This document shows positions 1 through 62,190 of a stretch of 62,190 bases of DNA, one piece after another. How positions within the stretch are numbered: the stretch's first letter is position 1; each line of letters starts with the position of its first letter. The stretch covers positions 1 to 62,190 of the forward strand of contig NZ_CP094674.1 in assembly GCF_022827545.1 (NCBI RefSeq), given 5' to 3'. Origin of the DNA: Hymenobacter tibetensis. GTDB lineage: Bacteria > Bacteroidota > Bacteroidia > Cytophagales > Hymenobacteraceae. A model generated the notes under the pieces. It did no database searches and had not been told where the DNA came from. It saw nothing but the letters and a program-made list of their open reading frames with translations. The position numbers and the translations under genes were made by a program.

Positions 1-92
1 GCGTCTGCTATTGAGTTCACGAAACTCCTACTCTCGACGCATTTCGTGAACTAGGAATCGCAGACGGATTTCTTACATTCGCTCCGCGCTAA
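1..92. repeat. Dispersed palindromic repeat, family R1, copy a
   Basis: Non-coding repeat with nested inverted arms: GCGTCTGC near base 2 pairs with GCAGACG at about 60-66, and GTTCACGAAA pairs with TTTCGTGAAC. A diverged copy lies in the opposite orientation at about 61933-62005, with matching blocks GCATTTCGT, ACGAAACTC and the ATCG(C/T)AGACG tail. It looks like an intergenic repeat of the replicon rather than a gene. Function unknown. Confidence 0.6.
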
Positions 93-102
93 AGGGGTCT
101 GT

Positions 103-150
103 TGGCACCTGGTGCCGGCCACCTGCTAGGCGTTTACCGAAAGACGCGTT
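103..150. repeat. Short repeat R3, copy a, upstream of a membrane protein gene
   Basis: The block beginning GGCACCTGGTGCCGG and ending in GCTAGGCGTTTACCGAAAG is closely matched at 54879-54926 (GGTACCTGGCGCTAG, then GCTAGGCGTTCACCGAAAG). Both copies lie 5' of a small polytopic membrane protein gene. It may be a degenerate coding relic or a leader element; nothing in the sequence decides between them. Confidence 0.55.
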
Positions 151-227
151 TCTACGACAGCACTTCCCGGCTCAGAATCCTGCGCGATCGTGCGCCGGGC
201 ATACCCGACTTAACCCGCACGTCCCTG

Positions 228-611
228 ATGGCTGTTACCATTCGCAAAAACGACATTCGGGCCGCAAAGCTTTACCTCTTGGGCTTTGCCTGTCGCGCCT
301 TGCCCGTCCTGCTCTTCCTGCCTGTCGTCGGTATGAGCCCCCTGGTGTATGGGGGCACGTTCGGGGTTACGCTGCTGGTGCAGGCTGCCCTTGGCGCGGG
401 CGTGTGGGCCGGGTACCGCTGGGTCAAGCTCCTGTTGGTGACGGCGGTCACGTGGCAAGTGGCGATGCAGCTACTTAAACTGGTCGGGTCTTCCAATCCA
501 CGCGGGGCCATCCTACTGGAACTGCTTGCGTTGGGCCTGGAGGTAGGGGCCGCAGTAATCATCCTTAAGGACCTGTTCACGCGGGCACCAGCAGAAAAGA
601 CTGCCGTCTAA
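228..611 (+). CDS. Small four-helix integral membrane protein
   Basis: The ATG at 228 gives 127 residues. An upstream in-frame start at 102 would place translation inside repeat R3, so I prefer 228. After a basic N-terminus (TIRKND) there are about four hydrophobic segments, roughly residues 13-35, 40-58, 63-80 and 94-115, and the protein ends in a polar tail. There is no catalytic motif. Many Bacteroidota plasmids and chromosomes carry such orphan DoxX-like or unknown four-TM proteins, but I cannot place this one in a named family. It stands alone, flanked by repeat R3 on the 5' side and repeat R4 on the 3' side. The same two repeats bracket the CPBP protease gene at 55.1 kb. Confidence 0.6.
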   Translation: MAVTIRKNDIRAAKLYLLGFACRALPVLLFLPVVGMSPLVYGGTFGVTLLVQAALGAGVWAGYRWVKLLLVTAVTWQVAMQLLKLVGSSNPRGAILLELLALGLEVGAAVIILKDLFTRAPAEKTAV

Positions 612-625
612 ACAGTGTTCACTTT

Positions 626-740
626 AACGGTGATTTAAACAGGCGCTTTGCGCTGCCCGAGAAGCAACTTTATGTTAACTACAATTCCAAGAAACAAAAG
701 GGAAAGCCCCCCCAGCACTATTCCCAAAATCCTGTTTCAT
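626..740. repeat. Intergenic repeat R4, copy a, downstream of the membrane protein gene
   Basis: The core GAGAAGCAACTTTATGTTAA at about 659-678 is identical at 56053-56072. Similarity continues through the AAGAAACAAAAGG and CCCAAAATCCT blocks to about 740. A weaker third copy may lie at 62105-62175. Each clear copy directly follows a small membrane protein gene, so it could be a 3' untranslated element, but no classical hairpin plus U-run is evident. Confidence 0.65.
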
Positions 741-783
741 TAGGACCGTAGAAATGAGGTGTCGCTGCCAACTCCTATAGGCG

Positions 784-1194
784 CTAGCGAAAATGGCGCT
801 GCAGAATGGCGTGTACTTTTTCGCTGGTGAGCGGTTTGGTGAGAACCTCAACCGCGATAGGCAAGGTGTGGAGGCGCTCTAAGTCGCGAGGATGCTGCGA
901 GGACGTGAGCACGACAATCACGGCGGGGCATTGTTGCGCGAGCGGGTGCTGCTGATACGTTGCCAGAAATTCTAGCCCGTTCATGACCGGCATGTGTAGG
1001 TCTAGCAACACGAGCAGCGGGCCGACCAGCTCCGCCGGTTCGGCGCAGACCTGTTCCAGCGCGTGTAGTGCTTCCACCCCGTTGCGTGCCACCAATAGCT
1101 GTTCGGCGACCTGCAAGCGGCGCAGCAGCTGCTCATTCAGAAACGTGGCAGTTGAGTCGTCATCGACTAAGAGCACCTTGGCGATCTTTTTCAT
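784..1194 (-). CDS. Single-domain response regulator (CheY-like receiver)
   Basis: A 136-residue stand-alone REC domain with no output domain. Visible signatures are the acidic cluster VDDD near the N-terminus, the phospho-acceptor Asp in LLDLHMP (about residue 65), the conserved Ser/Thr in VLTSS, and the Lys in LTKPL. The ATG at 1194 is preferred over a TTG two codons upstream. It lies about 200 bases downstream of a histidine kinase gene on the same strand, so it probably receives phosphate from that kinase. With no DNA-binding domain, it would act by protein interaction or as a phosphorelay intermediate. Bacteroidota commonly carry such REC-only partners of PAS kinases. Confidence 0.92.
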   Translation of the reverse strand: MKKIAKVLLVDDDSTATFLNEQLLRRLQVAEQLLVARNGVEALHALEQVCAEPAELVGPLLVLLDLHMPVMNGLEFLATYQQHPLAQQCPAVIVVLTSSQHPRDLERLHTLPIAVEVLTKPLTSEKVHAILQRHFR

Positions 1195-1400
1195 GGGCAA
1201 GTTCGTTGCCGCACCGTGTTTCTGCAGCTACCTAGGAAGTACGAGCTTTAATTTACCGTAGTAGCCCTGGGCGCGCAAACAAACGCGCACCGCCCAGCTT
1301 TTACGTATAAATGCAGAGGCTGACCTACGTATTTTCCCAGCTAAGGCAAGAGATAAAGACTCGTTGGGAACGCGGAAGCCGGCTCGCGCTTACTGGCCCG

Positions 1401-2600
1401 CTAGTGCAGTTCCACAAAAAAGCAACTGCCGGCACCCTCTTGGCTCTCTACCCAGAGCTTGCCGCGGTGCAGCTGCACAATTTGCCGGGTGATAAACAAG
1501 CCCAGCCCGGTGCTGGCCTCGCCTCCCACCCCGGAACGACTTGCGGGACTAAACTTCTCGAACAGACTGGCTTGCAGCGCCTCGGGAATGCCAATGCCCG
1601 TATCGCGCACCGTGAGCAATACACAGCCCGGGCATTCTTGCAGGCCCACCGTCACGCGGCCCCCGGCCGGGGTAAACTTGAGCGCGTTGCTCACCAGGTT
1701 GTCCACCACCCGCTGGAAGGTATCGGCGTGCAGGTTGGCCTGCAGGGGCTGAGAGGGCACGTCTAGAACCAGCGCCAAGCCCTTGTCGTGGGCTGTTAGC
1801 TGGTGCGCCGCCAGTCGGTTTTCCAGCAGGGCGCCTAAGTTGGTGGGCTGCTTCTTTACCTGGGTGGTGTCGAGTGAGCCGAGCAGCAGCACATCGCCCA
1901 GCAGCTTGTTGGCGTCGGCGCAGGAGCGGCGAATCAGGGCCAGGTACTTGGCCGTGTCTGTTGCGTCGTCCGTCGCGAACGTGGCCGCCTCCACTTGCCG
2001 CTGTAGCAGGTCGGTCAGCAGTTGAATGTGGGCGATGGGCGTTTTGACGTCGTGGGTGATTAAATGCAGGATTGTTTCCTGCGCGTCGTAGAGGCGCTTG
2101 AGGGATAGTTCCAGGGCCTTGCGGTCGCTGATGTCTTCCAGCTGCGTGAAGCCTAATTCTTCCCCGTTGTCGGGAAAGCGCATCGAGGTGACCTGGCACC
2201 AAAAAGAGGACCCATCGGTGCGTACCAGGCAGGTTTCCAACGTGAAGTGGGGCAGCTTGTGGGCCCAGAGCCGCTGCTGCAGAAAGTGCCAGTCGTCGCG
2301 GTAGTCGGGGTGGGCAAACTCCTTGATTTGATGGCCGACTACTTCCTCCGGGCTAGCACAGCCGAGCATGTCCAGCACCGCTTGGTTAGCTTGCCGGATC
2401 ACGAGGTCCGAGGCGATGATTTTCTGCCCAAAGGGGGCGTTCTCAAAGATGGTCCGGAACCGGACTTGGCTTTCCTGGTAGCGGTCGGTCAGCGCCTGGT
2501 GCTCCGCCTTGTCAATACGGTCAGCCTCCAGCCGTTCTAGTTTCGCCCGCACCGCGCGTAACTCCGTTTCGAGAGCGTGATACCCGTCAGCTGATTTCAT
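1401..2600 (-). CDS. PAS-domain sensor histidine kinase (HisKA/HATPase_c), soluble
   Basis: The ATG at 2600 gives 399 residues; a TTG further upstream is less likely. The order is an N-terminal coiled coil (about 1-45), a PAS domain with PAC tail (about 45-165, ending ...DISDRKALE), a HisKA H-box (LITHDVKTPIAH, His near 185), and HATPase_c with the N box (VVDNLVSNALKFT), G1 box (VRDTGIGIPEA) and G2 box (STGLGLFI). There is no transmembrane segment, so it should sense a cytoplasmic signal or ligand. It forms a transcription unit with the receiver gene at 784-1194. A damaged copy of the small gene found beside the 56.4 kb kinase lies divergently upstream. Confidence 0.93.
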   Translation of the reverse strand: MKSADGYHALETELRAVRAKLERLEADRIDKAEHQALTDRYQESQVRFRTIFENAPFGQKIIASDLVIRQANQAVLDMLGCASPEEVVGHQIKEFAHPDYRDDWHFLQQRLWAHKLPHFTLETCLVRTDGSSFWCQVTSMRFPDNGEELGFTQLEDISDRKALELSLKRLYDAQETILHLITHDVKTPIAHIQLLTDLLQRQVEAATFATDDATDTAKYLALIRRSCADANKLLGDVLLLGSLDTTQVKKQPTNLGALLENRLAAHQLTAHDKGLALVLDVPSQPLQANLHADTFQRVVDNLVSNALKFTPAGGRVTVGLQECPGCVLLTVRDTGIGIPEALQASLFEKFSPASRSGVGGEASTGLGLFITRQIVQLHRGKLWVESQEGAGSCFFVELH

Positions 2601-2769
2601 AGCGGGGTATACGGGCCAAGCGCCGAAAGAGAGAAGCGGCAAAGGGAAGAAAGTGGGCGGTACGGGTGCTACATGTGCCGCTTTTTCGCGTAACGACGAC
2701 CAGGAATGGTTTAGCAGTTTACGTACTTTTATTTCCGGTTGCTATCAAAGGCTATCCCGCACATGGAGA

Positions 2770-3094
2770 AGATACAGCTTGCCGCTTAGGGAGACGACCA
2801 CGGCCCCGGCCGAGACCCGCGCACTAACCACTGCACCCGGTCCTCAAGTATCTGCTGGCCCAGGGCAACCGCCCGGCCCAGTGGTGGCAGGAGGATGGGT
2901 GGCGGTCAGACCCAAGAGGTGAACTGCATTACCTCTACCAACCCCATCAACGCAGCCCAGCGGCGTGAGCAGTTTGCTTTCCCTCTTCAATTCAGCTACA
3001 AGAAGATGGGTCTACTCAGGATAGTCTGAATCGGGTACATATCAGCCACGCCCGAAAGCAGCAACCCTTACGCATTACTATCCTCGTGGCATAA
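2770..3094 (+). pseudogene. Degraded copy of the small gene at 58738-59040
   Basis: The DNA matches the intact copy over most of its length. The longest identical stretch is GGGCAACCGCCCGGCCCAGT and its continuation near 2865-2900. Aligned to the 58.7 kb copy, this one has a TAG near the 5' end (2787-2789), a 2-base deletion in the CTCT-ACC block near 2931 and a 1-base deletion in the GCTTTCC block near 2980. The two deletions together restore the frame. The restored 3' frame reads QDSLNRVHISH and runs to a TAA at 3092-3094. It is a dead paralogue lying divergent to a histidine kinase, the same arrangement as the intact copy. Confidence 0.8.
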
Positions 3095-3406
3095 AGCAAA
3101 ATGCTACCTAAATCAATAAGATAAAAGGCTTTCTCAAGCAATTGTCATTTCACAAGGGGTGGCCTAGAGTATGCTATCCTTATGGTGCCCCAAGTTGTAT
3201 CATGCCTGCTGCACTCCACGAGGCCACTCAGGCAGGTTGCTTGAATACGGATAAAGTTCGTTTAGCTTTTAAGCTAGCTTGGGGTGCTGGTGCTCAGGTA
3301 GTAAATTAATTGGAGGTTCATTCTTTTTGCCAGCTCTTTCACCGAGTTGCTCGTCGAGAAGCGTATACTCTCCTGACGTCTACCAAGAAGCCATGGCCCC
3401 ACTTGG
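3095..3406. other. Intergenic stretch without a recognisable gene
   Basis: No convincing ORF, RNA or repeat is seen here. It separates the plus-strand pseudogene from the 3' end of the minus-strand STAS-like gene pair. Confidence 0.6.
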
Positions 3407-3643
3407 TCAAACGAAGTCCGTTAGATGTGTAAATGCTCGCGTTTCACGCAACGCGTACGTCGTCGTATCGTAGGAAAGTTCACAAAAGAAATCGGCCAGC
3501 TGGTAAAGCCCCACCGCGCGGTGAGTTTCCCAGCGGCAGGCCAGCAGCGTGCCTTCGGCAAACAGTAGAGCCGCTTGTTGGGGCAAGGGCCAGGCGCGAA
3601 AGCACTCCAGGGAGATGGTAGCGGGCAAAGCAGCAGACCTCAT
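3407..3643 (-). CDS. Small protein, second gene of the STAS-like pair (copy 1)
   Basis: This 78-residue protein begins with an ATG that overlaps the stop of the STAS-like gene by four bases (ATGA), so the two are probably translationally coupled. Recognisable stretches are FRAWPLPQQAALLF and YQLADFFCELSYDTTTYA, neither of which belongs to a family I can name. The same pair occurs at 10.36-10.94 kb, where the second gene is frameshifted. Retention of the overlap in both copies indicates that the two products work together, perhaps as a regulator and its binding partner. There is no membrane segment or signal peptide. Confidence 0.65.
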   Translation of the reverse strand: MRSAALPATISLECFRAWPLPQQAALLFAEGTLLACRWETHRAVGLYQLADFFCELSYDTTTYALRETRAFTHLTDFV

Positions 3644-3999
3644 GGGTGGCGGCTTATGGCAGCCGTCAAGGCAGCGGCCTGGTCAAGCGATTGGGCTTGG
3701 GGGAGCCCAGAGCAGACGCCGGCCAGCGTCTGCTGCAGCACTTGCTGCACGCGTGCTGAAGCTCGGCATATGACCATAGGAATACCTCGCCGACGCAGCC
3801 GTAGCTGACACGACCACAGCAGCCACACCGCCGTGGGGGAAAGCGTATCGAGCAGGCGACAATCCACCCACACGGCGGGTCGGCCGCTACGACAGGCCTG
3901 CGCTAGGTGATCCGCTAGTTCGGTTTCTGTAGTTGCACCCGCATCGGGCGCCAGGGCCAGCAAGTAGCCGGTTGGCAGAGCTTCGTGATAAACGACCAT
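3640..3999 (-). CDS. STAS/anti-sigma-antagonist-like protein (copy 1)
   Basis: The start at 3999 was chosen because it gives 119 residues, co-linear with the 119-residue paralogue at 10358-10717; about 80 of 119 positions match by eye. The fold signature is that of an anti-sigma factor antagonist or STAS domain: AVWVDCRLLDTLSPTAVWLLW resembles the strand, phospho-site loop and helix region, followed by a strand (RRRGIPMVIC) and a C-terminal helix. The Ser/Thr in DTLSPTA sits where SpoIIAA-type proteins are phosphorylated. It overlaps the next gene by four bases. A role in partner switching near the kinases is inference. Confidence 0.65.
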   Translation of the reverse strand: MVVYHEALPTGYLLALAPDAGATTETELADHLAQACRSGRPAVWVDCRLLDTLSPTAVWLLWSCQLRLRRRGIPMVICRASARVQQVLQQTLAGVCSGLPQAQSLDQAAALTAAISRHP

Positions 4000-4249
4000 G
4001 GAGAAAGCGCCAAGGAAACGAAGAAACAACGTGCTAAGGGTCTGGTAGGCCGCGGCACCCCGATCTAGGTTTATACCTAATCGTGCAATCGTGCGGTTGG
4101 AACGTTGCTCGCCGCACACCTGCTGAGCGAAGAATATGCTGCTCCGCGCTAGCCAGAGCAGCAATTTAGCATAGCAGTAAGCCCCTGTTACCGGCCCGTT
4201 TACACATGGTCTGTAACAGAGGCTCGCTACGAGATAAATCGAAGTGTAT

Positions 4250-4744
4250 TTATTCGGCTTTCTGATTGATATAATTGATGGCTAATTCATTGAGCTTCGT
4301 ATCGGTGAATTGCTCTTCTTCTAAAGTTTGACGCAGTAAGTCCGCCGTTTCTTGCTGACCCAGTCGTTCGGCAAAATGCGCCGCTGTGCCGTAACCGGAA
4401 ATCTCGTAATGCTCGATACGCTGCGCCGCTGCAATTAGAGCCGCATCCATCACCTCTTCCGTAGCGCGCTCCGACATGGTTTCCTGCCCCTCGGCAATGA
4501 GGCCAGCCATGGCCTTACATGTGTGCCCGTCTAGGTCTAAGCCCATCGACTGACCGATACGCTCCAGGCGCTGCACTTGCTGTTCTGTTTCATGCAGGTG
4601 CTTCGTAAAACCGGCCCGCAGGCGGCCATCTTTGGCCTTTTCGGCCATTAAGGGCAGGGCTTTCACCAACTGCGATTCCGCGCTGTACAGGTCCTTGAGT
4701 TGCATCTCGAACAGATCATCGAGGGTTTCGAGTTTATCGAACAT
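4250..4744 (-). CDS. DUF892/YciE-YciF ferritin-like protein
   Basis: 164 residues from an ATG at 4744. The N-terminal DLFEMQLKDLYSAESQLVKAL and the later ALIAAAQRIEHYEISGYGTA are hallmarks of the DUF892 (YciF) family, which forms a four-helix ferritin-like bundle. Glu residues in DLYSAE and the Glu/His of RIEHYE are the expected di-metal ligands. Length matches the family (about 160). Family members are induced by stress and usually cytoplasmic; the exact reaction is not settled. The gene is single, with no operon partner, in a plasmid region rich in signalling genes. Confidence 0.92.
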   Translation of the reverse strand: MFDKLETLDDLFEMQLKDLYSAESQLVKALPLMAEKAKDGRLRAGFTKHLHETEQQVQRLERIGQSMGLDLDGHTCKAMAGLIAEGQETMSERATEEVMDAALIAAAQRIEHYEISGYGTAAHFAERLGQQETADLLRQTLEEEQFTDTKLNELAINYINQKAE

Positions 4745-5141
4745 AAGACAAGCGTAAGGGGGTGGAAAAGTAAAACTGCCGGCTTAGGAATGCCTGTCCG
4801 GCCACGTTGTTGCATACGCTCGGAAAAGAAACCTGATGATCCCACGCATACGTTGTTTAGCTTCGTTAGCGGGAATAATGTATCTATTTATTATATTGAT
4901 TATGAATAGATTAAACACATGGATTTCTTATTTCCAGAACTAATTTGCACCAACTACGGAGTTGTAGATTAGGTACTATTCCAAGGTAAAATCAGTAGTT
5001 TTTGACTCACTTCAATCAGCTAGTGTTAACGATGCTGCTTGGGTGACAGCCATTCTCCTAAAAGGATTGGGAGCACCTGATCGTTAAGCATAGAAGCGCT
5101 GGCGTGTTAGTGGTGTCGTCATCGTCGACGAGCAGGGGAAT
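4745..5141. other. Intergenic region upstream of the DUF892 gene
   Basis: AT-rich around 4875-4915 (TATTTATTATATTGATTATG), which is a plausible promoter zone for the minus-strand DUF892 gene. No gene is seen. Its right edge is the ancestral end of the frameshifted response regulator, which would stop at 5142 if the frame were restored. Confidence 0.5.
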
Positions 5142-5176
5142 TCACCTCAGCCAGCCCTTTGTGAGTGCAGTTTTCA

Positions 5177-5782
5177 CTAGCGCGGCAGTGTTCTTGGCGC
5201 CAGTTTTTCCATGATGTTCTGACGATGGGTTTCCACCGTGCGGGGGCTGGTAAACAGCTTGTCAGCAATCTGGGCAGTGATCAGCCCGTCGGCCACCAGC
5301 CGCAGGATTTCCTGCTCTCGCATTGTGAGGCCGCTCACGGGCTGGGTAGTAACTTCCGGTACTTCCGTCAGCACTTTCTCCAGCATCGTGAGCCCTAATT
5401 CCGAGCACAAAAACCGCTTACCAGCCGCCACGGCCCGCACGGCCACTACAATCTCGTCGTGGCCTGCGTTTTTGAGCACATAGCCCTGGGCCCCGGCCGC
5501 CAGGACCTGCCCGATGGCGCGTTCGTGGTCGGCCATCGACAAAATCAGTACCCGCACGGTCGGGAACTCGGCGCGCAGCCGCTGGGTGGTAGCCAGGCCG
5601 TCGAGCCCGGGCATGTGCAGGTCCAGCAGCACGATGTCGCAGGGCGTGGTGGGCAGTTGAGCCAGCAACTGCTCGCCGGTTTCCGCTTCCCCGACTACCT
5701 GTAGGTCGGCTTGCTGCTGAAAGAGGGTCCGTAGGCCAATGCGCAAGATGGCGTGGTCATCGACGAGGAATAAGCGGATCAT
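5177..5782 (-). CDS. NarL/LuxR-type response regulator with a frameshifted C-terminus
   Basis: 201 residues: receiver domain (FLVDDHAILR, acceptor Asp in VLLDLHMPGLDG, Lys in YVLKNAG), then a LuxR HTH (LTMREQEILRLVADG, VETHRQNIMEKL). The start overlaps the upstream kinase stop in an ATGA motif, so the two are coupled. The last residues (APRTLPR) do not fit the family. Reading one base over restores KLGAKNTAALVKTALTKG and would stop at 5142, so one G appears to be missing near 5205. The result lacks the end of the last HTH helix and probably has altered DNA binding, unless the deletion is a sequencing error. Confidence 0.9.
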   Translation of the reverse strand: MIRLFLVDDHAILRIGLRTLFQQQADLQVVGEAETGEQLLAQLPTTPCDIVLLDLHMPGLDGLATTQRLRAEFPTVRVLILSMADHERAIGQVLAAGAQGYVLKNAGHDEIVVAVRAVAAGKRFLCSELGLTMLEKVLTEVPEVTTQPVSGLTMREQEILRLVADGLITAQIADKLFTSPRTVETHRQNIMEKLAPRTLPR

Positions 5783-8700
5783 AAGGTAGCAGAAGTAGGT
5801 AGGGGAATTCGGATGCGGACGTACGCCCCACCAGCCGGGACGGCACCGGTTTCCAACTGGCCGCCGAGCAGGACAACTCGGTCGCGCATGCTGCGCAGCC
5901 CCAATCCAGCGGCCGTGTTCTTCGCGCCAAACCCGGGGCCGTTGTCTTCGGCTCGCAGCAGCACCCAGCCCGGCATCGTTTCCAACTCCAAGTTGGCTTC
6001 CGTGGCGCCCTGGGCGTGCTTGTTGATGTTGAGGGCCAGTTCCTGGGCCATGCGGTAGAGGGCTAGCTGCAGCGGCAGTGAGAGAGGAGCCGCGTCCTCG
6101 TCGAGCAGCACGTGGCAGCGCAGGCGCAGCTGCGGGGTGCTCATCGTGCGGCCAATATCCTGCAGGGCGGCCCGCAGGCCAAACCGCTCCAGCGTCAGGG
6201 GCACCAGTTCGTGCGAGAGAGCCCGGGTCTGGCGGATGGCCTCACTTAGCAACTGGTCAGCCTCATTGCGGGCGGCTACCAGGGTAGGAAGCGTATACAG
6301 GACTGGGGCGTGCAACTGGTCCAGGCGCAGCTTGGTGGCGAACAGGATCTGGCCGATGCCGTTGTGCAAGCTCTCAGCCATGCGCTTGCGTTCGGTTTCC
6401 TGCGCCGCCTGCACGGCTTCGAACAGGGCCTGCTGCTGGCTCAGGCGCAGGCGCAGGTTGTCGGCTTCGAGGCGTTGCAGCTCACTGATGTCCAGATCCA
6501 CGCCTAGCACCCGCACGGGCTGGCCGGCCTCGTCGCGGAGCACCACAGCCTTGACACGCACGGTCTTCACCTGCTCGCCCACGCGCAGGCGCAGCGTTTC
6601 CTCAAAGGTGCCGTTGCCGGTCTGCATGCGGTGCACCAAGTCCTCCGCCCGGGTCCGGTCTTCGTCCACCACGTAGTGCAAATAGATGGCAGGCTGTACC
6701 GGCTGACCCAGCGGCAAGCCGAACAGCCGGTACATCCCATCGGACCACCGAAACTCCTGGCTCAGCAGGTCGTAATCCCAACTACCCAGGCCGGCCACGG
6801 CTTCGGCTTGTTCCAGCAGGCGCAGGGTTTTCAGGCGCTCCTGCTCGGCCTGTTTGCGGGGCGTGATGTCTTCACCCACCACCAGCACGCCGTCGTCGAG
6901 CTTGGTGGCGTTGCTGCGAAACCAGACCGTGAGTTGGTCGTCGTGGTAGGGCAACTCCCGGTCCTCGCCAACCCCGGTCTCAATCACGCGGCGGAAGGAA
7001 GTCAGAAAGCCGGCGGTTTCGGCTTCCGGAAATTCTTCCAGGTAGCGCCGGCCCACCAGCTCCCGCCCGCCCGCAATCTGCTGGGTAAGGGTGTTGATGA
7101 AGATGTATTCTAAGTCCACGACGTGGCCGTGCGCGTCGCGAACGGCTTTGAAGGCGCTGATGGAAGCCGATTGTGACTCGGCGATGCCGTGCAGCAGGTC
7201 GCGGCTTTGCTGTAGCTCCTGGGTGCGCGCGGCCACCTGTTGCTCCAGTTCGGCGCGGTGCCGCTCCTCGGTGTGGCGTACGTCCTCCTCGGCCAGCTTA
7301 CGGGCGTGGATGTCCGTCGCGGCCCCGTACCAGGCCCTGACCGTGCCGTGCTCGCTCAGCAGGGGACGGGCCTGTACCTGAAACCAGCGGTACTCGCCCT
7401 GCGCCGAGCGGATGCGGTGCTCTTGCCCCAGCGGCTGGCCGCTAACCACGGCCGTGTGGTAGCGGTGGCTTGAGGCGGCCCGGTCATCGGGATGAATAAC
7501 GTCCGTCCAGCCGTAGCGGGCGGCTTCGGCGGGCGTCTGGCCCGTGTATTCGTACCACCGCTGGTTGTACCAGGTGGTGTCGCTGTCGGGGGTGCTGCGC
7601 CAGAGCAAGTCGGGCACCAGGTTGGCCACGGCGCGAAACCGCTCTTCCGATTCGCGCAGGGCTTCTTCGGCCTGCTTGCGGGCCGTGATGTTGGTGGCCG
7701 CGCCCAGCCAGCTCGTCACCTCGCCCTGCGCGTCGAGCACGGGCACGGCCCGCGTATGCGCCCAGCCCACGGTGCCGTCGGCCTGCCGCACGCGGTGTTC
7801 CAGCGCCAGCGGGCCTTTGCGGCCGATGGCGTCGGCGATGGCGGCCTGCACCCGCGGCAGGTCCTCGTCCGGAATGTACTGCGTCGTCCAGGTGCGGGAG
7901 GGGCTTAGCGTATCGGCCAGAAAGTCTTTGCCGAGGAGCTGCTCGAGCTGCGTACAGTCGGCGCTCAGGCGGTACACCGTGTCAGAGGTGGTCGTGACCA
8001 GCAGGCGGAACTCTTCCCCCGACTGGCGCAGGGCTTCTTCGGCGCGGGCGCGCTCCAGGGCCGCCCAGGTGCGCTCGGTCGCTGCTTCGAGCAGAGCCAC
8101 CTCGCCCGGCGTCCAGGGCCGCACGTCCGCCGACAGGGCGACGATGGCCCACTGCGGCTCGTCGGCCCCGCGGCGCAGCGTGGCGGCGACGAGGGCCCGC
8201 ATACCGAGCGCCCCCAGGTTCTGGCGGTCCGTGTCGGAAAGACCTTCGGTGTGGGTTAGGTCGTCGATGACCAACGTCCGATCATAGGCCACGCGCAGGG
8301 CGTCGGGAAAATCCGACAAGCGCACCTCGGCGGGCAAGGGGGGTATGCGGTGGTTGCCTACCTGCTGGGGGAAAATGCCACGGTCCTGGGCTAGGTCATA
8401 GATACCGATGTAGCAGCGGTCGAGCTGCAACTGCGCACACAGCAGGCCGAGCGCCCGGTACGCCACGTGGGGGGCACTCGTTTCCGCCCGTAAGGCATCG
8501 GAAAACCCAAGCAGGAACGCTTGCTGCTGCTGCTGCTGCTTGCGGGCGGTGATGTCGTGAAAGAGCACGCCGACCTGGCGGGCCTCCGGCGCCCCCACCC
8601 GGAAGGCGTGCACGTCGAACCAGCGGCTCACCTGCGGCACGTGGTGCTCGAAGCGCTGCGGCTCGCCCGAGCGGGCGACCGCGCCGTAGGTGGTGAACCA

Positions 8701-9666
8701 GAACGGGTCCAGGTCGGGCAGCAACTCGCGGATGCTGCGGCCCAGCGTGTCGGCCGGCAGGCCCGATTGGTGGACAAAGGCCGGGTTGAGCTCCCGGTAG
8801 CGGAAATCGATGGCCTGCCAGCTCGTTTCGTCGAAGACTACTTCCACCACGCAAAAGCCCTGGTCCATGGCGTGGAACAGGGTCTGGTACTGGTCCGTGG
8901 CCTGCCGAGCCAGCTCGCTCTGTAGCTGCCGCGTGGCGGCTTCGCTCTGCTGGAGGGCCGTAATGTCGCGGGCAATGCCGAGCACGGTTTCCACCCGCCC
9001 ATCGCGCAGTTCGGGTACCAGGCGGGAATAATACTGCACCTCTCCGTGCGGCGTAGGAAACGGATTATAGTGTTCCTGCGGCTGGCTGGTGTCGAATACG
9101 CGCTGCAGGGCGGCCAAGTAGGGTCCGGTAATATCGGCCGGCACGTCCATCTCGGCGAAGGTGCGGCCGAGCAGCGCGTCCAGAGGTTGCCCAGCCTTAG
9201 CCGCAAAGGCGCTATTGGCATAGCGTAGGCGCAGGTCGGGCCCCCACCGGGTAAGTACGTCGGGGGTGTTTTCGGCCAGGGCCTGGTACTGCTGCTCGCG
9301 TTGCTTTTGGGCGGTGATGTCCTGGCCATAGAGCATCCAGCCGGGGGATATCGGAGTGGCCCAGAGCGCAATCCACTGCTTCTGTCGCGGTAGAAATATC
9401 TCCCGGGTTGCTGCCTCGTCTGGCTTCAGCAAGGAGAGCAGCGTATCCCGGACGGCCGCGGGCAGGTCCGCTTCTGCCAGCGCTTGCCCTAGCAAGGCTT
9501 CGGGAGGAACCCCGCACCACTGGGCAGCTTGCTGATTGATGCGCTGAATGACTTGGTGTTCATTTAGCATCAGCAAGCCCCAGGGCAAGGCAGCGAGCAG
9601 CTGCTCCGCGGTTGGTTGAGTCGGGGGTGGAAATTGTTCGGGGTGGGCGTCGGCAGGGGATTCCAT
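5779..9666 (-). CDS. Giant multi-PAS/GAF sensor histidine kinase (HisKA_3 type)
   Basis: The ATG at 9666 gives 1295 residues (a TTG at 9696 is also open). There is no membrane segment. I count about seven PAS domains, many ending in the PAC-like signature (DIT)AxKQ, and one GAF domain in the middle (CAQLQLDRCYIGIYD). The C-terminus has the HisKA_3 H-box RMAESLHNGIGQIL and a HATPase_c domain with NINKHA, DNGPGFGA and GLGLRSMRDRV. This class pairs with NarL-type regulators, and such a gene overlaps its stop by four bases. The number of sensor modules suggests integration of several cytoplasmic cues such as redox, light or small ligands; which ones cannot be read. Confidence 0.95.
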   Translation of the reverse strand: MESPADAHPEQFPPPTQPTAEQLLAALPWGLLMLNEHQVIQRINQQAAQWCGVPPEALLGQALAEADLPAAVRDTLLSLLKPDEAATREIFLPRQKQWIALWATPISPGWMLYGQDITAQKQREQQYQALAENTPDVLTRWGPDLRLRYANSAFAAKAGQPLDALLGRTFAEMDVPADITGPYLAALQRVFDTSQPQEHYNPFPTPHGEVQYYSRLVPELRDGRVETVLGIARDITALQQSEAATRQLQSELARQATDQYQTLFHAMDQGFCVVEVVFDETSWQAIDFRYRELNPAFVHQSGLPADTLGRSIRELLPDLDPFWFTTYGAVARSGEPQRFEHHVPQVSRWFDVHAFRVGAPEARQVGVLFHDITARKQQQQQQAFLLGFSDALRAETSAPHVAYRALGLLCAQLQLDRCYIGIYDLAQDRGIFPQQVGNHRIPPLPAEVRLSDFPDALRVAYDRTLVIDDLTHTEGLSDTDRQNLGALGMRALVAATLRRGADEPQWAIVALSADVRPWTPGEVALLEAATERTWAALERARAEEALRQSGEEFRLLVTTTSDTVYRLSADCTQLEQLLGKDFLADTLSPSRTWTTQYIPDEDLPRVQAAIADAIGRKGPLALEHRVRQADGTVGWAHTRAVPVLDAQGEVTSWLGAATNITARKQAEEALRESEERFRAVANLVPDLLWRSTPDSDTTWYNQRWYEYTGQTPAEAARYGWTDVIHPDDRAASSHRYHTAVVSGQPLGQEHRIRSAQGEYRWFQVQARPLLSEHGTVRAWYGAATDIHARKLAEEDVRHTEERHRAELEQQVAARTQELQQSRDLLHGIAESQSASISAFKAVRDAHGHVVDLEYIFINTLTQQIAGGRELVGRRYLEEFPEAETAGFLTSFRRVIETGVGEDRELPYHDDQLTVWFRSNATKLDDGVLVVGEDITPRKQAEQERLKTLRLLEQAEAVAGLGSWDYDLLSQEFRWSDGMYRLFGLPLGQPVQPAIYLHYVVDEDRTRAEDLVHRMQTGNGTFEETLRLRVGEQVKTVRVKAVVLRDEAGQPVRVLGVDLDISELQRLEADNLRLRLSQQQALFEAVQAAQETERKRMAESLHNGIGQILFATKLRLDQLHAPVLYTLPTLVAARNEADQLLSEAIRQTRALSHELVPLTLERFGLRAALQDIGRTMSTPQLRLRCHVLLDEDAAPLSLPLQLALYRMAQELALNINKHAQGATEANLELETMPGWVLLRAEDNGPGFGAKNTAAGLGLRSMRDRVVLLGGQLETGAVPAGGAYVRIRIPLPTSATL

Positions 9667-10357
9667 AGCACCAAATAGCAGCAGATATGCGCTCAAGGTA
9701 GCAGCCAGGAATTAGAATCCGCTGTATATACTTCAGCTATTTGATTGAAAAACAATAATATAGCTGAACGGTAGCCGTGAAGTTAGTACAGCTACCGGCT
9801 TACGGCCAACCACTTGTACCACTTGTTTTCTACTAGTTTTCGACCAGTACTACTCCGCAGTTTCGAGGTTAGGCACCGGTGTCTGCCGGTGAAGGCGTTG
9901 GCTGCGCTTCAGTTCTTGGCGTTGACTCAAAGTAGAGCCCGTTGCCTGTTGTGTACGTTACTCGTTTGCCCCACCATAGGACCCGTGGAACGGGCGGTGC
10001 CAGGTGCCCATAGCGACGTAAGCTACCACTGAGGTTTGGTTTGTCACAGTAGATAGATAGCCACACCGGCTATCAAGCACTGGCCACCGCGGTCAGGGCC
10101 AGGGGTACGCATCGCGCAGCTATTCGGTAAGCGTGGTGCAACACGCGTCAGGTAGGTCGAACGGGGTGAAACCGGGGCTAGATAAGCATTAGGCTACTTG
10201 GCTTGCTGCGTAGTCAGGGCACGGCTTGAGGCTAACCCGCAGTGAAAATTCAGTAATAGCTGGACTCCCTAATTAGGTATAAACCCAGACCCGGTGCATG
10301 CTTACCTGTCTGATCTTTGAGGTGTTGCTTCTTTGCTAGTTTCTTGACGGTTCCTCC
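9667..10357. other. 690-base intergenic region
   Basis: Contains the divergent upstream regions of the giant kinase (minus) and the STAS-like copy 2 (plus). AT-rich sequence lies near 9720-9780. Short ORFs are present but none has coding character or a recognisable product. No hairpin terminator or tRNA is seen. Confidence 0.5.
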
Positions 10358-10717
10358 ATGGTCATTTATCACGAAGCTCTCCCAACTGGCTATTTGCTGG
10401 CGTTGGCCCCCGATGCTGGCGCCTCGAACGAAGCGGAACTGGCCGACCACTTGATGCGAGCCTGTTGCAGCGGCCGGCCCGCCGTGTGGGTGGATTGCCG
10501 CCTGCTCGATACGCTTTCGGCTACGGCGGCTTGGCTGCTCTGGTCGTGTCAGCTGCGGCTGCGCCGGCGAGGCATGTGCTTGGTCTTGTGTCAGGCCTCG
10601 GAGCGCGTCCAGCAAGCTTTGCACCAGACATTAGCGGGGGAATGCGCCACCCTATGCTATGCTTCCTCGCTCGAAGAGGCTGTGGTCCTCACTGCTCCGA
10701 CGATCAGCCGGCTATGA
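10358..10717 (+). CDS. STAS/anti-sigma-antagonist-like protein (copy 2)
   Basis: 119 residues, a close paralogue of 3640-3999 with the same start (MVIYHEALPTGYLLALAPDA) and the same core (AVWVDCRLLDTLSATAAWLLW). The candidate phospho-residue is the Ser in DTLSATA. The downstream gene overlaps by four bases (ATGA), as in copy 1, but is frameshifted. It lies on the opposite strand from copy 1, about 6.5 kb away, with the giant kinase operon between them. The pair therefore looks like an inverted duplication that enclosed or was interrupted by the kinase operon. Confidence 0.65.
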   Translation: MVIYHEALPTGYLLALAPDAGASNEAELADHLMRACCSGRPAVWVDCRLLDTLSATAAWLLWSCQLRLRRRGMCLVLCQASERVQQALHQTLAGECATLCYASSLEEAVVLTAPTISRL

Positions 10718-10937
10718 CGCCCTCTACCCAATCGGCTGCTGTTTCTCTGGCGCGCTTTCGTGCGTTGCCGCTGCTACAACAAGCCGCCATGTTCTGTGTC
10801 GAGAGAATCAGAATGCTCCTAGCCCAGCGCTGGGCTAGGAGTATCAGGCCATACAGTCCTATCAACTCGCTAATTTCTTCTGTGAGCTGGCTTACGATAC
10901 AACCACCTACGCCGGGCGCGGGCGTCTACTCACCTAG
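10714..10937 (+). pseudogene. Frameshifted copy 2 of the small STAS-partner gene
   Basis: It starts with ATG overlapping the STAS-like stop. The first part (FRALPLLQQAAMFCVE) matches copy 1 (FRAWPLPQQAALLFAE). The frame then shifts after QRW: in the next frame the sequence continues as YQLANFFCELAYDTTTYA, matching copy 1, to a TAG at 10935-10937. The break falls in a perfect 26-base palindrome at 10816-10841. Removing five bases (GCTAG) from its right arm restores the frame as QRWEYQAIQSYQLANFF. Confidence 0.8.
10816..10841. repeat. Perfect 26-base palindrome at a frameshift
   Basis: The arms are CTCCTAGCCCAGC and its exact reverse complement, with no spacer. It lies inside the frameshifted small gene. 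The inferred ancestor had an imperfect right arm (TGGGAG), so the palindrome appears to have been perfected by a templated five-base insertion. Confidence 0.85.
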
Positions 10938-11017
10938 CCGATTTCGTTTGCTGAGCCGGGGACGTGACAACTGTTGCCTTCAGACAATTGGCAGATAAGC
11001 AAGATGCTTCCGGCTAC

Positions 11018-11152
11018 GTTGTCTACGGGTGCGCTTTCCCCAGCGGTTACTGCCTTACAACCGAATTAGTCGCCGGCAGTAGTCTCTCCAAATTCGAAGA
11101 AGCCCAGTTAACAAGCAGGTGCTACAGCACTTCCTATAACGCCCCGCAGTAA
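11018..11152 (+). pseudogene. Possible remnant of a third STAS-like gene
   Basis: The translated frame contains VVYGCAFPSGYCL, which recalls VVYHEALPTGYLL at the start of the STAS-like copies, followed by a short acidic stretch and a stop at 11150-11152. No counterpart of the DCRLLDTLS core follows. An ATG at 10964 would give a 62-residue ORF. I treat it as a truncated, diverged paralogue, but the match is short and could be chance. Confidence 0.35.
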
Positions 11153-11236
11153 CGCCATTTGGCCCTGGAGTACGTCGCCCTAATGACTTTGAATCTCGAC
11201 TTACGCCCCACTTGTAGCCACCTCCTTTGCCCCTGC

Positions 11237-13249
11237 TCAGGTCGTAGGGGCGCGATCGGCTTCCGGCGGTAGGAACTGCAACAACAGACGACCCAACCCT
11301 TCTTCCTCGAACGGCTTACTCAAGCACGCATCCAGGCCGGACGCCAGATACCGTTGCTGATCGGCCTGGAAGGCATTGGCCGTCAACGCAATGAGGGGGA
11401 TCGTCGCCCGCCGCGGATCAGCCAGTTGCCGCACGGCTTGCGCGACTTCCACCCCGCTCAGCCCCGGCATCTGGATGTCGAGTAGAGCAACATCGTAGGG
11501 CTGACTTTGCAGACGGGCCAAGGCGTCCGTGCCGCTCGTGACGGCTTCCACCTGCACGCCCCAGTGTTCGAGAATCATCAGGGCAATCCACTGGTTGACT
11601 AGGTTATCCTCGGCCAGCAGCAGGCGTCGGCCTCGCAGCGCTTCGTAGCTGACCGGAGCACCGGGGGCCTCGACCGGGCCGCACGCGGCCCGCGGCAGGG
11701 AGAGGGTGAAAGAGAACGTAGTCCCTTGCTGCGGGACGCTGCAGACCTGCAACAGGCCGCCGAGCTGCTGCACAAGTTGCGCACTAATGGTGAGGCCCAG
11801 GCCGGTGCCGCTCGCCGGCGACGAGCCGGGGGCACTCGCCTGGGCGAAGGCGTCAAAGATCTGCTCCTGCTCCCCGGCTGCGATACCGACGCCGGAGTCC
11901 TGCACCCAGAAGCGCACCCGCACTTGCGTCGGAGTGTCGGCGAGCATGACCGCTCCGAGCTGTATCCACCCCTGCGCGGTGAACTTGAGCGCATTGCCCA
12001 CTAGATTCAGTAGTACCTGGCGTAGCCGGCAGGCGTCGCCCAACACGTAGAGCGGCGTCGGGGTCGGCTCGCGTACCGTTAGCGCCAGCCCCTGTTGCTC
12101 GGCCACGGCGGCCAGGGTTTGGGCGGCTTCCTGCAGCACCTGTCCGACCGCCAGCGGCTCTTGGGCCAGGGGTAGCGGCGCGGTGGAGAGCTTAGTCAGA
12201 TCCAATACCTCATTGACGAGGGTGAGCAAGTGCTGCCCGGCGTGCTGGAGCGTCTGCACGTACTGCTGCTGCGGAGCCGACATCTGGGTTTTCTGCAGCA
12301 AAGTCGTTAGGCCCAGCACGCCGTTGAGTGGGGTACGGATCTCGTGGCTCAAGCGAGCGAGAAAGGTTTCCTGCGTGCGGGCTTGGGCTTCGGCCTGCTG
12401 CTGGGCTTGCTTGAGGCTCGTCACATCCGTGCCAACCACCAGTATCTGGGGGCTTGCGTCCCCGTCCTGAAAGGGATGCATCTGCACCTGCAGATAGTGG
12501 GTTTGCCCGGAAGGCAGTGGGACGGGCAACTCGGCCGTGAGGGGCTGCTGCGAGGCGAACACGTGCTGGTGCCAGGTGCGCAGTTGCTGGCCCGGGGCAC
12601 CCTCATTGCCACCATCAGGGGTTCGTGGGGAGCAGTGAAAACAGCTACTGGCTTGCGCAAAGGCGGCATTGCGAAATACGAGTTCGTCATCCTGCTGCAC
12701 GACGTATACCAGATTCGGCAAGGTATCCACGACCAGTTGCAGAAAAGCTTGTTGCTGTGCCAGCTCGCGGGTGCGCTGCGCGACTAGGGTTTCCAACTGC
12801 TGATTCAGGGCTTGCAAGCGTTCGCGCGCCAGCACCTGCTCGGTCACCTCGTGGGCGAAAACCACTACGCCGTCCACCTGCCCGTGCTCGTCGCGCCGGG
12901 CCTGGTAGGTGAAATTGAAGTAGCATTGTGCGAGGGGACCGCCCTCCTCTTGGGCTAGGGGCACGAGTAATTCCCGGCCTTCGATCGTTTCACCCGTGGA
13001 GTAGACCTGCCGTAGCAACTGTGGTATCACATGGGTGGCCAACTCAGGTAGGGCCTGCAGGATAGGCAAGCCCAGTAGGCACCGCCCCGCGGCCAAGCGC
13101 TGATAGGCCGGGTTGACGAGTTCATAGACAAAGTCGGACCCCACCAGCACGCAGACGGGTTGCGGGGCGTGGTGCAGCCACTGCGCGAAGCGAGTATGCC
13201 ACAGCGGATCAGCACGTAAGGACGGTACGGAAACAGGGGGGATATCCAT
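11237..13249 (-). CDS. Hybrid sensor histidine kinase with C-terminal receiver
   Basis: 670 residues from an ATG at 13249. The order is PAS (about 20-145, with HAPQPVCVLVGSDFVYELVN), a coiled coil, a second PAS (about 170-280), a HisKA H-box (LARLSHEIRTPLNGVLG), HATPase_c (NLVGNALKFT, VQDSGVGI, GTGLGLTI), then a receiver domain (LLAEDN, acceptor Asp in VALLDIQMPGLSG, Lys in LSKPFEEE). There is no transmembrane helix. The first PAS is clearly related to one in the kinase at 56418-58400 (CILGGPDLVFELVNP). No HPt or partner regulator is adjacent, so its output is unknown. Confidence 0.94.
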   Translation of the reverse strand: MDIPPVSVPSLRADPLWHTRFAQWLHHAPQPVCVLVGSDFVYELVNPAYQRLAAGRCLLGLPILQALPELATHVIPQLLRQVYSTGETIEGRELLVPLAQEEGGPLAQCYFNFTYQARRDEHGQVDGVVVFAHEVTEQVLARERLQALNQQLETLVAQRTRELAQQQAFLQLVVDTLPNLVYVVQQDDELVFRNAAFAQASSCFHCSPRTPDGGNEGAPGQQLRTWHQHVFASQQPLTAELPVPLPSGQTHYLQVQMHPFQDGDASPQILVVGTDVTSLKQAQQQAEAQARTQETFLARLSHEIRTPLNGVLGLTTLLQKTQMSAPQQQYVQTLQHAGQHLLTLVNEVLDLTKLSTAPLPLAQEPLAVGQVLQEAAQTLAAVAEQQGLALTVREPTPTPLYVLGDACRLRQVLLNLVGNALKFTAQGWIQLGAVMLADTPTQVRVRFWVQDSGVGIAAGEQEQIFDAFAQASAPGSSPASGTGLGLTISAQLVQQLGGLLQVCSVPQQGTTFSFTLSLPRAACGPVEAPGAPVSYEALRGRRLLLAEDNLVNQWIALMILEHWGVQVEAVTSGTDALARLQSQPYDVALLDIQMPGLSGVEVAQAVRQLADPRRATIPLIALTANAFQADQQRYLASGLDACLSKPFEEEGLGRLLLQFLPPEADRAPTT

Positions 13250-13930
13250 AACAAGGGCCAAGAGCGTAAGTACAGAAAGGCAAACGAGAGTATCGCGAGT
13301 GCCGCCGGAAGGCCTAGGTCGGTAGCCTAACCTGGGCTATGCTTACTCAGGATAAACAGATCTGCTTTTCTGGCACCTGCAGTTGACCGCGGGCGGGCGA
13401 AAGCACTTCTGCGCAACCAAGGCACAGCTGCTGAGCGCTCCGATACGTGGTTAAGGTAAGGATTACTGAGAAACAGATGCAACTACCCCGTTTTAGTACT
13501 ACGCGAAAAGGTTTTGCAGCATATCTGGCTATGGAAGCTATTAGGGCGAAGGCAGAAGCTCTCCTCAGCCCACATGGTTTGCTCGCGAAGAACGGACTGC
13601 GACTAAGTGGCGCAACTAGATTTATGGCCGTCGGTATTCTTCAAACTGGTAGGTCATTCAACAAGTCATAGGTTTCAGGCCCTATCCTTTTCCTTATCAA
13701 TTCTGCAACAAACGCTCTAAAAAGTAGGGCTAAGAAGTGGGGCCAGAAAGAAAATAGCGGTTGTCTTTGTGATCCTAGCTTTTTTAGCCACTAGCAAGAG
13801 GTGTATTTATTGCGCATTTCAGTGTCACAGATGCTTTTATCTTTTACTATTAAGTAAGCAGGCTGACACAGCCTACACGGTAGACTGGCATGCTCTCAGT
13901 ATATCCTTTACCTCACCGCGTAACCCCGTC
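13250..13930. other. 680-base region without a supported gene
   Basis: A 74-codon GTG-initiated frame at 13447-13671 has no recognisable features and is not called. The stretch 13750-13930 is open in frame with the next gene but lacks a good start and reads as non-coding (Cys- and Phe-rich, unlike neighbouring proteins). No RNA or terminator is recognised. Confidence 0.45.
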
Positions 13931-14350
13931 ATGTTCAACTTAACCGCCCCCATACTGCCGGGCCATTCCGCCGCAGGTATTCGGTTAGGGCAACCCATCG
14001 AAGAGGTCTTGTTCCATGCCCCTGTTCCCATCGTTGAAACCCTGTCCACCCTCACTGTGTACCGGTTTGGGGCTATATGGGTCTGGGTCCAAGACGGACG
14101 GGTGCACCAAGTCGGCGTGTTTGTCGGCTACGCCGGCACGTTGCCTTCGGGCGTGGGCTTGGGCACGTCCTTGGCCGAAGTCCAGCGTCGCATAGGGCGG
14201 GTGGTACAGGACTGTGACGGCACACTGATAGTAGAAGGCAGCGACGGGTGGTGCTTCGACACGAGCGCGTGGAACGGCTTCGAAGTGAAACAGAATCTGG
14301 AGGCTATACTAGTCGAAATGTTTGTGCACGCCTCAACTAATGGCAAATGA
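13931..14350 (+). CDS. Uncharacterised 139-residue protein
   Basis: The ATG at 13931 (MFNLTAPILPG) is chosen over upstream non-ATG starts because the preceding residues have no coding character. The sequence is beta-rich, with two similar turns: AAGIRLGQPIEEVLFHAPVP and LPSGVGLGTSLAEVQRRIGR. This suggests an internal duplication of a G-(I/V)-x-LG-x(3,4)-EV unit. Such repeats recall small cytosolic proteins sometimes found as immunity-type or beta-sandwich proteins, but I do not recognise the family. There is no signal peptide. It stands alone upstream of, and convergent with, the recombinase gene. Confidence 0.55.
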   Translation: MFNLTAPILPGHSAAGIRLGQPIEEVLFHAPVPIVETLSTLTVYRFGAIWVWVQDGRVHQVGVFVGYAGTLPSGVGLGTSLAEVQRRIGRVVQDCDGTLIVEGSDGWCFDTSAWNGFEVKQNLEAILVEMFVHASTNGK

Positions 14351-14556
14351 CGAAGTGTTCAATATTTCGCTCCTTTTCGTGTACACCTTCACGAGCAGTA
14401 GCAATTGAAAAATTGGGCATTAAGAGGCCGCTAATCAGTTCACTAAACTAGTACAAGGAGCGAAGTACAGAATACATATTTCCTACGTGAGAAACCTGTA
14501 ATCGTGCGATGATAAGGAGCTACGCTCCTCGCTACTACCTAAGATTAGAATCTCAC

Positions 14557-15246
14557 CTATAATGATAGAGCCGTAACAGCAGGAGCTACCGAAAGCCCCA
14601 GTACCAGCCGCCTTACCCCTGCGGCCGTGAAGTGGCATCCTCGACGGGTCCGATACCCGGAGGCCGTAAGCTTAGCCGCAATGCGCCGATAATCCCACTG
14701 TTGGCTGCGGTACAACCGCGCCAGCTCGGCCGCTTGGCGGTTGGCCAGACTCGCCTGCGCATTCAGTTGGCGCTGCTGCTGACCCTTGACCCGCGCTTCG
14801 ACCGTCAGGTTGGCGGGCGTGCCCAGCTGAAAGCCCCTCGCCTTCTTAGCTGCCAGCGCATCCTTCGTGCGGGTCGAGATGGCCTTGGCTTCTTTCTCGG
14901 CGACGGCGCCGAGCACGTGGATCGTAAACTCATCGGCGGCGGGCATATCCACGGCCTTGAACCGGACGCGGCTTTCCATAAGCGCCGTGAGGAAGGCCAG
15001 GTTCCGGGCCAACCGGTCGAGTTTGGCCACTAGCAGCACGGCCCCTGTCTCTTTGGCCACCTGCATCGCTGCTGCCAGTTGGGGGCGGGTATTTTTACGA
15101 CCGCTCTCGATTTCGGTGAACTCCGCTAAAATCTGTTCATCACCCGAAAGAAATGTGCGCACCGCTGCTTCTTGCGCATTAAGGCCGAGGCCGGACTGGC
15201 CTTGGCGGTTGGTGCTCACGCGGTAATAGGCAATGTAGTTGGGCAC
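14557..15246 (-). CDS. Serine recombinase (resolvase/invertase family)
   Basis: 229 residues from a GTG at 15246. The N-terminal catalytic domain has the nucleophile Ser11 in YYRVSTNRQG, then AKLDRLARN and the AEKEAKAISTRTKDAL region that forms the long dimer helix. A C-terminal helix-turn-helix-like part follows (YDYRRIAAKL-type region and GCHFTAAGVRRL). It is longer than Tn3 resolvase (about 185) and much shorter than large serine integrases, matching the IS607-like or plasmid resolvase size class. A near-perfect palindrome lies about 60 bases upstream and may be its operator or crossover site. It may resolve plasmid multimers. Confidence 0.9.
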   Translation of the reverse strand: MPNYIAYYRVSTNRQGQSGLGLNAQEAAVRTFLSGDEQILAEFTEIESGRKNTRPQLAAAMQVAKETGAVLLVAKLDRLARNLAFLTALMESRVRFKAVDMPAADEFTIHVLGAVAEKEAKAISTRTKDALAAKKARGFQLGTPANLTVEARVKGQQQRQLNAQASLANRQAAELARLYRSQQWDYRRIAAKLTASGYRTRRGCHFTAAGVRRLVLGLSVAPAVTALSL

Positions 15247-15303
15247 GGGTTACTATAGTATAAGGAGTAGAACAGCCAAGGCTCGAAGCTACCAGTTTTG
15301 GTG

Positions 15304-15341
15304 CGTATCATTACACAAACGGACGTTTATGTAATGATACG
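15304..15341. promoter_or_regulatory. 18-base inverted repeat upstream of the recombinase gene
   Basis: CGTATCATTACACAAACG (15304-15321) pairs with CGTTTATGTAATGATACG (15324-15341) with one mismatch and a two-base spacer. It sits about 60 bases upstream of the GTG start of the serine recombinase. The symmetry fits a dimeric DNA-binding protein, as at a resolvase subsite or an autoregulatory operator. It is not followed by a T-run, so it is unlikely to be a terminator. Confidence 0.75.
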
Positions 15342-15574
15342 ACTGCAAGCTTAGCTCAAATGGCCATACTACTGGTTTCCGGTTGGTACCCCCCTTACCT
15401 ATTTTCCGTAGACCTAGATCCAGGTGATTCCGGCGGGGTCTTCATCCGCTTATTACGGGTAGTAGTAGGAAGCACCTGTATTAAATCAGCGGTACTCCCC
15501 TGCTTGGTAGAGTGTCCAGTTCAGCGCGTGGCCAACCCCTCGGCTGCGTCCATCTTCCCTGTAGTTAAAGCTTC

Positions 15575-15862
15575 ATGGCTACCATCTCCGTAAGAAACCG
15601 GCTCACGTTTGACCAAGTAGGCGCCTTAGCCGTGGGCGATCGGCTCTTGGAAGTAGACTTCCCCGAACACGGGCTGTATTTGCCGCTGCGGATTGCGTCG
15701 CCTCCCCGGCTCACGGGTGAGGGTACTGACAACCGCTATGTGACCTTTCTAGCACTGCTGGAAGATGACCAGCGGATTGTCGAGTTTAGCCTTTCCGAAC
15801 AACAGTATGCGTTCGGTGCCCCGCTGTATACCCCGGAGAACGTGCTGTTCCTCGAGCAGTAA
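15575..15862 (+). CDS. Small uncharacterised cytosolic protein
   Basis: 95 residues from an ATG at 15575 (MATISVRNRLTF). It looks beta-rich, with LPLRIASPPRLTGEGTDNRY and DDQRIVEFSLSEQQYAF. There is no membrane segment or known motif. Codon use looks coding and the frame ends cleanly at 15862. The upstream 200 bases lack another gene, so it is a single-gene unit. Function not recognised. Confidence 0.55.
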   Translation: MATISVRNRLTFDQVGALAVGDRLLEVDFPEHGLYLPLRIASPPRLTGEGTDNRYVTFLALLEDDQRIVEFSLSEQQYAFGAPLYTPENVLFLEQ

Positions 15863-16219
15863 GTTTCCTTCGGATCCCTGGATGCGGGAGGCCGTTAGCT
15901 TTCGCTCAGAGCTGTGCCAGAGCAGCAGTATACTGAGCGCCATCACGCGGTATTTTTTGGGCAAAAAAATTTTGGCACTGCACTCACTACACCCGGGGGG
16001 TACCCTCCCCACCCCGGGGGAGAGGGGATATATGTGGCCTTAAATGGGAGATACGGCTTCCTTTAATCCTGTAGACGATGTATTGTGGTTTAAAACGCTG
16101 CTGGCTTACATTTCTCCCAGCCACACGGGAATAATGCGTCTTTATTCGACGGATGATAGGCATATGAAGTACCAGAACTTTCTAGTAGAAGTACAGATAA
16201 CTTTTGGACTTCCAGCGCT
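15863..16219. other. Intergenic region between a small gene and the caspase-helicase operon terminator
   Basis: Contains T- and A-runs around 15953-15970 and the C/G-rich palindrome-like ACCCGGGGGGT...ACCCCGGGG near 15989-16020. A weak 82-codon frame at 16044-16292 crosses a terminator hairpin and is not called. Confidence 0.4.
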
Positions 16220-16250
16220 AAAAAAGAGCCCCTCTGCCCTGTTGAGGGGC
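16220..16250 (-). terminator. Rho-independent terminator, minus strand
   Basis: On the minus strand, GCCCCTC, a nine-base loop and GAGGGGC are followed by a T-run (A-run at 16220-16225 on the plus strand). It lies about 370 bases beyond the stop of the caspase-helicase gene and is the first strong terminator for that operon. Confidence 0.65.
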
Positions 16251-16616
16251 AGCATATACAGGGATCAAACGTGCCCCAATGATGTACGCTGAATGATATA
16301 CACGTTGTCCCGATGTTCTGGTGACGGCTACTATTGTGAAGGGCCCATTGGAAATGTTGCGGGCCTCATTAACGATCCCGTCGGCCGCCGTGCGAGTCTT
16401 GCCACATTCTCGATCAGCCAGATAAACTAGTGAAGAGCCGCCGCCACTCTGTGCTGGGTAGCACCCGCGCCTGCCTGCTGTGGGAAGTGGTGGCTCAGGG
16501 ACAACCCTTCAGCGCCGATTAAGCGGGCACCAAGCAAAGACACAGCAAGCCGCGCTTATTTTGCTCTGTATCCGTTGAAACTTGCTCAGCACCTGTTTTT
16601 TACCTAACGACTTAAT

Positions 16617-19600
16617 TTATGTCGCTGCAGGCGGGCTCACAGGCTTAGGCCAATTGGCGGCCAGTTGCTGCGCTCGGGCAGTGCCCAGTACAGCTTCCAC
16701 CACAGGGGCTACGGCTGCCCAGCCTGCCTGCGGCTGGCTCATCCCATGGCGGTGCAGCAGCAAGATTTCCCCGCGCGTTAGCCCGGTTACCCTTAGCAGG
16801 GAGAGCGCCGGGGTGGACAACCCTACCTCCAGCCGCGTTGCCAACTCGTTAAGCGCGTCGTCGGGCAGCGATACTGCCGGGTAAAGCGCCTGTACAATCG
16901 GGACGACGGAGCGCAGGTGAAATCGGGTAGCGTCCACGATGCGGCGGATGTCACCATAGTTGACCGGCACGAAGGCAGAGTTGGTGAAACGCTCCTCCAA
17001 ATCTTCCAAGGGGGTGCCAGCCAGCCATGCTTCTACCAGCAGCGCCCGTTTAGACCGTCGCAGGTAAGCCACACCCACCCCCGACCCACTTGGCAGAGAC
17101 TGCTGGTAAAGGCTGGCCAAATCGCCACCGAGCTGTTGGGCTACCTCGTGCGGCCAACTTTTTTCCTTGGTACCATTTTTGAAAAGCGGGGTGTAGGTTT
17201 CATCCAACTCGGGCAAAGCCTGCGTCAGGGCTAACAGTCTGGTAAGCGTCAGCGATGTGATGCTCAGCCGTCGCAGTAACTGCAGCAGGCGCAGCACCGA
17301 CTCGAATGACAGGGTAGAGGTGGCGCATGCTTCTCCCACAACCGTCAGCCGCAGCATATCTTCTACCTGCTCGACGATGCCAGCGGACAGCAGTTGCTCC
17401 AGCAGGTAGCCCAACTGACTTTGTACCTGCGGCCGCCAGGCGGGATTCTCGCGGCTGGCCACGTACCCCCCGTACGTGTTGGCCAACAGCCGGGCTACCT
17501 CCGCGCGCGGCACTTGGCCCACCTGCGCCAGCAGACGCAGCACCCACGTAGCCAGGTGCGCGCTGTTGAACGAGGAAGCAAGGTCTTCCGGCCGACCTAG
17601 CACGTAATGCTGAAACAGGTGTCGGCGCTCCATTGCGTTGCGGGCAATGATGAAGGACTGGCCGCGCTCGTTGTAGCCCAGGCGCCCGGCCCGGCCCGCC
17701 ATATTTTTGTATTCGGCAATAGTGAAGGGCTGCTGGTCCTCACCGGTAAACTCAGTTTCACCCAAAATCACCGCCGAGGCAGGGGTATTTATGCCGGCCG
17801 CGATGGTGGTGGTGGCCCCGAGCACGCGGATGCCGCCCTTCGGGTCGCGAAACGCCCGCTCTATCACCTCCCGCTCCTCACGCGCCAGATTGCTGTTGTG
17901 GAAGGCAGTGCCGCCGCGCAGGCACTCGCGCAGCCGAATGGCCGTGCGCGACTGGTCCTGCGCGGGCAAGGCCGCCGCTACGGCCGGCGCCCCGGGCAAG
18001 TGCAGGTCACGGGCTAGGTAACCAGCAACTCCTTCGGCCTTGCCACGCATGTTGCGAAAGACAATCACCTTGGCAGTTGTAGCCTGCGCCAGCAGCTGTC
18101 GCACTAGCGGTACGATAACATCTTGATTGCTGGGTTCTTTGCCACGCTGTACAATGGCGGACGACGGCAGCAATTGAGTGGTATACGCTTGGTTCGTGGC
18201 TGGGTCCACGTACTCGAATACGCCAGCGCGGTCGATGACCCCCTCTTCCAGCGGTACCGGCCGGCGCAGGTGCACTAGGGCTCGGCATTGCAACCAGTGC
18301 TCAAAGCCGTTGGTATCTCCGATAACGGCCGACAGCGCCACCAATTGCGGAGAAAGGCCTCGCTCGCGGGCCGTGAGCAGGTAAGTTAGCAGCAGTTCCA
18401 CGCTTATGCCCCGGCCGGGATTGGTGATAAACTGCGCCTCGTCGAGCACCACGGCTCCGATGCGATTAAGCACCCCCGGGCGGCTGACCAGTAGACTCAG
18501 AAACATTTCGTAGGTAAGCAGCGCTAGGTCATACTTGCCGCGTACGAAGGCGCTCGTAGCATCTTGGTAGTCGCCGGTGCAGCGAATTACTCGCAATCCA
18601 ATTGACTGCTCATAGGAAGCCACGAATTGCTCGTACTTCTCGTTAGCCAGCGCCTTGTAGGGCACCAGAAACACGGTGCGCCGGGTGTTGACGGCCGCCC
18701 GCACGGCCGCTAGCTCGCCAATAAATGTTTTCCCGCTGCTAGTAGGGGCCACCACCAGCAGCGACTGTCCATCCAGCACCCGGTACTCATTGATAGCCGC
18801 CAATTGCAGCTCGTTGAGCCCAGCAGGAAACTGCCGCTCCCACACCATGAGCACCTCCTCTGGCAGACCAAAGCCACTCAGTTCCCGCAAGCTGTTCGAC
18901 ACGCGCAGCCCAGTTTGCTCGGGAAATGCCCGGTAATAGTGTGGGCCAGCCTGCAGGGCTGGCAGCGCAAAACTGCCTTCTACCTCCCCTACCCAGCGAG
19001 GTGTCTGCACCGCACCCAACCGCTGAGCTTCGGCCTGTACCCGACCGCTTACTTCGGTCAGTAGGCTGGTTACGGCCAGCTCGCCCGATGCTGCCCGTAA
19101 AGCAGCCAGCAGCGCAGCCGTAAGCAGCCCGTGCTGGCCTGACTCCCAGGCTTCCTCCGTGACATTGGCAGCCGCCAGCAGCACCCGGCCGCGACCGGTG
19201 AACGCCTCCTCCAACGCATAACCTGCGCCCCGAGGTAACAGGCCGTCTTCGATTACTTTAGCGGGCGCCCCCCCACTGAAACAGCAGTCTAGTACCAGCA
19301 AGATGTGCCGGGCTCGGCTGCGACGAAAGCGCTCGGCCAAGCTAGCCATGGCAATGGTAGTGGCCGCCAAGTCGTTCAGGCTGGTATCGTAGGCGACCAG
19401 CCGGTGGTTGTGCGTACCATGCCCGGAAAAAGTCAGCAACACGGTATCATGCTCAGTGGCCTCGTCAAGCGTCCGAGTCAATAGCTGCTCGATGCCAACG
19501 TGCGTAGCTGCCTCGTCTACCAGCAGGCAGGGCGAAGTAGCGGGCAGCGTATCCTGCCACAGCGCCCATAAGGCCGTGGCATCACGTCGGGCGCAACTCA

Positions 19601-19670
19601 GTTCCGGAATCTCGGCATCCAGGTGGCGGTTAATGCCAATAAAGCCGGCCAGCAAGCGGGGAGTTTTCAT
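16617..19670 (-). CDS. Caspase-like protease fused to a Ski2-like SF2 helicase
   Basis: 1017 residues from an ATG at 19670. Residues 1-230 are a caspase-like (C14) domain: FIGINRHL start, His84 in FSGHGT, Cys130 in LDCCFSGG. Residues about 260-1000 are a Ski2/Hel308-type helicase: Walker A APTSSGKT (308-315), DEAQ (410-413), SAV (447-449), the TAFHNSNLAREEREVIERAF segment, VLGATTTIAAGINTPA, and the hallmark MAGRAGRLG (658-665). The C-terminus is helical and may hold the ratchet domain. I infer a nucleic-acid sensor or translocase controlling a protease. The C39-like protease gene lies 90 bases upstream on the same strand. Such fusions are rare, and I know no described system with this layout. 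Confidence 0.92.
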   Translation of the reverse strand: MKTPRLLAGFIGINRHLDAEIPELSCARRDATALWALWQDTLPATSPCLLVDEAATHVGIEQLLTRTLDEATEHDTVLLTFSGHGTHNHRLVAYDTSLNDLAATTIAMASLAERFRRSRARHILLVLDCCFSGGAPAKVIEDGLLPRGAGYALEEAFTGRGRVLLAAANVTEEAWESGQHGLLTAALLAALRAASGELAVTSLLTEVSGRVQAEAQRLGAVQTPRWVGEVEGSFALPALQAGPHYYRAFPEQTGLRVSNSLRELSGFGLPEEVLMVWERQFPAGLNELQLAAINEYRVLDGQSLLVVAPTSSGKTFIGELAAVRAAVNTRRTVFLVPYKALANEKYEQFVASYEQSIGLRVIRCTGDYQDATSAFVRGKYDLALLTYEMFLSLLVSRPGVLNRIGAVVLDEAQFITNPGRGISVELLLTYLLTARERGLSPQLVALSAVIGDTNGFEHWLQCRALVHLRRPVPLEEGVIDRAGVFEYVDPATNQAYTTQLLPSSAIVQRGKEPSNQDVIVPLVRQLLAQATTAKVIVFRNMRGKAEGVAGYLARDLHLPGAPAVAAALPAQDQSRTAIRLRECLRGGTAFHNSNLAREEREVIERAFRDPKGGIRVLGATTTIAAGINTPASAVILGETEFTGEDQQPFTIAEYKNMAGRAGRLGYNERGQSFIIARNAMERRHLFQHYVLGRPEDLASSFNSAHLATWVLRLLAQVGQVPRAEVARLLANTYGGYVASRENPAWRPQVQSQLGYLLEQLLSAGIVEQVEDMLRLTVVGEACATSTLSFESVLRLLQLLRRLSITSLTLTRLLALTQALPELDETYTPLFKNGTKEKSWPHEVAQQLGGDLASLYQQSLPSGSGVGVAYLRRSKRALLVEAWLAGTPLEDLEERFTNSAFVPVNYGDIRRIVDATRFHLRSVVPIVQALYPAVSLPDDALNELATRLEVGLSTPALSLLRVTGLTRGEILLLHRHGMSQPQAGWAAVAPVVEAVLGTARAQQLAANWPKPVSPPAAT

Positions 19671-19760
19671 CACGCGTAAAGGTGGGAACGTTCCGGGTAG
19701 TAGGTCCTATCGGCGGTGCACTTTTTGCCAGCCCGTTTCTCACTACCTGCGCCCATCCAG

Positions 19761-21362
19761 TTACACATCCTCAGCGACCGGCACCTGCAGGCCACGCAGC
19801 AGTAGTGGCAGAAAGCGGGGGTCAAACTTCGGGGCTGCCAGCAACTGCTGCCGAAAGTCATCCCGGCCGAGCCAGGTTGCCAGCGAGTCACGCAGCGGTT
19901 CAAATACGTTCACCAGCAGACAGTAGAAACCTGTATGTAGGTCGGTAGCGTCGAATACTAAGTCTAGCAGCGCGACTTGCTGCAGCGTGGCGCGGGCTAC
20001 CCACACGTACTTGGGTAGAACGCTCACTAGGATGCGCCGTAGGGGCTCCCCCTCCACCGGCCGGCGCTGGCGCAGTTCTTCCTTGTAGTGATTGCTGTAG
20101 TCCAGGTAGATGTCCCACACTACGTCGGCCCGCTCCTGGATAGTGCCCGCGAACAGCTGCTCAAATAACACGGTCTGCCGGAATACCTGCTCGTAGGTGA
20201 TGCGAATGTCGGCCGTAAGGGGCACGAAAATGCTGTAGAGGGAGGCGCGCCGGTACGCGTGCCAGGGCCCGGCTGGCTCCCAGTCGTCCAGCGGCCAGGG
20301 AGTCAGCAGGCGGCCGTCGTCGGTAAAGCCGTAGCGGGCAAATGGTCCCATCTGGTCGTCGTGCACGTAGAGGCGGTCCAGCGCGTCCGAAGTCAGGGCA
20401 AGTTCGACAGGGCACTGCGTGCGGCTAGTCGCTAGGCGGTAGCCGGTGACCGTTACCAAGTGACCTCGCTCTTCCCGCTCGTCGAGTAAAATAAACAGCA
20501 GCACGGGCAGGCCCAGGCGCACATAAGCGTAGATGAGTCCTTTGGCCCCCCGCAACTGCTCGCGCAACACCACGGCGGCGGCTTCGGAGTCCGCCCCCCA
20601 CTCCGCAGCTTGCCGATAGTTAGTTAAATCGGCTACCAGCCCCACAGACTGAATTGCTTCTCCTATTTGGGTGTGGTCGAGGCCGGTGCTGGGAAAGGTG
20701 CGGCCCCGCCGGTAAAACAGGTTACGGGCGGCCGACGTGATGTGGTAGGGCGAGGGCTGGGTGGTGTGAAACAGCGAAGCCGTCTTGTGGAAAGCCATCC
20801 ACAGAGCAGTTGTGGCGCAGGCGCTAACATTGTTGTCCTGCTCCTGAAAAATCAGGGTTTCCAGGCGTAACTGCTTGCCCAGTACGTTGATTTCATAAGG
20901 GCGCCGTGCGGGGTAAGCCCGCTGCTTGTCAGTCGCGGGCTGGTAGGGCTGCAGTAGGGTTGCCCCAATCTGTCGGGCCGGCAGGGGTTTGATGACGATG
21001 TATCCCAGGTAGGAGTTCCACAGCTCGCCCCCGGCCTGCGGGTCTAGCAGAGCCACTTCCAGAGCGGCTTGGTCGAACGCCTCCCGAAAGAAGTGGACTC
21101 GCTTGCACAGGCGCTCGTAGGCCGTAAAGCCCCGGGCGTAGTAGTCGGCATAGTCGTCCAGAAACGACTGGCTCAGGTACGGGCTCTCTACCATGATAGT
21201 ACGCGCCCCTAAGCCATCGTGCTCGTGGCCCAAGTACTCAGCAAAGTAGTAGAAGTGCTGCCGACGGCGAGTAGCCTCCGCATCTACCCATTGGTTGCTG
21301 AGCGCCTCGGCCAGCGCGGCCGGCGTGAAGGGAGATACGGTGTAGGTAATATGTTGAGGCAC
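19761..21362 (-). CDS. Papain/C39-like cysteine protease, partner of the caspase-helicase
   Basis: 533 residues from a GTG at 21362; no in-frame ATG lies nearby upstream. A peptidase core is visible: Gln in FQEQDNN, nucleophile Cys182 in VSACATTALWMAF, His301 in RGHLVTVTGYR and Asp335/336 in YVHDDQMGPF. The spacing and the GHxVxVxGY signature fit C39- or papain-like enzymes. An N-terminal 170-residue region and a C-terminal 200-residue helical region have no recognised fold. There is no signal peptide, so it acts in the cytosol. It is the first gene of a two-gene unit with the caspase-helicase. A 62-base piece of its 3' part recurs at 24889-24950. Confidence 0.75.
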   Translation of the reverse strand: MPQHITYTVSPFTPAALAEALSNQWVDAEATRRRQHFYYFAEYLGHEHDGLGARTIMVESPYLSQSFLDDYADYYARGFTAYERLCKRVHFFREAFDQAALEVALLDPQAGGELWNSYLGYIVIKPLPARQIGATLLQPYQPATDKQRAYPARRPYEINVLGKQLRLETLIFQEQDNNVSACATTALWMAFHKTASLFHTTQPSPYHITSAARNLFYRRGRTFPSTGLDHTQIGEAIQSVGLVADLTNYRQAAEWGADSEAAAVVLREQLRGAKGLIYAYVRLGLPVLLFILLDEREERGHLVTVTGYRLATSRTQCPVELALTSDALDRLYVHDDQMGPFARYGFTDDGRLLTPWPLDDWEPAGPWHAYRRASLYSIFVPLTADIRITYEQVFRQTVLFEQLFAGTIQERADVVWDIYLDYSNHYKEELRQRRPVEGEPLRRILVSVLPKYVWVARATLQQVALLDLVFDATDLHTGFYCLLVNVFEPLRDSLATWLGRDDFRQQLLAAPKFDPRFLPLLLRGLQVPVAEDV

Positions 21363-21394
21363 ACTATGGTGGCTAAAAGGCCAGGTTAAGGCAC

Positions 21395-21421
21395 AAAAAA
21401 AGGCATCCGTTGCGGGATGCC
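21395..21421 (-). terminator. Rho-independent terminator, minus strand, after the 57-aa gene
   Basis: On the minus strand the stem GGCATCC / GGATGCC is followed by a run of seven or more T. It lies between the 57-residue gene and the cysteine protease gene. It separates their transcription, or attenuates the protease-helicase operon. Confidence 0.85.
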
Positions 21422-21446
21422 TGCCAAGCTGTCGGCGCGGGCCGCC

Positions 21447-21620
21447 CTACAGGCGGGCCCGTACCTTCAGGCGGTCGCGGTCCACCACGGCCCGGTCAGA
21501 AAGTTCATCGGCCGTGCGCAACGCGCGAGCGACGCGTTCTTGGTTTTCACGGCCCTGAAACTGGGCCCGTTCCCCCCGAAACTCAATCACCAGCTTGGGG
21601 GACTGTTCAGTAGTTGGCAT
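21447..21620 (-). CDS. 57-residue protein between two divergent protease operons
   Basis: The ATG at 21620 (MPTTEQSPKLVIEF) gives 57 residues, very rich in Arg and acidic residues (EFRGERAQFQGRENQERVAR). It has no Cys and no membrane segment, and it looks like a strand followed by helices. It lies in the gap between the two protease operons and ends just before a strong terminator, so it is its own transcription unit. Small charged proteins in this position can be regulators, antitoxin-like inhibitors or triggers, but nothing in the sequence proves a role. Confidence 0.6.
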   Translation of the reverse strand: MPTTEQSPKLVIEFRGERAQFQGRENQERVARALRTADELSDRAVVDRDRLKVRARL

Positions 21621-21836
21621 GGCAGTAGCGGCAAAATGGAACGGCAAAAGTACGCTATGTCGCGCAGATTGCCGCAAATTAAGTCAATAATACGCTGCTT
21701 TACGATAAATTCGTGCGGGCAGTTCCTATAAGGCACCCTGAGAATGGTGCCAGCGCGGGCACCCGCCCCGAGGTAGCGCGCCCAGTGTTTCGGGCTATCT
21801 TGCCGGAATTTCGCTTCTTCTTTTTTTTCTAAAGCT

Positions 21837-23618
21837 ATGCGCGCTGCCATCTGCATTGGAGTTGACCGGACAACCAGCCTGCCCCCGCTGTCGGCCGCAG
21901 CCAAGGGCGCAGAAGACTTTGCTCGCTGGGCCGGGGCACAAGGATGCGACGTGCAGCTGCTGGTTGACCGGACGGAGCCCGTGCGGCTCCACCACGTGTT
22001 CGAGGCTGTGCAGCGGGTGGTGGAGGCCGCTACGTACGCGCAGCTTTATATCTACTTCTCGGGTCATGGTATTCTTAGCGCACCCGGCACAGAATATTGG
22101 CTGCTTTCGGGAGCTCCGCGCAACCCTAACGAGGCGATCAACCTGTTTCGCAGCACCGAAGATGCCCGGCAGGCGGGCATCCCCCATGTCATCTTCGTCT
22201 CCGATGCCTGCCGGTCGGCCGCCGGTGGTGCCCCGCTGAACGGGGTACTCGGCGGGGTTATCTTTCCTAACCAGCCAGCGCGCTCCGCCAGCACGGGGGT
22301 AGACGTGTTCTACGCTACGCAGCCCGGTGACCCAGCCTACGAGGTGTCGGAGGCGGAGGCCGCGGCACACTACCGGGGGCTGTTCACCGATTGCTTGCTG
22401 GCTGCTGTCAGTACCCCTGAACGTTCGCTGGTGGAGGACCTAGCCGCCACGCCCCCGGTGAGCATCATCACCTCGCACCGCCTGAAGGACTACCTGGAAA
22501 GGCAGGTGCCCAAAGCGGCGGCAGCCATTAGCCTGAAGCTGAACCAGCGCCCACAAGTACGCGTCGAAACGGTCAGCCCGAAATACTTTGCCCTAACCGC
22601 GGCGAATATGGCTGCTATGCCCACTGCCCCGGTGACCGAGCCCGCTACGGAGCGGCCACTAGAGCCCTTTACCACACGCCCCGTCTTCCCTTGGTCGGAG
22701 CAGCGGAATAGCCGGGGCTTAGGAGCTCCCTGGCTGGGGCCGGTAGCGGGTACCCAGGTTAACTTAGTGCCGCGCATCCGGGATACAAACAGTGAAGCAG
22801 TCGACGAGCTACGCCGCTACGCCCAATACCTGCCCGCCGATACCGCTACCGGCTTTACCATAATCGGAGCGGAGTTGGTCACGGCCGTGGTTTCTCCGGC
22901 TTGGACTGTAGAGCGGTTGCCTGCACCCGCCGCCCGGCCGGACGCGCACTATCTGCGGCTGACCGTGGACGCGATGGCTCTACCATCAGCGCTCGCCACC
23001 TCAACCATCGTGCTGGAGTTTGCGGGCGAAACGGGTGCGCTGCTAGCGGTGCTACCAGGCTTTATTGGGGTTGTTGTCGTGGAGCGGAGCCGTGTTGTCA
23101 GCGTAAACTACCGGCTGGCTCCGGCCACCCGGCCCCAGCGGGGGGATGCCCACACAGTGGCCTGGGAGGAGTTGAAAGCCGTTGCCGCCGTGACTTCCCG
23201 GCAGGGTAGCTTCGTGCTACTCGACCAGCAAGATGAATTACTCGCGCTGACGCGATTCTGGCAGGCCCCCGACCCAACCATGGCCCTGTACCTAGCTTAT
23301 GGTTACGCCGAGCGTGGCCGCCCCGATCAAGTGGTAGCTACCCGGCAGCAATTGGCCGGTGAAGATACCCTGCCCCGGCTGTTCGATCTAGCCCTGCTGA
23401 CGGCGCGGCACCAGGCAGTGTACCCTGCAGCAGCTGTTACTGAGCTGGTTCCCCTGGCCCCGCTGCTCGCCCAGGGCTGGGCCCTGCTTACGCCGGATAG
23501 TCCTTTGTACCAACCCTGGCACGGCCAGCTGCGTCCACACCTGCTGCCTTCCTTTTGGAGTACATACACCCGCGCGGGCTTGGACCTGGTCCGCACCACC
23601 TTTTTATCTAGTCTATAG
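21837..23618 (+). CDS. Second caspase-like (C14) protease with long C-terminal region
   Basis: 593 residues from an ATG at 21837. The N-terminal 240 residues form a caspase-like domain: the AICIGVD strand, His77 in YFSGHGI and Cys125 in FVSDACRSAAG, which is the classic DAC(R/H)S motif. Residues about 310-440 are beta-rich (IGAELVTAVV, TIVLEFAGETGAL, FIGVVVVE). The last 150 residues are helical, with a TPR-like look around LYLAYGYAERGRPDQVVATR. Its stop is three bases from the start of the hydrolase gene. Divergent from the caspase-helicase operon, it may be the second arm of one protease cascade. Confidence 0.88.
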   Translation: MRAAICIGVDRTTSLPPLSAAAKGAEDFARWAGAQGCDVQLLVDRTEPVRLHHVFEAVQRVVEAATYAQLYIYFSGHGILSAPGTEYWLLSGAPRNPNEAINLFRSTEDARQAGIPHVIFVSDACRSAAGGAPLNGVLGGVIFPNQPARSASTGVDVFYATQPGDPAYEVSEAEAAAHYRGLFTDCLLAAVSTPERSLVEDLAATPPVSIITSHRLKDYLERQVPKAAAAISLKLNQRPQVRVETVSPKYFALTAANMAAMPTAPVTEPATERPLEPFTTRPVFPWSEQRNSRGLGAPWLGPVAGTQVNLVPRIRDTNSEAVDELRRYAQYLPADTATGFTIIGAELVTAVVSPAWTVERLPAPAARPDAHYLRLTVDAMALPSALATSTIVLEFAGETGALLAVLPGFIGVVVVERSRVVSVNYRLAPATRPQRGDAHTVAWEELKAVAAVTSRQGSFVLLDQQDELLALTRFWQAPDPTMALYLAYGYAERGRPDQVVATRQQLAGEDTLPRLFDLALLTARHQAVYPAAAVTELVPLAPLLAQGWALLTPDSPLYQPWHGQLRPHLLPSFWSTYTRAGLDLVRTTFLSSL

Positions 23619-23621
23619 TCT

Positions 23622-24503
23622 ATGAAACTTGTATTAATACACGGCCGGGGGCAGGCAGGCCTCGACCCGCAGCTACTGCAGCAGCAGTGGCTGACAGCCC
23701 TGCACCACGGCTGCGCCCGGGCTCGCGTGCAGTTGCCGGCCGACACGGTCGTGGAATTTCCCTACTACGGCGACGCGCTGGCCCAAGCAGTTGCGGAAAT
23801 AGACTCACCCTTGGACGCTGCCATCCGGGCGAAAGGCCTGCTGGCAGGTCCAGACGTAGCCCTTGCAGGTGAAATTCTGCTGGAGTTGGCCGCTCACGCA
23901 GGTATACACGAATCGGATATCGTGTTGGAAGTTGGCTCGGTGCCAGTAGAGCGCGGACCTGCCAACTGGGGCTGGGTGCAGGCCTTGCTGCGGGCCGTTG
24001 ACCGTCTGCCTGGGCTAAACAGCCAGCTGCTGACCGCCTTTACGCGCGATGTATCCGTGTACCTAAGCTACGACGGCGTCCGGGCGCGGGTCAACGACAT
24101 AGTAGCGGCTACATTGAGTACCACCGAACCGTGCGTGGTGCTTGCCCACTCGCTCGGTACAGTCGTAGCCTACGATATACTGCGCGAGCGGGGTGCTAGT
24201 CCGCAATACCCCGGTCTGGTGACGGTAGGCTCGCCGCTAGGTATCCGCGCTATTCAGCGCCAACTGGCCACTCCCCTAGTATCACCGCCCGGCGTGGCCC
24301 ACTGGTTTAATGCCTACGACAACCACGATGTAGTCGCCCTGCTGCCGCTGGATGCCCGCTACTTTAACGTTACGCCGGCTATTGAGAATAAATCGGATGT
24401 GCTCAACCATACTGAAGACCGTCACGGCATCATGGGTTACCTCACCGACCCTGTGGTGGCCCGGCGCATCGTTGAGGCCCTAGAAGGCCGGCACCCGGCC
24501 TAA
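23622..24503 (+). CDS. Alpha/beta-hydrolase (lipase/esterase-like), co-transcribed with the caspase
   Basis: 293 residues from an ATG at 23622. Signatures are the oxyanion strand-turn LVLIHGRGQ at the N-terminus, nucleophile Ser177 in VVLAHSLGTVVAYD, acid Asp232/235 in AYDNHDVVALLP and His267 in TEDRHGIMGYL, with SPLG after strand 6. There is no signal peptide. In immune islands such hydrolases often act as phospholipases or on small acyl substrates. Near-overlap with the caspase gene makes it the likely substrate (a zymogen activated by cleavage) or co-effector; that is inference. The 50-residue insert between HGRGQ and the core could be a cleavable cap. Confidence 0.88.
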   Translation: MKLVLIHGRGQAGLDPQLLQQQWLTALHHGCARARVQLPADTVVEFPYYGDALAQAVAEIDSPLDAAIRAKGLLAGPDVALAGEILLELAAHAGIHESDIVLEVGSVPVERGPANWGWVQALLRAVDRLPGLNSQLLTAFTRDVSVYLSYDGVRARVNDIVAATLSTTEPCVVLAHSLGTVVAYDILRERGASPQYPGLVTVGSPLGIRAIQRQLATPLVSPPGVAHWFNAYDNHDVVALLPLDARYFNVTPAIENKSDVLNHTEDRHGIMGYLTDPVVARRIVEALEGRHPA

Positions 24504-24619
24504 AAATGATTGGTAGTGCCTAGCTTTACGCAAGTCTACATGTACGGTCTGTGGTTCTCCAGACTACTGATTGGCGTTTTGTCGTCCATGCATCAAGGAA
24601 TACCCTGTTGCGTTTGGGC

Positions 24620-24883
24620 CTAGTTGTGCGCTAGATCATTCCCCCAAAGCTCACCTTGTCCTTGAAACAGAATACTGGCGCTATTGGCCTGATGAACATC
24701 GATTCGCTCGATAAACGCTTCACCGTTATATACCTTTCGCGTCTCGACACTGGTGAAGCGAACATCAACCAGTTCTTTATCTTGTAGGATACGCGTAAAG
24801 GGAGCCAGCTCATCCGTTTTAAGCGGGAGAGTTATTTCAATGACCCAGCTACGCTCCCGGCCAGGTTGGTCGACATTGAGCAC
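24620..24883 (-). CDS. Uncharacterised protein, possibly 5'-truncated
   Basis: 87 residues from a GTG at 24883; the frame stays open to 24901 (reading VGSVDAV) and then meets a TAG. The start lies six bases from the fragment copied from the cysteine protease gene (24889-24950). The original 5' end may therefore have been replaced by that insertion. The visible part (SWVIEITLPLKTDELAPFTR) looks like a real alpha/beta protein but matches no family I know. Confidence 0.45.
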   Translation of the reverse strand: MLNVDQPGRERSWVIEITLPLKTDELAPFTRILQDKELVDVRFTSVETRKVYNGEAFIERIDVHQANSASILFQGQGELWGNDLAHN

Positions 24884-24888
24884 CGCAT

Positions 24889-24950
24889 CGACGCTACCGA
24901 CCTACATACAAGTTTCTACTGCCTGCTGGTGAACGTATTTGAACCGCTGC
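24889..24950 (+). repeat. 62-base copy of the 3' part of the cysteine protease gene
   Basis: 60 of 62 bases match the complement of 19892-19953, the coding region around DATDLHTGFYCLLVNVFEPL. It is a relic of a duplicated protease gene lying beyond the hydrolase gene, in inverted orientation relative to the intact gene, and marks the right edge of the protease island. Confidence 0.9.
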
Positions 24951-25011
24951 CGTTGGCTTTGATGTGAGCCCAGTTTACGTAAAACAAAGATAATGAATCC
25001 TATAGAGCGGG

Positions 25012-25113
25012 TTAAGTGAAGGAAAGAAACCACTCCCAGTGCCTGTCACGGGCCATCTCCACGGTGAGGTTGCTCAAGGTGGGCGTGGCGGCCATGCCTA
25101 GGCCGTACGTCAT
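25012..25113 (-). CDS. Possible 33-residue small protein
   Basis: ATG at 25113, stop TAA at 25012. The frame contains AATPTLSNLTVEMARD followed by RHWEWFLSFT. The composition looks protein-like and the orientation agrees with the following small genes at 25175-25509. It may be a short plasmid or phage gene or a truncated end. No family recognised. Confidence 0.35.
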   Translation of the reverse strand: MTYGLGMAATPTLSNLTVEMARDRHWEWFLSFT

Positions 25114-25174
25114 ACACCTAGCCTACAGAGTAAGAAAGTAGGTCCAGAGTGCAGACGGGGTTTCCGCACCAGTC

Positions 25175-25321
25175 TTAGGCCACGAAGGACTTCGGCTCGC
25201 GGTCGAAGGAGATGATGCTGGAGCCGGAATGACACGCCAGAGGCTTGCGAATCTTGAGGGTGCGCTGCCAGTCGCTAGTAATGATCTAGCTGGGCTCAAT
25301 GGTGAGGATGCGGGGTTCCAT
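25175..25321 (-). pseudogene. 48-codon small gene interrupted by TAG
   Basis: The frame starts at ATG 25321 (MEPRILTIEPS), hits TAG as codon 12, then remains open as IITSDWQRTLKIRKPLACHS and on to TAA at 25175. Continuity on both sides of the stop suggests a recent nonsense mutation of a small basic protein gene. It lies eight bases downstream of the 59-residue gene at 25330-25509, so the two form one unit. Confidence 0.5.
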
Positions 25322-25329
25322 GCTTATCG

Positions 25330-25509
25330 TTAGCTACGGAGCTGGTAGTCGTCTTCGTTTTTGACCGTAGTGGGCTTGAAGGTGAGCTTGATCTCTTGAG
25401 AGAGCTGGGCCTTGATCTCGTTGAGCAGGGTGTTACTTTCTACGACCAGCTGCTTAACGTCCTGGAGCAGGTCGTGTAGGGTGGGCTGGGACTCGGTGGG
25501 AAGGGTCAT
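25330..25509 (-). CDS. 59-residue helical small protein
   Basis: ATG at 25509. The N-terminal 40 residues form a coiled-coil-like helix (LHDLLQDVKQLVVESNTLLN), followed by a short basic-acidic tail ending YQLRS. This resembles the N-terminal helix that precedes the HTH of Bacteroidota plasmid or phage excisionase-like proteins, but the HTH is missing. It sits between the antirepressor gene and a broken small gene on the same strand. Function unknown. Confidence 0.5.
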   Translation of the reverse strand: MTLPTESQPTLHDLLQDVKQLVVESNTLLNEIKAQLSQEIKLTFKPTTVKNEDDYQLRS

Positions 25510-25566
25510 GCTACGTGGTTGGTTTAGTGCGCTTTAATTTTGGCAGCTTAGATTTGAGTTGCGAGA

Positions 25567-26430
25567 TTAGCCTAACAAGCGCCGGAGCAGGGCCATGCCT
25601 TTCACGGCCTTCACGTAGAGTCGGGGGCGGCAATGGGTGCGGCCATACTCGTTTATATGGGGCTTGGGATATTTGACTTCAAAATAGTCCTTGTACTTGG
25701 CGTAAGGCGTGCCGCTCTTCTTGATGACGACATCTCGCTCGATCAGGAGCTTATACAGCTTGTTCTGGCCGATCCGGGAGTTGGGCAGCATATTGGCGGC
25801 CTGTTGCAGGGTGAGCAGCTCGTTGCTAGCCGTGAGGAAGTCCGCAATGGCTACGGACTCGGCCTGCTGCTGGATCACCTGGTGGGCGGCTTCGGCCAGT
25901 TGCATAACGCGCTGCGACTCCTGGAAGGCGGCCTCGGCGCGGCGAGTTTCCTGCTGAAGCTGCTGCTCTAGCTTTTCATTGTTCTCTACCTTTTCCGCCA
26001 ACTGGCGTAGTGCGTCGGCATAATTAGTTGGCAGCGGGTGAGTGTTGACCATTTGCTGGATGGCTTGGCGAGCCTGGCGGTAGAGCTCAAACACTTCCCG
26101 ATTGCCACGGACCACTAGATACTCTGCGCAGGAGATGCTAAGTTGAAAGATCTCTACCGTCGTGGCCCCTACTTCCCGCCCCTCCACGCGGCGATATGAC
26201 TGATAATCATGGCCTTCTGTAAACTTACTGCGCAGGGCCTTCACGGCGCCATCCTTGCGCGCATAGCCAATGGGCCACACGTGATCTAGGAGGACAGGAA
26301 ATAGCTCGCCGGTTCGCTCGGCCTGCAGGATGGTGGTGAAGTAGCGCTGAAGCTTTGCTGAGTTGGTGGGGTGGCCGTTCGGCAGCTGAATAACTTGGTG
26401 CTGGGGAGTGGCAGGCTGGGAGTCCATCAT
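25567..26430 (-). CDS. Phage-type antirepressor (AntA-like N-terminus, ANT-like C-terminus)
   Basis: 287 residues. The N-terminal 110 residues resemble the AntA/AntB antirepressor domain (FPVLLDHVWPIGYARKDGAV, FTEGHDYQSYRR). A long coiled coil follows (about 130-200, Gln/Glu rich). The C-terminal part fits an ANT/KilAC-like DNA-binding domain, with TLQQAANMLPNSRIGQNKLY and then RPRLYVKAVKGM. Such proteins relieve phage repressor control or bind replication-origin DNA. It is near an HTH gene on the same strand. This marks a phage- or plasmid-derived accessory module. Confidence 0.82.
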   Translation of the reverse strand: MMDSQPATPQHQVIQLPNGHPTNSAKLQRYFTTILQAERTGELFPVLLDHVWPIGYARKDGAVKALRSKFTEGHDYQSYRRVEGREVGATTVEIFQLSISCAEYLVVRGNREVFELYRQARQAIQQMVNTHPLPTNYADALRQLAEKVENNEKLEQQLQQETRRAEAAFQESQRVMQLAEAAHQVIQQQAESVAIADFLTASNELLTLQQAANMLPNSRIGQNKLYKLLIERDVVIKKSGTPYAKYKDYFEVKYPKPHINEYGRTHCRPRLYVKAVKGMALLRRLLG

Positions 26431-26501
26431 GTGGGAAACGTATTTATAAGTGTTATGGGAAAAATCTGAGCCACTCTAGATTCCGGGGTGGTTCTTTTCG
26501 T

Positions 26502-26855
26502 TTAGGCCTGCGGGGTGGCCAGCGGATTGAACCAGTCGAAGGTGGCTCCCGTGGGCACCGGCTGCGGGGCTGGCTGCTGCAGGACGTCTGGGAGGGGCTG
26601 GTAGCCAATGCTGCGGAATGCCTCGTACACGCGGTCCAGTACAGCCACGCTGGGTGTGGTCTGATTGAGCAAGTTGTGCGCGTGGCTGGCGCTGATGTTG
26701 GCCTCCCGAGCTAGTTGCGCCAGGAGCGGCCGGCGGGGACGGTGAGTGGCCCACCAGGCCCGTAGGTGAGCCAACTCGGTCGGTAGATCACGGTTAGGTG
26801 GAGTAAGAACGGGGCGGCCTCGACGGCGCTTGACGTATGTGAGTTGTTGCTCCAT
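26502..26855 (-). CDS. HTH (XRE-like) DNA-binding protein
   Basis: 117 residues from an ATG at 26855. The basic N-terminus (YVKRRRGRP) resembles an AT-hook-like arm. A helix-turn-helix follows (LAQLAREANISASHAHNLLN), in which the ISASHAHN segment would be the recognition helix. The C-terminal tail is proline-rich (LQQPAPQPVPTG). It lies 71 bases upstream of the antirepressor on the same strand, so it may be its regulator or repressor partner. Confidence 0.7.
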   Translation of the reverse strand: MEQQLTYVKRRRGRPVLTPPNRDLPTELAHLRAWWATHRPRRPLLAQLAREANISASHAHNLLNQTTPSVAVLDRVYEAFRSIGYQPLPDVLQQPAPQPVPTGATFDWFNPLATPQA

Positions 26856-27075
26856 ATTCCGTAAATACTCGCCCCGGCTTGCGCCTTTTTAGAAATTCAG
26901 CCAATGTGCCCGTTCTGTACCTTCACCCGGCAAATAACACGCTGTAAATCAGGTAAAAATTATTTTTCAAAATTAGGCTTGCGTGTACCCCGGAGCGCCG
27001 ACCTGATCGTCTGAGTGTCAGTAAAAATCGCTACGTAAAAAGCCCATACTTGACCTGCGAGGCGCTCGTGTCCCA

Positions 27076-27614
27076 CTACTCCAGGAGCCGGAGGTAGCGC
27101 TTGACGCGGGACTCGCTTATCTTGGTCGCGACCACCGTTACGTGCACTGACATTGCCGCTCCAAGCATTTCTTTACCTGGGTGAACTTGGCCTCATCTAC
27201 GCCGGGGCGACGGCCTAGGTCTTTGGCCAGGGCGATGCCGACGGCCGAACGCTCGCGGATACTCTCGCGGTTGTATTCGGCCAGCGCGGCGATGATACCT
27301 AGTACCAGGCGCCCGGCCAGGGTGTCTATGCCCAGGTCCGGGGCCACTAAGCGCACGCCCCGAGCGCTGAGCTCGCTGACGACCTGCCTAATGTGGGCGC
27401 TGTTGCGTCCGAACCGGTTCAGGCGGGAACAGTCACCTGATCGCCCGCGTGCACCGTGGTGAGCAGTTTTTGCAGTTCAGGGCGCTCGGTGGTGGCCCCG
27501 GAGCCCTTTTCCTGGATAGAAGTGAGCGGGGGCGATACCGGCGGCCGTGAGGGCACCTAGCTGGGTGTCGAGGTGCTGATCTTTGGCTGAGACGCGGGTG
27601 TAACCAAAGTGCAT
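27076..27614 (-). pseudogene. Resolvase/invertase gene broken by about three frameshifts
   Basis: It begins at ATG 27614 (MHFGYTRVSAKDQHLDTQ, with the catalytic Ser). The frame then breaks: the sequence continues in a second frame as EKGSGATTERPELQKLLTT, in a third as RLNRFGRNSAHIRQVVSEL and VRLVAPDLGIDTLAGRLVLG, and after KKCLERQ shifts again to KISESRVKRYLRLLE with a stop at 27076. All domains of a Tn3-like resolvase are present in order. A relic of a transposon or invertase module. Confidence 0.88.
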
Positions 27615-28547
27615 GGTCGGTTCAGGAAGTTGGGCCCCACAATGCAATAAGTTAGACCCACATTTAGTCCCTGATTTTGCGGGGCTGAAGGGCTGCCGAA
27701 TAAGTGGGCATACAAGGTGTACCTTTCTGAACGTGGCCAGGCGCCCCGCTGCGGAACGCGGGCGGGCGTACATACGTGGGCGCGCGGTGGTGGTTGAAGC
27801 CCCTACGCTGCTTCTCACTTCGCTCCTTGCTCCTCCTTCGTCGTCACCGTCACTCAGTAGACCTGCGGCACAACAGCTCACCGTAAGGGACGTACTTTTC
27901 TTTATTCGATAAGGAAGCCCGAAGTCAAGGACTACGGCAACGGTGGCCGCGCAGCAGTGGCCGTTGTCGCCTTCCATATGGCGCTGGTTTTTGTTACGAA
28001 ATGGAAAACCGTTACAGAAAACCCGTTTCGCTGCGGATTATTGAATCACGGAGCCGGGGCTCCATTTTGAGAAGGCCGCCGCCCTACGCCATCGCTGCGC
28101 TCGGCTAAACCCCAACGGAAAGCTAAAGCTTTACTATCGGTATTGGTTTTTATATCAGTGTGCCCGAAATCGAGGAAATCTCGAAGAAAACAGCTTTCAT
28201 TTACAGGTAACCCACTTTTTCTTCCGCTGAAATGGTGGCCATTAACCACCTACTTGTAGCCCAGTAGCGGGCCCAGAAGCGGATGCCGTAGCCCGAATCA
28301 GTAAGCCGCTTACCGGTAGCCTAATGCTGAGCTTATAGCACCCATCCATTTTTATCGTGAAGCAACCTTTTGCCCGCCCCGGCGTTAGGCCGCCTATTAT
28401 ACTGAATATTAGCGAGTTATTCCATAACGGCAGGGATGAATTTTGCGTATAGTTGTACGGTTGCAGCATGCTTAAATATTTTTTCAAATTTTTCTCTGGA
28501 AACGGCCATTTCCAGGGGAGCTGCAGTTTGGAGCGCGTATTTAAGCT
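27615..28547. other. 930-base region without a supported gene
   Basis: Several ORFs are open on both strands but they are Cys/Ser/Pro-rich shadows with no motif. The base composition changes around 28380-28500, which is AT-richer and may be a promoter or leader zone of the polymerase-like gene. No transposase, tRNA or iteron-like array is seen. Confidence 0.45.
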
Positions 28548-28695
28548 CGTGACGGTAGTCGTCACGGTCCCAACAGACCTACCTGCTGGCGGCTGGCCGG
28601 GGAGATTGGTGTGTTGCTCCCCGGCCAGATTCCACCGCTTTTTACGCACCACCTGCTTGGAATCAGGTACTGCCTCGGGCTGGCGATAACACCAG
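28548..28695. promoter_or_regulatory. Cluster of strong hairpins in the leader of the polymerase-like gene
   Basis: CGTGACG / CGTCACG (28548-28554 and 28560-28566), then a 12-base perfect stem CTGGCCGGGGAG / CTCCCCGGCCAG (28593-28604 and 28617-28628), then GCTGG / CCAGC around 28680-28695. They lie within 170 bases upstream of the start at 28713. They could be a regulated leader, a plasmid single-strand origin or a recognition structure. None has a T-run. Confidence 0.55.
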
Positions 28696-28712
28696 CAGCA
28701 ACACACCCATAC

Positions 28713-30167
28713 ATGCCTTCAGCCGTTACTAAACGCCTTTGCCTCCCGGCTAACCTTGACATCCCGAAATTCTTACACGATTTGGCTCACTTTGGTGAGA
28801 AGATCGCTGAAGGCGGGCTCTGCTTTCTTTCTTACGTAGTACAAGCCGGCAGCTATGGCGATCACGTCATTGATGACGGCTTCGGCCGGAACTGGCGCCA
28901 GGTACACTCCGATATTCCGCGCAGCTTTCTGACCGATGACTATGTCGCGGTCCTTGACTGCATGATAGCCAGGGGCTACATTGAGCGCATGGATGCCGAT
29001 CCGGAAACCGGCGAGTACTTTGCGGATGGTTTCTACCTGCGGCCAATCGCCAGCTTGAAAGGTCGCGAAAGTCAGGCTAAGCAATTTCGCATCCACGCTC
29101 AGCAACTGGGGAGTGACAAGAAGTATAAGGTACTCAACGTAACCTTGGGTCAGCGAGAGCTTAACAAGTTTGTAGGTATTGAGAACCGCGTAACTTACGT
29201 GAATGAGAAATACCGTAACCTGGTGCGCGAGTCGATGAAGAAGATAGTATTACTGGATACGGCCGAGTCGCGGGCTGCCATCAAGAAGCTCTATGAGGAG
29301 AACAAGGTGCGCGTGACGCCGGAAATTTTTCTGGACGTCTTTAATAACCAACCTTTCAAGGAGGTGCAAGTTGACCGCTTTGGCTATCGAGTGCACTCGC
29401 AAATGGTTACTGTGCCGAAGCTTTTGCGCGAGTTCTTGCGCTTTGACTTCGACATGGTTACGTCGCTGGTAGAGATCGATCTGGTGAACTCGCAGCCGGC
29501 CATCTTTGCCTCCATTACGCCGGCGCTCATCAAGCGCTTCGCACCGGAGTGCAAGGGAGCCATCCCGCTGTTTAAGGCGGTAGAGAAAGATGCTAACTGG
29601 CAGCTATTTCAGCAGCTCTGCTTCGATACGACGATTTACGAGACGCTGCAGGATGCTTATAACAAGGCCTACCAGCATAAGATGTTAAAGAAGCTGACGC
29701 GCGACGAGGCTAAATTGATCTTTTATCTGGCGGCGTTCGGAGACTACGATTACCTAGAGACCGAAAACGTTGGCCATCTAGAAGGGCTAATCAATGAGGG
29801 TATTTTATTTGGTGAGAATGACGAAGTCATCGATAAGCTAAAGAAACGCATCTTCGCAGCTCAGGCCTACATCATGTTCAAAAAGCTATTCCCGACGGTG
29901 CACCAGCTCTTCTATGAGCTAAAGGCCCTGAAGTGGGACTTTAACCCCGGCATTAGCTACTCCAATAATTGCCTGCTAGCTCAGCGCATCGAGTCCGGCC
30001 TGGTCTATACTACGCTGGTGAAAGCCACGCACGAAGCCGGTATTGAAGTGGTGACTATTCACGATTCCTTGCTGGTGCGCCAGGAAGACGAGGTCCGCGT
30101 GCGGACCATCGTGCAGCGCGAGCTGGCAAAGCTGAAGCTCAAGTTGCGCCTGAAGAAAAAGGCGTAG
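28713..30167 (+). CDS. Family A polymerase-like protein of a plasmid (TV-Pol-like)
   Basis: 484 residues from an ATG at 28713; upstream in-frame sequence is hairpin leader. Palm motifs: motif A with Asp256 in VEIDLVNSQPA; an O-helix motif with Arg330, Lys334, Tyr338, Phe342 and Gly343 in TRDEAKLIFYLAAFG (compare the R-x3-K-x3-(F/Y)-x3-(Y/F)-G pattern of Pol I and T7 enzymes); motif C with His450-Asp451 in VVTIHDSLLV. It lacks an exonuclease domain, and the 250 N-terminal residues have no recognised fold. This fits the small mobile-element polymerases related to DNA polymerase A and T7 RNA polymerase. Location beside rep and par suggests a role in plasmid replication or transcription. Confidence 0.72.
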   Translation: MPSAVTKRLCLPANLDIPKFLHDLAHFGEKIAEGGLCFLSYVVQAGSYGDHVIDDGFGRNWRQVHSDIPRSFLTDDYVAVLDCMIARGYIERMDADPETGEYFADGFYLRPIASLKGRESQAKQFRIHAQQLGSDKKYKVLNVTLGQRELNKFVGIENRVTYVNEKYRNLVRESMKKIVLLDTAESRAAIKKLYEENKVRVTPEIFLDVFNNQPFKEVQVDRFGYRVHSQMVTVPKLLREFLRFDFDMVTSLVEIDLVNSQPAIFASITPALIKRFAPECKGAIPLFKAVEKDANWQLFQQLCFDTTIYETLQDAYNKAYQHKMLKKLTRDEAKLIFYLAAFGDYDYLETENVGHLEGLINEGILFGENDEVIDKLKKRIFAAQAYIMFKKLFPTVHQLFYELKALKWDFNPGISYSNNCLLAQRIESGLVYTTLVKATHEAGIEVVTIHDSLLVRQEDEVRVRTIVQRELAKLKLKLRLKKKA

Positions 30168-30208
30168 GTCCTCCCCTACTTCCCCCCTCTAATTAAGCTC
30201 AATTATAC

Positions 30209-30706
30209 ATGCTGATTGATATAGTCTCGCTGCTAATCTTAATGCCTGTAACTTTTATACTCAACACGATCGCCCATGAGTTAGGCCATGCTGTAGCTGG
30301 TAGATTGGTGGGGCTAACTATTCACGAAATATTAATTGCAACAGACGTAAGAAAAGGCCAAGTGAAGCCACGGTTTACAGTGGCTGGCACCGAGTTCTAC
30401 TTGGCCCCTAATAGTCTCTTATCGTCTGTCACCACATCAGGTGTTGCTTTCAGCCAACATCCCATTAAGCAAATTATCTTCAGTCTGGCGGGTCCACTGA
30501 GTGGCGCTTTAGTAGCAACCGTATTCGCCTACTTTTCTGTGGGCCTCACGGGCACTGCTGCCGTCAACGTCATTGCGCTGAGTATTTCCATCTTCTATAT
30601 CATTATGGACTTGGCCAACCTTGAGCCGCAGTATCAAGCGTATAATATACCCAGTGATGGTATGAAAATACGCAACGCTTGGCGACAACTGCGAGCCAGG
30701 GAGTAG
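30209..30706 (+). CDS. M50-like (site-2 protease type) membrane metalloprotease
   Basis: 165 residues with about four membrane segments. It has the zinc motif His23-Glu24-x-x-His27 in IAHELGHAVAG within the first membrane helix, and the second family motif N137-LEP-(9)-DG (LANLEPQYQAYNIPSDGMKI) near the C-terminus. It is a minimal member of the site-2 protease fold and lacks PDZ or CBS domains. It starts 41 bases after the polymerase-like gene on the same strand, so co-transcription is likely. It converges with the rep gene four bases away. The substrate is unknown; a membrane-anchored regulator is possible. Confidence 0.85.
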   Translation: MLIDIVSLLILMPVTFILNTIAHELGHAVAGRLVGLTIHEILIATDVRKGQVKPRFTVAGTEFYLAPNSLLSSVTTSGVAFSQHPIKQIIFSLAGPLSGALVATVFAYFSVGLTGTAAVNVIALSISIFYIIMDLANLEPQYQAYNIPSDGMKIRNAWRQLRARE

Positions 30707-30709
30707 ACG

Positions 30710-31924
30710 TTAGCGCTTTACCAGGTAGTCCACCCCAGCGCGGCTTTCCAGCTGGAAGCCCTGACTCAAGTACAAGCGCAGCACGTGCTCCTCGAAGGTT
30801 TCCTCCACTAAGATCTTTTTCAGGAAGGGGCCGGGGTTAGTAAACATCTCCCGCACCTCGGCCAGCGGCAGTGCTACTTCCTTCGCTGCTAGCGCCTGAG
30901 CCTTCGCTGACCGTTTCGGAGCAGGCCGAGCTTGCTCCTCCAGAAACTCGGCCAGCAGGTACTTCTCGGCCAGCGCTTTATAAATGGCCCCCGAGGCTCT
31001 TTTCACTTTGCCCAACTCTTTCTGCTTGGTGACCCGGTTGAGCACAAACTCTACGTAGTCTAACCCGTACTCGCCCGCGGCCAGCTGACCAGCAATTTGC
31101 TCCAACGACCGTTTGCTCACGCCAACGGCTAGGAGCGGCTGCTTCCAGTCAGCACTCTCGGCTGGCTCGGCACTTTCAGTATGCTCAGTATACTGAGCAT
31201 CTTTGGTAATTTCAGTATTCACAATTTTCTCAGGATGCTCAATCAGAAATTTGATGCGCTGCACAATCTGATTTTGCCGTTCGGTCTCGAAGTTGAATGG
31301 CATATCGGTGGAGGCTAACTCCCGCTGGGCCTTATCTAACACCCGGGCCTTGAACGAAGAAAAACGCGGGTACTCGTTTTCGGCAATGTCCAGAATAAAG
31401 CGCAACTGCTGCAGCGTCATCGTGCGCTCGCCAAACGTAGCGTACTCCTTTAGAAGCCAGTAGATCCGGAGCGCATACGGGCTTTTCAGCTTCCGGAGCT
31501 CTGCGAGGGTCGCCGTCGTGAAGTTGCCCGATGACCGGAGCTGTAGCAGGTACGGCATGATCAGCGGGTTGAAGATGGCCACTACTCCCCCTTCGTCGCC
31601 TCTGTATTCGGCCTTGGCCAGCAACGGGATGTACTCGAAGTGGGGCTTCTTGCTTCGCTTTCGGGTGCCCTCCTCCAGCTTCTCGATGTAAATGGTAAAC
31701 GAGCTAAGCTTCTTACACATCAAATCGATCTGGTGGTAGGCCGACCCGCCCTCCGGTTGGAAGAAGATCTCGCGGATCGGAATCACGTGCTCCTTGAAGT
31801 CGGCGTCCTCGTACTCGATGCGGGCGAGCAACGACAAAAACAGGCGCATCTGCAGCGGCTCAAAGCTAAATCTGGCATTGATTAACGCGTTGTGCTGGGC
31901 GACAATACGGGCGTTGTTGTCCAT
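30710..31924 (-). CDS. Plasmid replication initiator (Rep_3/RepB family)
   Basis: 404 residues from an ATG at 31924. The N-terminal winged-helix initiator region includes LINARFSFEPLQMRLFLSLL, DLMCKKLSSFTIYI and LRKLKSPYALRIYWLLKEY, which are typical of Rep_3 initiators (compare RepB, RepE, pi). The C-terminal 150 residues are Ala/Glu-rich and family-specific. Iterons begin 21 bases upstream of its start, as expected for a Rep that binds the origin and represses its own promoter. It converges with the metalloprotease gene. Confidence 0.93.
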   Translation of the reverse strand: MDNNARIVAQHNALINARFSFEPLQMRLFLSLLARIEYEDADFKEHVIPIREIFFQPEGGSAYHQIDLMCKKLSSFTIYIEKLEEGTRKRSKKPHFEYIPLLAKAEYRGDEGGVVAIFNPLIMPYLLQLRSSGNFTTATLAELRKLKSPYALRIYWLLKEYATFGERTMTLQQLRFILDIAENEYPRFSSFKARVLDKAQRELASTDMPFNFETERQNQIVQRIKFLIEHPEKIVNTEITKDAQYTEHTESAEPAESADWKQPLLAVGVSKRSLEQIAGQLAAGEYGLDYVEFVLNRVTKQKELGKVKRASGAIYKALAEKYLLAEFLEEQARPAPKRSAKAQALAAKEVALPLAEVREMFTNPGPFLKKILVEETFEEHVLRLYLSQGFQLESRAGVDYLVKR

Positions 31925-31944
31925 GGTCGAAGGGAGTGAGTCGG

Positions 31945-32290
31945 GGCATTTTTGTTGCACCCTGAGCGGTTTACGTTAAAAAGGTAGCACCCTGGTGAAG
32001 CATTCTGTTGCGCCCTGACGTCATTTTTGTAGCACCCTGGCTAGTGTGGATAAGTCAAGGCATTCTTGTTGCACCCTGATCGGCGCAGGGCATTTTTGTT
32101 GCACCCTGACGGCATTTCTGTTGCGCCCTGGGGGCATTCTTGTTGCAGCCTCACGGCATTCTTGTTGCAGCCTGACCGTACATCCTGCTGAAATTCAGTT
32201 AGATATGACCCCTGTAATACTATAATATCAATAAGTAAAGTAAACTAGCTAGTAGGAGCTTCTTCAAAGGGCATTCTTGTTGCACCCTGA
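31945..32290. repeat. Iteron array, probable plasmid origin of replication
   Basis: The consensus is about 21 bases: GGCATT(C/T)TTGTTGCACCCTGA. Full or near-full copies start at 31945, 32000, 32021, 32059, 32089, 32111, 32133, 32155 and 32270, plus a partial at about 31983. All are in the same orientation, with 21-24 base periodicity within the cluster 32089-32175 and a looser lead. AT-rich DNA at 32200-32250 and 32340-32410 could be the melting region. They flank the rep promoter, so they also serve as operators. Confidence 0.92.
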
Positions 32291-32411
32291 CCAACTGCCC
32301 CTGCGGGGCATAAGCCGGTAGTACAAGAATGACGGGCAACTATAGACTGCCCCTAATGGGGCAAAAAAAAGTTTATTGCTTTAAATATAGTTTTTTACTA
32401 ATATATACTGT

Positions 32412-32690
32412 CTAAACCTCCGAGGGCGGCTTTCCATTCATTAATAGGTCCAACTTTAGTACCCGATACTTTGCTTCAACGATGCGAATGATTTCCTTCA
32501 GCTCTCCTCGTTGACGGACTCCTTTCAATCCAAGAGCTACCGTTCCAGTGAGCTTGAAAACGTTTGGGCCAAGCAATAACCACACATCGTCATTCGACAT
32601 TTCACTGCTTATTTCGCAGTAGAGAAGCGATGTTTTTGATTGGAGGCCATTAAGGTGCTTCAAGAGTTGCTCGAAGGTGTTTATAGCCAT
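32412..32690 (-). CDS. Uncharacterised protein of the partition operon
   Basis: 92 residues. The ATG at 32690 overlaps the stop of the upstream gene (TAATG), so the two are coupled. The sequence is mixed alpha/beta: an N-terminal helix (NTFEQLLKHLNGL), strands (KTSLLYCEISSEMSND, VWLLLGPNVFKL) and a C-terminal helix. It has no known motif. As the third gene of the ParA operon it may be a partition accessory or copy-control factor. Confidence 0.7.
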   Translation of the reverse strand: MAINTFEQLLKHLNGLQSKTSLLYCEISSEMSNDDVWLLLGPNVFKLTGTVALGLKGVRQRGELKEIIRIVEAKYRVLKLDLLMNGKPPSEV

Positions 32691-33034
32691 TATGCCCCCA
32701 GTTTGCGATTAGTTTTGCGCAGCTTCTCCAGTACCTGGGCGGGCAGCTCCCTTTGTGCCGCGGGTAATTGCTGCAGGGCCTGCTGCAGGGCGTTGTCCAC
32801 AAACTCACGGATCTCGAAGCCGGGCTCGTAGTACTCGGCCTGCTTGAGCTGTAGATAAATGGACCGGTGCACGTAGGAGCCAAAGGCCACCCAGGGGTCG
32901 GGGTCCTCCGGCGGCGGGGCGGGGGCCTGAACGGGCGCCGTGGCATCGGGGAACATCAGCCCATTAGGCGCGTCTAGTAGGGACGGGCTGGGCTGGCTTA
33001 ACTTAGTCTTCAAACGTTCAGAACGGGCGCTCAT
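32690..33034 (-). CDS. ParB-like partner, small centromere-binding protein
   Basis: 114 residues. The N-terminus is disordered and Pro/Ala-rich (PVQAPAPPPEDPDP). The C-terminus is helical (FGSYVHRSIYLQLKQAEYYEP and EIREFVDNALQQAL) and could form a ribbon-helix-helix-like or helical dimer. It overlaps parA by four bases at its start. A small protein directly after parA is usually the DNA-binding partition partner; the sequence itself does not match classical ParB. Confidence 0.72.
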   Translation of the reverse strand: MSARSERLKTKLSQPSPSLLDAPNGLMFPDATAPVQAPAPPPEDPDPWVAFGSYVHRSIYLQLKQAEYYEPGFEIREFVDNALQQALQQLPAAQRELPAQVLEKLRKTNRKLGA

Positions 33035-33789
33035 AGTCGGGCTAGCATTTCGGTGGTAAGTTCCTCGTAGTCCTGGGCGCCGGCGCTCTCAGGGGCGTAG
33101 GAATAGAGATCTTGCTTTTCAATCTGGGCCTCGGCCAGCTTGCCGTTCTGGCGGATGCTGGTGGCCATCAGCAGGGGCGCCATCACGGGATTGTCGCGCA
33201 TGACTTCCACCACGTCGTGGTGCATGCCGAACCGGTAGCTGGGCGAGTATTTGGTCAGGAACAGGCCGCCCACTTTGAGCTTCTGGTTGAAGTTCTTGGC
33301 CATCACGCGCACGGCCTCCAGCAGGGTATTAAGCCCCTCGTAGCCGAAGAACTCGGGCTGGGTCGGAATGAAGACGGCATCACTGGCCACCAGGGCGCCA
33401 TACGTGAGGCTGGTGAGCGCCGGCGGGGTGTCGATGAGGCAGTAGTCGAATTCGGCCGCAACGTCTTCCAGCTGGTCGCGCAGAAAGAATTGGTAGGCGG
33501 GCTGCTGACCGAGCACCTTCTCCAGTTGCGTGAGCTCCAGAGCCGCCGGCGCCAGGGCCAGGTTCGGGCCCACCTTGAGCAGGATCTGGCGCAGGGTTTT
33601 CTCGCCCTGAATCACGTGGCCCAGGTGACTGACCACCTGCACCGGGAACGACATGGTCAGGTTGTGCTGGGGGTCGCAGTCCAGCAGCAGCACCCGGTGG
33701 CCCCTGTGGGCCAACTGCTGGGCCACGGCCAGCGTGCTGGTGGTTTTGCCCACGCCGCCCTTGTGGTTGGCAAAGGTAAGAATCCGCAT
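33031..33789 (-). CDS. parA: ParA-type partition ATPase
   Basis: 252 residues. The deviant Walker A motif KGGVGKTT follows FANH at the N-terminus. The Asp-containing LLLDCDPQHNLT is the A' motif, and YCLIDTPPAL is Walker B. The length fits a type Ib ParA without an N-terminal HTH. It drives plasmid segregation by ATP-dependent binding to nucleoid DNA, stimulated by its partner. It overlaps the next gene by four bases (33031-33034), giving a three-gene operon. Confidence 0.95.
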   Translation of the reverse strand: MRILTFANHKGGVGKTTSTLAVAQQLAHRGHRVLLLDCDPQHNLTMSFPVQVVSHLGHVIQGEKTLRQILLKVGPNLALAPAALELTQLEKVLGQQPAYQFFLRDQLEDVAAEFDYCLIDTPPALTSLTYGALVASDAVFIPTQPEFFGYEGLNTLLEAVRVMAKNFNQKLKVGGLFLTKYSPSYRFGMHHDVVEVMRDNPVMAPLLMATSIRQNGKLAEAQIEKQDLYSYAPESAGAQDYEELTTEMLARL

Positions 33790-33810
33790 GTGGTAAGAGG
33801 GTTAGTTGGC

Positions 33811-33900
33811 CCAAACATACCTGGTAAATCGAATATTTCCAATATTTATAAAATATTTAATATGTTTGGCAATCTCGGTATACTAAAAATATTGAATATA
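33811..33900. promoter_or_regulatory. AT-rich inverted repeat upstream of parA, candidate operator or centromere
   Basis: CCAAACATA (33811-33819) pairs with TATGTTTGG (33861-33869). Between and beyond them are repeated AATATT units (GAATATTTCCAATATTTATA and others). It lies between the divergent parA and the 132-residue gene. Such sites are bound by ParB-type proteins or autorepressors; which one cannot be told. Confidence 0.5.
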
Positions 33901-34260
33901 CTGGGCGTATTTAGTACGCCGGGTGCAGCAAGCGCCGGTCGTAGTATCTTCGCGCCCCAACCAGCGCGACCGATTAGCGCCAAGAAGCTAAGCCTCCCCG
34001 ACAACTTAACCGCCTACGGCACCAATAAGGCCTACATCCGTATTTTCAAGTATACCCCGCTCAAGCAGTTTGATCACCTGATCTGCATCAATGGGGACCG
34101 GAGGCAGGGGACGACCGGCGAAGTAGCCCACCTGAAGATTAGCGAAAAAGTCTACAATGCCATCGCCGAGCGCTACCCGATTGCGCAGCGGGAAGCTGGC
34201 CTGAAACGTAGTGAGCTATTCGTGGTCGCCGACGTACTGGAGTTAGTGGCGTCCGCCTAG
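33862..34260 (+). CDS. Uncharacterised 132-residue protein divergent from parA
   Basis: The ATG at 33862 lies inside the right arm of the inverted repeat, and the first 20 residues are low-complexity hydrophobic (MFGNLGILKILNILGVFSTP). A later start is therefore possible. The conserved-looking part is AYIRIFKYTPLKQFDHLICI and ending KRSELFVVADVLELVASA. It ends before a strong terminator. Conserved position opposite parA suggests a plasmid maintenance gene. No motif is recognised. Confidence 0.6.
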   Translation: MFGNLGILKILNILGVFSTPGAASAGRSIFAPQPARPISAKKLSLPDNLTAYGTNKAYIRIFKYTPLKQFDHLICINGDRRQGTTGEVAHLKISEKVYNAIAERYPIAQREAGLKRSELFVVADVLELVASA

Positions 34261-34286
34261 AGGCCAACCATAAGCCAGGGGACAAA

Positions 34287-34322
34287 CAAAAAAGCCGGCT
34301 CCTGTTAATAGGAGCCGGCTTT
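34287..34322. terminator. Bidirectional Rho-independent terminator
   Basis: A 12-base perfect stem AAAGCCGGCTCC / GGAGCCGGCTTT with an eight-base loop lies between convergent genes (plus-strand 132-aa gene, minus-strand 164-aa gene). An A-run precedes it, so it ends minus-strand transcription well. The T-run on the other side is short (three T), so plus-strand termination is weaker. Confidence 0.85.
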
Positions 34323-34348
34323 GCAGCATGAAGTAATTCGGCAAACAA

Positions 34349-34843
34349 CTAGTTAATGGCAGGCCACTTTTCCAGCTGCCCAGTTGGCAAGCGGTGAGCC
34401 AGCCGGCAGGCATCGGCCAGATTACGCGCGGTAGTTTTGTCGATGGTGCCTAGGATGAGAGCATGTGCCGGATTGGCCGGCTCTGTGATTGTTGCGTCTA
34501 TTGCATCTGGCACGCAAGTAAGACTGCATTCTTGGGGCTTAGCAGCTGGCAAAAGGCCTGCCATGAAAAAGCCACCAGCTTTGGTTCTTTGACTAAAAGC
34601 TGCTCTATCCAAGCACTGTTCTTCGGTATTTAAGACGGTAAGCCACACCCGCATGATGTCCACCGAGACACCATCCAACGCGTGGGTAGGCTTGTACTTG
34701 AATACAGCACTGGATAACTGTGGGCGCTCTTGCGCATCAAGAATAAAGTTGCCAGCCGCGTCCAGTTCTACGTGAGAGGGCTGCAAGGGAATACGCCGGA
34801 TTAATTCATCCACAAGGGTAATGGCTTCTGGCATTACGGGCAC
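34349..34843 (-). CDS. Uncharacterised protein, third gene of a DUF4209 operon
   Basis: 164 residues if started at GTG 34843, or 161 from ATG 34834. It follows the preceding gene's stop directly (TAG-GTG). Features are a Pro/Asp N-terminus (LQPSHVELDAAGNFILDAQ), a Cys-containing middle and a C-terminal NPAHALILGTIDKTTARNLA followed by an Ala/Arg helix. The C-terminus recalls small proteins in pairs with DWDSYGA proteins in many plasmids, but I know no assigned function. Perhaps an immunity or accessory component. Confidence 0.6.
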   Translation of the reverse strand: MPVMPEAITLVDELIRRIPLQPSHVELDAAGNFILDAQERPQLSSAVFKYKPTHALDGVSVDIMRVWLTVLNTEEQCLDRAAFSQRTKAGGFFMAGLLPAAKPQECSLTCVPDAIDATITEPANPAHALILGTIDKTTARNLADACRLAHRLPTGQLEKWPAIN

Positions 34844-35401
34844 CTATTCGTCGTTGAAAATTGCGTACCAATTCACCGCGTCACTCAACTCATAGGTTTC
34901 CCATAGCACTTGGTTGGCTGGCCCAAAGAAAGTGAATTCTAGTCTTCCATTCGGGCTGATTTCAATTTCTAGCGGCCAGCGTCCCCCGTTTATATCTAAC
35001 TGTACGCCCCCGTTGCTAAGCGGGTACGCCGCTAGGCGGGGGTGCTTAGCAGCTAGCAGTTGTAGGAAGTCAGGTTCCTGCATAACTGTCAACGCGGCCT
35101 CTATGGCGGCAGCCTGGATGGTCTGCGCCCCATAGGAATCCCAATCGAGGGGCAGCGTGCTGAAATCTTGCACTACACGGGCCACCCGTTTCAACAAGTT
35201 CACCAGTCGGGCGAAGGTGTTATTGGCTGGCGAAACTATTATTCGCGGAGTTTGATGCGCGGTGGCTTGGTACACGGCCGCGTCTGCGACCATATAGTGA
35301 TGCCAAGTACGGAGCGCCAACACCTGCGCCTGCTCGACGTTGAGAGCGGAACGGGAGCCAGCCAGCGACTGGCGACGGGTTGGAATTAAGGTATCAGGCA
35401 T
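34844..35401 (-). CDS. DWDSYGA-motif protein, second gene of a DUF4209 operon
   Basis: 185 residues. The recognisable core is TLPLDWDSYGAQTI followed by a helix, then beta strands YPLSNGGVQLDINGG and PLEIEISPNGRLEF. This layout recurs in uncharacterised plasmid proteins that pair with the next gene's family. It has no enzyme motif and overlaps the upstream gene by eight bases, implying coupling. It may modulate the large upstream protein. Confidence 0.6.
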   Translation of the reverse strand: MPDTLIPTRRQSLAGSRSALNVEQAQVLALRTWHHYMVADAAVYQATAHQTPRIIVSPANNTFARLVNLLKRVARVVQDFSTLPLDWDSYGAQTIQAAAIEAALTVMQEPDFLQLLAAKHPRLAAYPLSNGGVQLDINGGRWPLEIEISPNGRLEFTFFGPANQVLWETYELSDAVNWYAIFNDE

Positions 35402-37256
35402 GATCGGAGGGGCGCAATTCGTAGTTAGCCAGCTTCAGTATCATAGTCAGCACTAAAAAAGCGCTTTCCAGTCCATATTCAGAGTCATCCATCAGACCGT
35501 GGGCAATGCGGTTGCGCAAGTTCTGACCAACTTTCTCCTGCAAGTAAAAGCGAATGTAGAACAAGTCTTCGGCTTCGATGCGGCCATCCTCCTGTAAGTC
35601 GCGCAGCAGCTCATCGAGCAACTTTTCGTGCACGATACCCGCTCGTTTGGGCCGAAAGGTAGGGATACCGAGCAGCTCGCAAAGGTAGCGGAGCAAGTAT
35701 TCCACCTTCAAGACCAGCGAATCGGTGGAGGCAATAAAATCCGGTTCTTCCGTGTGGCCAGCCCGCCAGCGGTCTAGCTCGGCGAATAGCATCCGGATAC
35801 CAGAAGCGAGCAGGCGGAGGGGTTGTGTCTGGCTTTCGCGGCCATGCTCACGTATGGGGCGGGGCTGGCCCACCCAGGTCTGAGCCAAGTGCTGAAGCAC
35901 GCCTTCGGCTGTGAACTTGCCGGCTTTGTAGGCTTCCAGCATCAGTTTCACTAACGACTGGGTAGCAAGCTGGCCGAGCAAACCGTAGGCTTGCAACACC
36001 CGAAACTCCTGTTGCTCCTCTTCGGTCTCGAACTGCTGCACGGGGTTGCCGTGCTTATCCTCCACAGTGACGGGTAGAGCATCGAGAAACGATGTATGGG
36101 TGGTTTCCTCGTAGGCTCGTACGGCGGCCAGAGTAGGGAACATGGGCGTCAGTGTCATGATATCCAGTAGCTCGTTCTCGGAGCCCTCCTCGACGTGCTG
36201 CATAATGGCGGCCAGCCGCGCCTGCTGCTCATCGGCCGGCAGGGAAGTGCTGACTTGCCCTAACCCAAACTTGGTGCGCCATTCCTGGTATTGTTGCTCT
36301 AGGCGGGCCACGGCAGTGTGGTCGTTCAGCTCTTGATACAAGCGTAGTGCCTGTTGCGTGAAGGTGACGGCCGCCGAGTTGCCATCGGCATCGGCTTCCT
36401 GGCTGAGCAACTCGTATTGTTTGGCCACCAGCAGCTGCCACGGCCGGGTGTCGAGCTTGGCTAGCTTGGCTAGCTGCGCCGTGGCTTGGGCTAACTCCAT
36501 TGCTCCGTACCGATAGGACTGACCCAGCACCTCAATGGCTTGGCGGTTTTTCTCCAGGAAAGCTGTCAGATTGCCGTTTGGAAGGAATAGGGTGAGCTGT
36601 TCGGCCACAAGGCTGGTAAACGTGCCGAGCAACATGGGGGTAGGTCGGCGGGTTGGATCCCAGGCTTGGTGTTGGGTAATGATGGCTTCAACTAGAGTGG
36701 TAAGCAAAGCCGCAACCGGCTGGTCGCGCTGTCGGCTGATGGCTAGGCGGAACGCCAGTGCCAGCGCCTGCACAGCATGTAGGATGTAGTGCTGCGCAGG
36801 TTCCTGTACGTCGCGCTGGAAGTAGTGCGTGCTGAGCTGAAGTAGCACGTCCACCAGCGCCGCCACCTGCTCAGGGCGACCCGCCTTCTTGCGCAGGTAC
36901 AGAAACAGCCCATATTCACTTTTCAGATACAGGTTGCCAGTAGCTTGGAACCGGGCCGTGAGGTAGTCATACTCAGCGGAGGCGTAGGCACTAGTATCGG
37001 GCCAGCCCACTTCCTGGGTGGAACCGTCGGGGGCGGTACGGGTTTGGGAAATCTGGTAGCCCACGCCCGTATCAAGCCGCTTGCTGGCGGCCAGTACCTC
37101 CTGTTCAATTCGGGCCATTCTGGCAACTTCAAGCTCTCGAGCAGCTTCTAACTGTATGGCCAACTCGCCTAGGTGAGCGGTAATATCATGTTGCTCGTTT
37201 ACGTCGGCTTGGCGCTCGGCTAGTTCTTGCAGGTAGATTTCTAGGATGTTGGGCAT
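35394..37256 (-). CDS. DUF4209/HEPN-like large protein, first gene of the operon
   Basis: 620 residues from an ATG at 37256. It is mostly helical; the first 460 residues resemble a tandem helical-repeat sensor. The C-terminus (about 470-620) matches DUF4209-like sequences, with Arg581-Asn-Arg-Ile-Ala-His586 in NLRNRIAHGL. This is the RNxxxH pattern of HEPN RNases and sits in a helix-rich context. HEPN proteins often act as toxins or abortive-infection nucleases. Two small downstream genes overlap or abut it, as an antitoxin or regulators would. The defence role is inference. Confidence 0.7.
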   Translation of the reverse strand: MPNILEIYLQELAERQADVNEQHDITAHLGELAIQLEAARELEVARMARIEQEVLAASKRLDTGVGYQISQTRTAPDGSTQEVGWPDTSAYASAEYDYLTARFQATGNLYLKSEYGLFLYLRKKAGRPEQVAALVDVLLQLSTHYFQRDVQEPAQHYILHAVQALALAFRLAISRQRDQPVAALLTTLVEAIITQHQAWDPTRRPTPMLLGTFTSLVAEQLTLFLPNGNLTAFLEKNRQAIEVLGQSYRYGAMELAQATAQLAKLAKLDTRPWQLLVAKQYELLSQEADADGNSAAVTFTQQALRLYQELNDHTAVARLEQQYQEWRTKFGLGQVSTSLPADEQQARLAAIMQHVEEGSENELLDIMTLTPMFPTLAAVRAYEETTHTSFLDALPVTVEDKHGNPVQQFETEEEQQEFRVLQAYGLLGQLATQSLVKLMLEAYKAGKFTAEGVLQHLAQTWVGQPRPIREHGRESQTQPLRLLASGIRMLFAELDRWRAGHTEEPDFIASTDSLVLKVEYLLRYLCELLGIPTFRPKRAGIVHEKLLDELLRDLQEDGRIEAEDLFYIRFYLQEKVGQNLRNRIAHGLMDDSEYGLESAFLVLTMILKLANYELRPSDHA

Positions 37257-37656
37257 AAGAACGGGCAATTGACGGGTATGCCGCCACGGCTAAGGTAAGG
37301 GGCGAAGCGTAGATAAAATACCACCCGTCAGGCTGCAACTTGATAGGCTAATGTTAAAAAACAAAAAAGCCGCCGCACAAGGAGGGACTGGCCTTTCACT
37401 ATGGCAACGGCAAAAGCTTATTTGGTCCTTTTTCGTCTTTGCCGTCGAAGACAAGTCAGCAGCTCGCCGGTATTGATGAATGTGCTGGAGCTGCTTGGCT
37501 CGTTGGCAATGCGCACCATGCGCACCGGATGACTTTACCAGCTTACAGGTTTTTAATTAAGTGGGGTAGTGGTAAGTTATGCAAGCGGGCAAAAGCTGAA
37601 AAATCAAACAAACAAAAGTATACTGGCTAGCGAGCTTAGCCAGGATTATTGGGTTA
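37257..37656. other. Intergenic region upstream of the HEPN operon
   Basis: Holds the divergent upstream regions of the minus-strand HEPN operon and the plus-strand methyltransferase relic. An A-rich stretch (AAAAAACAAAAAAG near 37355) lies in it. No gene is seen. Confidence 0.45.
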
Positions 37657-38025
37657 GTGCTAGTTTTATTTGCCGAACTTTCTGCCTTGACCCCTGTCCC
37701 TGTGAATTATCCTGACTTCGGTGCCCGCTGGCTTAAATCCGGCGGCGCCAAGCATTCCAACTACCGCCTGTTTCTGCAAGACCTGTGCGACCCACTGGGC
37801 ATGCCCCGGCCCCAAAACCGACGACGCTGCCCAGGATACCTATGTGTTCGAGCAATGCAAGCTGTGCGGGCCGTAGTGCAGCGGACCGCCGCGCCACTGA
37901 ACGCTGCCGCCGTGGCCGCCCGCTTTCGGGGCAGCAGCGCCAAAAACGTTCAGCCGCTGCTCGACACGCTGGCCGCGCTGGCACACATTCGTCAACTCGA
38001 AAACGGAACCACCTATGCCACCTAA
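37657..38025 (+). pseudogene. Relic of a type IIG/MmeI-like DNA methyltransferase gene
   Basis: The first 55 codons (DFGARWLKSGGAKHSNYRLF, LQDLCDPLGMPRP) match the start of adenine methyltransferases of IIG-type systems. The frame then shifts, and the +1 frame continues as KTDDAAQDTYVFEQCK. After a large deletion the C-terminal end follows (RTAAPLNAAAVAARFRGSS, VQPLLDTLAALAHIRQLENG). The catalytic core is gone. The relic stays at the front of the nuclease cluster, so a restriction-type locus once stood here. Confidence 0.8.
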
Positions 38026-39211
38026 CTATCCTAGAAGCCAATTTGAAGGCCTGAAGGGTATCAGTGAAAAATGCAGCCATCTTGTGCGGCCAGGCGAGTT
38101 GTTCTCCGGTTTGGCCTTGTCCAGCGGTATTGCTCAGGTTATGCAGATTGCCAATCCTTATTGGGAGCTGCACAAACGAATACAGGCAATGCTGCCCAAG
38201 ACCCCTGACTTTTCTGGTGTGTTGGCTGCCACTCAACATACCCAGTCTATCTCAAAGCAGCTACAGTCCCTATATGGGTTGGCCCGTCCATTCGCACAGT
38301 TCGACTTGGCAGCACTTGCGCCCAAGAACCCGCTTGGTGAATGGGCCAAAGCGCAGCAAACTCTTGCTGCGCTAGGCGACTGGACGAAACTACAGCAGAA
38401 TGTATTGAGGCCCCTAGGGGCGCTGCAGCAGCAAAACACCCCGCTTGCGTCCTTAGGCAAGCAGCTAACCCAGAGCTTCAGTGGGTTGCAACACATTATG
38501 GATTGGGCGCGCACCAGCCAATCCGCCTTATCCCCAGCGACGTGGTCGACCCAGCTCCTATACTGGGCTGGTAGTTTCGACGCGGCTTTTGCAAAATTTG
38601 ATGACCAAGCAGAATACGACCTGACCTCGGAGCAAGAGGATGTGGCCATGCCCGACATGGTCTACAGCCTAACCCCGCTAAGTGAGCAATTCGAAACGCT
38701 GGAAGTCACCACTGCCGCTGATGTAGCGGCTCTGCGTGCATATCTTGAAGAGTTATATATAACGTTGGCAACGGCAGTTAGTTTGGCTACTTCGTACCTG
38801 CTACGAAACGGCAAAGTCGGTGTTGCCGGCCTATTGCTATATGCTGGGTCGTGGGGCGGGCTCCAGTTTCTCATAGGCTTGCCAGCAACCATAGACTTCT
38901 ACCTGCAAAAGGTAGACATCCGGCTCCATCCCGAACACTCGGCTGCTACGAAAGAGGACCTAACGCAGCTGAAAGCCGACATCATTGCTAGCATCAAACA
39001 GCATGCGACTGAACAAGGCCAGTTACGCGCCGTGGCCCGACGGCTCCGGGTCCGGATGAAGCCCACTGAGCAATCCACATGTCTGGGTACTATTGAAGCG
39101 GGCCAGCAGGTGGTAGTTCTGAGGAGGGGCAAACGGGCATATATCTCCTATCAAGATGTAGACCAGCTACCCATGCACGGATGGGTACTGAAAAAAAACT
39201 GCGGATTGTAA
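38015..39211 (+). CDS. Membrane protein with C-terminal SH3-like domain
   Basis: 398 residues from an ATG at 38015 that overlaps the relic's last codons; a later start is possible. The first 200 residues are polar and Gln-rich. Two hydrophobic segments (about residues 255-270 and 275-300) form a hairpin in the membrane. The C-terminal 60 residues resemble a bacterial SH3 domain (RRLRVRMKPTEQSTCLGTIE to HGWVLKKN). Close upstream of the large nuclease on the same strand (106 bases). A membrane-anchored sensor or effector of that locus is plausible but unproved. Confidence 0.6.
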   Translation: MPPNYPRSQFEGLKGISEKCSHLVRPGELFSGLALSSGIAQVMQIANPYWELHKRIQAMLPKTPDFSGVLAATQHTQSISKQLQSLYGLARPFAQFDLAALAPKNPLGEWAKAQQTLAALGDWTKLQQNVLRPLGALQQQNTPLASLGKQLTQSFSGLQHIMDWARTSQSALSPATWSTQLLYWAGSFDAAFAKFDDQAEYDLTSEQEDVAMPDMVYSLTPLSEQFETLEVTTAADVAALRAYLEELYITLATAVSLATSYLLRNGKVGVAGLLLYAGSWGGLQFLIGLPATIDFYLQKVDIRLHPEHSAATKEDLTQLKADIIASIKQHATEQGQLRAVARRLRVRMKPTEQSTCLGTIEAGQQVVVLRRGKRAYISYQDVDQLPMHGWVLKKNCGL

Positions 39212-39317
39212 CTAATCCACCACAATTGGTCCACTAAGGAGAAGCTGCTGGCTGCGTATCTAACTATTCAGTAGGTCGTTGCAGGATTGGCAAAAACACT
39301 ATTCTTAACCACTAATT

Positions 39318-42215
39318 ATGAATCCATTATTTACGGCCGAGCAGTTGCGGGCTCCGCTAGCGCGCTTTCGCCTAAGTCAGTTCGCCGACCTTCGGGCTAA
39401 GCAAGCTCTACTTGGCGAATGGATTGCACAATTAAAGTCGGGCAAACTCACCAGCCTGAAAGAAGAGGAAGTGAAGTCTCGCTTTGTAACAGACTTTTTC
39501 GGCGAAGTGCTAGGCTTTAACAGCGGCAACTCTCGCACTTGGCAGCTGCGAGAAGAACTACGTACGAAGGTAGATGCCACCAAGGCAGATGCTGCGCTAG
39601 GCTATTTCAGCACTGACCGCGCAACGGATATTTGCCGAGCCGTTATTGAGATTAAGGATGCTGCTACGGAGTTAGATGCCCGCCAGAAGCGTCCCGACCC
39701 CAAATCGGCCGTTGACCAGGCATTTGAGTATGCCCCCAAAATGCGTGGCGAGTGCCGTTGGGTAATTGTTTCTAATTTTCGAGAAATCCGCTTTTACTGG
39801 GCCAATGACCGGAGCCGCTACCAGCATTACCTGCTGGCCGAGCTAGCCCAGGAAGAAAAGCTGAAGGAGCTACTGCTGCTGTTTCACAAAGACCGATTTA
39901 TCACCCGAATTGGCGAATCACGCACCGATAAGCTGCTTCACAGCACAGCAACTCCGGTGCCCGTTGCAGGTGAGCAGCACGTTGTGGATGAGCTATATCA
40001 ATGCTTGCAGCGCTTCGAAGGGCTGAATTTTGTAAATCCCAATTACCTGGCGTCACTCTACCCCTTCAATATCCTCAACCAGCACGTGTGGCATTACCAG
40101 GATGGCACCCTCCTGACGCTAAACCCACACATTTGCTGGTTACTCGAAGGCTTGTCAGTACAGGACAATCAATTGGTGCTCAGCGAAGCCTTGCATGATG
40201 AATTAGTAGGAGCCGGGGTAACTAATTATGAGCACAAGCTTGCATGGACAATCCGGTACCTGAACCGCTGCCACATCACGTATTTTAAGGCCGTTCGCGA
40301 CTACCAGGCTATAGACGCCCGCCACAAAAACACCATTGGCTTCAGCTACCGCCACATGTTTTACGTCGGCGAGCAGGATGGCATCGAGAAAGAGCTGGAC
40401 TTGTCGCCAAAAGCTACGTGTCAGTGCTTGATATGCCTGTACCGCCGCCTTGACCTTACCGCGTTTCTGGAAAAGCTGAAAAGCGCCGCTGGCTACGAAG
40501 AATACTACACGCTTGAATATGCCTATGGCAACTACCTAGCTGCCACAAATAACTACCGAACGGCGCACGACATTTACCTATTTATTGAACGCCAGGCCAA
40601 AAACCAGCAAGACCAGGGCGTTACCTACTTTCTGGCCAAGCAAAACCGCTTGCACCTGCATAACCTGCTTCAGTCCAGTTATTTCCACGACGATCAGGAG
40701 CAGTTGCTGGCCAATATCCGCGACATTGACCTAATAAGTGTCATCAGTGACGAACTGGAGGGGGAAATCCATCCTGAAGTACGCAAGTACCTGCTCGATA
40801 TTGAACGCGACGACCTGGCCTATAAAGTACAGGACGAGCTAGATGAGCGAATAACACGCCTGCTCAACCGCCAACGGGCCCTAATGCGGGGTGGTACCTA
40901 TCAAGGTCCTGATGACCTCCTGCACCTGTGGTACCAATATGATTTGCTCTACCGGCACATCAACCTGAATTACTTTGTCTACGATGGGTTTACAAAGTAT
41001 CGTTCACTAGCCAAACGGCTTTTTGAAGCAGCGCTGATTGGTTATTCCATACCGGAAGCAGACGAAACAAGGATGCATGAGTACTTTGTTAGAGAAGCCA
41101 TATTTCACATCAACTCCCGCGACTTGGCCGGTATACTGAAGAAGACCAAGAAGCTAGTAGTAGCCGAGCAGGGCCGGCAAGATTTGCTGAGCCAAACTCG
41201 CAATTTGCTAAAGTCATTTTACCAAAAGGGCATTTTTAATGCTCCTTATGCGACATCATTACTACAAGAGTTCTTGCTGAACCGCCGCTTTGAAGAAAAC
41301 ATCACGGATATTTTCAGCAACCTTTTCATTATTCTAGCCCGCCTTAGGCTGACCGTTGAAGATGTCAATGAAATGGCAGAAGCATTGGCCGGTTTTCTAT
41401 CAGTAGAAACGGTTCTTGGCTGGAGCGATGTTGAACATCTTGCGTTTTTCTTGCAACGCAAAGGCAAGCTGTTCACCCAAGCGCATTTGCACAAGCTGCT
41501 AGAACTTGTGCTGCTGGAAAATCGGGTGCGCGGCAACCGCTACCAGCCGCTGATTCCGCCCATTGTGGAAGCGTTGTACGTGCAATATCCCGACTTCAAA
41601 ATCACTGAAAAAAGCTTGATTCGCAAGGTGGTAGCCAACTGCTACTCAGGCACAGGTGTACGTGCTGGCTTTAAGCACCTAGCCCAACTGCATCGCATCA
41701 CAGACTCCGCTTGCACGACATATTTACGAGCCGAGTTTCAAGAATATCTCAACGAGCACTTTGACACGGATTTGTACCGCTCGCTGCTCTGGCATGATGC
41801 TCTGGCTTACGACGAGCACACTTATTTCGCCCAGTGGGTACAAGAAGTAGCCCCAACCGCTCATAGAAGCTTCGGTGGCTTTCAGAATGGTAATCCTCAG
41901 TTTCAGAATTACACGTTCTTAAATTTTGCTTTACTGATTTACGAGAAGAATATTCCTTTTGACACAACGGCTTTACAGCAACTCACCGACCTACCTGATT
42001 TTGAGAGTTGGCTCATACGCCCCGATGAGTTCGATTATGAACTGTTTGATGTGAACTGGCTCACCGTACTACGGCCCTATAAAGCCTTTTTTACTCGTCT
42101 GCGCACAATAGCCCCTTTGCACTATGCCACCAAGCATTACATAGAGAATAATTTCAATCCAGATGTGTACACTTTGTACAATAAGCATTTACAACCCGGA
42201 ACCGAGAATGATTGA
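39318..42215 (+). CDS. PD-(D/E)XK nuclease fused to a long helical region
   Basis: 965 residues from an ATG at 39318. The first 190 residues resemble the nuclease domain at the N-terminus of IIG restriction-modification proteins: a Glu/Glu-Val helix (KEEEVKSRFVTDFFGEVLG), Asp91 in KADAALGY, Glu111-x-Lys113 in AVIEIKD and Gln134 in AVDQAFEYAP. No methyltransferase follows. Instead some 750 residues of helical, repeat-like sequence follow, including CQCLICLYRR, which might bind zinc. I infer a DNA nuclease regulated by a helical sensor. It replaced or coexisted with the nearby methyltransferase relic. Confidence 0.82.
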   Translation: MNPLFTAEQLRAPLARFRLSQFADLRAKQALLGEWIAQLKSGKLTSLKEEEVKSRFVTDFFGEVLGFNSGNSRTWQLREELRTKVDATKADAALGYFSTDRATDICRAVIEIKDAATELDARQKRPDPKSAVDQAFEYAPKMRGECRWVIVSNFREIRFYWANDRSRYQHYLLAELAQEEKLKELLLLFHKDRFITRIGESRTDKLLHSTATPVPVAGEQHVVDELYQCLQRFEGLNFVNPNYLASLYPFNILNQHVWHYQDGTLLTLNPHICWLLEGLSVQDNQLVLSEALHDELVGAGVTNYEHKLAWTIRYLNRCHITYFKAVRDYQAIDARHKNTIGFSYRHMFYVGEQDGIEKELDLSPKATCQCLICLYRRLDLTAFLEKLKSAAGYEEYYTLEYAYGNYLAATNNYRTAHDIYLFIERQAKNQQDQGVTYFLAKQNRLHLHNLLQSSYFHDDQEQLLANIRDIDLISVISDELEGEIHPEVRKYLLDIERDDLAYKVQDELDERITRLLNRQRALMRGGTYQGPDDLLHLWYQYDLLYRHINLNYFVYDGFTKYRSLAKRLFEAALIGYSIPEADETRMHEYFVREAIFHINSRDLAGILKKTKKLVVAEQGRQDLLSQTRNLLKSFYQKGIFNAPYATSLLQEFLLNRRFEENITDIFSNLFIILARLRLTVEDVNEMAEALAGFLSVETVLGWSDVEHLAFFLQRKGKLFTQAHLHKLLELVLLENRVRGNRYQPLIPPIVEALYVQYPDFKITEKSLIRKVVANCYSGTGVRAGFKHLAQLHRITDSACTTYLRAEFQEYLNEHFDTDLYRSLLWHDALAYDEHTYFAQWVQEVAPTAHRSFGGFQNGNPQFQNYTFLNFALLIYEKNIPFDTTALQQLTDLPDFESWLIRPDEFDYELFDVNWLTVLRPYKAFFTRLRTIAPLHYATKHYIENNFNPDVYTLYNKHLQPGTEND

Positions 42216-42707
42216 TTTTTTTAGGGGTGCTATAGCTCGCAGTTATTTCCATACAGTTGGTTTATCAGTTGTCATTTACGCTTTAAGTACTCTTACAAGC
42301 ACACCATAGCCGTGCGGTCGGGGCTGTGTCCATATAAGGCATGACAGTTGAAACAATCAAGCTCGGCATTAGCATAATGCTTATCATATAGTCCTTAAAT
42401 AACTGGAATAAGCGTGAGAAAGGCACTGCTATAATTTTGCTGGTAGTAAACGATGATAGCGGCCTGCACAGTGGGAAAATGCTTGAAAATCGGAGTATTA
42501 ATCAAACCTTTGCTTCAGGATGACGCACATCATAGGAGAAGTGATAGTGCTGTCCAGGTAAGCCAGAATTTTGTCTTTGGAAGTCGGTAGCTCAGCAGCA
42601 AGCTGCCTAATTCTTCTAAAATCGGCCGCCTAATTAACGCTGGGCTGATTTTTAGTGTTCATTGGTTCAGGACCCATTCATTTAACTTATCGGCTCCTGC
42701 TCTGCTT
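42216..42707. other. 492-base intergenic region before the second nuclease gene
   Basis: AT-richer than its neighbours, with no ORF of coding character. It may hold a promoter for the next gene and the end of the previous unit; no clear terminator is visible. Confidence 0.45.
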
Positions 42708-44453
42708 ATGAATAGAGGCTTACTTGTCGACTTCATCTACCTTTTTTCTGAGCCTACCTTGCCCATTAAGGAGTATCTTGCGGGTATCAGCCGGCTACGG
42801 CGCCTGCAATATGTGTCGCATTTATTAGGCTACCTCAGCCAGATACCGGCTCCAAAGCGGAACCACATCACGGACATGCAGCAGTTCTTTGGCGCCCACA
42901 ACCACCTGTTTGCCGACGAGGTGTACACACGGGTGAAGGTGCTCCAAAACCGGGGCCATGACCGGCTGAACTTTCTTCACCCTAAAACGGTGTTGCAGCT
43001 TTACTGTTATTGCTTTGAACTGCCGGATGAGCCCGACACTAAGTCGGCGGCCGAATTAGAAAAGAGCTTATTTAAAGCGTGTCTGCTACTGAACGGCGCT
43101 TACATCGCCGAGCAAGACCAGGCTTCGGCTGCGGCGAAAGCACTGCTCCCTACCCAGCCGCTCGCGGCTATGGTCTTGGCGCTCACGTTTTCCGATTTTG
43201 AGCTGGTGAACCTACGCTTGCTTAATATAGCCATCCTGCAGTTAATTAAGTCAGTTCGGTTATTCGAGTTTCTGGAGAAGGAGGCCCGTTTTGCTCCATT
43301 ACTCCAAGCTTTTCTGCAACGTTTCGACTGTAAGGACTGGCCTGAATACTTTCGAAAACTCAGCGGTATAACTAAGCCTGTCATGCAGGCGGAAAATCCG
43401 GGACGTATTTCAGTGGAGATACCCGACAGCCAGCCGGACTGCGAGGGTGGCCGGAACTTCCTGCGTTACTTTGCGCTACGCGAAGGCCAGCCGCTCGATA
43501 AAGCGGACTTCACTAGTTTACGGGCTACACCGCTGGTAGAAGAAACGCCGGGTACTTTCGTGTTGGCCTACCCAGTGCTTGTGTTGGAAACTATGCATAA
43601 AGGTCTATACTTTCAATTTAACCTGGCTAACCGGTCCCTGCCAAAGGGCCAGCGAGAGCCCGATTGGCGATCAGTATACTGCGACTTGTTCTCAGAGCAA
43701 TACCTGCTTTATCTACTGCTCAATACCATTTTTCAGGGCCGAGGCTTGGCACTGAGTGGCCGGGCCATTTTCGAAGGCTGGCAATTGAAAGGGCAATCCG
43801 AACCGGACTACTACTTCCGCCATGACCACCGGGCTGTGCTATTTGAGTCAAAGGACGTGCTGGTACACAAGGATGCTAAGGCCGGCCACGACTTCGCTAC
43901 CTACTTGGAAGAGGTAAAGAAGAAGTTTTACGAGGATGAAAATCACCACCCCAAGGCAGCAAAACAGCTAGCTAATAACGTGGCGCGCCTACTGCGCCAT
44001 GAATTGCTCTTCGACAACGACTTCGCCCCGGCCGAGCTAATTGTTTATCCCGTGCTGGTGGTGCACGACCGGCTTTATAACCAGCCAGGTCTGAACTTAG
44101 TCGTCAATGACTGGTTTCAAGAGGAATTGGCTAGTTTGAAGCAGGAAGGGCTTCCAGTGCACAACGTACATCCATTAATTATCATTGACGCGGATACCCT
44201 TTTAGCTTATCACGAAGACTTCCGCGACGGAAGGATGGTGTTCGAAGATGTATTGGAGGAATACGTAGCCTATATGCGGGCTCCAGCTTGGGCAGGTATC
44301 AGCGCGGTCGAGGACGAGCAGCGGCTACTGCAGAGCATCCACCCCTTCGCCTTATTTCTAGAGAATTATGCAGAGAGGCGCGGTATGCTGGGCATACCCA
44401 AGGACATGCTTTACCAGATTCTGCCCATCGTAAATCGAGGCGCGGCCGAATAG
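42708..44453 (+). CDS. PD-(D/E)XK-type nuclease protein, uncharacterised
   Basis: 581 residues from an ATG at 42708. Mostly helical N-terminus (about 1-220). A probable nuclease core lies in residues 320-440: Glu330 in LFSEQYLLYLLL, Asp367 in SEPDYYFRHD and Glu380-Ser-Lys382 in AVLFESKD, the PD-(D/E)XK order. The C-terminal region is alpha/beta (IVYPVLVVHD, HPLIIIDADTLL). Not a known restriction enzyme by eye. Same strand and style as the upstream nuclease gene but 490 bases apart, so likely an independent unit of the same island. Confidence 0.72.
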   Translation: MNRGLLVDFIYLFSEPTLPIKEYLAGISRLRRLQYVSHLLGYLSQIPAPKRNHITDMQQFFGAHNHLFADEVYTRVKVLQNRGHDRLNFLHPKTVLQLYCYCFELPDEPDTKSAAELEKSLFKACLLLNGAYIAEQDQASAAAKALLPTQPLAAMVLALTFSDFELVNLRLLNIAILQLIKSVRLFEFLEKEARFAPLLQAFLQRFDCKDWPEYFRKLSGITKPVMQAENPGRISVEIPDSQPDCEGGRNFLRYFALREGQPLDKADFTSLRATPLVEETPGTFVLAYPVLVLETMHKGLYFQFNLANRSLPKGQREPDWRSVYCDLFSEQYLLYLLLNTIFQGRGLALSGRAIFEGWQLKGQSEPDYYFRHDHRAVLFESKDVLVHKDAKAGHDFATYLEEVKKKFYEDENHHPKAAKQLANNVARLLRHELLFDNDFAPAELIVYPVLVVHDRLYNQPGLNLVVNDWFQEELASLKQEGLPVHNVHPLIIIDADTLLAYHEDFRDGRMVFEDVLEEYVAYMRAPAWAGISAVEDEQRLLQSIHPFALFLENYAERRGMLGIPKDMLYQILPIVNRGAAE

Positions 44454-44858
44454 CCAAGAGCATAAATGGCCCAAAGTTATCGAGCTTCCTGTTTTGTTAC
44501 CTTTCACTCATTTAGCCAGAATCTAGAGCTTGGTGTTTCTTGATACCGAAAATCTAGCCCACTGCCATGTTGTTAAATCTGACAAGCACTTCCTAACAGA
44601 TACAAAATGTCCAGTATGACAGTCTTAGTCCCCGATTTAGCAGTAAGTACTAGGCTGAATTAGCAAGTATATTCGCTCCGAATTCGGGGTAGGCTAACTC
44701 ACTGATCCCGCGACGGTGCGTCGGGCGTTAGATGAGATTTACGCGCTACTGTTAAAAACTTAGAGCAGGTAGCGGTGGGTTCTGCGGAGTGTAGCCGAAA
44801 GTATCGTGGAATAGTTGCTTTACATAATCGGGGTTGTCTAATGCATTTTGTTTCTATG
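44454..44858. other. Intergenic region between convergent genes
   Basis: No gene or clear terminator is found. It separates the plus-strand nuclease gene from the minus-strand 101-residue gene. Confidence 0.45.
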
Positions 44859-45164
44859 CTATTTGCTCGCTAGCTCGGGTGGAGTCTCATCCCGTAGCAA
44901 GTTGCTCAGCTTCTCATCTCGCTGAGCAAACGGAAACTTCTCGAGCAGCGCTTCTATAAAATCTGCCTTAACCTGGACTTTAGGTGCCTTCGACAACCAC
45001 TGTTGTAGCAGCACCTCTTGCGTGTGCAGGACAACCCCATCTGTGGTGGCCGTAAGGTCAGTGAAGGTCACCTCGGGTGCCCATAATCTAATTTCGTATC
45101 GTATATTGTCTATGAGACAATCGCGGCAGGATTCATAGAACTCGGGTATAGATAACATAGCCAT
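44859..45164 (-). CDS. Uncharacterised small protein
   Basis: 101 residues from ATG 45164 (MAMLSIPEFYESCRD); an alternative ATG is two codons later, and the longer non-ATG extension is not favoured. It has two Cys near the start (ESCRDCLIDN), beta strands (YEIRLWAPEVTFTDLT) and a C-terminal acidic helix ending ETPPELASK. It lies divergent from the Avs-like gene, separated by about 235 bases. Function not recognised. Confidence 0.5.
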   Translation of the reverse strand: MAMLSIPEFYESCRDCLIDNIRYEIRLWAPEVTFTDLTATTDGVVLHTQEVLLQQWLSKAPKVQVKADFIEALLEKFPFAQRDEKLSNLLRDETPPELASK

Positions 45165-45398
45165 GCTAGAATTTGTACAAAGGTCATGCCCATTCCCCTG
45201 TAGAGTAGGTCCCGTCACAAGCAAGCCATTAGAGGAAACGAGTATACCGGTAGTAGCTCTCCACTAGAGTCCCGCAGCCATATGGGTGATGTCCGGCCGC
45301 GATTTATGTGAACTCGTAGCTTAAGAGGATGCTTTCAACTTCATCAGATGCAGCCAGCATAGCTGCTCCACGTATGGATAGCGTAGGCCTTACTGACT

Positions 45399-48300
45399 AT
45401 GCCCAACAATAAAGAGAAGCGTCGTACCCCCAACAAAGTAACTCTGGCACAACCAGAAATAGCTACTGCTCTGCCAGAAGAGTTAACCAGCTATATAGAG
45501 GAATTGGCCGCTCGCCGGGTGGGGGGCATCATTAACTTGCGGGGCATCAGTTTCCAGTTACTCTATGCCTGCGAACGAATGCTCAATCTGCTTCTGCCGG
45601 GCAGCCCAGTTGCCATTCAACTGGAGGGGCTAGAAGACGTGGACCTGCACAATGTGCTTGTTATCGGGCAGTCGGAGTACGTGCAACTGAAAACATCCGT
45701 GAACGATTTGGCCGCCGCCCGCTTCTGGGAAATGGGGGTTCTGCAGAACTTTCTCGAGGTATATAAAGGCGTATCAACGGCCACGTTTACTCTGGTGCAT
45801 AATATGCGCCTAGCCCCGGCATTGCAGTCGCTAGTGCAGGGCGAACCTGCTGCTCTGGCGCATTGGGGCGCCAAGCTGCAAGCGTTCGATAAGACCCTGA
45901 GCCGTGAGCAGGCCACAGTTTTCCTGCAGCGGCTGCGCTTTGAGTACATCACCGAGGCGCAACTGCACGAGCGATGCGTGCAGGCCTTACTGGCCAACTT
46001 TGACATCCATGCCCGTAGCGAGGAACAGTACCTAAAGGCGGTCTTCTATCACGCTTTTGACTGGTCGCGGCAACGGGTAACGGTCACCTACCGCCACTTA
46101 GCTGAGAGCATTCAACGGGTAAAGGATAGCTATTCCTCTGCCCCCCTCAACGAGGCCCTGCGGCACAACTGGCTGGAACGAGTGAGTTACGGGGGGGAAG
46201 TGCAACGACCGGCTGCCGCCTACTTCGCGGGCCAAGCAGCGCGCCCTCATCACATTGCCGACCATTTGCCGGTACGTCGAACATCCTGGGAATCGCGCAT
46301 CGAAGCTGGGCTGGCGGCTCATGCCGCTGTAGTGGTCCGATCATCCAGTGGGCAAGGGAAATCCACCTTGGCCTGGCAAGCCGGCTACGCGCAACAGCAG
46401 CGCGGGGGGCAGGTATATGAAATCCGACACTGCAGCCAGCTGGAAATGGCCAATGCCATTGTGGAATATCTGCGAGCGTGGGTACGGGTAGGCGAGCAGC
46501 CATTGGTCGTGATTGATGGCTTAGGTCCTCAGGTGAGCGAATGGGCGGCAGTGGTCGAACGGGTAGCTGATCTGCCCGTTCGATTTCTTATTACCTCCCG
46601 GGCAGAGGACTGGTACCGCTTCGGTTCAACCGGTGCTATGTTGCCGGTGCACATCATCGATGTGACGCTGGCGCGGGACGAGGCGGAGCGCATCCACCAG
46701 GAGCTGAACCGGCGTGGCTTGCTGGACACGCACACCGGCCACTGGCAACCGGCCTGGGAGGCTGTTGCTGACCGGCAATTGCTTATTGAATACGTGTACC
46801 TGCTCACCCAGGGGCAGCAACTACGTGAACGGTTGGCTGGGCAGTTACGCGAACTCAACCGAGAACCACGCAACGCCGCGGCTATGCTGGAAATCCTGCG
46901 ATTAGTGGCGGTGGCGGACTGCATGGCCATTCAGCTCGATACGGCCCAGCTGGTGCGCTATGTGGCCGATACTGTCGGCTTCGACTCCGACCGAGGCGAA
47001 GTACTCCAACAACTCGAGCGGGAGTATTTTTTGTGCTTCGGTACCCACCAAGTGGAAGGATTGCACCCGGTACGGTCGCGGCATCTGGCCGAATTGCTGC
47101 ACCAAGTGCTGCCCCTGGCTGACACACTCGCTGGGGTATGCCAGCTGCTCAGTTCAGAGCAGACACACGAGTTTTTCGCCGGTTTGCCGGGCTTGCTGGT
47201 GGCCACCGACCGGCGCCAATTGTATGGGCAGCTGGCCCCGCTGCTGGCCAACCGAACTTTCTTGGAAATGACGGCCGCCCTGGACGGCTTGCTTTGTGGA
47301 GAGGCCTTACACTACTGGCAGCAGAACCAGGCTGTGCTCGACGAAGTATTTGCGGGTGGTGGCCTGGAACTGTTCGTGTACGAAACCATTCCCTTTGCTA
47401 AGCCTGACGTGTTGAGCAGCCTAAGCAACATAGAAGGAATGGGAGAAGGGCCGCGGCATTTGCTGGAACGTTCCCACCAACTGGCCCCACTGGCGTGGAC
47501 AGATTCCGAGCTACTGCTGTTTGCCACGCTGTTACATGCCCAACAGCCGATGACCAAAACGCACCCCAGCTGTCGTGGGCTTGGCCGACTGGGAGACTGG
47601 CTGCACCGCCTAGATTTGCCTTTGCCACTACTGCCCGAATGCGAAGAGACGGCCCTGTTGCAGGCCTTGCGTACCAAGCCACTTGCCGAAACTCAAGAAC
47701 TCTTTACTTACTTATGGTTGGCCAACCCGGCAGCAGGACGTGACTTTACGACGCAGCACCGAAAGCTGCTGCTGAGTTACTTAAAGCAACACACCGATAC
47801 GCCCACGTTGGAAGAGGAGGACCAAGACCTAGTGGCCGAATACTTGCTGGATCTTAGCCAGGGCGACCAAGGAAACAGCCTGAGTGTAGAGCGCTTAGAA
47901 GTGTTGGCGACCTTTTTACCAGAGTACGCCCATTACCACAGCAAGGCCTTTCTTTTTCCACTCCGCCCGGCATATCTGTACTCGGTCGCCCTGATGAATG
48001 CCGAAAAACGGATGACGGCCAACACCTTGCTCATCTCTCGGTCTGCGCGCATCAACCGGATGTGGGCCGATACCATTCTGCACCTGTACCGGGCTAAATC
48101 AGTTTACGAATGGCAGCATCACTTACTATCCATGCGGCAACTTGCGCTAGAGCTTACCAAGCGTATGGTTCGACTTCTCGAAACGATGCTCGAGCAGCAA
48201 AGCGGACGGGCCAAAACCGCGTACGAAGCTGTCCGGGTGCAAAGCGAACTGCTGGAAGCGCATCGGCAGCGCCGGCCGAAACTGCCAGCAAATACCTCTG

Positions 48301-49376
48301 ACTCGATGTTCGGAGATTATGCGGCGGTGGAACGAGGGGTCGAGCAATGGATGGCTTCAGTACGCAATTTCGTAGGCCAGTTTAATGGCCTTATCCTTCC
48401 AGTCAATAGCAATAGCCGAAACTTAGCCACCTATAATCTAAACAACGCTGTTCAACAACTGCCAGCCATGCAAGCCGCACAACGAGCCATTAGCGCCCGT
48501 CATGACTACTTCGAACTGGCTGCGCTGGAACAGGAAGAAACCGGTTGGTATCCACGTCTTCTGGATAGTGTGCGTTTTTATGTGCACTGCCAAGAAACAC
48601 TAGCTGACGCTAGAGTATATGGCGTACGCGAACGTATCCGCCAGTGGATAGATACCGACAAGCAGGCCAGCCTAGCAGCGGTACACGCCATCCTGCGTGC
48701 CAGCGAGCAGATCCTGAACGTGTACTTTCATCTACCAACCTACTTCATACAGGAGGGAGCACTGAAAACAGCTGTTATAGGGGTAGAAGGGGTCGATTTC
48801 AGGGAGCAAGAGCAGCTGTTCCCACTTCTAGTTTCATTGGTCGAACTGAGCGAAACCCAGGCGGATTATTTTCTGCTTCTGCCCGTAGTTCGCTGGCAAG
48901 CAACCCAGGGCATTCGTTACAACAAAGCTGTTCTTAGGTGGATCAAGGCACTTAACGAGGGCAAAGAGGTAGACACACCTGCCGATTGGCAACTGCCGCA
49001 GCCAAAAGTGCCAACAGCATCCGATGTACAACCTCTCCCCGGAGTTAAAGTCCAGGAGGTAAAGATATCGGGAGAAAGTGAGCGTGTGACCAACACGTTA
49101 CAGGCCCTATGGAAGATTCAGCAATACCGGAGACGCTTAGCCGATACACCTACCTCGGAACGAGCATGGCTAATTCAGTTGGAAACTGCAACTAGGAGGA
49201 ATGTGGAAGCAGATTTACGCTGGCTGAAACCACGGTTAAGCCAAGCGAATTACGCTACACTTGCTGAATGTGCAACTGATTGTCTGAGCAGCGAAGGCTG
49301 CGTAGATGAAGATGAATTGGTTGATTTGTTAGAGGCACTGCTGAATGCTTCACCCGCGCAAGAAACAGAAACTTGA
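45399..49376 (+). CDS. Avs-like STAND NTPase with N-terminal Cap4-type nuclease
   Basis: 1325 residues. Residues 40-230 match the Cap4/DUF4297 dsDNA endonuclease style: GGIINLRGISFQLLYA, Glu/Asp in LEGLEDVDLHN, Gln96-Leu-Lys98 in EYVQLKT. A P-loop NTPase follows (Walker A SSSGQGKST about 314-322, Walker B PLVVIDGLG about 367-375, then LITSRAEDW), typical of STAND ATPases. The last 700 residues are helical repeats that probably sense the trigger. Avs proteins use this layout to detect phage proteins and then cleave DNA. This is the best-supported antiphage gene of the window. Stand-alone. Confidence 0.87.
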   Translation: MPNNKEKRRTPNKVTLAQPEIATALPEELTSYIEELAARRVGGIINLRGISFQLLYACERMLNLLLPGSPVAIQLEGLEDVDLHNVLVIGQSEYVQLKTSVNDLAAARFWEMGVLQNFLEVYKGVSTATFTLVHNMRLAPALQSLVQGEPAALAHWGAKLQAFDKTLSREQATVFLQRLRFEYITEAQLHERCVQALLANFDIHARSEEQYLKAVFYHAFDWSRQRVTVTYRHLAESIQRVKDSYSSAPLNEALRHNWLERVSYGGEVQRPAAAYFAGQAARPHHIADHLPVRRTSWESRIEAGLAAHAAVVVRSSSGQGKSTLAWQAGYAQQQRGGQVYEIRHCSQLEMANAIVEYLRAWVRVGEQPLVVIDGLGPQVSEWAAVVERVADLPVRFLITSRAEDWYRFGSTGAMLPVHIIDVTLARDEAERIHQELNRRGLLDTHTGHWQPAWEAVADRQLLIEYVYLLTQGQQLRERLAGQLRELNREPRNAAAMLEILRLVAVADCMAIQLDTAQLVRYVADTVGFDSDRGEVLQQLEREYFLCFGTHQVEGLHPVRSRHLAELLHQVLPLADTLAGVCQLLSSEQTHEFFAGLPGLLVATDRRQLYGQLAPLLANRTFLEMTAALDGLLCGEALHYWQQNQAVLDEVFAGGGLELFVYETIPFAKPDVLSSLSNIEGMGEGPRHLLERSHQLAPLAWTDSELLLFATLLHAQQPMTKTHPSCRGLGRLGDWLHRLDLPLPLLPECEETALLQALRTKPLAETQELFTYLWLANPAAGRDFTTQHRKLLLSYLKQHTDTPTLEEEDQDLVAEYLLDLSQGDQGNSLSVERLEVLATFLPEYAHYHSKAFLFPLRPAYLYSVALMNAEKRMTANTLLISRSARINRMWADTILHLYRAKSVYEWQHHLLSMRQLALELTKRMVRLLETMLEQQSGRAKTAYEAVRVQSELLEAHRQRRPKLPANTSDSMFGDYAAVERGVEQWMASVRNFVGQFNGLILPVNSNSRNLATYNLNNAVQQLPAMQAAQRAISARHDYFELAALEQEETGWYPRLLDSVRFYVHCQETLADARVYGVRERIRQWIDTDKQASLAAVHAILRASEQILNVYFHLPTYFIQEGALKTAVIGVEGVDFREQEQLFPLLVSLVELSETQADYFLLLPVVRWQATQGIRYNKAVLRWIKALNEGKEVDTPADWQLPQPKVPTASDVQPLPGVKVQEVKISGESERVTNTLQALWKIQQYRRRLADTPTSERAWLIQLETATRRNVEADLRWLKPRLSQANYATLAECATDCLSSEGCVDEDELVDLLEALLNASPAQETET

Positions 49377-49669
49377 TCTGGTGTAGGTGGTCGAAAACAG
49401 GTTATGCTACGGGGATACGTTTCGATGCTCTCGAGATTCACAGAGCTGCATACGTCCTCAGGCGGCTAGTGCCCGCAGCCCTCTTAGTTAGCACTAGTGA
49501 AGGTGCTTAGGACCGATACCACTTACTTGTAACAGGCTGCAAATAAACATTTATAGAACGTTATAAAGCGCTCACGACCGACGCGTGCGTGGGCTTGTCT
49601 GTCCTGGGAAAGGCGATGGCTATTTGAACACCCATCTACTGGACTACGGGACCATAATGGCCACAGAGT
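49377..49669. other. Intergenic region downstream of the Avs-like gene
   Basis: 293 bases with no recognisable gene. The Avs-like gene (plus) and the following secreted-protein gene (minus) converge here; no good hairpin plus T-run was found. Confidence 0.4.
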
Positions 49670-50371
49670 TCACTTACGGTGTCTGCTTATACCATTTTGC
49701 TCACGCTTATACTTTCTTTGGTCCGCGGCAGTCAGAATACGGCATGTAATGGTCCCGCCTCCATCGGTGTAGCACTGATAGGGAATGCGCGCTTCAAAGG
49801 CGCGACGCTGGGCCAGAGTAGCTTCCGCCTCCACGGTTTGAGCTACAAATGAGAGCACGCGCTGGGCTTCCGGCAACGTACCTTGGGAGGCCGGGTTGCC
49901 ATAGGACTTAACTGCGTAAGTGGTTGTTGTCGCATACTCCAAGGTGTAGCTGATGCCATCCAAGATCGGTTTCCACCCCACAATGGCCGTTTCATCGGGC
50001 AGGGCGCGCAGGTGCAACTGCTGTAGTGAATCAAAGAGCCCACGCACGGTGGCCGAGTCCAATGCCCAGAGGACCCGGTGTATTCGGTTCGTCAACGCAT
50101 CATTTTTAGGGTTAACTTCTTGTACCCAGTTCAGTACTTGTCCGCTGTAGCTCCCGTCGGATGTCCGCCACCCCTCCACCACTTGCCCGGGCGCAGAGAG
50201 CCGAAAATGGGCTACGTGAGTGGCTATCGGCAATTGGGGCAGAGATAGGAGTTGTTGACGGGTTCGCAGCCAGTCGGGGACGTGGGTCGTGTCCGCCGAA
50301 ACCAACCAGCCTTGGCCCTGCACAGGGAGGGGCAACCGACAGAGCAGAAGTAAGAACATAAGTCGATACAT
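49670..50371 (-). CDS. Secreted uncharacterised protein
   Basis: 233 residues from ATG 50371, chosen because it opens with a signal peptide (MYRLMFLLLLCRLPLPVQGQ). The upstream extension runs through a repeat. The mature part has beta-strand-rich sequence (HVAHFRLSAPGQVVEGWRT, GISYTLEYATTTTYAVKSYG) and two Cys near the C-terminus (YQCYTDGGGTITCRI), which may form a disulfide. It probably resides in the periplasm or outer envelope. No domain recognised. It lies divergent from the lipoprotein gene at 50664. Confidence 0.7.
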   Translation of the reverse strand: MYRLMFLLLLCRLPLPVQGQGWLVSADTTHVPDWLRTRQQLLSLPQLPIATHVAHFRLSAPGQVVEGWRTSDGSYSGQVLNWVQEVNPKNDALTNRIHRVLWALDSATVRGLFDSLQQLHLRALPDETAIVGWKPILDGISYTLEYATTTTYAVKSYGNPASQGTLPEAQRVLSFVAQTVEAEATLAQRRAFEARIPYQCYTDGGGTITCRILTAADQRKYKREQNGISRHRK

Positions 50372-50469
50372 AGAAAAGCCCACTAGGAGCAGGTATTGCC
50401 GGAGTGAGGATATCAAAGGAGGGGGTTTTCTCAAGAGTGCGTTTCGTACCTTCAGTTGAAGCACTACCT

Positions 50470-50560
50470 GCGACAAAGTACCACGTTGGGAGCACTCCGT
50501 CTAAGGGCACAAAACTGGCACTATTCCGAGGTGGGCCCGAGAACAAATCTTATATTAATG
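50470..50560. repeat. Dispersed repeat R2, copy a
   Basis: CAAAGTACCACGTTGGGAGCAC and the following bases match the end-of-window block 62022-62105 (CAAAGTACCACGCTGGCAGCAC, then the AACAAATCTTAT motif). The translated frame GVLP(T/A)WYF is shared on the minus strand. Lies between the divergent secreted-protein and lipoprotein genes. Function unknown. Confidence 0.6.
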
Positions 50561-50663
50561 AAATAAAAGCGAAAGGTAGAAATGCTGGCATATAATGTTG
50601 TTTCTGCTTTTTGTCTAACTAGTTTAGCGCTGTAATAGGTCTTTGTTCGCCCTCACTGTCTAC

Positions 50664-51383
50664 GTGAAGCACTTTCTTTACCTTCTCCTAGTACTGATAA
50701 GTTGCGGGCTTGTGAGCTGTCAAGGGGAACAGCCAAATCAGACAAGTGTCGTTCCGGCCTCGCTGAAACGACAGTCGTTGGATTCGTTGACCAACGCTTT
50801 CCTCGTGCATGCCCATGATTCGGTGGAGACGCCGAGCGACACCTTGGTGAGTCAGCTGACCCGGGTGTTACAACAGCAGGGAGTAGACACCCTTCTCTAC
50901 TATAGCAGTGGCTGTACGGGCTGCGACATTCTGCTAGAAGAGGGGGAAATAGATTGTGCGTGTACGACCACGGAACAAGAATCGTATCTATATTGGCAGC
51001 AGGCCGGAGAGACCTTTGTCAAGAAACTGGACTGCTGTCGGAATCATCCAGCTGTGGCGACTACCGCCGAGGCGTTCACCTTTTACTTTCAGCACCAAGA
51101 GGACTTCCAGGCCCGGACGCAATTTTATCGCGACCTAGCGCAGTACAACCAAACGCATCCGGGCAAACTTCGCTTCTTACCGAGCGGTCCCATTCATGAC
51201 TTGGAAGTCAGTTACCTACTCCTGCGGGTGGGAAAGCAGCAGCAGGAAATCTATGTACGCGGGGGCGAATATGACTCCGTCGGTACACCGCTCTTCTTAG
51301 ACTATGCGTGGCGTCGCACCCAATGGAAGTGGACTAAGTTATTGAAAACATTGCCTACTAAGGAGGACAAGCGAGTCCGATAA
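50664..51383 (+). CDS. Secreted lipoprotein of unknown function
   Basis: A GTG at 50664 gives 239 residues starting MKHFLYLLLVLISC; a TTG at 50643 is also open. The lipobox is VSC at the end of a hydrophobic segment (GLVSCQGE), so it should be lipid-anchored. The mature part is Cys-rich near residues 85-120 (GCTGCDILLE, DCACTTTEQ, LDCCRNHPA), perhaps disulfide-linked. The end is alpha/beta (SYLLLRVGKQQQEIYVRGG). It ends before a shared terminator. No named family recognised. Confidence 0.65.
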   Translation: MKHFLYLLLVLISCGLVSCQGEQPNQTSVVPASLKRQSLDSLTNAFLVHAHDSVETPSDTLVSQLTRVLQQQGVDTLLYYSSGCTGCDILLEEGEIDCACTTTEQESYLYWQQAGETFVKKLDCCRNHPAVATTAEAFTFYFQHQEDFQARTQFYRDLAQYNQTHPGKLRFLPSGPIHDLEVSYLLLRVGKQQQEIYVRGGEYDSVGTPLFLDYAWRRTQWKWTKLLKTLPTKEDKRVR

Positions 51384-51496
51384 GTACCAGTTATGTTCAA
51401 TAGAATATCCCTTCTCCGTCGCTATGCCTCTTGCTATTGGACCCGCAGCAAGTGTCCGCTATCCCCCGCTGGGCGGCCAGCAGCAGCGGGCCGCAC

Positions 51497-51533
51497 AAAA
51501 AACGCCTGCAGAACTCGTCTGCAGGCGTTTTCT
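51497..51533. terminator. Bidirectional Rho-independent terminator
   Basis: A 14-base perfect stem AAAACGCCTGCAGA / TCTGCAGGCGTTTT with a five-base loop. The A-run on one side and T-run on the other serve convergent genes: the plus-strand lipoprotein and the minus-strand propeller protein. Confidence 0.9.
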
Positions 51534-51551
51534 TAGGAGCAAAGCGGCAAC

Positions 51552-54500
51552 TTAGTGGTTGATGACCAGACGCACCGTTTCGCGCTGCCCGTCTACCAGC
51601 AACGAGCAAGTGTAGAGGCCTGGGGCTAGTTGTTGCCCGTCCAGGGCCAGGGTGTAACGCTGGCCTTGGTGCACGGTGCCGTTATAGAGTGAGGCCACCT
51701 GCCGGCCCAGCTGGTTGTAGACCAACACTTGCGCCGCGCCATCCCGGGCGGCCCGGAATTGTACGGTTGCCTGCGTGCTCATCGGATTGGGGTAGACGGC
51801 CACCTGGTGTGCACTGCGGGCAGCCTCCACTGTTCCCACCTGGGTTGCTGCTAGTACGAAGTTCACCGGGGCCTCGCTCGCCTGCCCATAGCGGATGGTG
51901 GCGTAATCGAACCCCGTGCTGTTCCCAAACGAAGTACCGGCCACAACCACTGCGTTGGTACGCGTGACGGCCAGCGCCGTGACCCGATCGGCCCCGTTGT
52001 CGGGCCCGTTGTAGCGGGTAGCCCAGCGCACCTGCCCGGTGGCGGCCGCGTAGCTGACGGTCGCATAGTCGGTGCCCGTGCTGCTGTTCGGGCGCGTGCT
52101 GCCCGTCACGACCACGTTGCCCAGGGCATCGGTGGCCACGCGCGCCGCGTACTCGAGCAGCGTAGCGTCGTGGCGCGCGGCCCACACCGGGCTACCGTTA
52201 ACCGCGTACTTCACCGTCGCCGTCAGACCCGTTACCACTACGTTGCCGCTCGCATCCACCGCTAAGTCCGTGGCCCGGTCGCCCTCGCCAACGCCGCTGC
52301 TATAGGCGCTAACCCACCGCTGCTGGCCGGTCGGCGCATACTGCACCGTCATATAGTCGACATCGAGGGGGAAGCTCGTGCTGGCCCCCGAGCCGGTCAC
52401 CGACACGTTGCCTACCGCGTCCACGGCGATACCGATCGGCTCTTGGTCCTGCACGCCCACTTGCCCGGCGAAGAAGGCCACCCACAGCTGCTGGCCCTGC
52501 GGGGAATACTTGAGCGTGGCGTACTCCCGGCGGTTGGTCCGCCCATTGAGGAAGCGGCCAGCCACGTAGGCGTTGCCCGCCGCATCGACGGCCAGGGCCA
52601 CGACCCCATTCGTGATTTGGCCCGGGTAGCGCGCTTCCCAAAGCAATTGGCCGGTGGCCGCCGCGTATTTGCCCGTCACATAGTTCGTGCTAAACGCACT
52701 CTCCTGATTGCCCGCCACGACCACGTTGCCGGCCGCATCCACCCCCATGCCCACGCTAAACCCGCTGATGGGCGTTTCCCATAGCAACTGCCCGTCGGCC
52801 GCGTATTTACGAATCATCCCCTGCCCGCGGACGTACACCTGGCCCGCCGCATTGACCGCCACCTGACTGCCGCCGGGCGCCGTCCAGAGTTGCTGCCCGT
52901 CGGCGGCGTACTTGACCGTCCGGTTACCCGTTACGTAGACGTTGTCGCTGGCATCCACCGCTACGTCACTTACCCGGTCTTGCGTGATCGGCCCCCGGTA
53001 GCGCACCTGCCACAACGATTGCCCGGTGGGAGTGTACTTACAGGTGAGGTAGTCGCTGCTGCTGCCACCGGCGGCGGAACCCGTAACGGTTATGACACCG
53101 GTGATATCGACGGCCAGGCTCGTGGCGGCGGCCTCGCCGGCACTGGCCTGCGGCGACCGGACCTGCCAGAGCGGCAGCCCGGTGCGGCCGACGTACGCGA
53201 CGGTGGCGTAGTCGCTCGTGCCCGTGGCGTTGTAGGAGCGCCCCGTCACCACCACGCGGCTCTCCCGATCGATGACCACGTCCCGGGCCTCATCATAGCT
53301 GTTGGCCGCGCCATCGTACGTGTTTTGCCACGTCTGTTGCCCGCTGGCCGCCGCGTACTTGATCGTGACGTAGTCCCAGTTGCTGCCGCCCGTATCGGCG
53401 TACCCGGTCACGGCCACGGCGCCGTCGTTGTCGACGGCCACGGCGGTGGCCTCGTCATAGCCGTTGCCGGGGCCGTTGTAGCGGGCCGCCCAGAGTTGCT
53501 GGCCCGTGGGGGTGTAGCGGACCGTGGCATAATCGTAGCTCGGGCCGCTCTCGCTGGTCCCGGTGACGGCCACGTGGCCCGTGTTATCCACGGCCAGGTC
53601 ACGTACCAGGTTGTAGCCCCCGGCCGGGCCCGCATACGTGGCGACCCACCCCTGCTGGCCCGTGGGGGAGTACTGCAGGGTGGCGTAAGTACTGGCAGCG
53701 CTCGCGTACGCGGTGCCCGCAACCACCACGTTGCCCGTGCGGTCCAGGGCCAACCGGGCAGCACTCGCCGCGTTGGCCGGCCCACCATACTGGCGGGCCC
53801 ACTGAAGTTGGCCGCTGGTAGAATATTTCACGGTCGCGTAGTGGTAGCCGCTGCTCTGCTGCCCGTAGGTTGTGCCCGTCACGACCACGTTGCCCGCGTT
53901 GTCCACGGCTAAGTCGGCTGCCAGGTCGTCGCTGCTCGGGGTCTGCCCCCCGGCTTCGCTGGTGTAGCGGACGGCCCAGAGCTGCTCGCCGCTGGCTCCG
54001 TCATACTTGACGGTGGCGTAATCGTAGCCGGTGCTCGCCGTGCCGTAGGAATAACCCGTCACGTAGACGTTGCCGGCTACGTCCATGCGGAGGCGGACCG
54101 GCACGTCATCGCCGCCGCCGCTGGGGCCGTTGTAGCGGGCTTCCCAGAGCAGCTGGCCGGTGGGGGAATATTTAACGGTGGCGTAGTCGTAGCCGCCGCG
54201 GGGGCTGAAGGAGTAACCCGTTACATAGACATTGCCGGCCACATCAGCCGCCAGGACGTCCGTGGCCCCGTGATACCCCTGGGCATTGCTGTCGTCGAAG
54301 CGCGCCACCCATTGTTCGCTGACGGGGCCCTCGGCCAGGGCGCGAACCTCGGCCGGTGGGGTAGCAGCCGGGGTACTCGGGCGGACGGGCGGACGGACTG
54401 GTCCCATCGGGCGTGCTCGGTCAACTGTTCTGCTAGCGGTCGGCAAGGCATGGCGCAACGCGGGCGCCCCCAGAGGCAGCAGGGGCTGGGGGAGCGGCGA

Positions 54501-54617
54501 GAAGCGCTGCGGGGCGCGGTCAGGAGGGGAGTTGAGGCGATCCTGGGCCTGCGCTGCCGGCACGTGCAGCAGTAAGCCGGCCGCTAACGGCAGCCAACGA
54601 GTATACCGTTGTTTCAT
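51552..54617 (-). CDS. Large secreted beta-propeller (SBBP-like) repeat protein with T9SS sorting domain
   Basis: 1021 residues from ATG 54617, which opens with a signal peptide (MKQRYTRWLPLAAGLLL). About 14-16 repeats of 45-55 residues contain the pattern AVDxxGNVxVTG, (Y/S)xxYATVKY and GQxLWxARYNG, as in SBBP/NHL-type propellers. The last 80 residues form a type IX secretion C-terminal domain (VYPNPMSTQATVQFRA, QLAPGLYTCSLLVDGQ, ending RLVINH). It should be exported by the Por system and attached to or released from the cell surface. It may bind glycans or other proteins. The DNA is repetitive, so assembly errors are possible here. Confidence 0.92.
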   Translation of the reverse strand: MKQRYTRWLPLAAGLLLHVPAAQAQDRLNSPPDRAPQRFSPLPQPLLPLGAPALRHALPTASRTVDRARPMGPVRPPVRPSTPAATPPAEVRALAEGPVSEQWVARFDDSNAQGYHGATDVLAADVAGNVYVTGYSFSPRGGYDYATVKYSPTGQLLWEARYNGPSGGGDDVPVRLRMDVAGNVYVTGYSYGTASTGYDYATVKYDGASGEQLWAVRYTSEAGGQTPSSDDLAADLAVDNAGNVVVTGTTYGQQSSGYHYATVKYSTSGQLQWARQYGGPANAASAARLALDRTGNVVVAGTAYASAASTYATLQYSPTGQQGWVATYAGPAGGYNLVRDLAVDNTGHVAVTGTSESGPSYDYATVRYTPTGQQLWAARYNGPGNGYDEATAVAVDNDGAVAVTGYADTGGSNWDYVTIKYAAASGQQTWQNTYDGAANSYDEARDVVIDRESRVVVTGRSYNATGTSDYATVAYVGRTGLPLWQVRSPQASAGEAAATSLAVDITGVITVTGSAAGGSSSDYLTCKYTPTGQSLWQVRYRGPITQDRVSDVAVDASDNVYVTGNRTVKYAADGQQLWTAPGGSQVAVNAAGQVYVRGQGMIRKYAADGQLLWETPISGFSVGMGVDAAGNVVVAGNQESAFSTNYVTGKYAAATGQLLWEARYPGQITNGVVALAVDAAGNAYVAGRFLNGRTNRREYATLKYSPQGQQLWVAFFAGQVGVQDQEPIGIAVDAVGNVSVTGSGASTSFPLDVDYMTVQYAPTGQQRWVSAYSSGVGEGDRATDLAVDASGNVVVTGLTATVKYAVNGSPVWAARHDATLLEYAARVATDALGNVVVTGSTRPNSSTGTDYATVSYAAATGQVRWATRYNGPDNGADRVTALAVTRTNAVVVAGTSFGNSTGFDYATIRYGQASEAPVNFVLAATQVGTVEAARSAHQVAVYPNPMSTQATVQFRAARDGAAQVLVYNQLGRQVASLYNGTVHQGQRYTLALDGQQLAPGLYTCSLLVDGQRETVRLVINH

Positions 54618-54878
54618 AGAAAAGGGGAATAAGGAAGTAACGACTGGCAGGCAATGGCTGCCGGCGGGGAAACGCACGGACAGCCGCTGATTCTGGGGCA
54701 AGCACCGCAAAAATGCAATAATTTCACAAGTAAGCACCACAAACATGCCCCAGTAGTGAAGCGACTTAACTGAAGAATAACGTGGACTTCGCAGCAAGAA
54801 GCCATCCCGTGGTAGCAGCTTAGGGTGAAAGCAGGAGGCTATACTTTGCCTGATCTCTCATAACAAGTGGAATCTGGT

Positions 54879-54926
54879 ACCTGGCGCTAGCTAATTGCTA
54901 GGCGTTCACCGAAAGGAGCGTTAAAC
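54879..54926. repeat. Short repeat R3, copy b, upstream of the CPBP gene
   Basis: Counterpart of 103-150. A stop codon interrupts the frame relative to copy a (LAPGAGHLLGVYRK versus LVPGAS, stop, LLGVHRK), so it is not a gene here. It sits about 200 bases 5' of a polytopic membrane protein gene, as copy a does. Confidence 0.55.
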
Positions 54927-55129
54927 TTGCTTTACACTGCTCCTGCCTCGCCACTCCGTTATATGCCCAGCTACGCTCCTAAACGCTTTCGACGATGGGC
55001 CATCTAGGGGAGCCCTGCCGCGCGCTACGCTCCCCGTTCGGCTTACTGACAACGTGCCCTAAAGCAATTCAGTAAGTGCTTGGCGTGTAGAGCCGCTCTG
55101 TTGTAAGAAGAAATCCTCAAACCACACCC

Positions 55130-55993
55130 ATGAATGAGCGCAACGATTCTCGCAATTTGCACGCGCCGAATGAACCTCCGCGGTCTGCGCTGCCCGCCGT
55201 CGTGTTTATGGTCGTCTGCTCCCCCATCTGGCTTGCGCCGCAACTGCTGCCGGTTCCCCATCCCGCGGTCCTCGTCGTCGCCCTGCTGTTGCTGACCTTC
55301 CTTTTCTTGCGGCGCGAGAATCGTTCCCTCGCGGTGCTCGGCCTCAATGCCTCGTGGCTCCGGATGGGTCAGTTGCTGGCCGGGCTCATCGGGGGAGCAT
55401 TGCTCATGCTGGTCGTCGCGCTGTGCATCAACGTGTCCCTTCCGTTGCCCTGGGCGTATAACCCCTTGTTTTCCCCCACGGCGGCAGTACTGTCTCTTGT
55501 GGCATTGCTGTGGGGGAACGCCGTGGAGGAACTCGTTTTTCGTGGGTACAGTTTCGAGCGGCTAATCGCCAGCATTGGCCACTGGAAAGCGCAACTGGTG
55601 ACGGCCCTACTCTTCGCCCTGTTTCACCTGGTGCAGGGGTGGCCCTGGCAGGTTGCGCTGGTCGGGACAACGGTTGGCTCGTTGCTCTTCGGGTTGGTCG
55701 TTGCCCGCTGGCGGAGCGTCCCCGCCGCGATTGGAGTACATGCCGCTCTCAATTGGACCACTGGGTTGCTGCTCCAAGACCCGCCAAATGCGAAGACCCT
55801 TTTTGCACCCCTCTCACCCCGCCCCTGGACCACCACCGAGGTGATGATGGCAGGCGCGATTTCCAGTGGGGTGCTGCTCAGTGCTTGTGTCGTCTTGTGG
55901 AGACAATACCTGCGTTCTACTGAGGCAGCACGTGCCGAGGTCGCCTGCAACGTTCCCGCTGAGCAAGACCAAGTCGAGCCCTATGAGCCATAG
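55130..55993 (+). CDS. CPBP-family intramembrane metalloprotease
   Basis: 287 residues, about seven membrane segments. The CPBP (Abi/CAAX-like) motifs are present: EELVFRGYSFERL, with the Glu-Glu-x3-Arg, then the FHLVQGW segment and HAALNWTTG with its His and Asn. The N-terminus is cytoplasmic and polar. Such proteases cleave within membranes; in bacteria some act in peptide maturation or immunity. Stand-alone, bracketed by repeats R3 and R4. Confidence 0.92.
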   Translation: MNERNDSRNLHAPNEPPRSALPAVVFMVVCSPIWLAPQLLPVPHPAVLVVALLLLTFLFLRRENRSLAVLGLNASWLRMGQLLAGLIGGALLMLVVALCINVSLPLPWAYNPLFSPTAAVLSLVALLWGNAVEELVFRGYSFERLIASIGHWKAQLVTALLFALFHLVQGWPWQVALVGTTVGSLLFGLVVARWRSVPAAIGVHAALNWTTGLLLQDPPNAKTLFAPLSPRPWTTTEVMMAGAISSGVLLSACVVLWRQYLRSTEAARAEVACNVPAEQDQVEPYEP

Positions 55994-56030
55994 GCCGAGG
56001 CGCGAAGACAGGGAGGCCTAATGGTTCGAG

Positions 56031-56135
56031 AAAACGGTAATTTAAGCTGTCCGAGAAGCAACTTTATGTTAACTACGATTTCAAGAAACAAAAGGAAAAA
56101 AAGCCGCCTGCTACCTTGCCCAAAATCCTATTTGC
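56031..56135. repeat. Intergenic repeat R4, copy b, downstream of the CPBP gene
   Basis: Matches 626-740, with the identical 20-base core GAGAAGCAACTTTATGTTAA. Its 5' edge lacks a 13-base insert (AGGCGCTTTGCGC-like) present in copy a, which is consistent with one of the two being an indel derivative. Confidence 0.65.
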
Positions 56136-56417
56136 CTACTAGCAAGCAACAGGCTGTTAATGGAAAACATAATCGACTATTCGTGACGAGACGCTAGCTG
56201 TTCAATCAGTTCTCCTATCTCGGCTGCCCAATCAGCAAGTGACATTGGAATGCAGGTCTCCGCAATAGCAGGTTGCGTGTCGTTTGGTGCGAAACCCCTC
56301 TGCTACGTGCTCACCGCACATTTTACCTGCTATAAACGCACACGTTTACAGCCTGTAGTAAGCCTTTAAGCCGCCTCGTTAAGTCGTGATAGCTTGTTTG
56401 TAGCCGCCAGGAGGAGG

Positions 56418-58400
56418 CTACGCCGGGAGGTGCACGGTAACGGTGGTGCCCACGCCCGCCTGGCTTTCCACGGCAATGGTGCCGCCGGCATTGTCCACGA
56501 TTTTCTTGACCATGTACAGGCCCAGGCCGGAGCCCTCGACGTGGGTATGCAAGCGCTGAAACATCCCAAAGAGCTTGGGAAGCTGCGCCTCGCTCAGGCC
56601 CAAGCCGTTATCCTGTACTTCCAGCACGGCGCTGCCGCGGCCGGGCCGGCAGTGCAGCCGTACGTGCGGGGCGCGGTCGGGATGGCGGTACTTGACGGCG
56701 TTGCTGAGCAAGTTATAGATGACGGAACGCAGGTTTTTGGGCGAAAAGGAGAGGGTGGGGCAGGCACTGACCGCCACTTCCAGACGGGCTCCGGCCGCGG
56801 CCAGCTGAGGGGCCAGGTCCAGGCGCACGGCCTCGACGAGCTCGGCCACGTCCACGGGTTCGGGCGGCTGAGCGTGGGCCTGCTGGAGGCGGGTCAGGTC
56901 GGTGAGCTGGGCGATGGTGAGCTGAAAGCGCTCGACGGCATTCTGCATCAGCTCCAGTAGCTGCGGCACGACGGCCGCGCCCGGACCGCCTTCGGGCAGG
57001 TGCTCGCGCAGCTCAATCAACAGGCCTTCAATGTTGCTGATGGGAGCCTTCAGGTCGTGGGAGGCCGTGTAGATGAAGTTGTCCAGGTCCGCGTTGGTGC
57101 GCCGCAGCTGCTCGTTGGCCAGCTTGAGGTCGGTGACGTCCACGGCCGTGTTCAACAGGCCGTACACCTGGCCTTCGGCGTCGCGTAGCGGGATGAAGCT
57201 GTAATTATAGCAGAAGGTTTGCGGCGTGCCCTGCATGACCACTTCGAGTTGTTGGTCGCGCAGGTGCAGGGCCTGCCCCGTCGCCAGGACCTGGTGCATT
57301 TGCTCGATGACGCCATAACTTTCCATTTCGGGCACCACGTCGATATAGCGCTGGCCGATAACATCCGGTCCCTTGCCCAGGCCGTCGAGCATGGCCTGGT
57401 TGGCCAAGTGAAAGCGCAGCTCGGGTCCGACGTACAGGCCCATCAGAAACGGGGCGTTGTCCACCAACGTGCGCACTTGCTGCTCGCTGGCTTCCACCAG
57501 GCGGTGGGCCTGGACCTGCTCGGTGACTTCGAAGCCGAACACGAGCACGCCGTCCACCCGGCCCTGCTCGTCGTAGCGCGGCTGCTGGACGTAGTTGAAG
57601 TAGCGGTCCTCCAGCACCCCGTCGGTGGTGCGCGCCAGGGGGGTGTGCAGGGCCTGCTGCGCGTTGGTTTCGCCGGAATCAAATACCCGCCGCATGGTGT
57701 GGTAGGCGGCGTGGTCGGTCAGCTCGGGCAGGGCTTCGAGCAATGGTTTGCCCAGCAGCTGGCGCTCGGGGAAGAACTGCTGGTAGATGGGATTGACCAG
57801 TTCGAAAACCAAGTCCGGCCCGCCGAGGATGCAGATGGCCGCCGGCGCCTGCATAAACAGGCGCTCCAAGCGCTGACCTTGTTCTTGGATTTGGCGGGTG
57901 CGCTCCTGCACGCGAGCTTCCAGTTCGTGGGCGCGCTGTTCGGCCTGCTCACGCGCCTGCTGCTCGCGCTCGGCCCGCTGCTGCGTCGTCAGGTCCAGGC
58001 TGGTAAAGAGCAGGTAGAGCACTTCCCCCTGCGCGTCGAGCACGGGCTTGCTGCGGCCCGACCAGTAGCGCTCCTCGAAGCGGCCGTCGGGGGCGGGCAC
58101 GTCGTAGCGCACCAGCGGCAGCTCGTGCGGCTGGTGGTCCCGCAGGGTGGCCTCCAGCGCCGTACGCATCTGCGCCGGGCCGGAATTGGTGGACTCCGCT
58201 TCATTTTCCGGGTAGGCCACAAAGACGCTCTGCCCCACGACCTGCGCCGCCTCGCGGCCGGTCTGCGCCAACAATTCCGCGCTCATGGCCACGATGGTGT
58301 AGGTCGGCGCGTCGGGCAACAGCAGCAGGAAGTTGCCCGGTAGCGCCCCCAGGATGGCGGCTATATGAGCCGGGTCGTCGGGTAAGAGAGACAAGGGCAT
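56418..58400 (-). CDS. Multi-PAS sensor histidine kinase, soluble
   Basis: 660 residues from ATG 58400; longer frames start with non-ATG codons. Three to four PAS domains: about 5-140, a second after a coiled coil at about 205-340 (FELVNPIYQQFFPE), a third at about 355-470. Then the HisKA H-box (TASHDLKAPISNIEG) and HATPase_c (NLLSNAVKYRHPD, VQDNGLGLSEA, GSGLGLYMVKKI). There is no membrane helix. PAS 2 resembles PAS 1 of the hybrid kinase at 11237-13249. No regulator is adjacent. A small gene that also occurs beside the 1.4 kb kinase lies divergently upstream. Confidence 0.93.
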   Translation of the reverse strand: MPLSLLPDDPAHIAAILGALPGNFLLLLPDAPTYTIVAMSAELLAQTGREAAQVVGQSVFVAYPENEAESTNSGPAQMRTALEATLRDHQPHELPLVRYDVPAPDGRFEERYWSGRSKPVLDAQGEVLYLLFTSLDLTTQQRAEREQQAREQAEQRAHELEARVQERTRQIQEQGQRLERLFMQAPAAICILGGPDLVFELVNPIYQQFFPERQLLGKPLLEALPELTDHAAYHTMRRVFDSGETNAQQALHTPLARTTDGVLEDRYFNYVQQPRYDEQGRVDGVLVFGFEVTEQVQAHRLVEASEQQVRTLVDNAPFLMGLYVGPELRFHLANQAMLDGLGKGPDVIGQRYIDVVPEMESYGVIEQMHQVLATGQALHLRDQQLEVVMQGTPQTFCYNYSFIPLRDAEGQVYGLLNTAVDVTDLKLANEQLRRTNADLDNFIYTASHDLKAPISNIEGLLIELREHLPEGGPGAAVVPQLLELMQNAVERFQLTIAQLTDLTRLQQAHAQPPEPVDVAELVEAVRLDLAPQLAAAGARLEVAVSACPTLSFSPKNLRSVIYNLLSNAVKYRHPDRAPHVRLHCRPGRGSAVLEVQDNGLGLSEAQLPKLFGMFQRLHTHVEGSGLGLYMVKKIVDNAGGTIAVESQAGVGTTVTVHLPA

Positions 58401-58737
58401 AGGCAAGGCGAGTCGCCGCACGAAAACGGCCGCTTCCAGAGGGCGGCAAGCAGACGAAGGGCAGTAGAAAAATGGAAGGGGATACAAAGAAGCCGCCCTA
58501 CTAAACAATGCAAAGCAAATAAATTCCCTGGTACGTTCTTGTTCGGGCAAACAAATGGGAAAAAGCGGTCCAGCGTGCTAGTAAGCGCTAGGGTAGGGCA
58601 GGGCGGTAAACAGGGTAGGCTGTAGGCTTGCTTGCGCCGGGCGAGCGGCGAGCGTAGCCGAAGCGTTGGCACGGGTACAAGGACGTAGCCGAGGGGGCGG
58701 ATGGAGTTTCGTACCAACCTTTCGGCCGCCCCCCAAC

Positions 58738-59040
58738 ATGAAGAACAGACTTCTCGCACTATCCGCTACATTCGATTTACCTACCCTGCCTAGACTACAG
58801 CTAGCGGCTCAGGGAGCCGAACACGGCCCCGGCTACGACCCGCGCACCGACCACTTGCGTCCGGTCATTGATTTTCTGCTAGCCGAGGGCAACCGCCCGG
58901 CCCAGTGGTGGCAGGAAGATGGGTGGCGGTCGGACCACAGAGGCGAACTGCATTACCTCTTTACCGACCCCATCGACGCCGCCCAGCTGCGCGCGCACGT
59001 TGCCTTTCCGGATTCCATCCGCGTCAATGAGGATGCCTAG
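58738..59040 (+). CDS. Small uncharacterised gene, possibly truncated by TAG
   Basis: 100 residues from ATG 58738. The middle is rich in aromatic and charged residues (NRPAQWWQEDGWRSDHRGEL). The degraded copy at 2770-3094 shows homology that continues beyond this stop: after TAG the frame reads TRDSLNRVHSSYE, corresponding to TQDSLNRVHISHA in the copy. The ancestral protein was therefore probably about 115-128 residues, and the stop at 59038-59040 may be a nonsense mutation. Function unknown; both copies lie divergent to a PAS kinase, so it may be its partner. Confidence 0.6.
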   Translation: MKNRLLALSATFDLPTLPRLQLAAQGAEHGPGYDPRTDHLRPVIDFLLAEGNRPAQWWQEDGWRSDHRGELHYLFTDPIDAAQLRAHVAFPDSIRVNEDA

Positions 59041-59159
59041 ACCCGGGACAGCCTCAACCGGGTACACAGTAGTTACGAACGTCCTTCCCGCCTTATCTCA
59101 TGTGAGGAGTCGCCAACGGATTCGTAGGCAACTTGAGATAACAGACCTTTGTACGGCCC

Positions 59160-59197
59160 TTGGACATTTTATAAGGCGTCCTTTATAAAATGTCCAA
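59160..59197. repeat. 15-base perfect inverted repeat
   Basis: TTGGACATTTTATAA (59160-59174) and TTATAAAATGTCCAA (59183-59197) with an 8-base spacer. It could form a hairpin or be an operator of a dimeric regulator. There is no T-run, so it is not a typical terminator. It lies about 120 bases after the small gene and 157 before the HxlR gene end. Confidence 0.75.
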
Positions 59198-59353
59198 CCT
59201 ACCTCGCTAGTCCGGATCTCAGAAGCTTGTGGTCAATATAACGTCGGTTATAAGCGTACGCTTGAACTACGTATGGGTCTTGACCTACTCAGGCACTACG
59301 GCCATTCCGGTAGTTCTTGCCGCTAGAATAGGTAGGTAGCCACGTTTTACTTT

Positions 59354-59767
59354 TTACCCGATGGCTGGCTGAAACGTCTGCACGTTCGCTTCCCAGGTAA
59401 CGGACCAATCACAGAGTTCCGCCAACAACGGCGCAATGCTTTCCCCAAAGGGGGTCAGCGAGTATTCGACGCGGGGCGGCACCTCGGCGAAGACCTGCCG
59501 GTGAACCAAGCCGTTGGCTTCCAATTGCCGCAGGCTTTGGGCCAGCATCTTGGGCGAGACCCCGCGAATTTGCCGTTGCAGCTCGCTATTGCGCTTCGGC
59601 CGTTGCGTCAGGGCCAGTAGAATCAGCAGCAGCCATTTACTGGCCAATAGATTTAAGGCTTGGTGGACGACGCAACTCGCGTCTAGATTCGACTTGGCGT
59701 CCAACCAACCGCGTAATTTTTGCTGGGCCGCTACTTTTTTTTCTTCGTTTGCGCTCATGGGGCTCAT
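59354..59767 (-). CDS. HxlR-family winged-helix transcriptional regulator
   Basis: 137 residues from ATG 59767, or 134 from ATG 59758. It has a Cys near the start of the domain (DASCVVHQALNLLASKW) and the typical HxlR wing-helix sequence LASKWLLLILLAL, RNSELQRQIRGVSPKMLAQSLRQLEANGLV, and VEYSLTPFGESIAPLL. HxlR regulators often sense electrophiles or redox through such a Cys. It is divergent from the NTF2-like/NmrA-like gene pair (about 75 bases apart), which it probably controls. Confidence 0.93.
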   Translation of the reverse strand: MSPMSANEEKKVAAQQKLRGWLDAKSNLDASCVVHQALNLLASKWLLLILLALTQRPKRNSELQRQIRGVSPKMLAQSLRQLEANGLVHRQVFAEVPPRVEYSLTPFGESIAPLLAELCDWSVTWEANVQTFQPAIG

Positions 59768-59842
59768 TTCTTACTTACCAGTACCTACTATACTTTCTGG
59801 TGCCTACTTTCTTTTCGGTAGTAAAGAACGGAGTTTTGCAGC

Positions 59843-60346
59843 ATGACGACTCCTATTGCGCTGCTGACGCCCGTTAGCCCGCCTTCTTCGGCCCCTCTGG
59901 CCCAAACCGCCCAGCGCGTGTTGCAACACCTGCTCCTCGGCTTTCAAACGGCGGACTTACCGGCCGTGCTCGCCTGTTTTACCGAGGATGCCACCATCGA
60001 GTACCCCTATGCGCCGCAGATGGGGACAGCCGCTCGCTTACAAGGCCAAGCGGCCATTGGGCAGTATCTGCACCATGCCTTGCAGGGCATGCCCGCGCTC
60101 GTCTTCAGCCAGCTGCGCCTCGCCCATGACGTAGTGCAGGGCGTTCATTGGGCGGAGGTGCATTGCGAAGCACCAGTGCCCGGCACTGACCGCACGTACC
60201 GCCAGGACTATGTGATGCGCTTCGAGTTGCGCGGCCAGCAGATTCAGTACTACCGCGAATACTGGAACCAGCTCGCCGCCCGCGAGGCGTTCGGTGGGGA
60301 GGCCGAGGCCCAACAGCTCTTTACGCCTGCTGCTACCACTATTTAA
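59843..60346 (+). CDS. NTF2-like/SnoaL-type protein
   Basis: 167 residues. The cone-shaped NTF2-like fold shows as FQTADLPAVLACFTEDATIEYPYA and a later YRQDYVMRFELRGQQIQYYREYW strand pair. Proteins of this type bind or isomerise small hydrophobic molecules; many are paired with oxidoreductases. It ends ten bases before the NmrA-like gene start, so the two are co-transcribed. Controlled probably by the divergent HxlR protein. Confidence 0.88.
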   Translation: MTTPIALLTPVSPPSSAPLAQTAQRVLQHLLLGFQTADLPAVLACFTEDATIEYPYAPQMGTAARLQGQAAIGQYLHHALQGMPALVFSQLRLAHDVVQGVHWAEVHCEAPVPGTDRTYRQDYVMRFELRGQQIQYYREYWNQLAAREAFGGEAEAQQLFTPAATTI

Positions 60347-60356
60347 CGTCCTCCCT

Positions 60357-61256
60357 ATGCGTATTGTCATTGGCGCGGCCGCCGGCAACATCGGTCGCCG
60401 CGTCGCCGAGCACGTCCTACAAGCCGGTGGCGAAGCAGTGCTGCTCGTTCGCAACCCGACCTCGCTCCCCGCTGCCGTAGCGGCCCATGCTCAGGCCCAG
60501 GTGGTCACCCTGGACCTCACCGACGAGGGGGCCGTCGTGGCCGCTGCACAGGGCGCGGATGCCTTATTCTGGCTGGTACCGCCGCCCCCCTTGGCCGTGT
60601 CCGATTGGCCCCAGTGGTACCAGGCCATCGCCGCGGCAGGGGCCGCTGCGGTCCGCACGCACCAAATTGCCCACGTCGTGCTGGTTTCCAGCCTGGGCGC
60701 GGGGATGGCTCCGGGCCTGGGTACGGTTTCCTATGTGGGCGAGCTCGAGCAGCAACTCAATGCCACGGGGGCCCACGTGGTGGCCTTGCGCCCTGGCTAC
60801 TTTATGGAAAACTTCCTGGCACAGGCCCCCGCCATTCGCACCCAGGGCGTAGTCCAGTATCCGTACGCGGAAGACCACGATATGCCGTTCATCAGCGTGG
60901 CCGATATTGCGGCCGTGGCGGCGCACTATCTACTGCACCCGCAGTGGGCTGGGCAGTGGACGCGCAACCTGATGGGCCCCACGAACCTCACGCTGCCCGC
61001 GTGCACGGCGCTCCTGTCGCAGGCCTGGGGACAACCCGTGCGGTATGAGCGCCAATCAGCCGCTGCCTTACAGCAAACTTTAGGACAATGGGGCCTGACG
61101 GCCTACGCGCAACAAGAGATGACCGCCTTATTTCAGGCCTTAGGGGACCCTCATGGGGCGTACGCTACCCCCCGAACGGCCGAGGCCTACACGCCCACGA
61201 GTTTCCAGGAGTTTATAGCTACTCACCTACTCCCGCTCCTTCCACCCAACCAATAG
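60357..61256 (+). CDS. NmrA-like NAD(P)-binding Rossmann protein
   Basis: 299 residues from ATG 60357; the longer frame from 60294 overlaps the previous gene and is not used. The Rossmann nucleotide-binding turn is GAAAGNIGRRVAEHVL, followed by VLLVRNP and VTLDLTDEGAV. Substrate-domain features include LVSSLGAGM and LRPGYFMENFL. NmrA-like or SDR-a5 proteins act as redox sensors or quinone/flavin-type oxidoreductases. With the NTF2-like gene and HxlR regulator, a small electrophile-stress unit is likely. Confidence 0.92.
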   Translation: MRIVIGAAAGNIGRRVAEHVLQAGGEAVLLVRNPTSLPAAVAAHAQAQVVTLDLTDEGAVVAAAQGADALFWLVPPPPLAVSDWPQWYQAIAAAGAAAVRTHQIAHVVLVSSLGAGMAPGLGTVSYVGELEQQLNATGAHVVALRPGYFMENFLAQAPAIRTQGVVQYPYAEDHDMPFISVADIAAVAAHYLLHPQWAGQWTRNLMGPTNLTLPACTALLSQAWGQPVRYERQSAAALQQTLGQWGLTAYAQQEMTALFQALGDPHGAYATPRTAEAYTPTSFQEFIATHLLPLLPPNQ

Positions 61257-61295
61257 GGGAGTAGCCGGTCGAGTAATCGACTAGCAAACAATCAG

Positions 61296-61337
61296 CAAAA
61301 GGGGTACTACTGCTTAGAAAGCAGCAGTACCCCTTTT
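61296..61337 (+). terminator. Rho-independent terminator
   Basis: The arms AAAAGGGGTACTACTGCTT and AGCAGCAGTACCCCTTTTT pair with one mismatch, with a short loop and a T-run on the plus strand. It follows the NmrA-like gene by about 40 bases. Confidence 0.85.
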
Positions 61338-61444
61338 TACGTTCTGTAATTCACCGTTCAACTAATGTGACAGCGTTCGGAGGGGGAATATTCACTAAGC
61401 TAATACCACCGTTTGGCTAGACAGATAAGTTATCACTAAGCGCC

Positions 61445-61690
61445 TCACTTGACTTTGTCTTGACGTTTGCGCTCGATTGTAAGTAGTAGCATAAAGCACC
61501 CAAATACCAGGCCCAACCCGCCCCAGGTCAGGTATCCTGCGATGGGGGCCAAACGCGGTCCGCTCCCTTGGGTAGCCACGGCGGGCGTACCTCCGTCACG
61601 ACGGACATTGGCCCCGACCCCCATGCCGGCAATGGAAAGACCAACAACCATTAGGATAAGGAGGATTTTAGCGCGCAAAGAGGTAATCAT
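61445..61690 (-). CDS. Small membrane protein with two hydrophobic segments
   Basis: 81 residues from ATG 61690. Hydrophobic segments lie at about residues 7-27 (AKILLILMVVGLSIAGMG) and 47-70 (IAGYLTWGGLGLVFGCF). It ends with a basic tail (ERKRQDKVK). No family is recognised. It converges with the NmrA-like unit across the terminator. Confidence 0.65.
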   Translation of the reverse strand: MITSLRAKILLILMVVGLSIAGMGVGANVRRDGGTPAVATQGSGPRLAPIAGYLTWGGLGLVFGCFMLLLTIERKRQDKVK

Positions 61691-61932
61691 GTGGGGTGCG
61701 TGAAGTATCGTTGTCAGAAGGTCTATCCCTTGCCCTTTAGATGGCGCGAGGTTCACCAGATAATAATGCGCAAGAGAGAGAAAACGCCGGGCAGGCGAAA
61801 AGTAATAGTAATTTGTACATAGTCCTAGTGTTGGAATTGTACTTTCAGCGGTACTATTCACCTGAACGCTCCCTTTCTTAAACGGCTAGCAGCTGCCCGC
61901 CACTTGGTGGCCAACTGGCTTCAATAAGGCAG

Positions 61933-62005
61933 GGCGAGTTTAAGAAACTCGTCTACGATTCAAAGTTTACGAAATGCGCCGAGGGAATGAGTTTCGTAAA
62001 CTCCC
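61933..62005. repeat. Dispersed palindromic repeat R1, copy b (inverted)
   Basis: Reverse complement of the R1 block at the window start, with the same paired motifs (GTTTACGAAATGCG and GAGTTTCGTAAACTC). Next to it, 62022-62105 carries repeat R2 copy b, and 62105-62175 a weak R4-like block. The end of the window is thus a mosaic of the repeat families. Confidence 0.6.
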
Positions 62006-62021
62006 AAACCGGTGCTTGCTC

Positions 62022-62105
62022 CCCAGCAAAGTACCACGCTGGCAGCACCCCGCGCAGCCGGACCAAAACCACCACTTTTCCAAGGGTGCTCTTATAACAA
62101 ATCTT
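62022..62105. repeat. Dispersed repeat R2, copy b
   Basis: Shares CAAAGTACCACGcTGGcAGCAC with 50470-50560. An ORF on the minus strand (61953-62147) merely translates the repeats and is not called as a gene. Confidence 0.6.
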
Positions 62106-62190
62106 ATGCAAAGCAACTTTTCCCAGATGAGGGAGAAGATAGTGCACTTCCCTACTGCCCCTAAAATCTTGTTTTCTTGTCCTAGTAAAA

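Follow-up and report, generated by a model that had tools for sequence, protein, structure and literature searches.

A caspase-helicase fusion joined to a protease, caspase and hydrolase module in Hymenobacter: a candidate two-module defence locus

Known bacterial immune designs include helicase-gated nucleases and signal-gated caspases. Type IV Thoeris combines a TIR protein with a caspase, and its trigger is a TIR-made signal. The locus described here lies in a window of 62,190 nucleotides (the whole stretch of Hymenobacter tibetensis DNA that was analysed). It would share with type IV Thoeris a caspase-like executor in phage defence, and no TIR domain was found in the window ORFs scanned. 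It is a five-gene block encoding a caspase-helicase, a C39-like protease, a 57-aa ORF, a second caspase and an alpha/beta-hydrolase. Domain scans covered the four main genes (all but the 57-aa ORF) and 12 other ORFs, that is 16 of the window's ORFs and not all.

According to passages of PMC12278908, the Ski2-like helicase of Hachiman is a genome-integrity sensor, a function that the authors suggest could apply more widely. Like Hachiman (HamAB), our locus encodes a Ski2/Hel308-class SF2 helicase as putative sensor coupled to a destructive enzyme; that enzyme is a fused caspase here but the HamA nuclease in those passages. HamA (DUF1837) is absent from the four main genes and 12 other window ORFs scanned. 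Passages of PMC12799240 describe proteolytic relays in antiphage defence: nuclease-protease Hachiman, whose trypsin-like protease is fused to HamA and has an MBL nuclease as its partner, and Canu, in which a caspase activates a nuclease. Our locus resembles both in joining protease to helicase or caspase to partner enzyme. It differs in having a caspase fused to the helicase and an alpha/beta-hydrolase as partner of the second caspase; this hydrolase gene is the caspase's neighbour, and an MBL nuclease of the Canu type had no match in the four main genes.

In VMAP systems, as excerpts of Kaur 2020 (PMC7159879) state, caspase domains always neighbour an alpha/beta-hydrolase; the caspase/hydrolase pairing is already in print. 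A caspase gene adjoining an alpha/beta-hydrolase gene is what our locus has in common with the VMAP ternary system. Here, however, the pair either has no companions or adjoins other genes, which in some cases encode proteases, and VMAP-C, MoxR and vWA were found neither in the four main genes (Pfam, E up to 1) nor in the 12 other window ORFs. The EACC1-caspases of the same excerpts also have an N-terminal caspase and a variable C-terminal domain. The NCBIfam EACC1-type caspase model gave 85.4 and 32.2 bits, under its cutoff of 140, and no EACC1 transmembrane partner was seen among the scanned ORFs, a set excluding the 57-aa ORF. The EACC1-caspase section (PMC7159879) speaks of about 50 fused domains, and no helicase is among the examples it gives. 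Membership in VMAP, EACC1, Canu or Hachiman was rejected, a defining feature of each being absent from the ORFs scanned or scoring below cutoff.

A caspase homologue and a helicase in one protein were counted by Asplund-Samuelsson 2012 in 12 of 671 prokaryotic metacaspase sequences (PMC3501461); the relevant passage gives no function or context, and these proteins may not belong to the present family. Beyond that count, searches of open-licence PMC papers (preprints lay outside this scope) showed no described caspase-Hel308 defence system, though one may be described elsewhere. The preliminary description of this DNA had proposed a candidate new system, being aware of none in which a caspase fused directly to a helicase has these partners.

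Gene content and catalytic residues of the block

The features are as follows.

16617..19673, minus strand: caspase-helicase fusion gene, 1018 aa (Pfam, NCBIfam and PDB matches; dyad in relatives)
18924..19673, minus strand: N-terminal caspase domain of the fusion, about aa 1-250 (Pfam, dyad conservation)
16662..18878, minus strand: putative Hel308-like SF2 helicase part of the fusion, about aa 266-1004 (NCBIfam, PDB, motif residues)
19761..21362, minus strand: C39-like cysteine protease, 533 aa (predicted structure, fold matches, conserved residues)
21447..21620, minus strand: conserved small ORF of 57 aa that precedes the C39-like gene (alignment, codon-position differences)
21621..21836, no strand: divergent intergenic stretch, presumed promoters of both operons
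21837..23618, plus strand: second caspase, 593 aa (dyad; predicted fold of the caspase domain)
23622..24503, plus strand: putative alpha/beta-hydrolase, lipase-like, 293 aa (invariant catalytic columns)
24888..24950, plus strand: 63-bp inverted copy of C39-like coding DNA, 97% to 19892-19954

The C39-like and caspase-helicase genes are 87 bp apart, and 3 bp separate the second caspase and hydrolase genes. In alignment, conservation drops upstream of the 57-aa ORF, in the intergenic stretch. The contig is probably a plasmid; its ends do not overlap, leaving circularity unproven. The 63-bp inverted copy sits at the far end of the block.

In the fusion the caspase spans about aa 5-230, with its dyad at H84 and C130 (numbered from the second Met), and the helicase motifs are at K314 (Walker A), 410-413 (DEAQ) and R660/R663 (motif VI; P0001 numbering). 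Both caspase proteins exceed the Pfam cutoff. The residue-conservation samples were the best 120 of 1,844, the best 120 of 191 and all 106 C39-like relatives. Among the best 120 of the 1,844 caspase-helicase relatives, the His/Cys dyad is intact in 120/120 and the helicase motif residues are kept in 118-120. An inactive caspase domain was therefore rejected, and the loss of the dyad in most relatives, which the preliminary description had held would tell against it, is not what is found. The direct fusion of caspase to helicase that it reported is real and conserved.

The helicase part scored 274.6 bits with NCBIfam PRK02362 (equivalog cutoff 887) and 229.7 bits with NCBIfam Hel308 (equivalog cutoff 1200), which makes it Hel308-like but not a Hel308 member. 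Among solved structures, 2zj2, a Hel308, gave E 2.7e-59 and 204.5 bits; 8vx9 (HamB) gave 64.3 bits and the PADLOC HamB model 104.7. Hel308 models and structures score higher, though from different libraries; on these scores a specifically Ski2 or HamB helicase is disfavoured, as is the earlier label Ski2-like. By profile score the protein appears to be an SF2 helicase nearer to Hel308 than to Ski2 or HamB.

Structure prediction and fold matches place a papain-like core of the C39-like protease at about aa 144-385. Its catalytic residues C182, H301 and D335 are conserved among the C39-like relatives, and the model predicts a papain fold with Cys, His and Asp. Upstream, the 57-aa ORF is present at 10/10 Hymenobacter C39 loci examined, with 956, 771 and 1633 differences at codon positions 1, 2 and 3 (start codons picked to fit the alignment). 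This fifth gene was missed by the preliminary description, whose four genes are otherwise as claimed; its product is possibly an inhibitor, regulator or substrate.

The second caspase has a conserved dyad (H77, C125). Its checked predicted fold shows a MALT1/caspase-like domain at aa 1-258, then a low-confidence linker (263-314) and a beta-rich and helical C-terminal part. The nucleophile motif AHSLG, an Asp and a His are invariant in 13/13 aligned hydrolase relatives; these rows were chosen from available loci, with the weaker matches L035, L036, L152-L154 and L159 excluded. Pfam matches of the hydrolase fall below cutoff; the nucleophile motif and Ser-Asp-His set mark it as a putative alpha/beta-hydrolase. 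PDB sequence searches with the second-caspase profile and with the hydrolase returned nothing useful. The two caspases, C39-like protease and hydrolase reported earlier are confirmed, and their catalytic residues are conserved.

Linkage of the five genes

All five genes are collinear in Hymenobacter sp. IS2118 (G110). The four blastn pieces between the window and that locus (L051) all lie inside 16648-24489, and the remainder of the G110 contig has no blastn match to the window. Block proteins are 54-75% identical between the two and the flanks differ. With gene order kept and nucleotide similarity ending at the block, the genes therefore stayed together in this lineage.

The full-length caspase-helicase occurs without the other three genes in 5 of 7 Hymenobacter genomes. 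Close relatives of the other block genes were near it in none of 35 other named genome loci (L072-L106) and in none of 8 plasmid loci, within the stretches examined; in one of the 8 the second caspase is matched weakly (E 1e-6). Two of the examined caspase-helicase loci come from Hymenobacter genomes that are already part of the count. In G093 the protease/caspase/hydrolase trio is present without the helicase. Trio and helicase are rarely together, in 2 of the 7 full-length Hymenobacter cases plus a decayed version in G028. Overlap of C39 and full-length caspase-helicase genes in Hymenobacter is not above chance (P 0.12; 0.025 counting G028). That all genes are always together was rejected, as 5/7 Hymenobacter genomes lack the rest and 0/35 other named loci have close relatives of it in the stretches examined. 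For these reasons, including the plasmid loci and G093, one obligatory system is not supported; the block is two joined modules, (A) the caspase-helicase and (B) the protease with the caspase/hydrolase pair.

Within module B the second caspase is found in 4 of 120 Hymenobacter genomes, all four also with hydrolase and C39-like genes (G028 in decayed form). Its restriction to C39 genomes has a probability of 4e-5, phylogeny ignored, and in the three intact genomes it is divergent from and adjacent to the C39-like gene. Caspase and hydrolase genes adjoin in 5/5 plasmid loci examined, out of 7 plasmid records with a second-caspase match, and a sixth record has both matches side by side; the adjacency is also seen on rhizobial plasmids. 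The C39-like and second-caspase metagenome lists have six contigs of equal size, the window's own included, where 0.5 are expected after jitter, suggesting shared contigs.

We tentatively read the block as two likely defence modules, a DNA-sensing caspase-helicase and a protease/caspase/hydrolase killing arm. We consider a single integrated five-gene cascade unlikely, one in which nucleic acid sensed by the helicase leads its caspase to activate both the papain-fold protease and the second caspase, and the latter then releases or activates the hydrolase. Such a cascade would fit the collinear block with different flanks, its decayed counterpart in G028 and, judged only by equal length, a metagenome contig of length 11953 that appears in the lists of all three protein families, but not the helicase without the others in 5/7 Hymenobacter genomes, the 0/35 named loci or the trio of G093. 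The preliminary description had proposed one candidate system: its four genes are indeed collinear in G110, with no flanks shared at blastn level, but are not obligatory companions.

Its own doubt, that independent modules merely lie together, agrees with the separate distributions and not with modules that stayed joined in this lineage. In that reading, three plasmid-stacked defence modules (caspase-helicase; C39-like gene with small ORF; caspase/hydrolase) would have no functional link. Each module has its own distribution, and other Hymenobacter C39-like genes lie near CHAT/DUF7379, type I and III restriction, reverse transcriptase or E1-E2/JAB genes. We nonetheless consider chance neighbours improbable, given a block collinear at 54-75% protein identity between different flanks and a second caspase that accompanies C39 in 4/4 Hymenobacter, divergent and adjacent in the three intact genomes.

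It is quite unlikely that the papain-fold enzyme is a deubiquitinase-like peptidase acting on ubiquitin-like proteins outside any caspase cascade: staphopain and C39 peptidases are the better fold matches, and no ubiquitin-like or E1 gene is present among the 16 window ORFs scanned.

Spread and neighbours of the caspase-helicase family

At least 1,844 of the 7,998 scored candidates are relatives of the caspase-helicase at E<=0.001, a number that may include some helicases without a caspase; precomputed caspase and DEAD labels are on 118 of the best 120 of these. A tree was built after removing a list of 24 near-duplicate and fragment loci, as well as rows in which <=330 helicase residues were aligned. 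Its caspase-fused rows, 48 of 82, are all on the same side of a single branch with support 100. They span 15 phylum labels, several of them from MAGs. The full-length gene is encoded in 7 of 120 Hymenobacter genomes and, with the genome of the window included, in 2 of 395 sampled Bacteroidota; 11 records are plasmid-borne. Seven other Hymenobacter genomes (G028, G027, G084, G089, G087, G033, G071) have shortened or stop-interrupted pieces, as expected for fast-turnover genes.

The caspase-helicase is a widespread, mostly self-standing gene. With 5 of 47 loci dropped as contig edges and the window excluded, a crude gene caller found no same-strand ORF of >=100 aa within 60 bp in 27 of 42 loci; in the other 15 the same-strand neighbours differ from locus to locus. 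A fixed partner gene was rejected on these counts. PADLOC finds QatABCD adjoining it at L082, with the same gene clusters at L092 and L095, the caspase-helicase being directly upstream of Qat in three proteobacterial loci, and Septu PtuAB nearby at L068. Other neighbours are ABC-three-component, Piwi, XamI restriction, UvrD, multiubiquitin/ThiF, Mrr and AbiEii genes, and TIR/TIR/caspase genes lie beside two distant caspase-helicases. One examined plasmid has no named defence neighbour. These are individual occurrences.

It is very unlikely that the protein serves DNA repair or stress response, as a helicase carrying a regulatory peptidase, rather than defence: the solved helicases closest to it belong to the repair family Hel308, but the gene is patchy, often on plasmids, sometimes broken and found beside defence genes.

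Nothing ties the caspase-helicase directly to phages, as 50,697 phage records gave no match at E<=1e-20 and 33 pattern matches in viral contigs included no confirmed relative. A viral origin of the fusion was rejected on the same results.

Proposed function of the two modules

The two-module reading is supported by gene content, conserved catalytic residues, the grouping of the fused family, defence-gene neighbours and a block kept despite different flanks. The block is likely an antiviral self-destruct (abortive-infection) system. In module A the trigger sensed by the Hel308-like helicase would be abnormal DNA; the relation to Hel308 and the parallel with Hachiman HamB point to DNA rather than RNA. 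ATP-driven helicase movement would release the fused caspase, which may then kill or arrest the infected cell. Module B would supply a further killing arm, set off by proteolysis and probably aimed at the membrane, with its hydrolase presumably acting on lipids. A cascade from the caspase-helicase into module B is plausible. Such cross-talk would most likely consist of cleavage that activates either the second caspase or the papain-fold enzyme, and in it the 57-aa protein may act as inhibitor or regulator.

With helicase and caspase in a single polypeptide, such a protein would couple DNA surveillance directly to cell death by proteolysis, and would be a bacterial counterpart to the helicase-to-caspase signalling of animals. 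The family is a clean target for study because it is large, its fused members group together and its catalytic residues are kept, and the Hymenobacter block lets initiator-executioner protease cascades with a lipase-like end effector be tested in prokaryotes. A bolder version, which we consider rather doubtful, is a one-protein DNA-damage inflammasome in bacteria and some archaea. The helicase would patrol DNA, and a phage-made or broken structure would directly switch on its own caspase. In Hymenobacter this would be wired to a second module (papain-fold enzyme with small inhibitor-like protein, second caspase, lipase-like hydrolase), so that the cascade would run all the way from initiator to executioner and end in membrane destruction.

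Two minor observations concern the surroundings of these genes. When the window was compared with the other loci by tblastx, many scattered short matches appeared that we read as noise, except for the block and ParA-like plasmid maintenance genes. In G078 a DUF900 alpha/beta-hydrolase gene follows the caspase-helicase.

Gene products and the caspase-helicase family

The preliminary description proposed a candidate immune system of four genes, and all four are genuine ORFs, each with conserved relatives. A small ORF lies among them.

16617-19673 (-): caspase-helicase fusion
19761-21362 (-): C39-like protease
21447-21620 (-): small ORF of 57 aa in conserved spacer DNA, on the same strand as the protease gene
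21837-23618 (+): second caspase
23622-24503 (+): alpha/beta-hydrolase (lipase-like)

Domain matches and conserved residues bear out the earlier claim that a caspase is joined to a helicase in one protein. The label "Ski2-like" is too specific, as among solved structures Hel308 (204.5 bits) outscores HamB (64.3 bits). NCBIfam Hel308-type models reach at most 274.6 bits, far under their equivalog cutoffs. By sequence, the helicase resembles Hel308. The C39-like protein is predicted to be a papain-fold protease, with C182, H301 and D335 conserved. The predicted domain of the second caspase matches MALT1 and is followed by a low-confidence linker (263-314) and a further C-terminal part. In the hydrolase, the Ser, Asp and His columns of the alpha/beta-hydrolase fold are kept in all 13 aligned relatives.

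DNA alignment of the divergent spacer revealed conservation upstream of the C39-like protease gene, where the small ORF lies. It is present at 10 of 10 Hymenobacter C39 loci examined and differs mainly at the third codon position (1633 differences versus 956 and 771 at the other two), which supports it being coding. The genes for three distant proteobacterial homologs of the protease are likewise preceded immediately by an ORF of 52-65 aa, without obvious sequence similarity. The gene order suggests the small protein may be an inhibitor, regulator or substrate.

At least 1,844 of 7,998 scored candidates are relatives of the caspase-helicase; some of these may be helicases that lack a caspase. 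The preliminary description had made its case depend on an intact caspase dyad; H84 and C130 are found in all of the best 120 of these relatives, and helicase motif residues are kept in 118-120 of them. At least 36 named loci with both caspase and helicase (L071-L106), some ending early at contig edges, were among the 80 loci listed in a genome scan. A tree of 82 helicase sequences was built by a quick method. The 48 sequences fused to a caspase all fall on one side of a single branch (support 100); the remaining 34 came from a pattern search, and some of them are on long branches. Among the fused sequences there are 15 phylum labels, several of which belong to MAGs, including an archaeal one. 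On these comparisons the caspase-helicase forms a distinct family.

Its spread is patchy. Only seven of 120 Hymenobacter genomes encode it at full length (the window's own genome G000, G110, G009, G137, G078, G108 and G024), and seven more have truncated or stop-containing pieces. It was found in two of 395 sampled Bacteroidota, one being the window's own genome. With a cutoff of E<=1e-40 it was found in 11 of 72,556 plasmid records, and with E<=1e-20 in none of 50,697 phage records.

One block or separate modules

By blastn, all four pieces that the window shares with the G110 locus (L051) lie within 16648-24489, the span of the four genes plus the small ORF; the remainder of the G110 contig gave no match to the window. 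Both contigs carry a ParA-like gene by protein comparison. Protein identities of the four genes are 75, 75, 54 and 68%. The DNA shared with G093 falls inside 19778-24472 and excludes the caspase-helicase. As the shared DNA is confined to the block, the genes stayed together and their surroundings changed. An 11953-nt metagenome contig, in the match lists for the caspase-helicase, protease and second caspase, is consistent with a further case of joined genes.

The collinear block with different flanks would fit one system. None of the other three genes is near the fusion at 35 other named genome loci, G009 among them (flanks of at most 8 kb, several contigs shorter), nor, except for a weak match to the second caspase at one of them, at eight plasmid loci. 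Overlap of the C39-like gene with the full-length caspase-helicase in Hymenobacter is not above chance (P 0.12). These results count against a fixed system.

Four of 120 Hymenobacter genomes (G000, G093, G110 and G028) have the second caspase, and the same four have the hydrolase; two others show only weak hydrolase matches. All four are among the 11 genomes with the C39-like gene, an overlap with a chance of 4e-5 assuming independent genomes, which they are not. The C39-like gene is divergent from and adjoins the second caspase in G000, G110 and G093. The G028 locus has decayed, with a remnant of the second caspase directly beside a C39-like gene that is missing its first ~60 codons; the rest of the second caspase is with the hydrolase on a separate contig. 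Also in G028 (L053, 1-2441), an open frame of 271 aa runs from the fusion's caspase domain straight into the fusion's last ~60 residues, with the helicase missing, which may reflect decay or an assembly problem.

Elsewhere, the pair occurs without the C39-like gene. Seven plasmid records, all rhizobial, have a second-caspase match, and the hydrolase follows immediately in all five examined. An Agrobacterium plasmid, another Sinorhizobium plasmid and a short contig of genome G460 carry more distant versions of the pair. Neighbors of the pair vary, with a trypsin-like gene on the same strand but not adjacent in Bradyrhizobium, divergent genes that are unknown or XendoU-like in S. chiapasense, and a ParB-like gene in Agrobacterium; a second protease is therefore not constant. 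Caspase/hydrolase pairing is already published for VMAP systems (Kaur 2020, PMC7159879). In Sinorhizobium medicae (L156, 875-4206), a subtilase and a metallo-beta-lactamase-fold gene are divergent from the pair, resembling protease-nuclease pairs.

In seven of its 11 genomes the C39-like gene has neither second caspase nor hydrolase. Depending on the genome, a CHAT/DUF7379 protein, restriction-modification genes, a reverse transcriptase or E1-E2/JAB genes are nearby. Distant relatives of the protease adjoin multiubiquitin and ThiF genes. At two such loci (L161, 6881-10639; L162, 3683-9010, also with DUF6527), the papain-fold relatives are candidate deubiquitinase-like components of a bacterial ubiquitin-like system.

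Neighbors of the caspase-helicase and a possible mechanism

A close same-strand gene beside the caspase-helicase is absent in 27 of 42 loci assessed and present in 15. In a simple listing of neighbors, those that could be named are often defense genes. QatABCD is immediately downstream at L082, and L092 and L095 have the same gene clusters. Septu PtuA/PtuB (L068) and ABC-three-component genes are also among the neighbors, and on two plasmids two TIR genes and a caspase gene are nearby. Others encode Piwi, XamI restriction, multiubiquitin with ThiF, or Mrr, SEFIR/TIR and AbiEii. One plasmid examined had no named defense neighbor. In G078 the next gene is a DUF900 alpha/beta-hydrolase.

At L082 (5984-15960) the caspase-helicase lies 15 bp before the Qat operon, with a weakly AbiEi-like gene upstream, as also at L092 and L095; it is possibly co-transcribed with Qat. 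At L172 (5370-14873) and L173 (3149-9084), distant caspase-helicases are each immediately preceded by a 201-aa gene, and a TIR/TIR/caspase cluster is close by.

Our best guess is that the Hel308-like helicase would sense DNA and then release the fused caspase, given the Hel308 resemblance, the Hachiman precedent (PMC12278908), and the fusion itself. The second module may be a proteolysis-triggered killer acting through the lipase-like enzyme. Precedents for caspase-driven defense and for protease-activated effectors appear in PMC12799240. Helicase domains were counted in 12 of 671 prokaryotic caspase homologs by Asplund-Samuelsson 2012 (PMC3501461). No caspase-Hel308 defense system was found described among open-licence PMC papers. 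The caspase and HamB models of PADLOC 2.0.0 match parts of the fusion, and no model spans all of it among the 25 of 43 matches listed. The parts and design logic are therefore known, with their combination not found described in open-licence PMC literature.

The replicon

The window is contig C6 in a genome of seven contigs; the nearest genomes compared also belong to Hymenobacter. Two genes of the contig bear on the replicon type.

30710-31960: Rep3 replication initiator
33031-33789: ParA-like ATPase

With these genes the contig is most likely a plasmid, although there is no overlap between its two ends. It also encodes a large protein with an MmeI-N-like domain (39318-42215), perhaps a restriction-modification gene. 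A 63-bp inverted repeat with a 97% match (19892-19954 and 24888-24950), made of C39-like coding DNA, brackets most of the block and is possibly a recent duplication scar or an inversion site.
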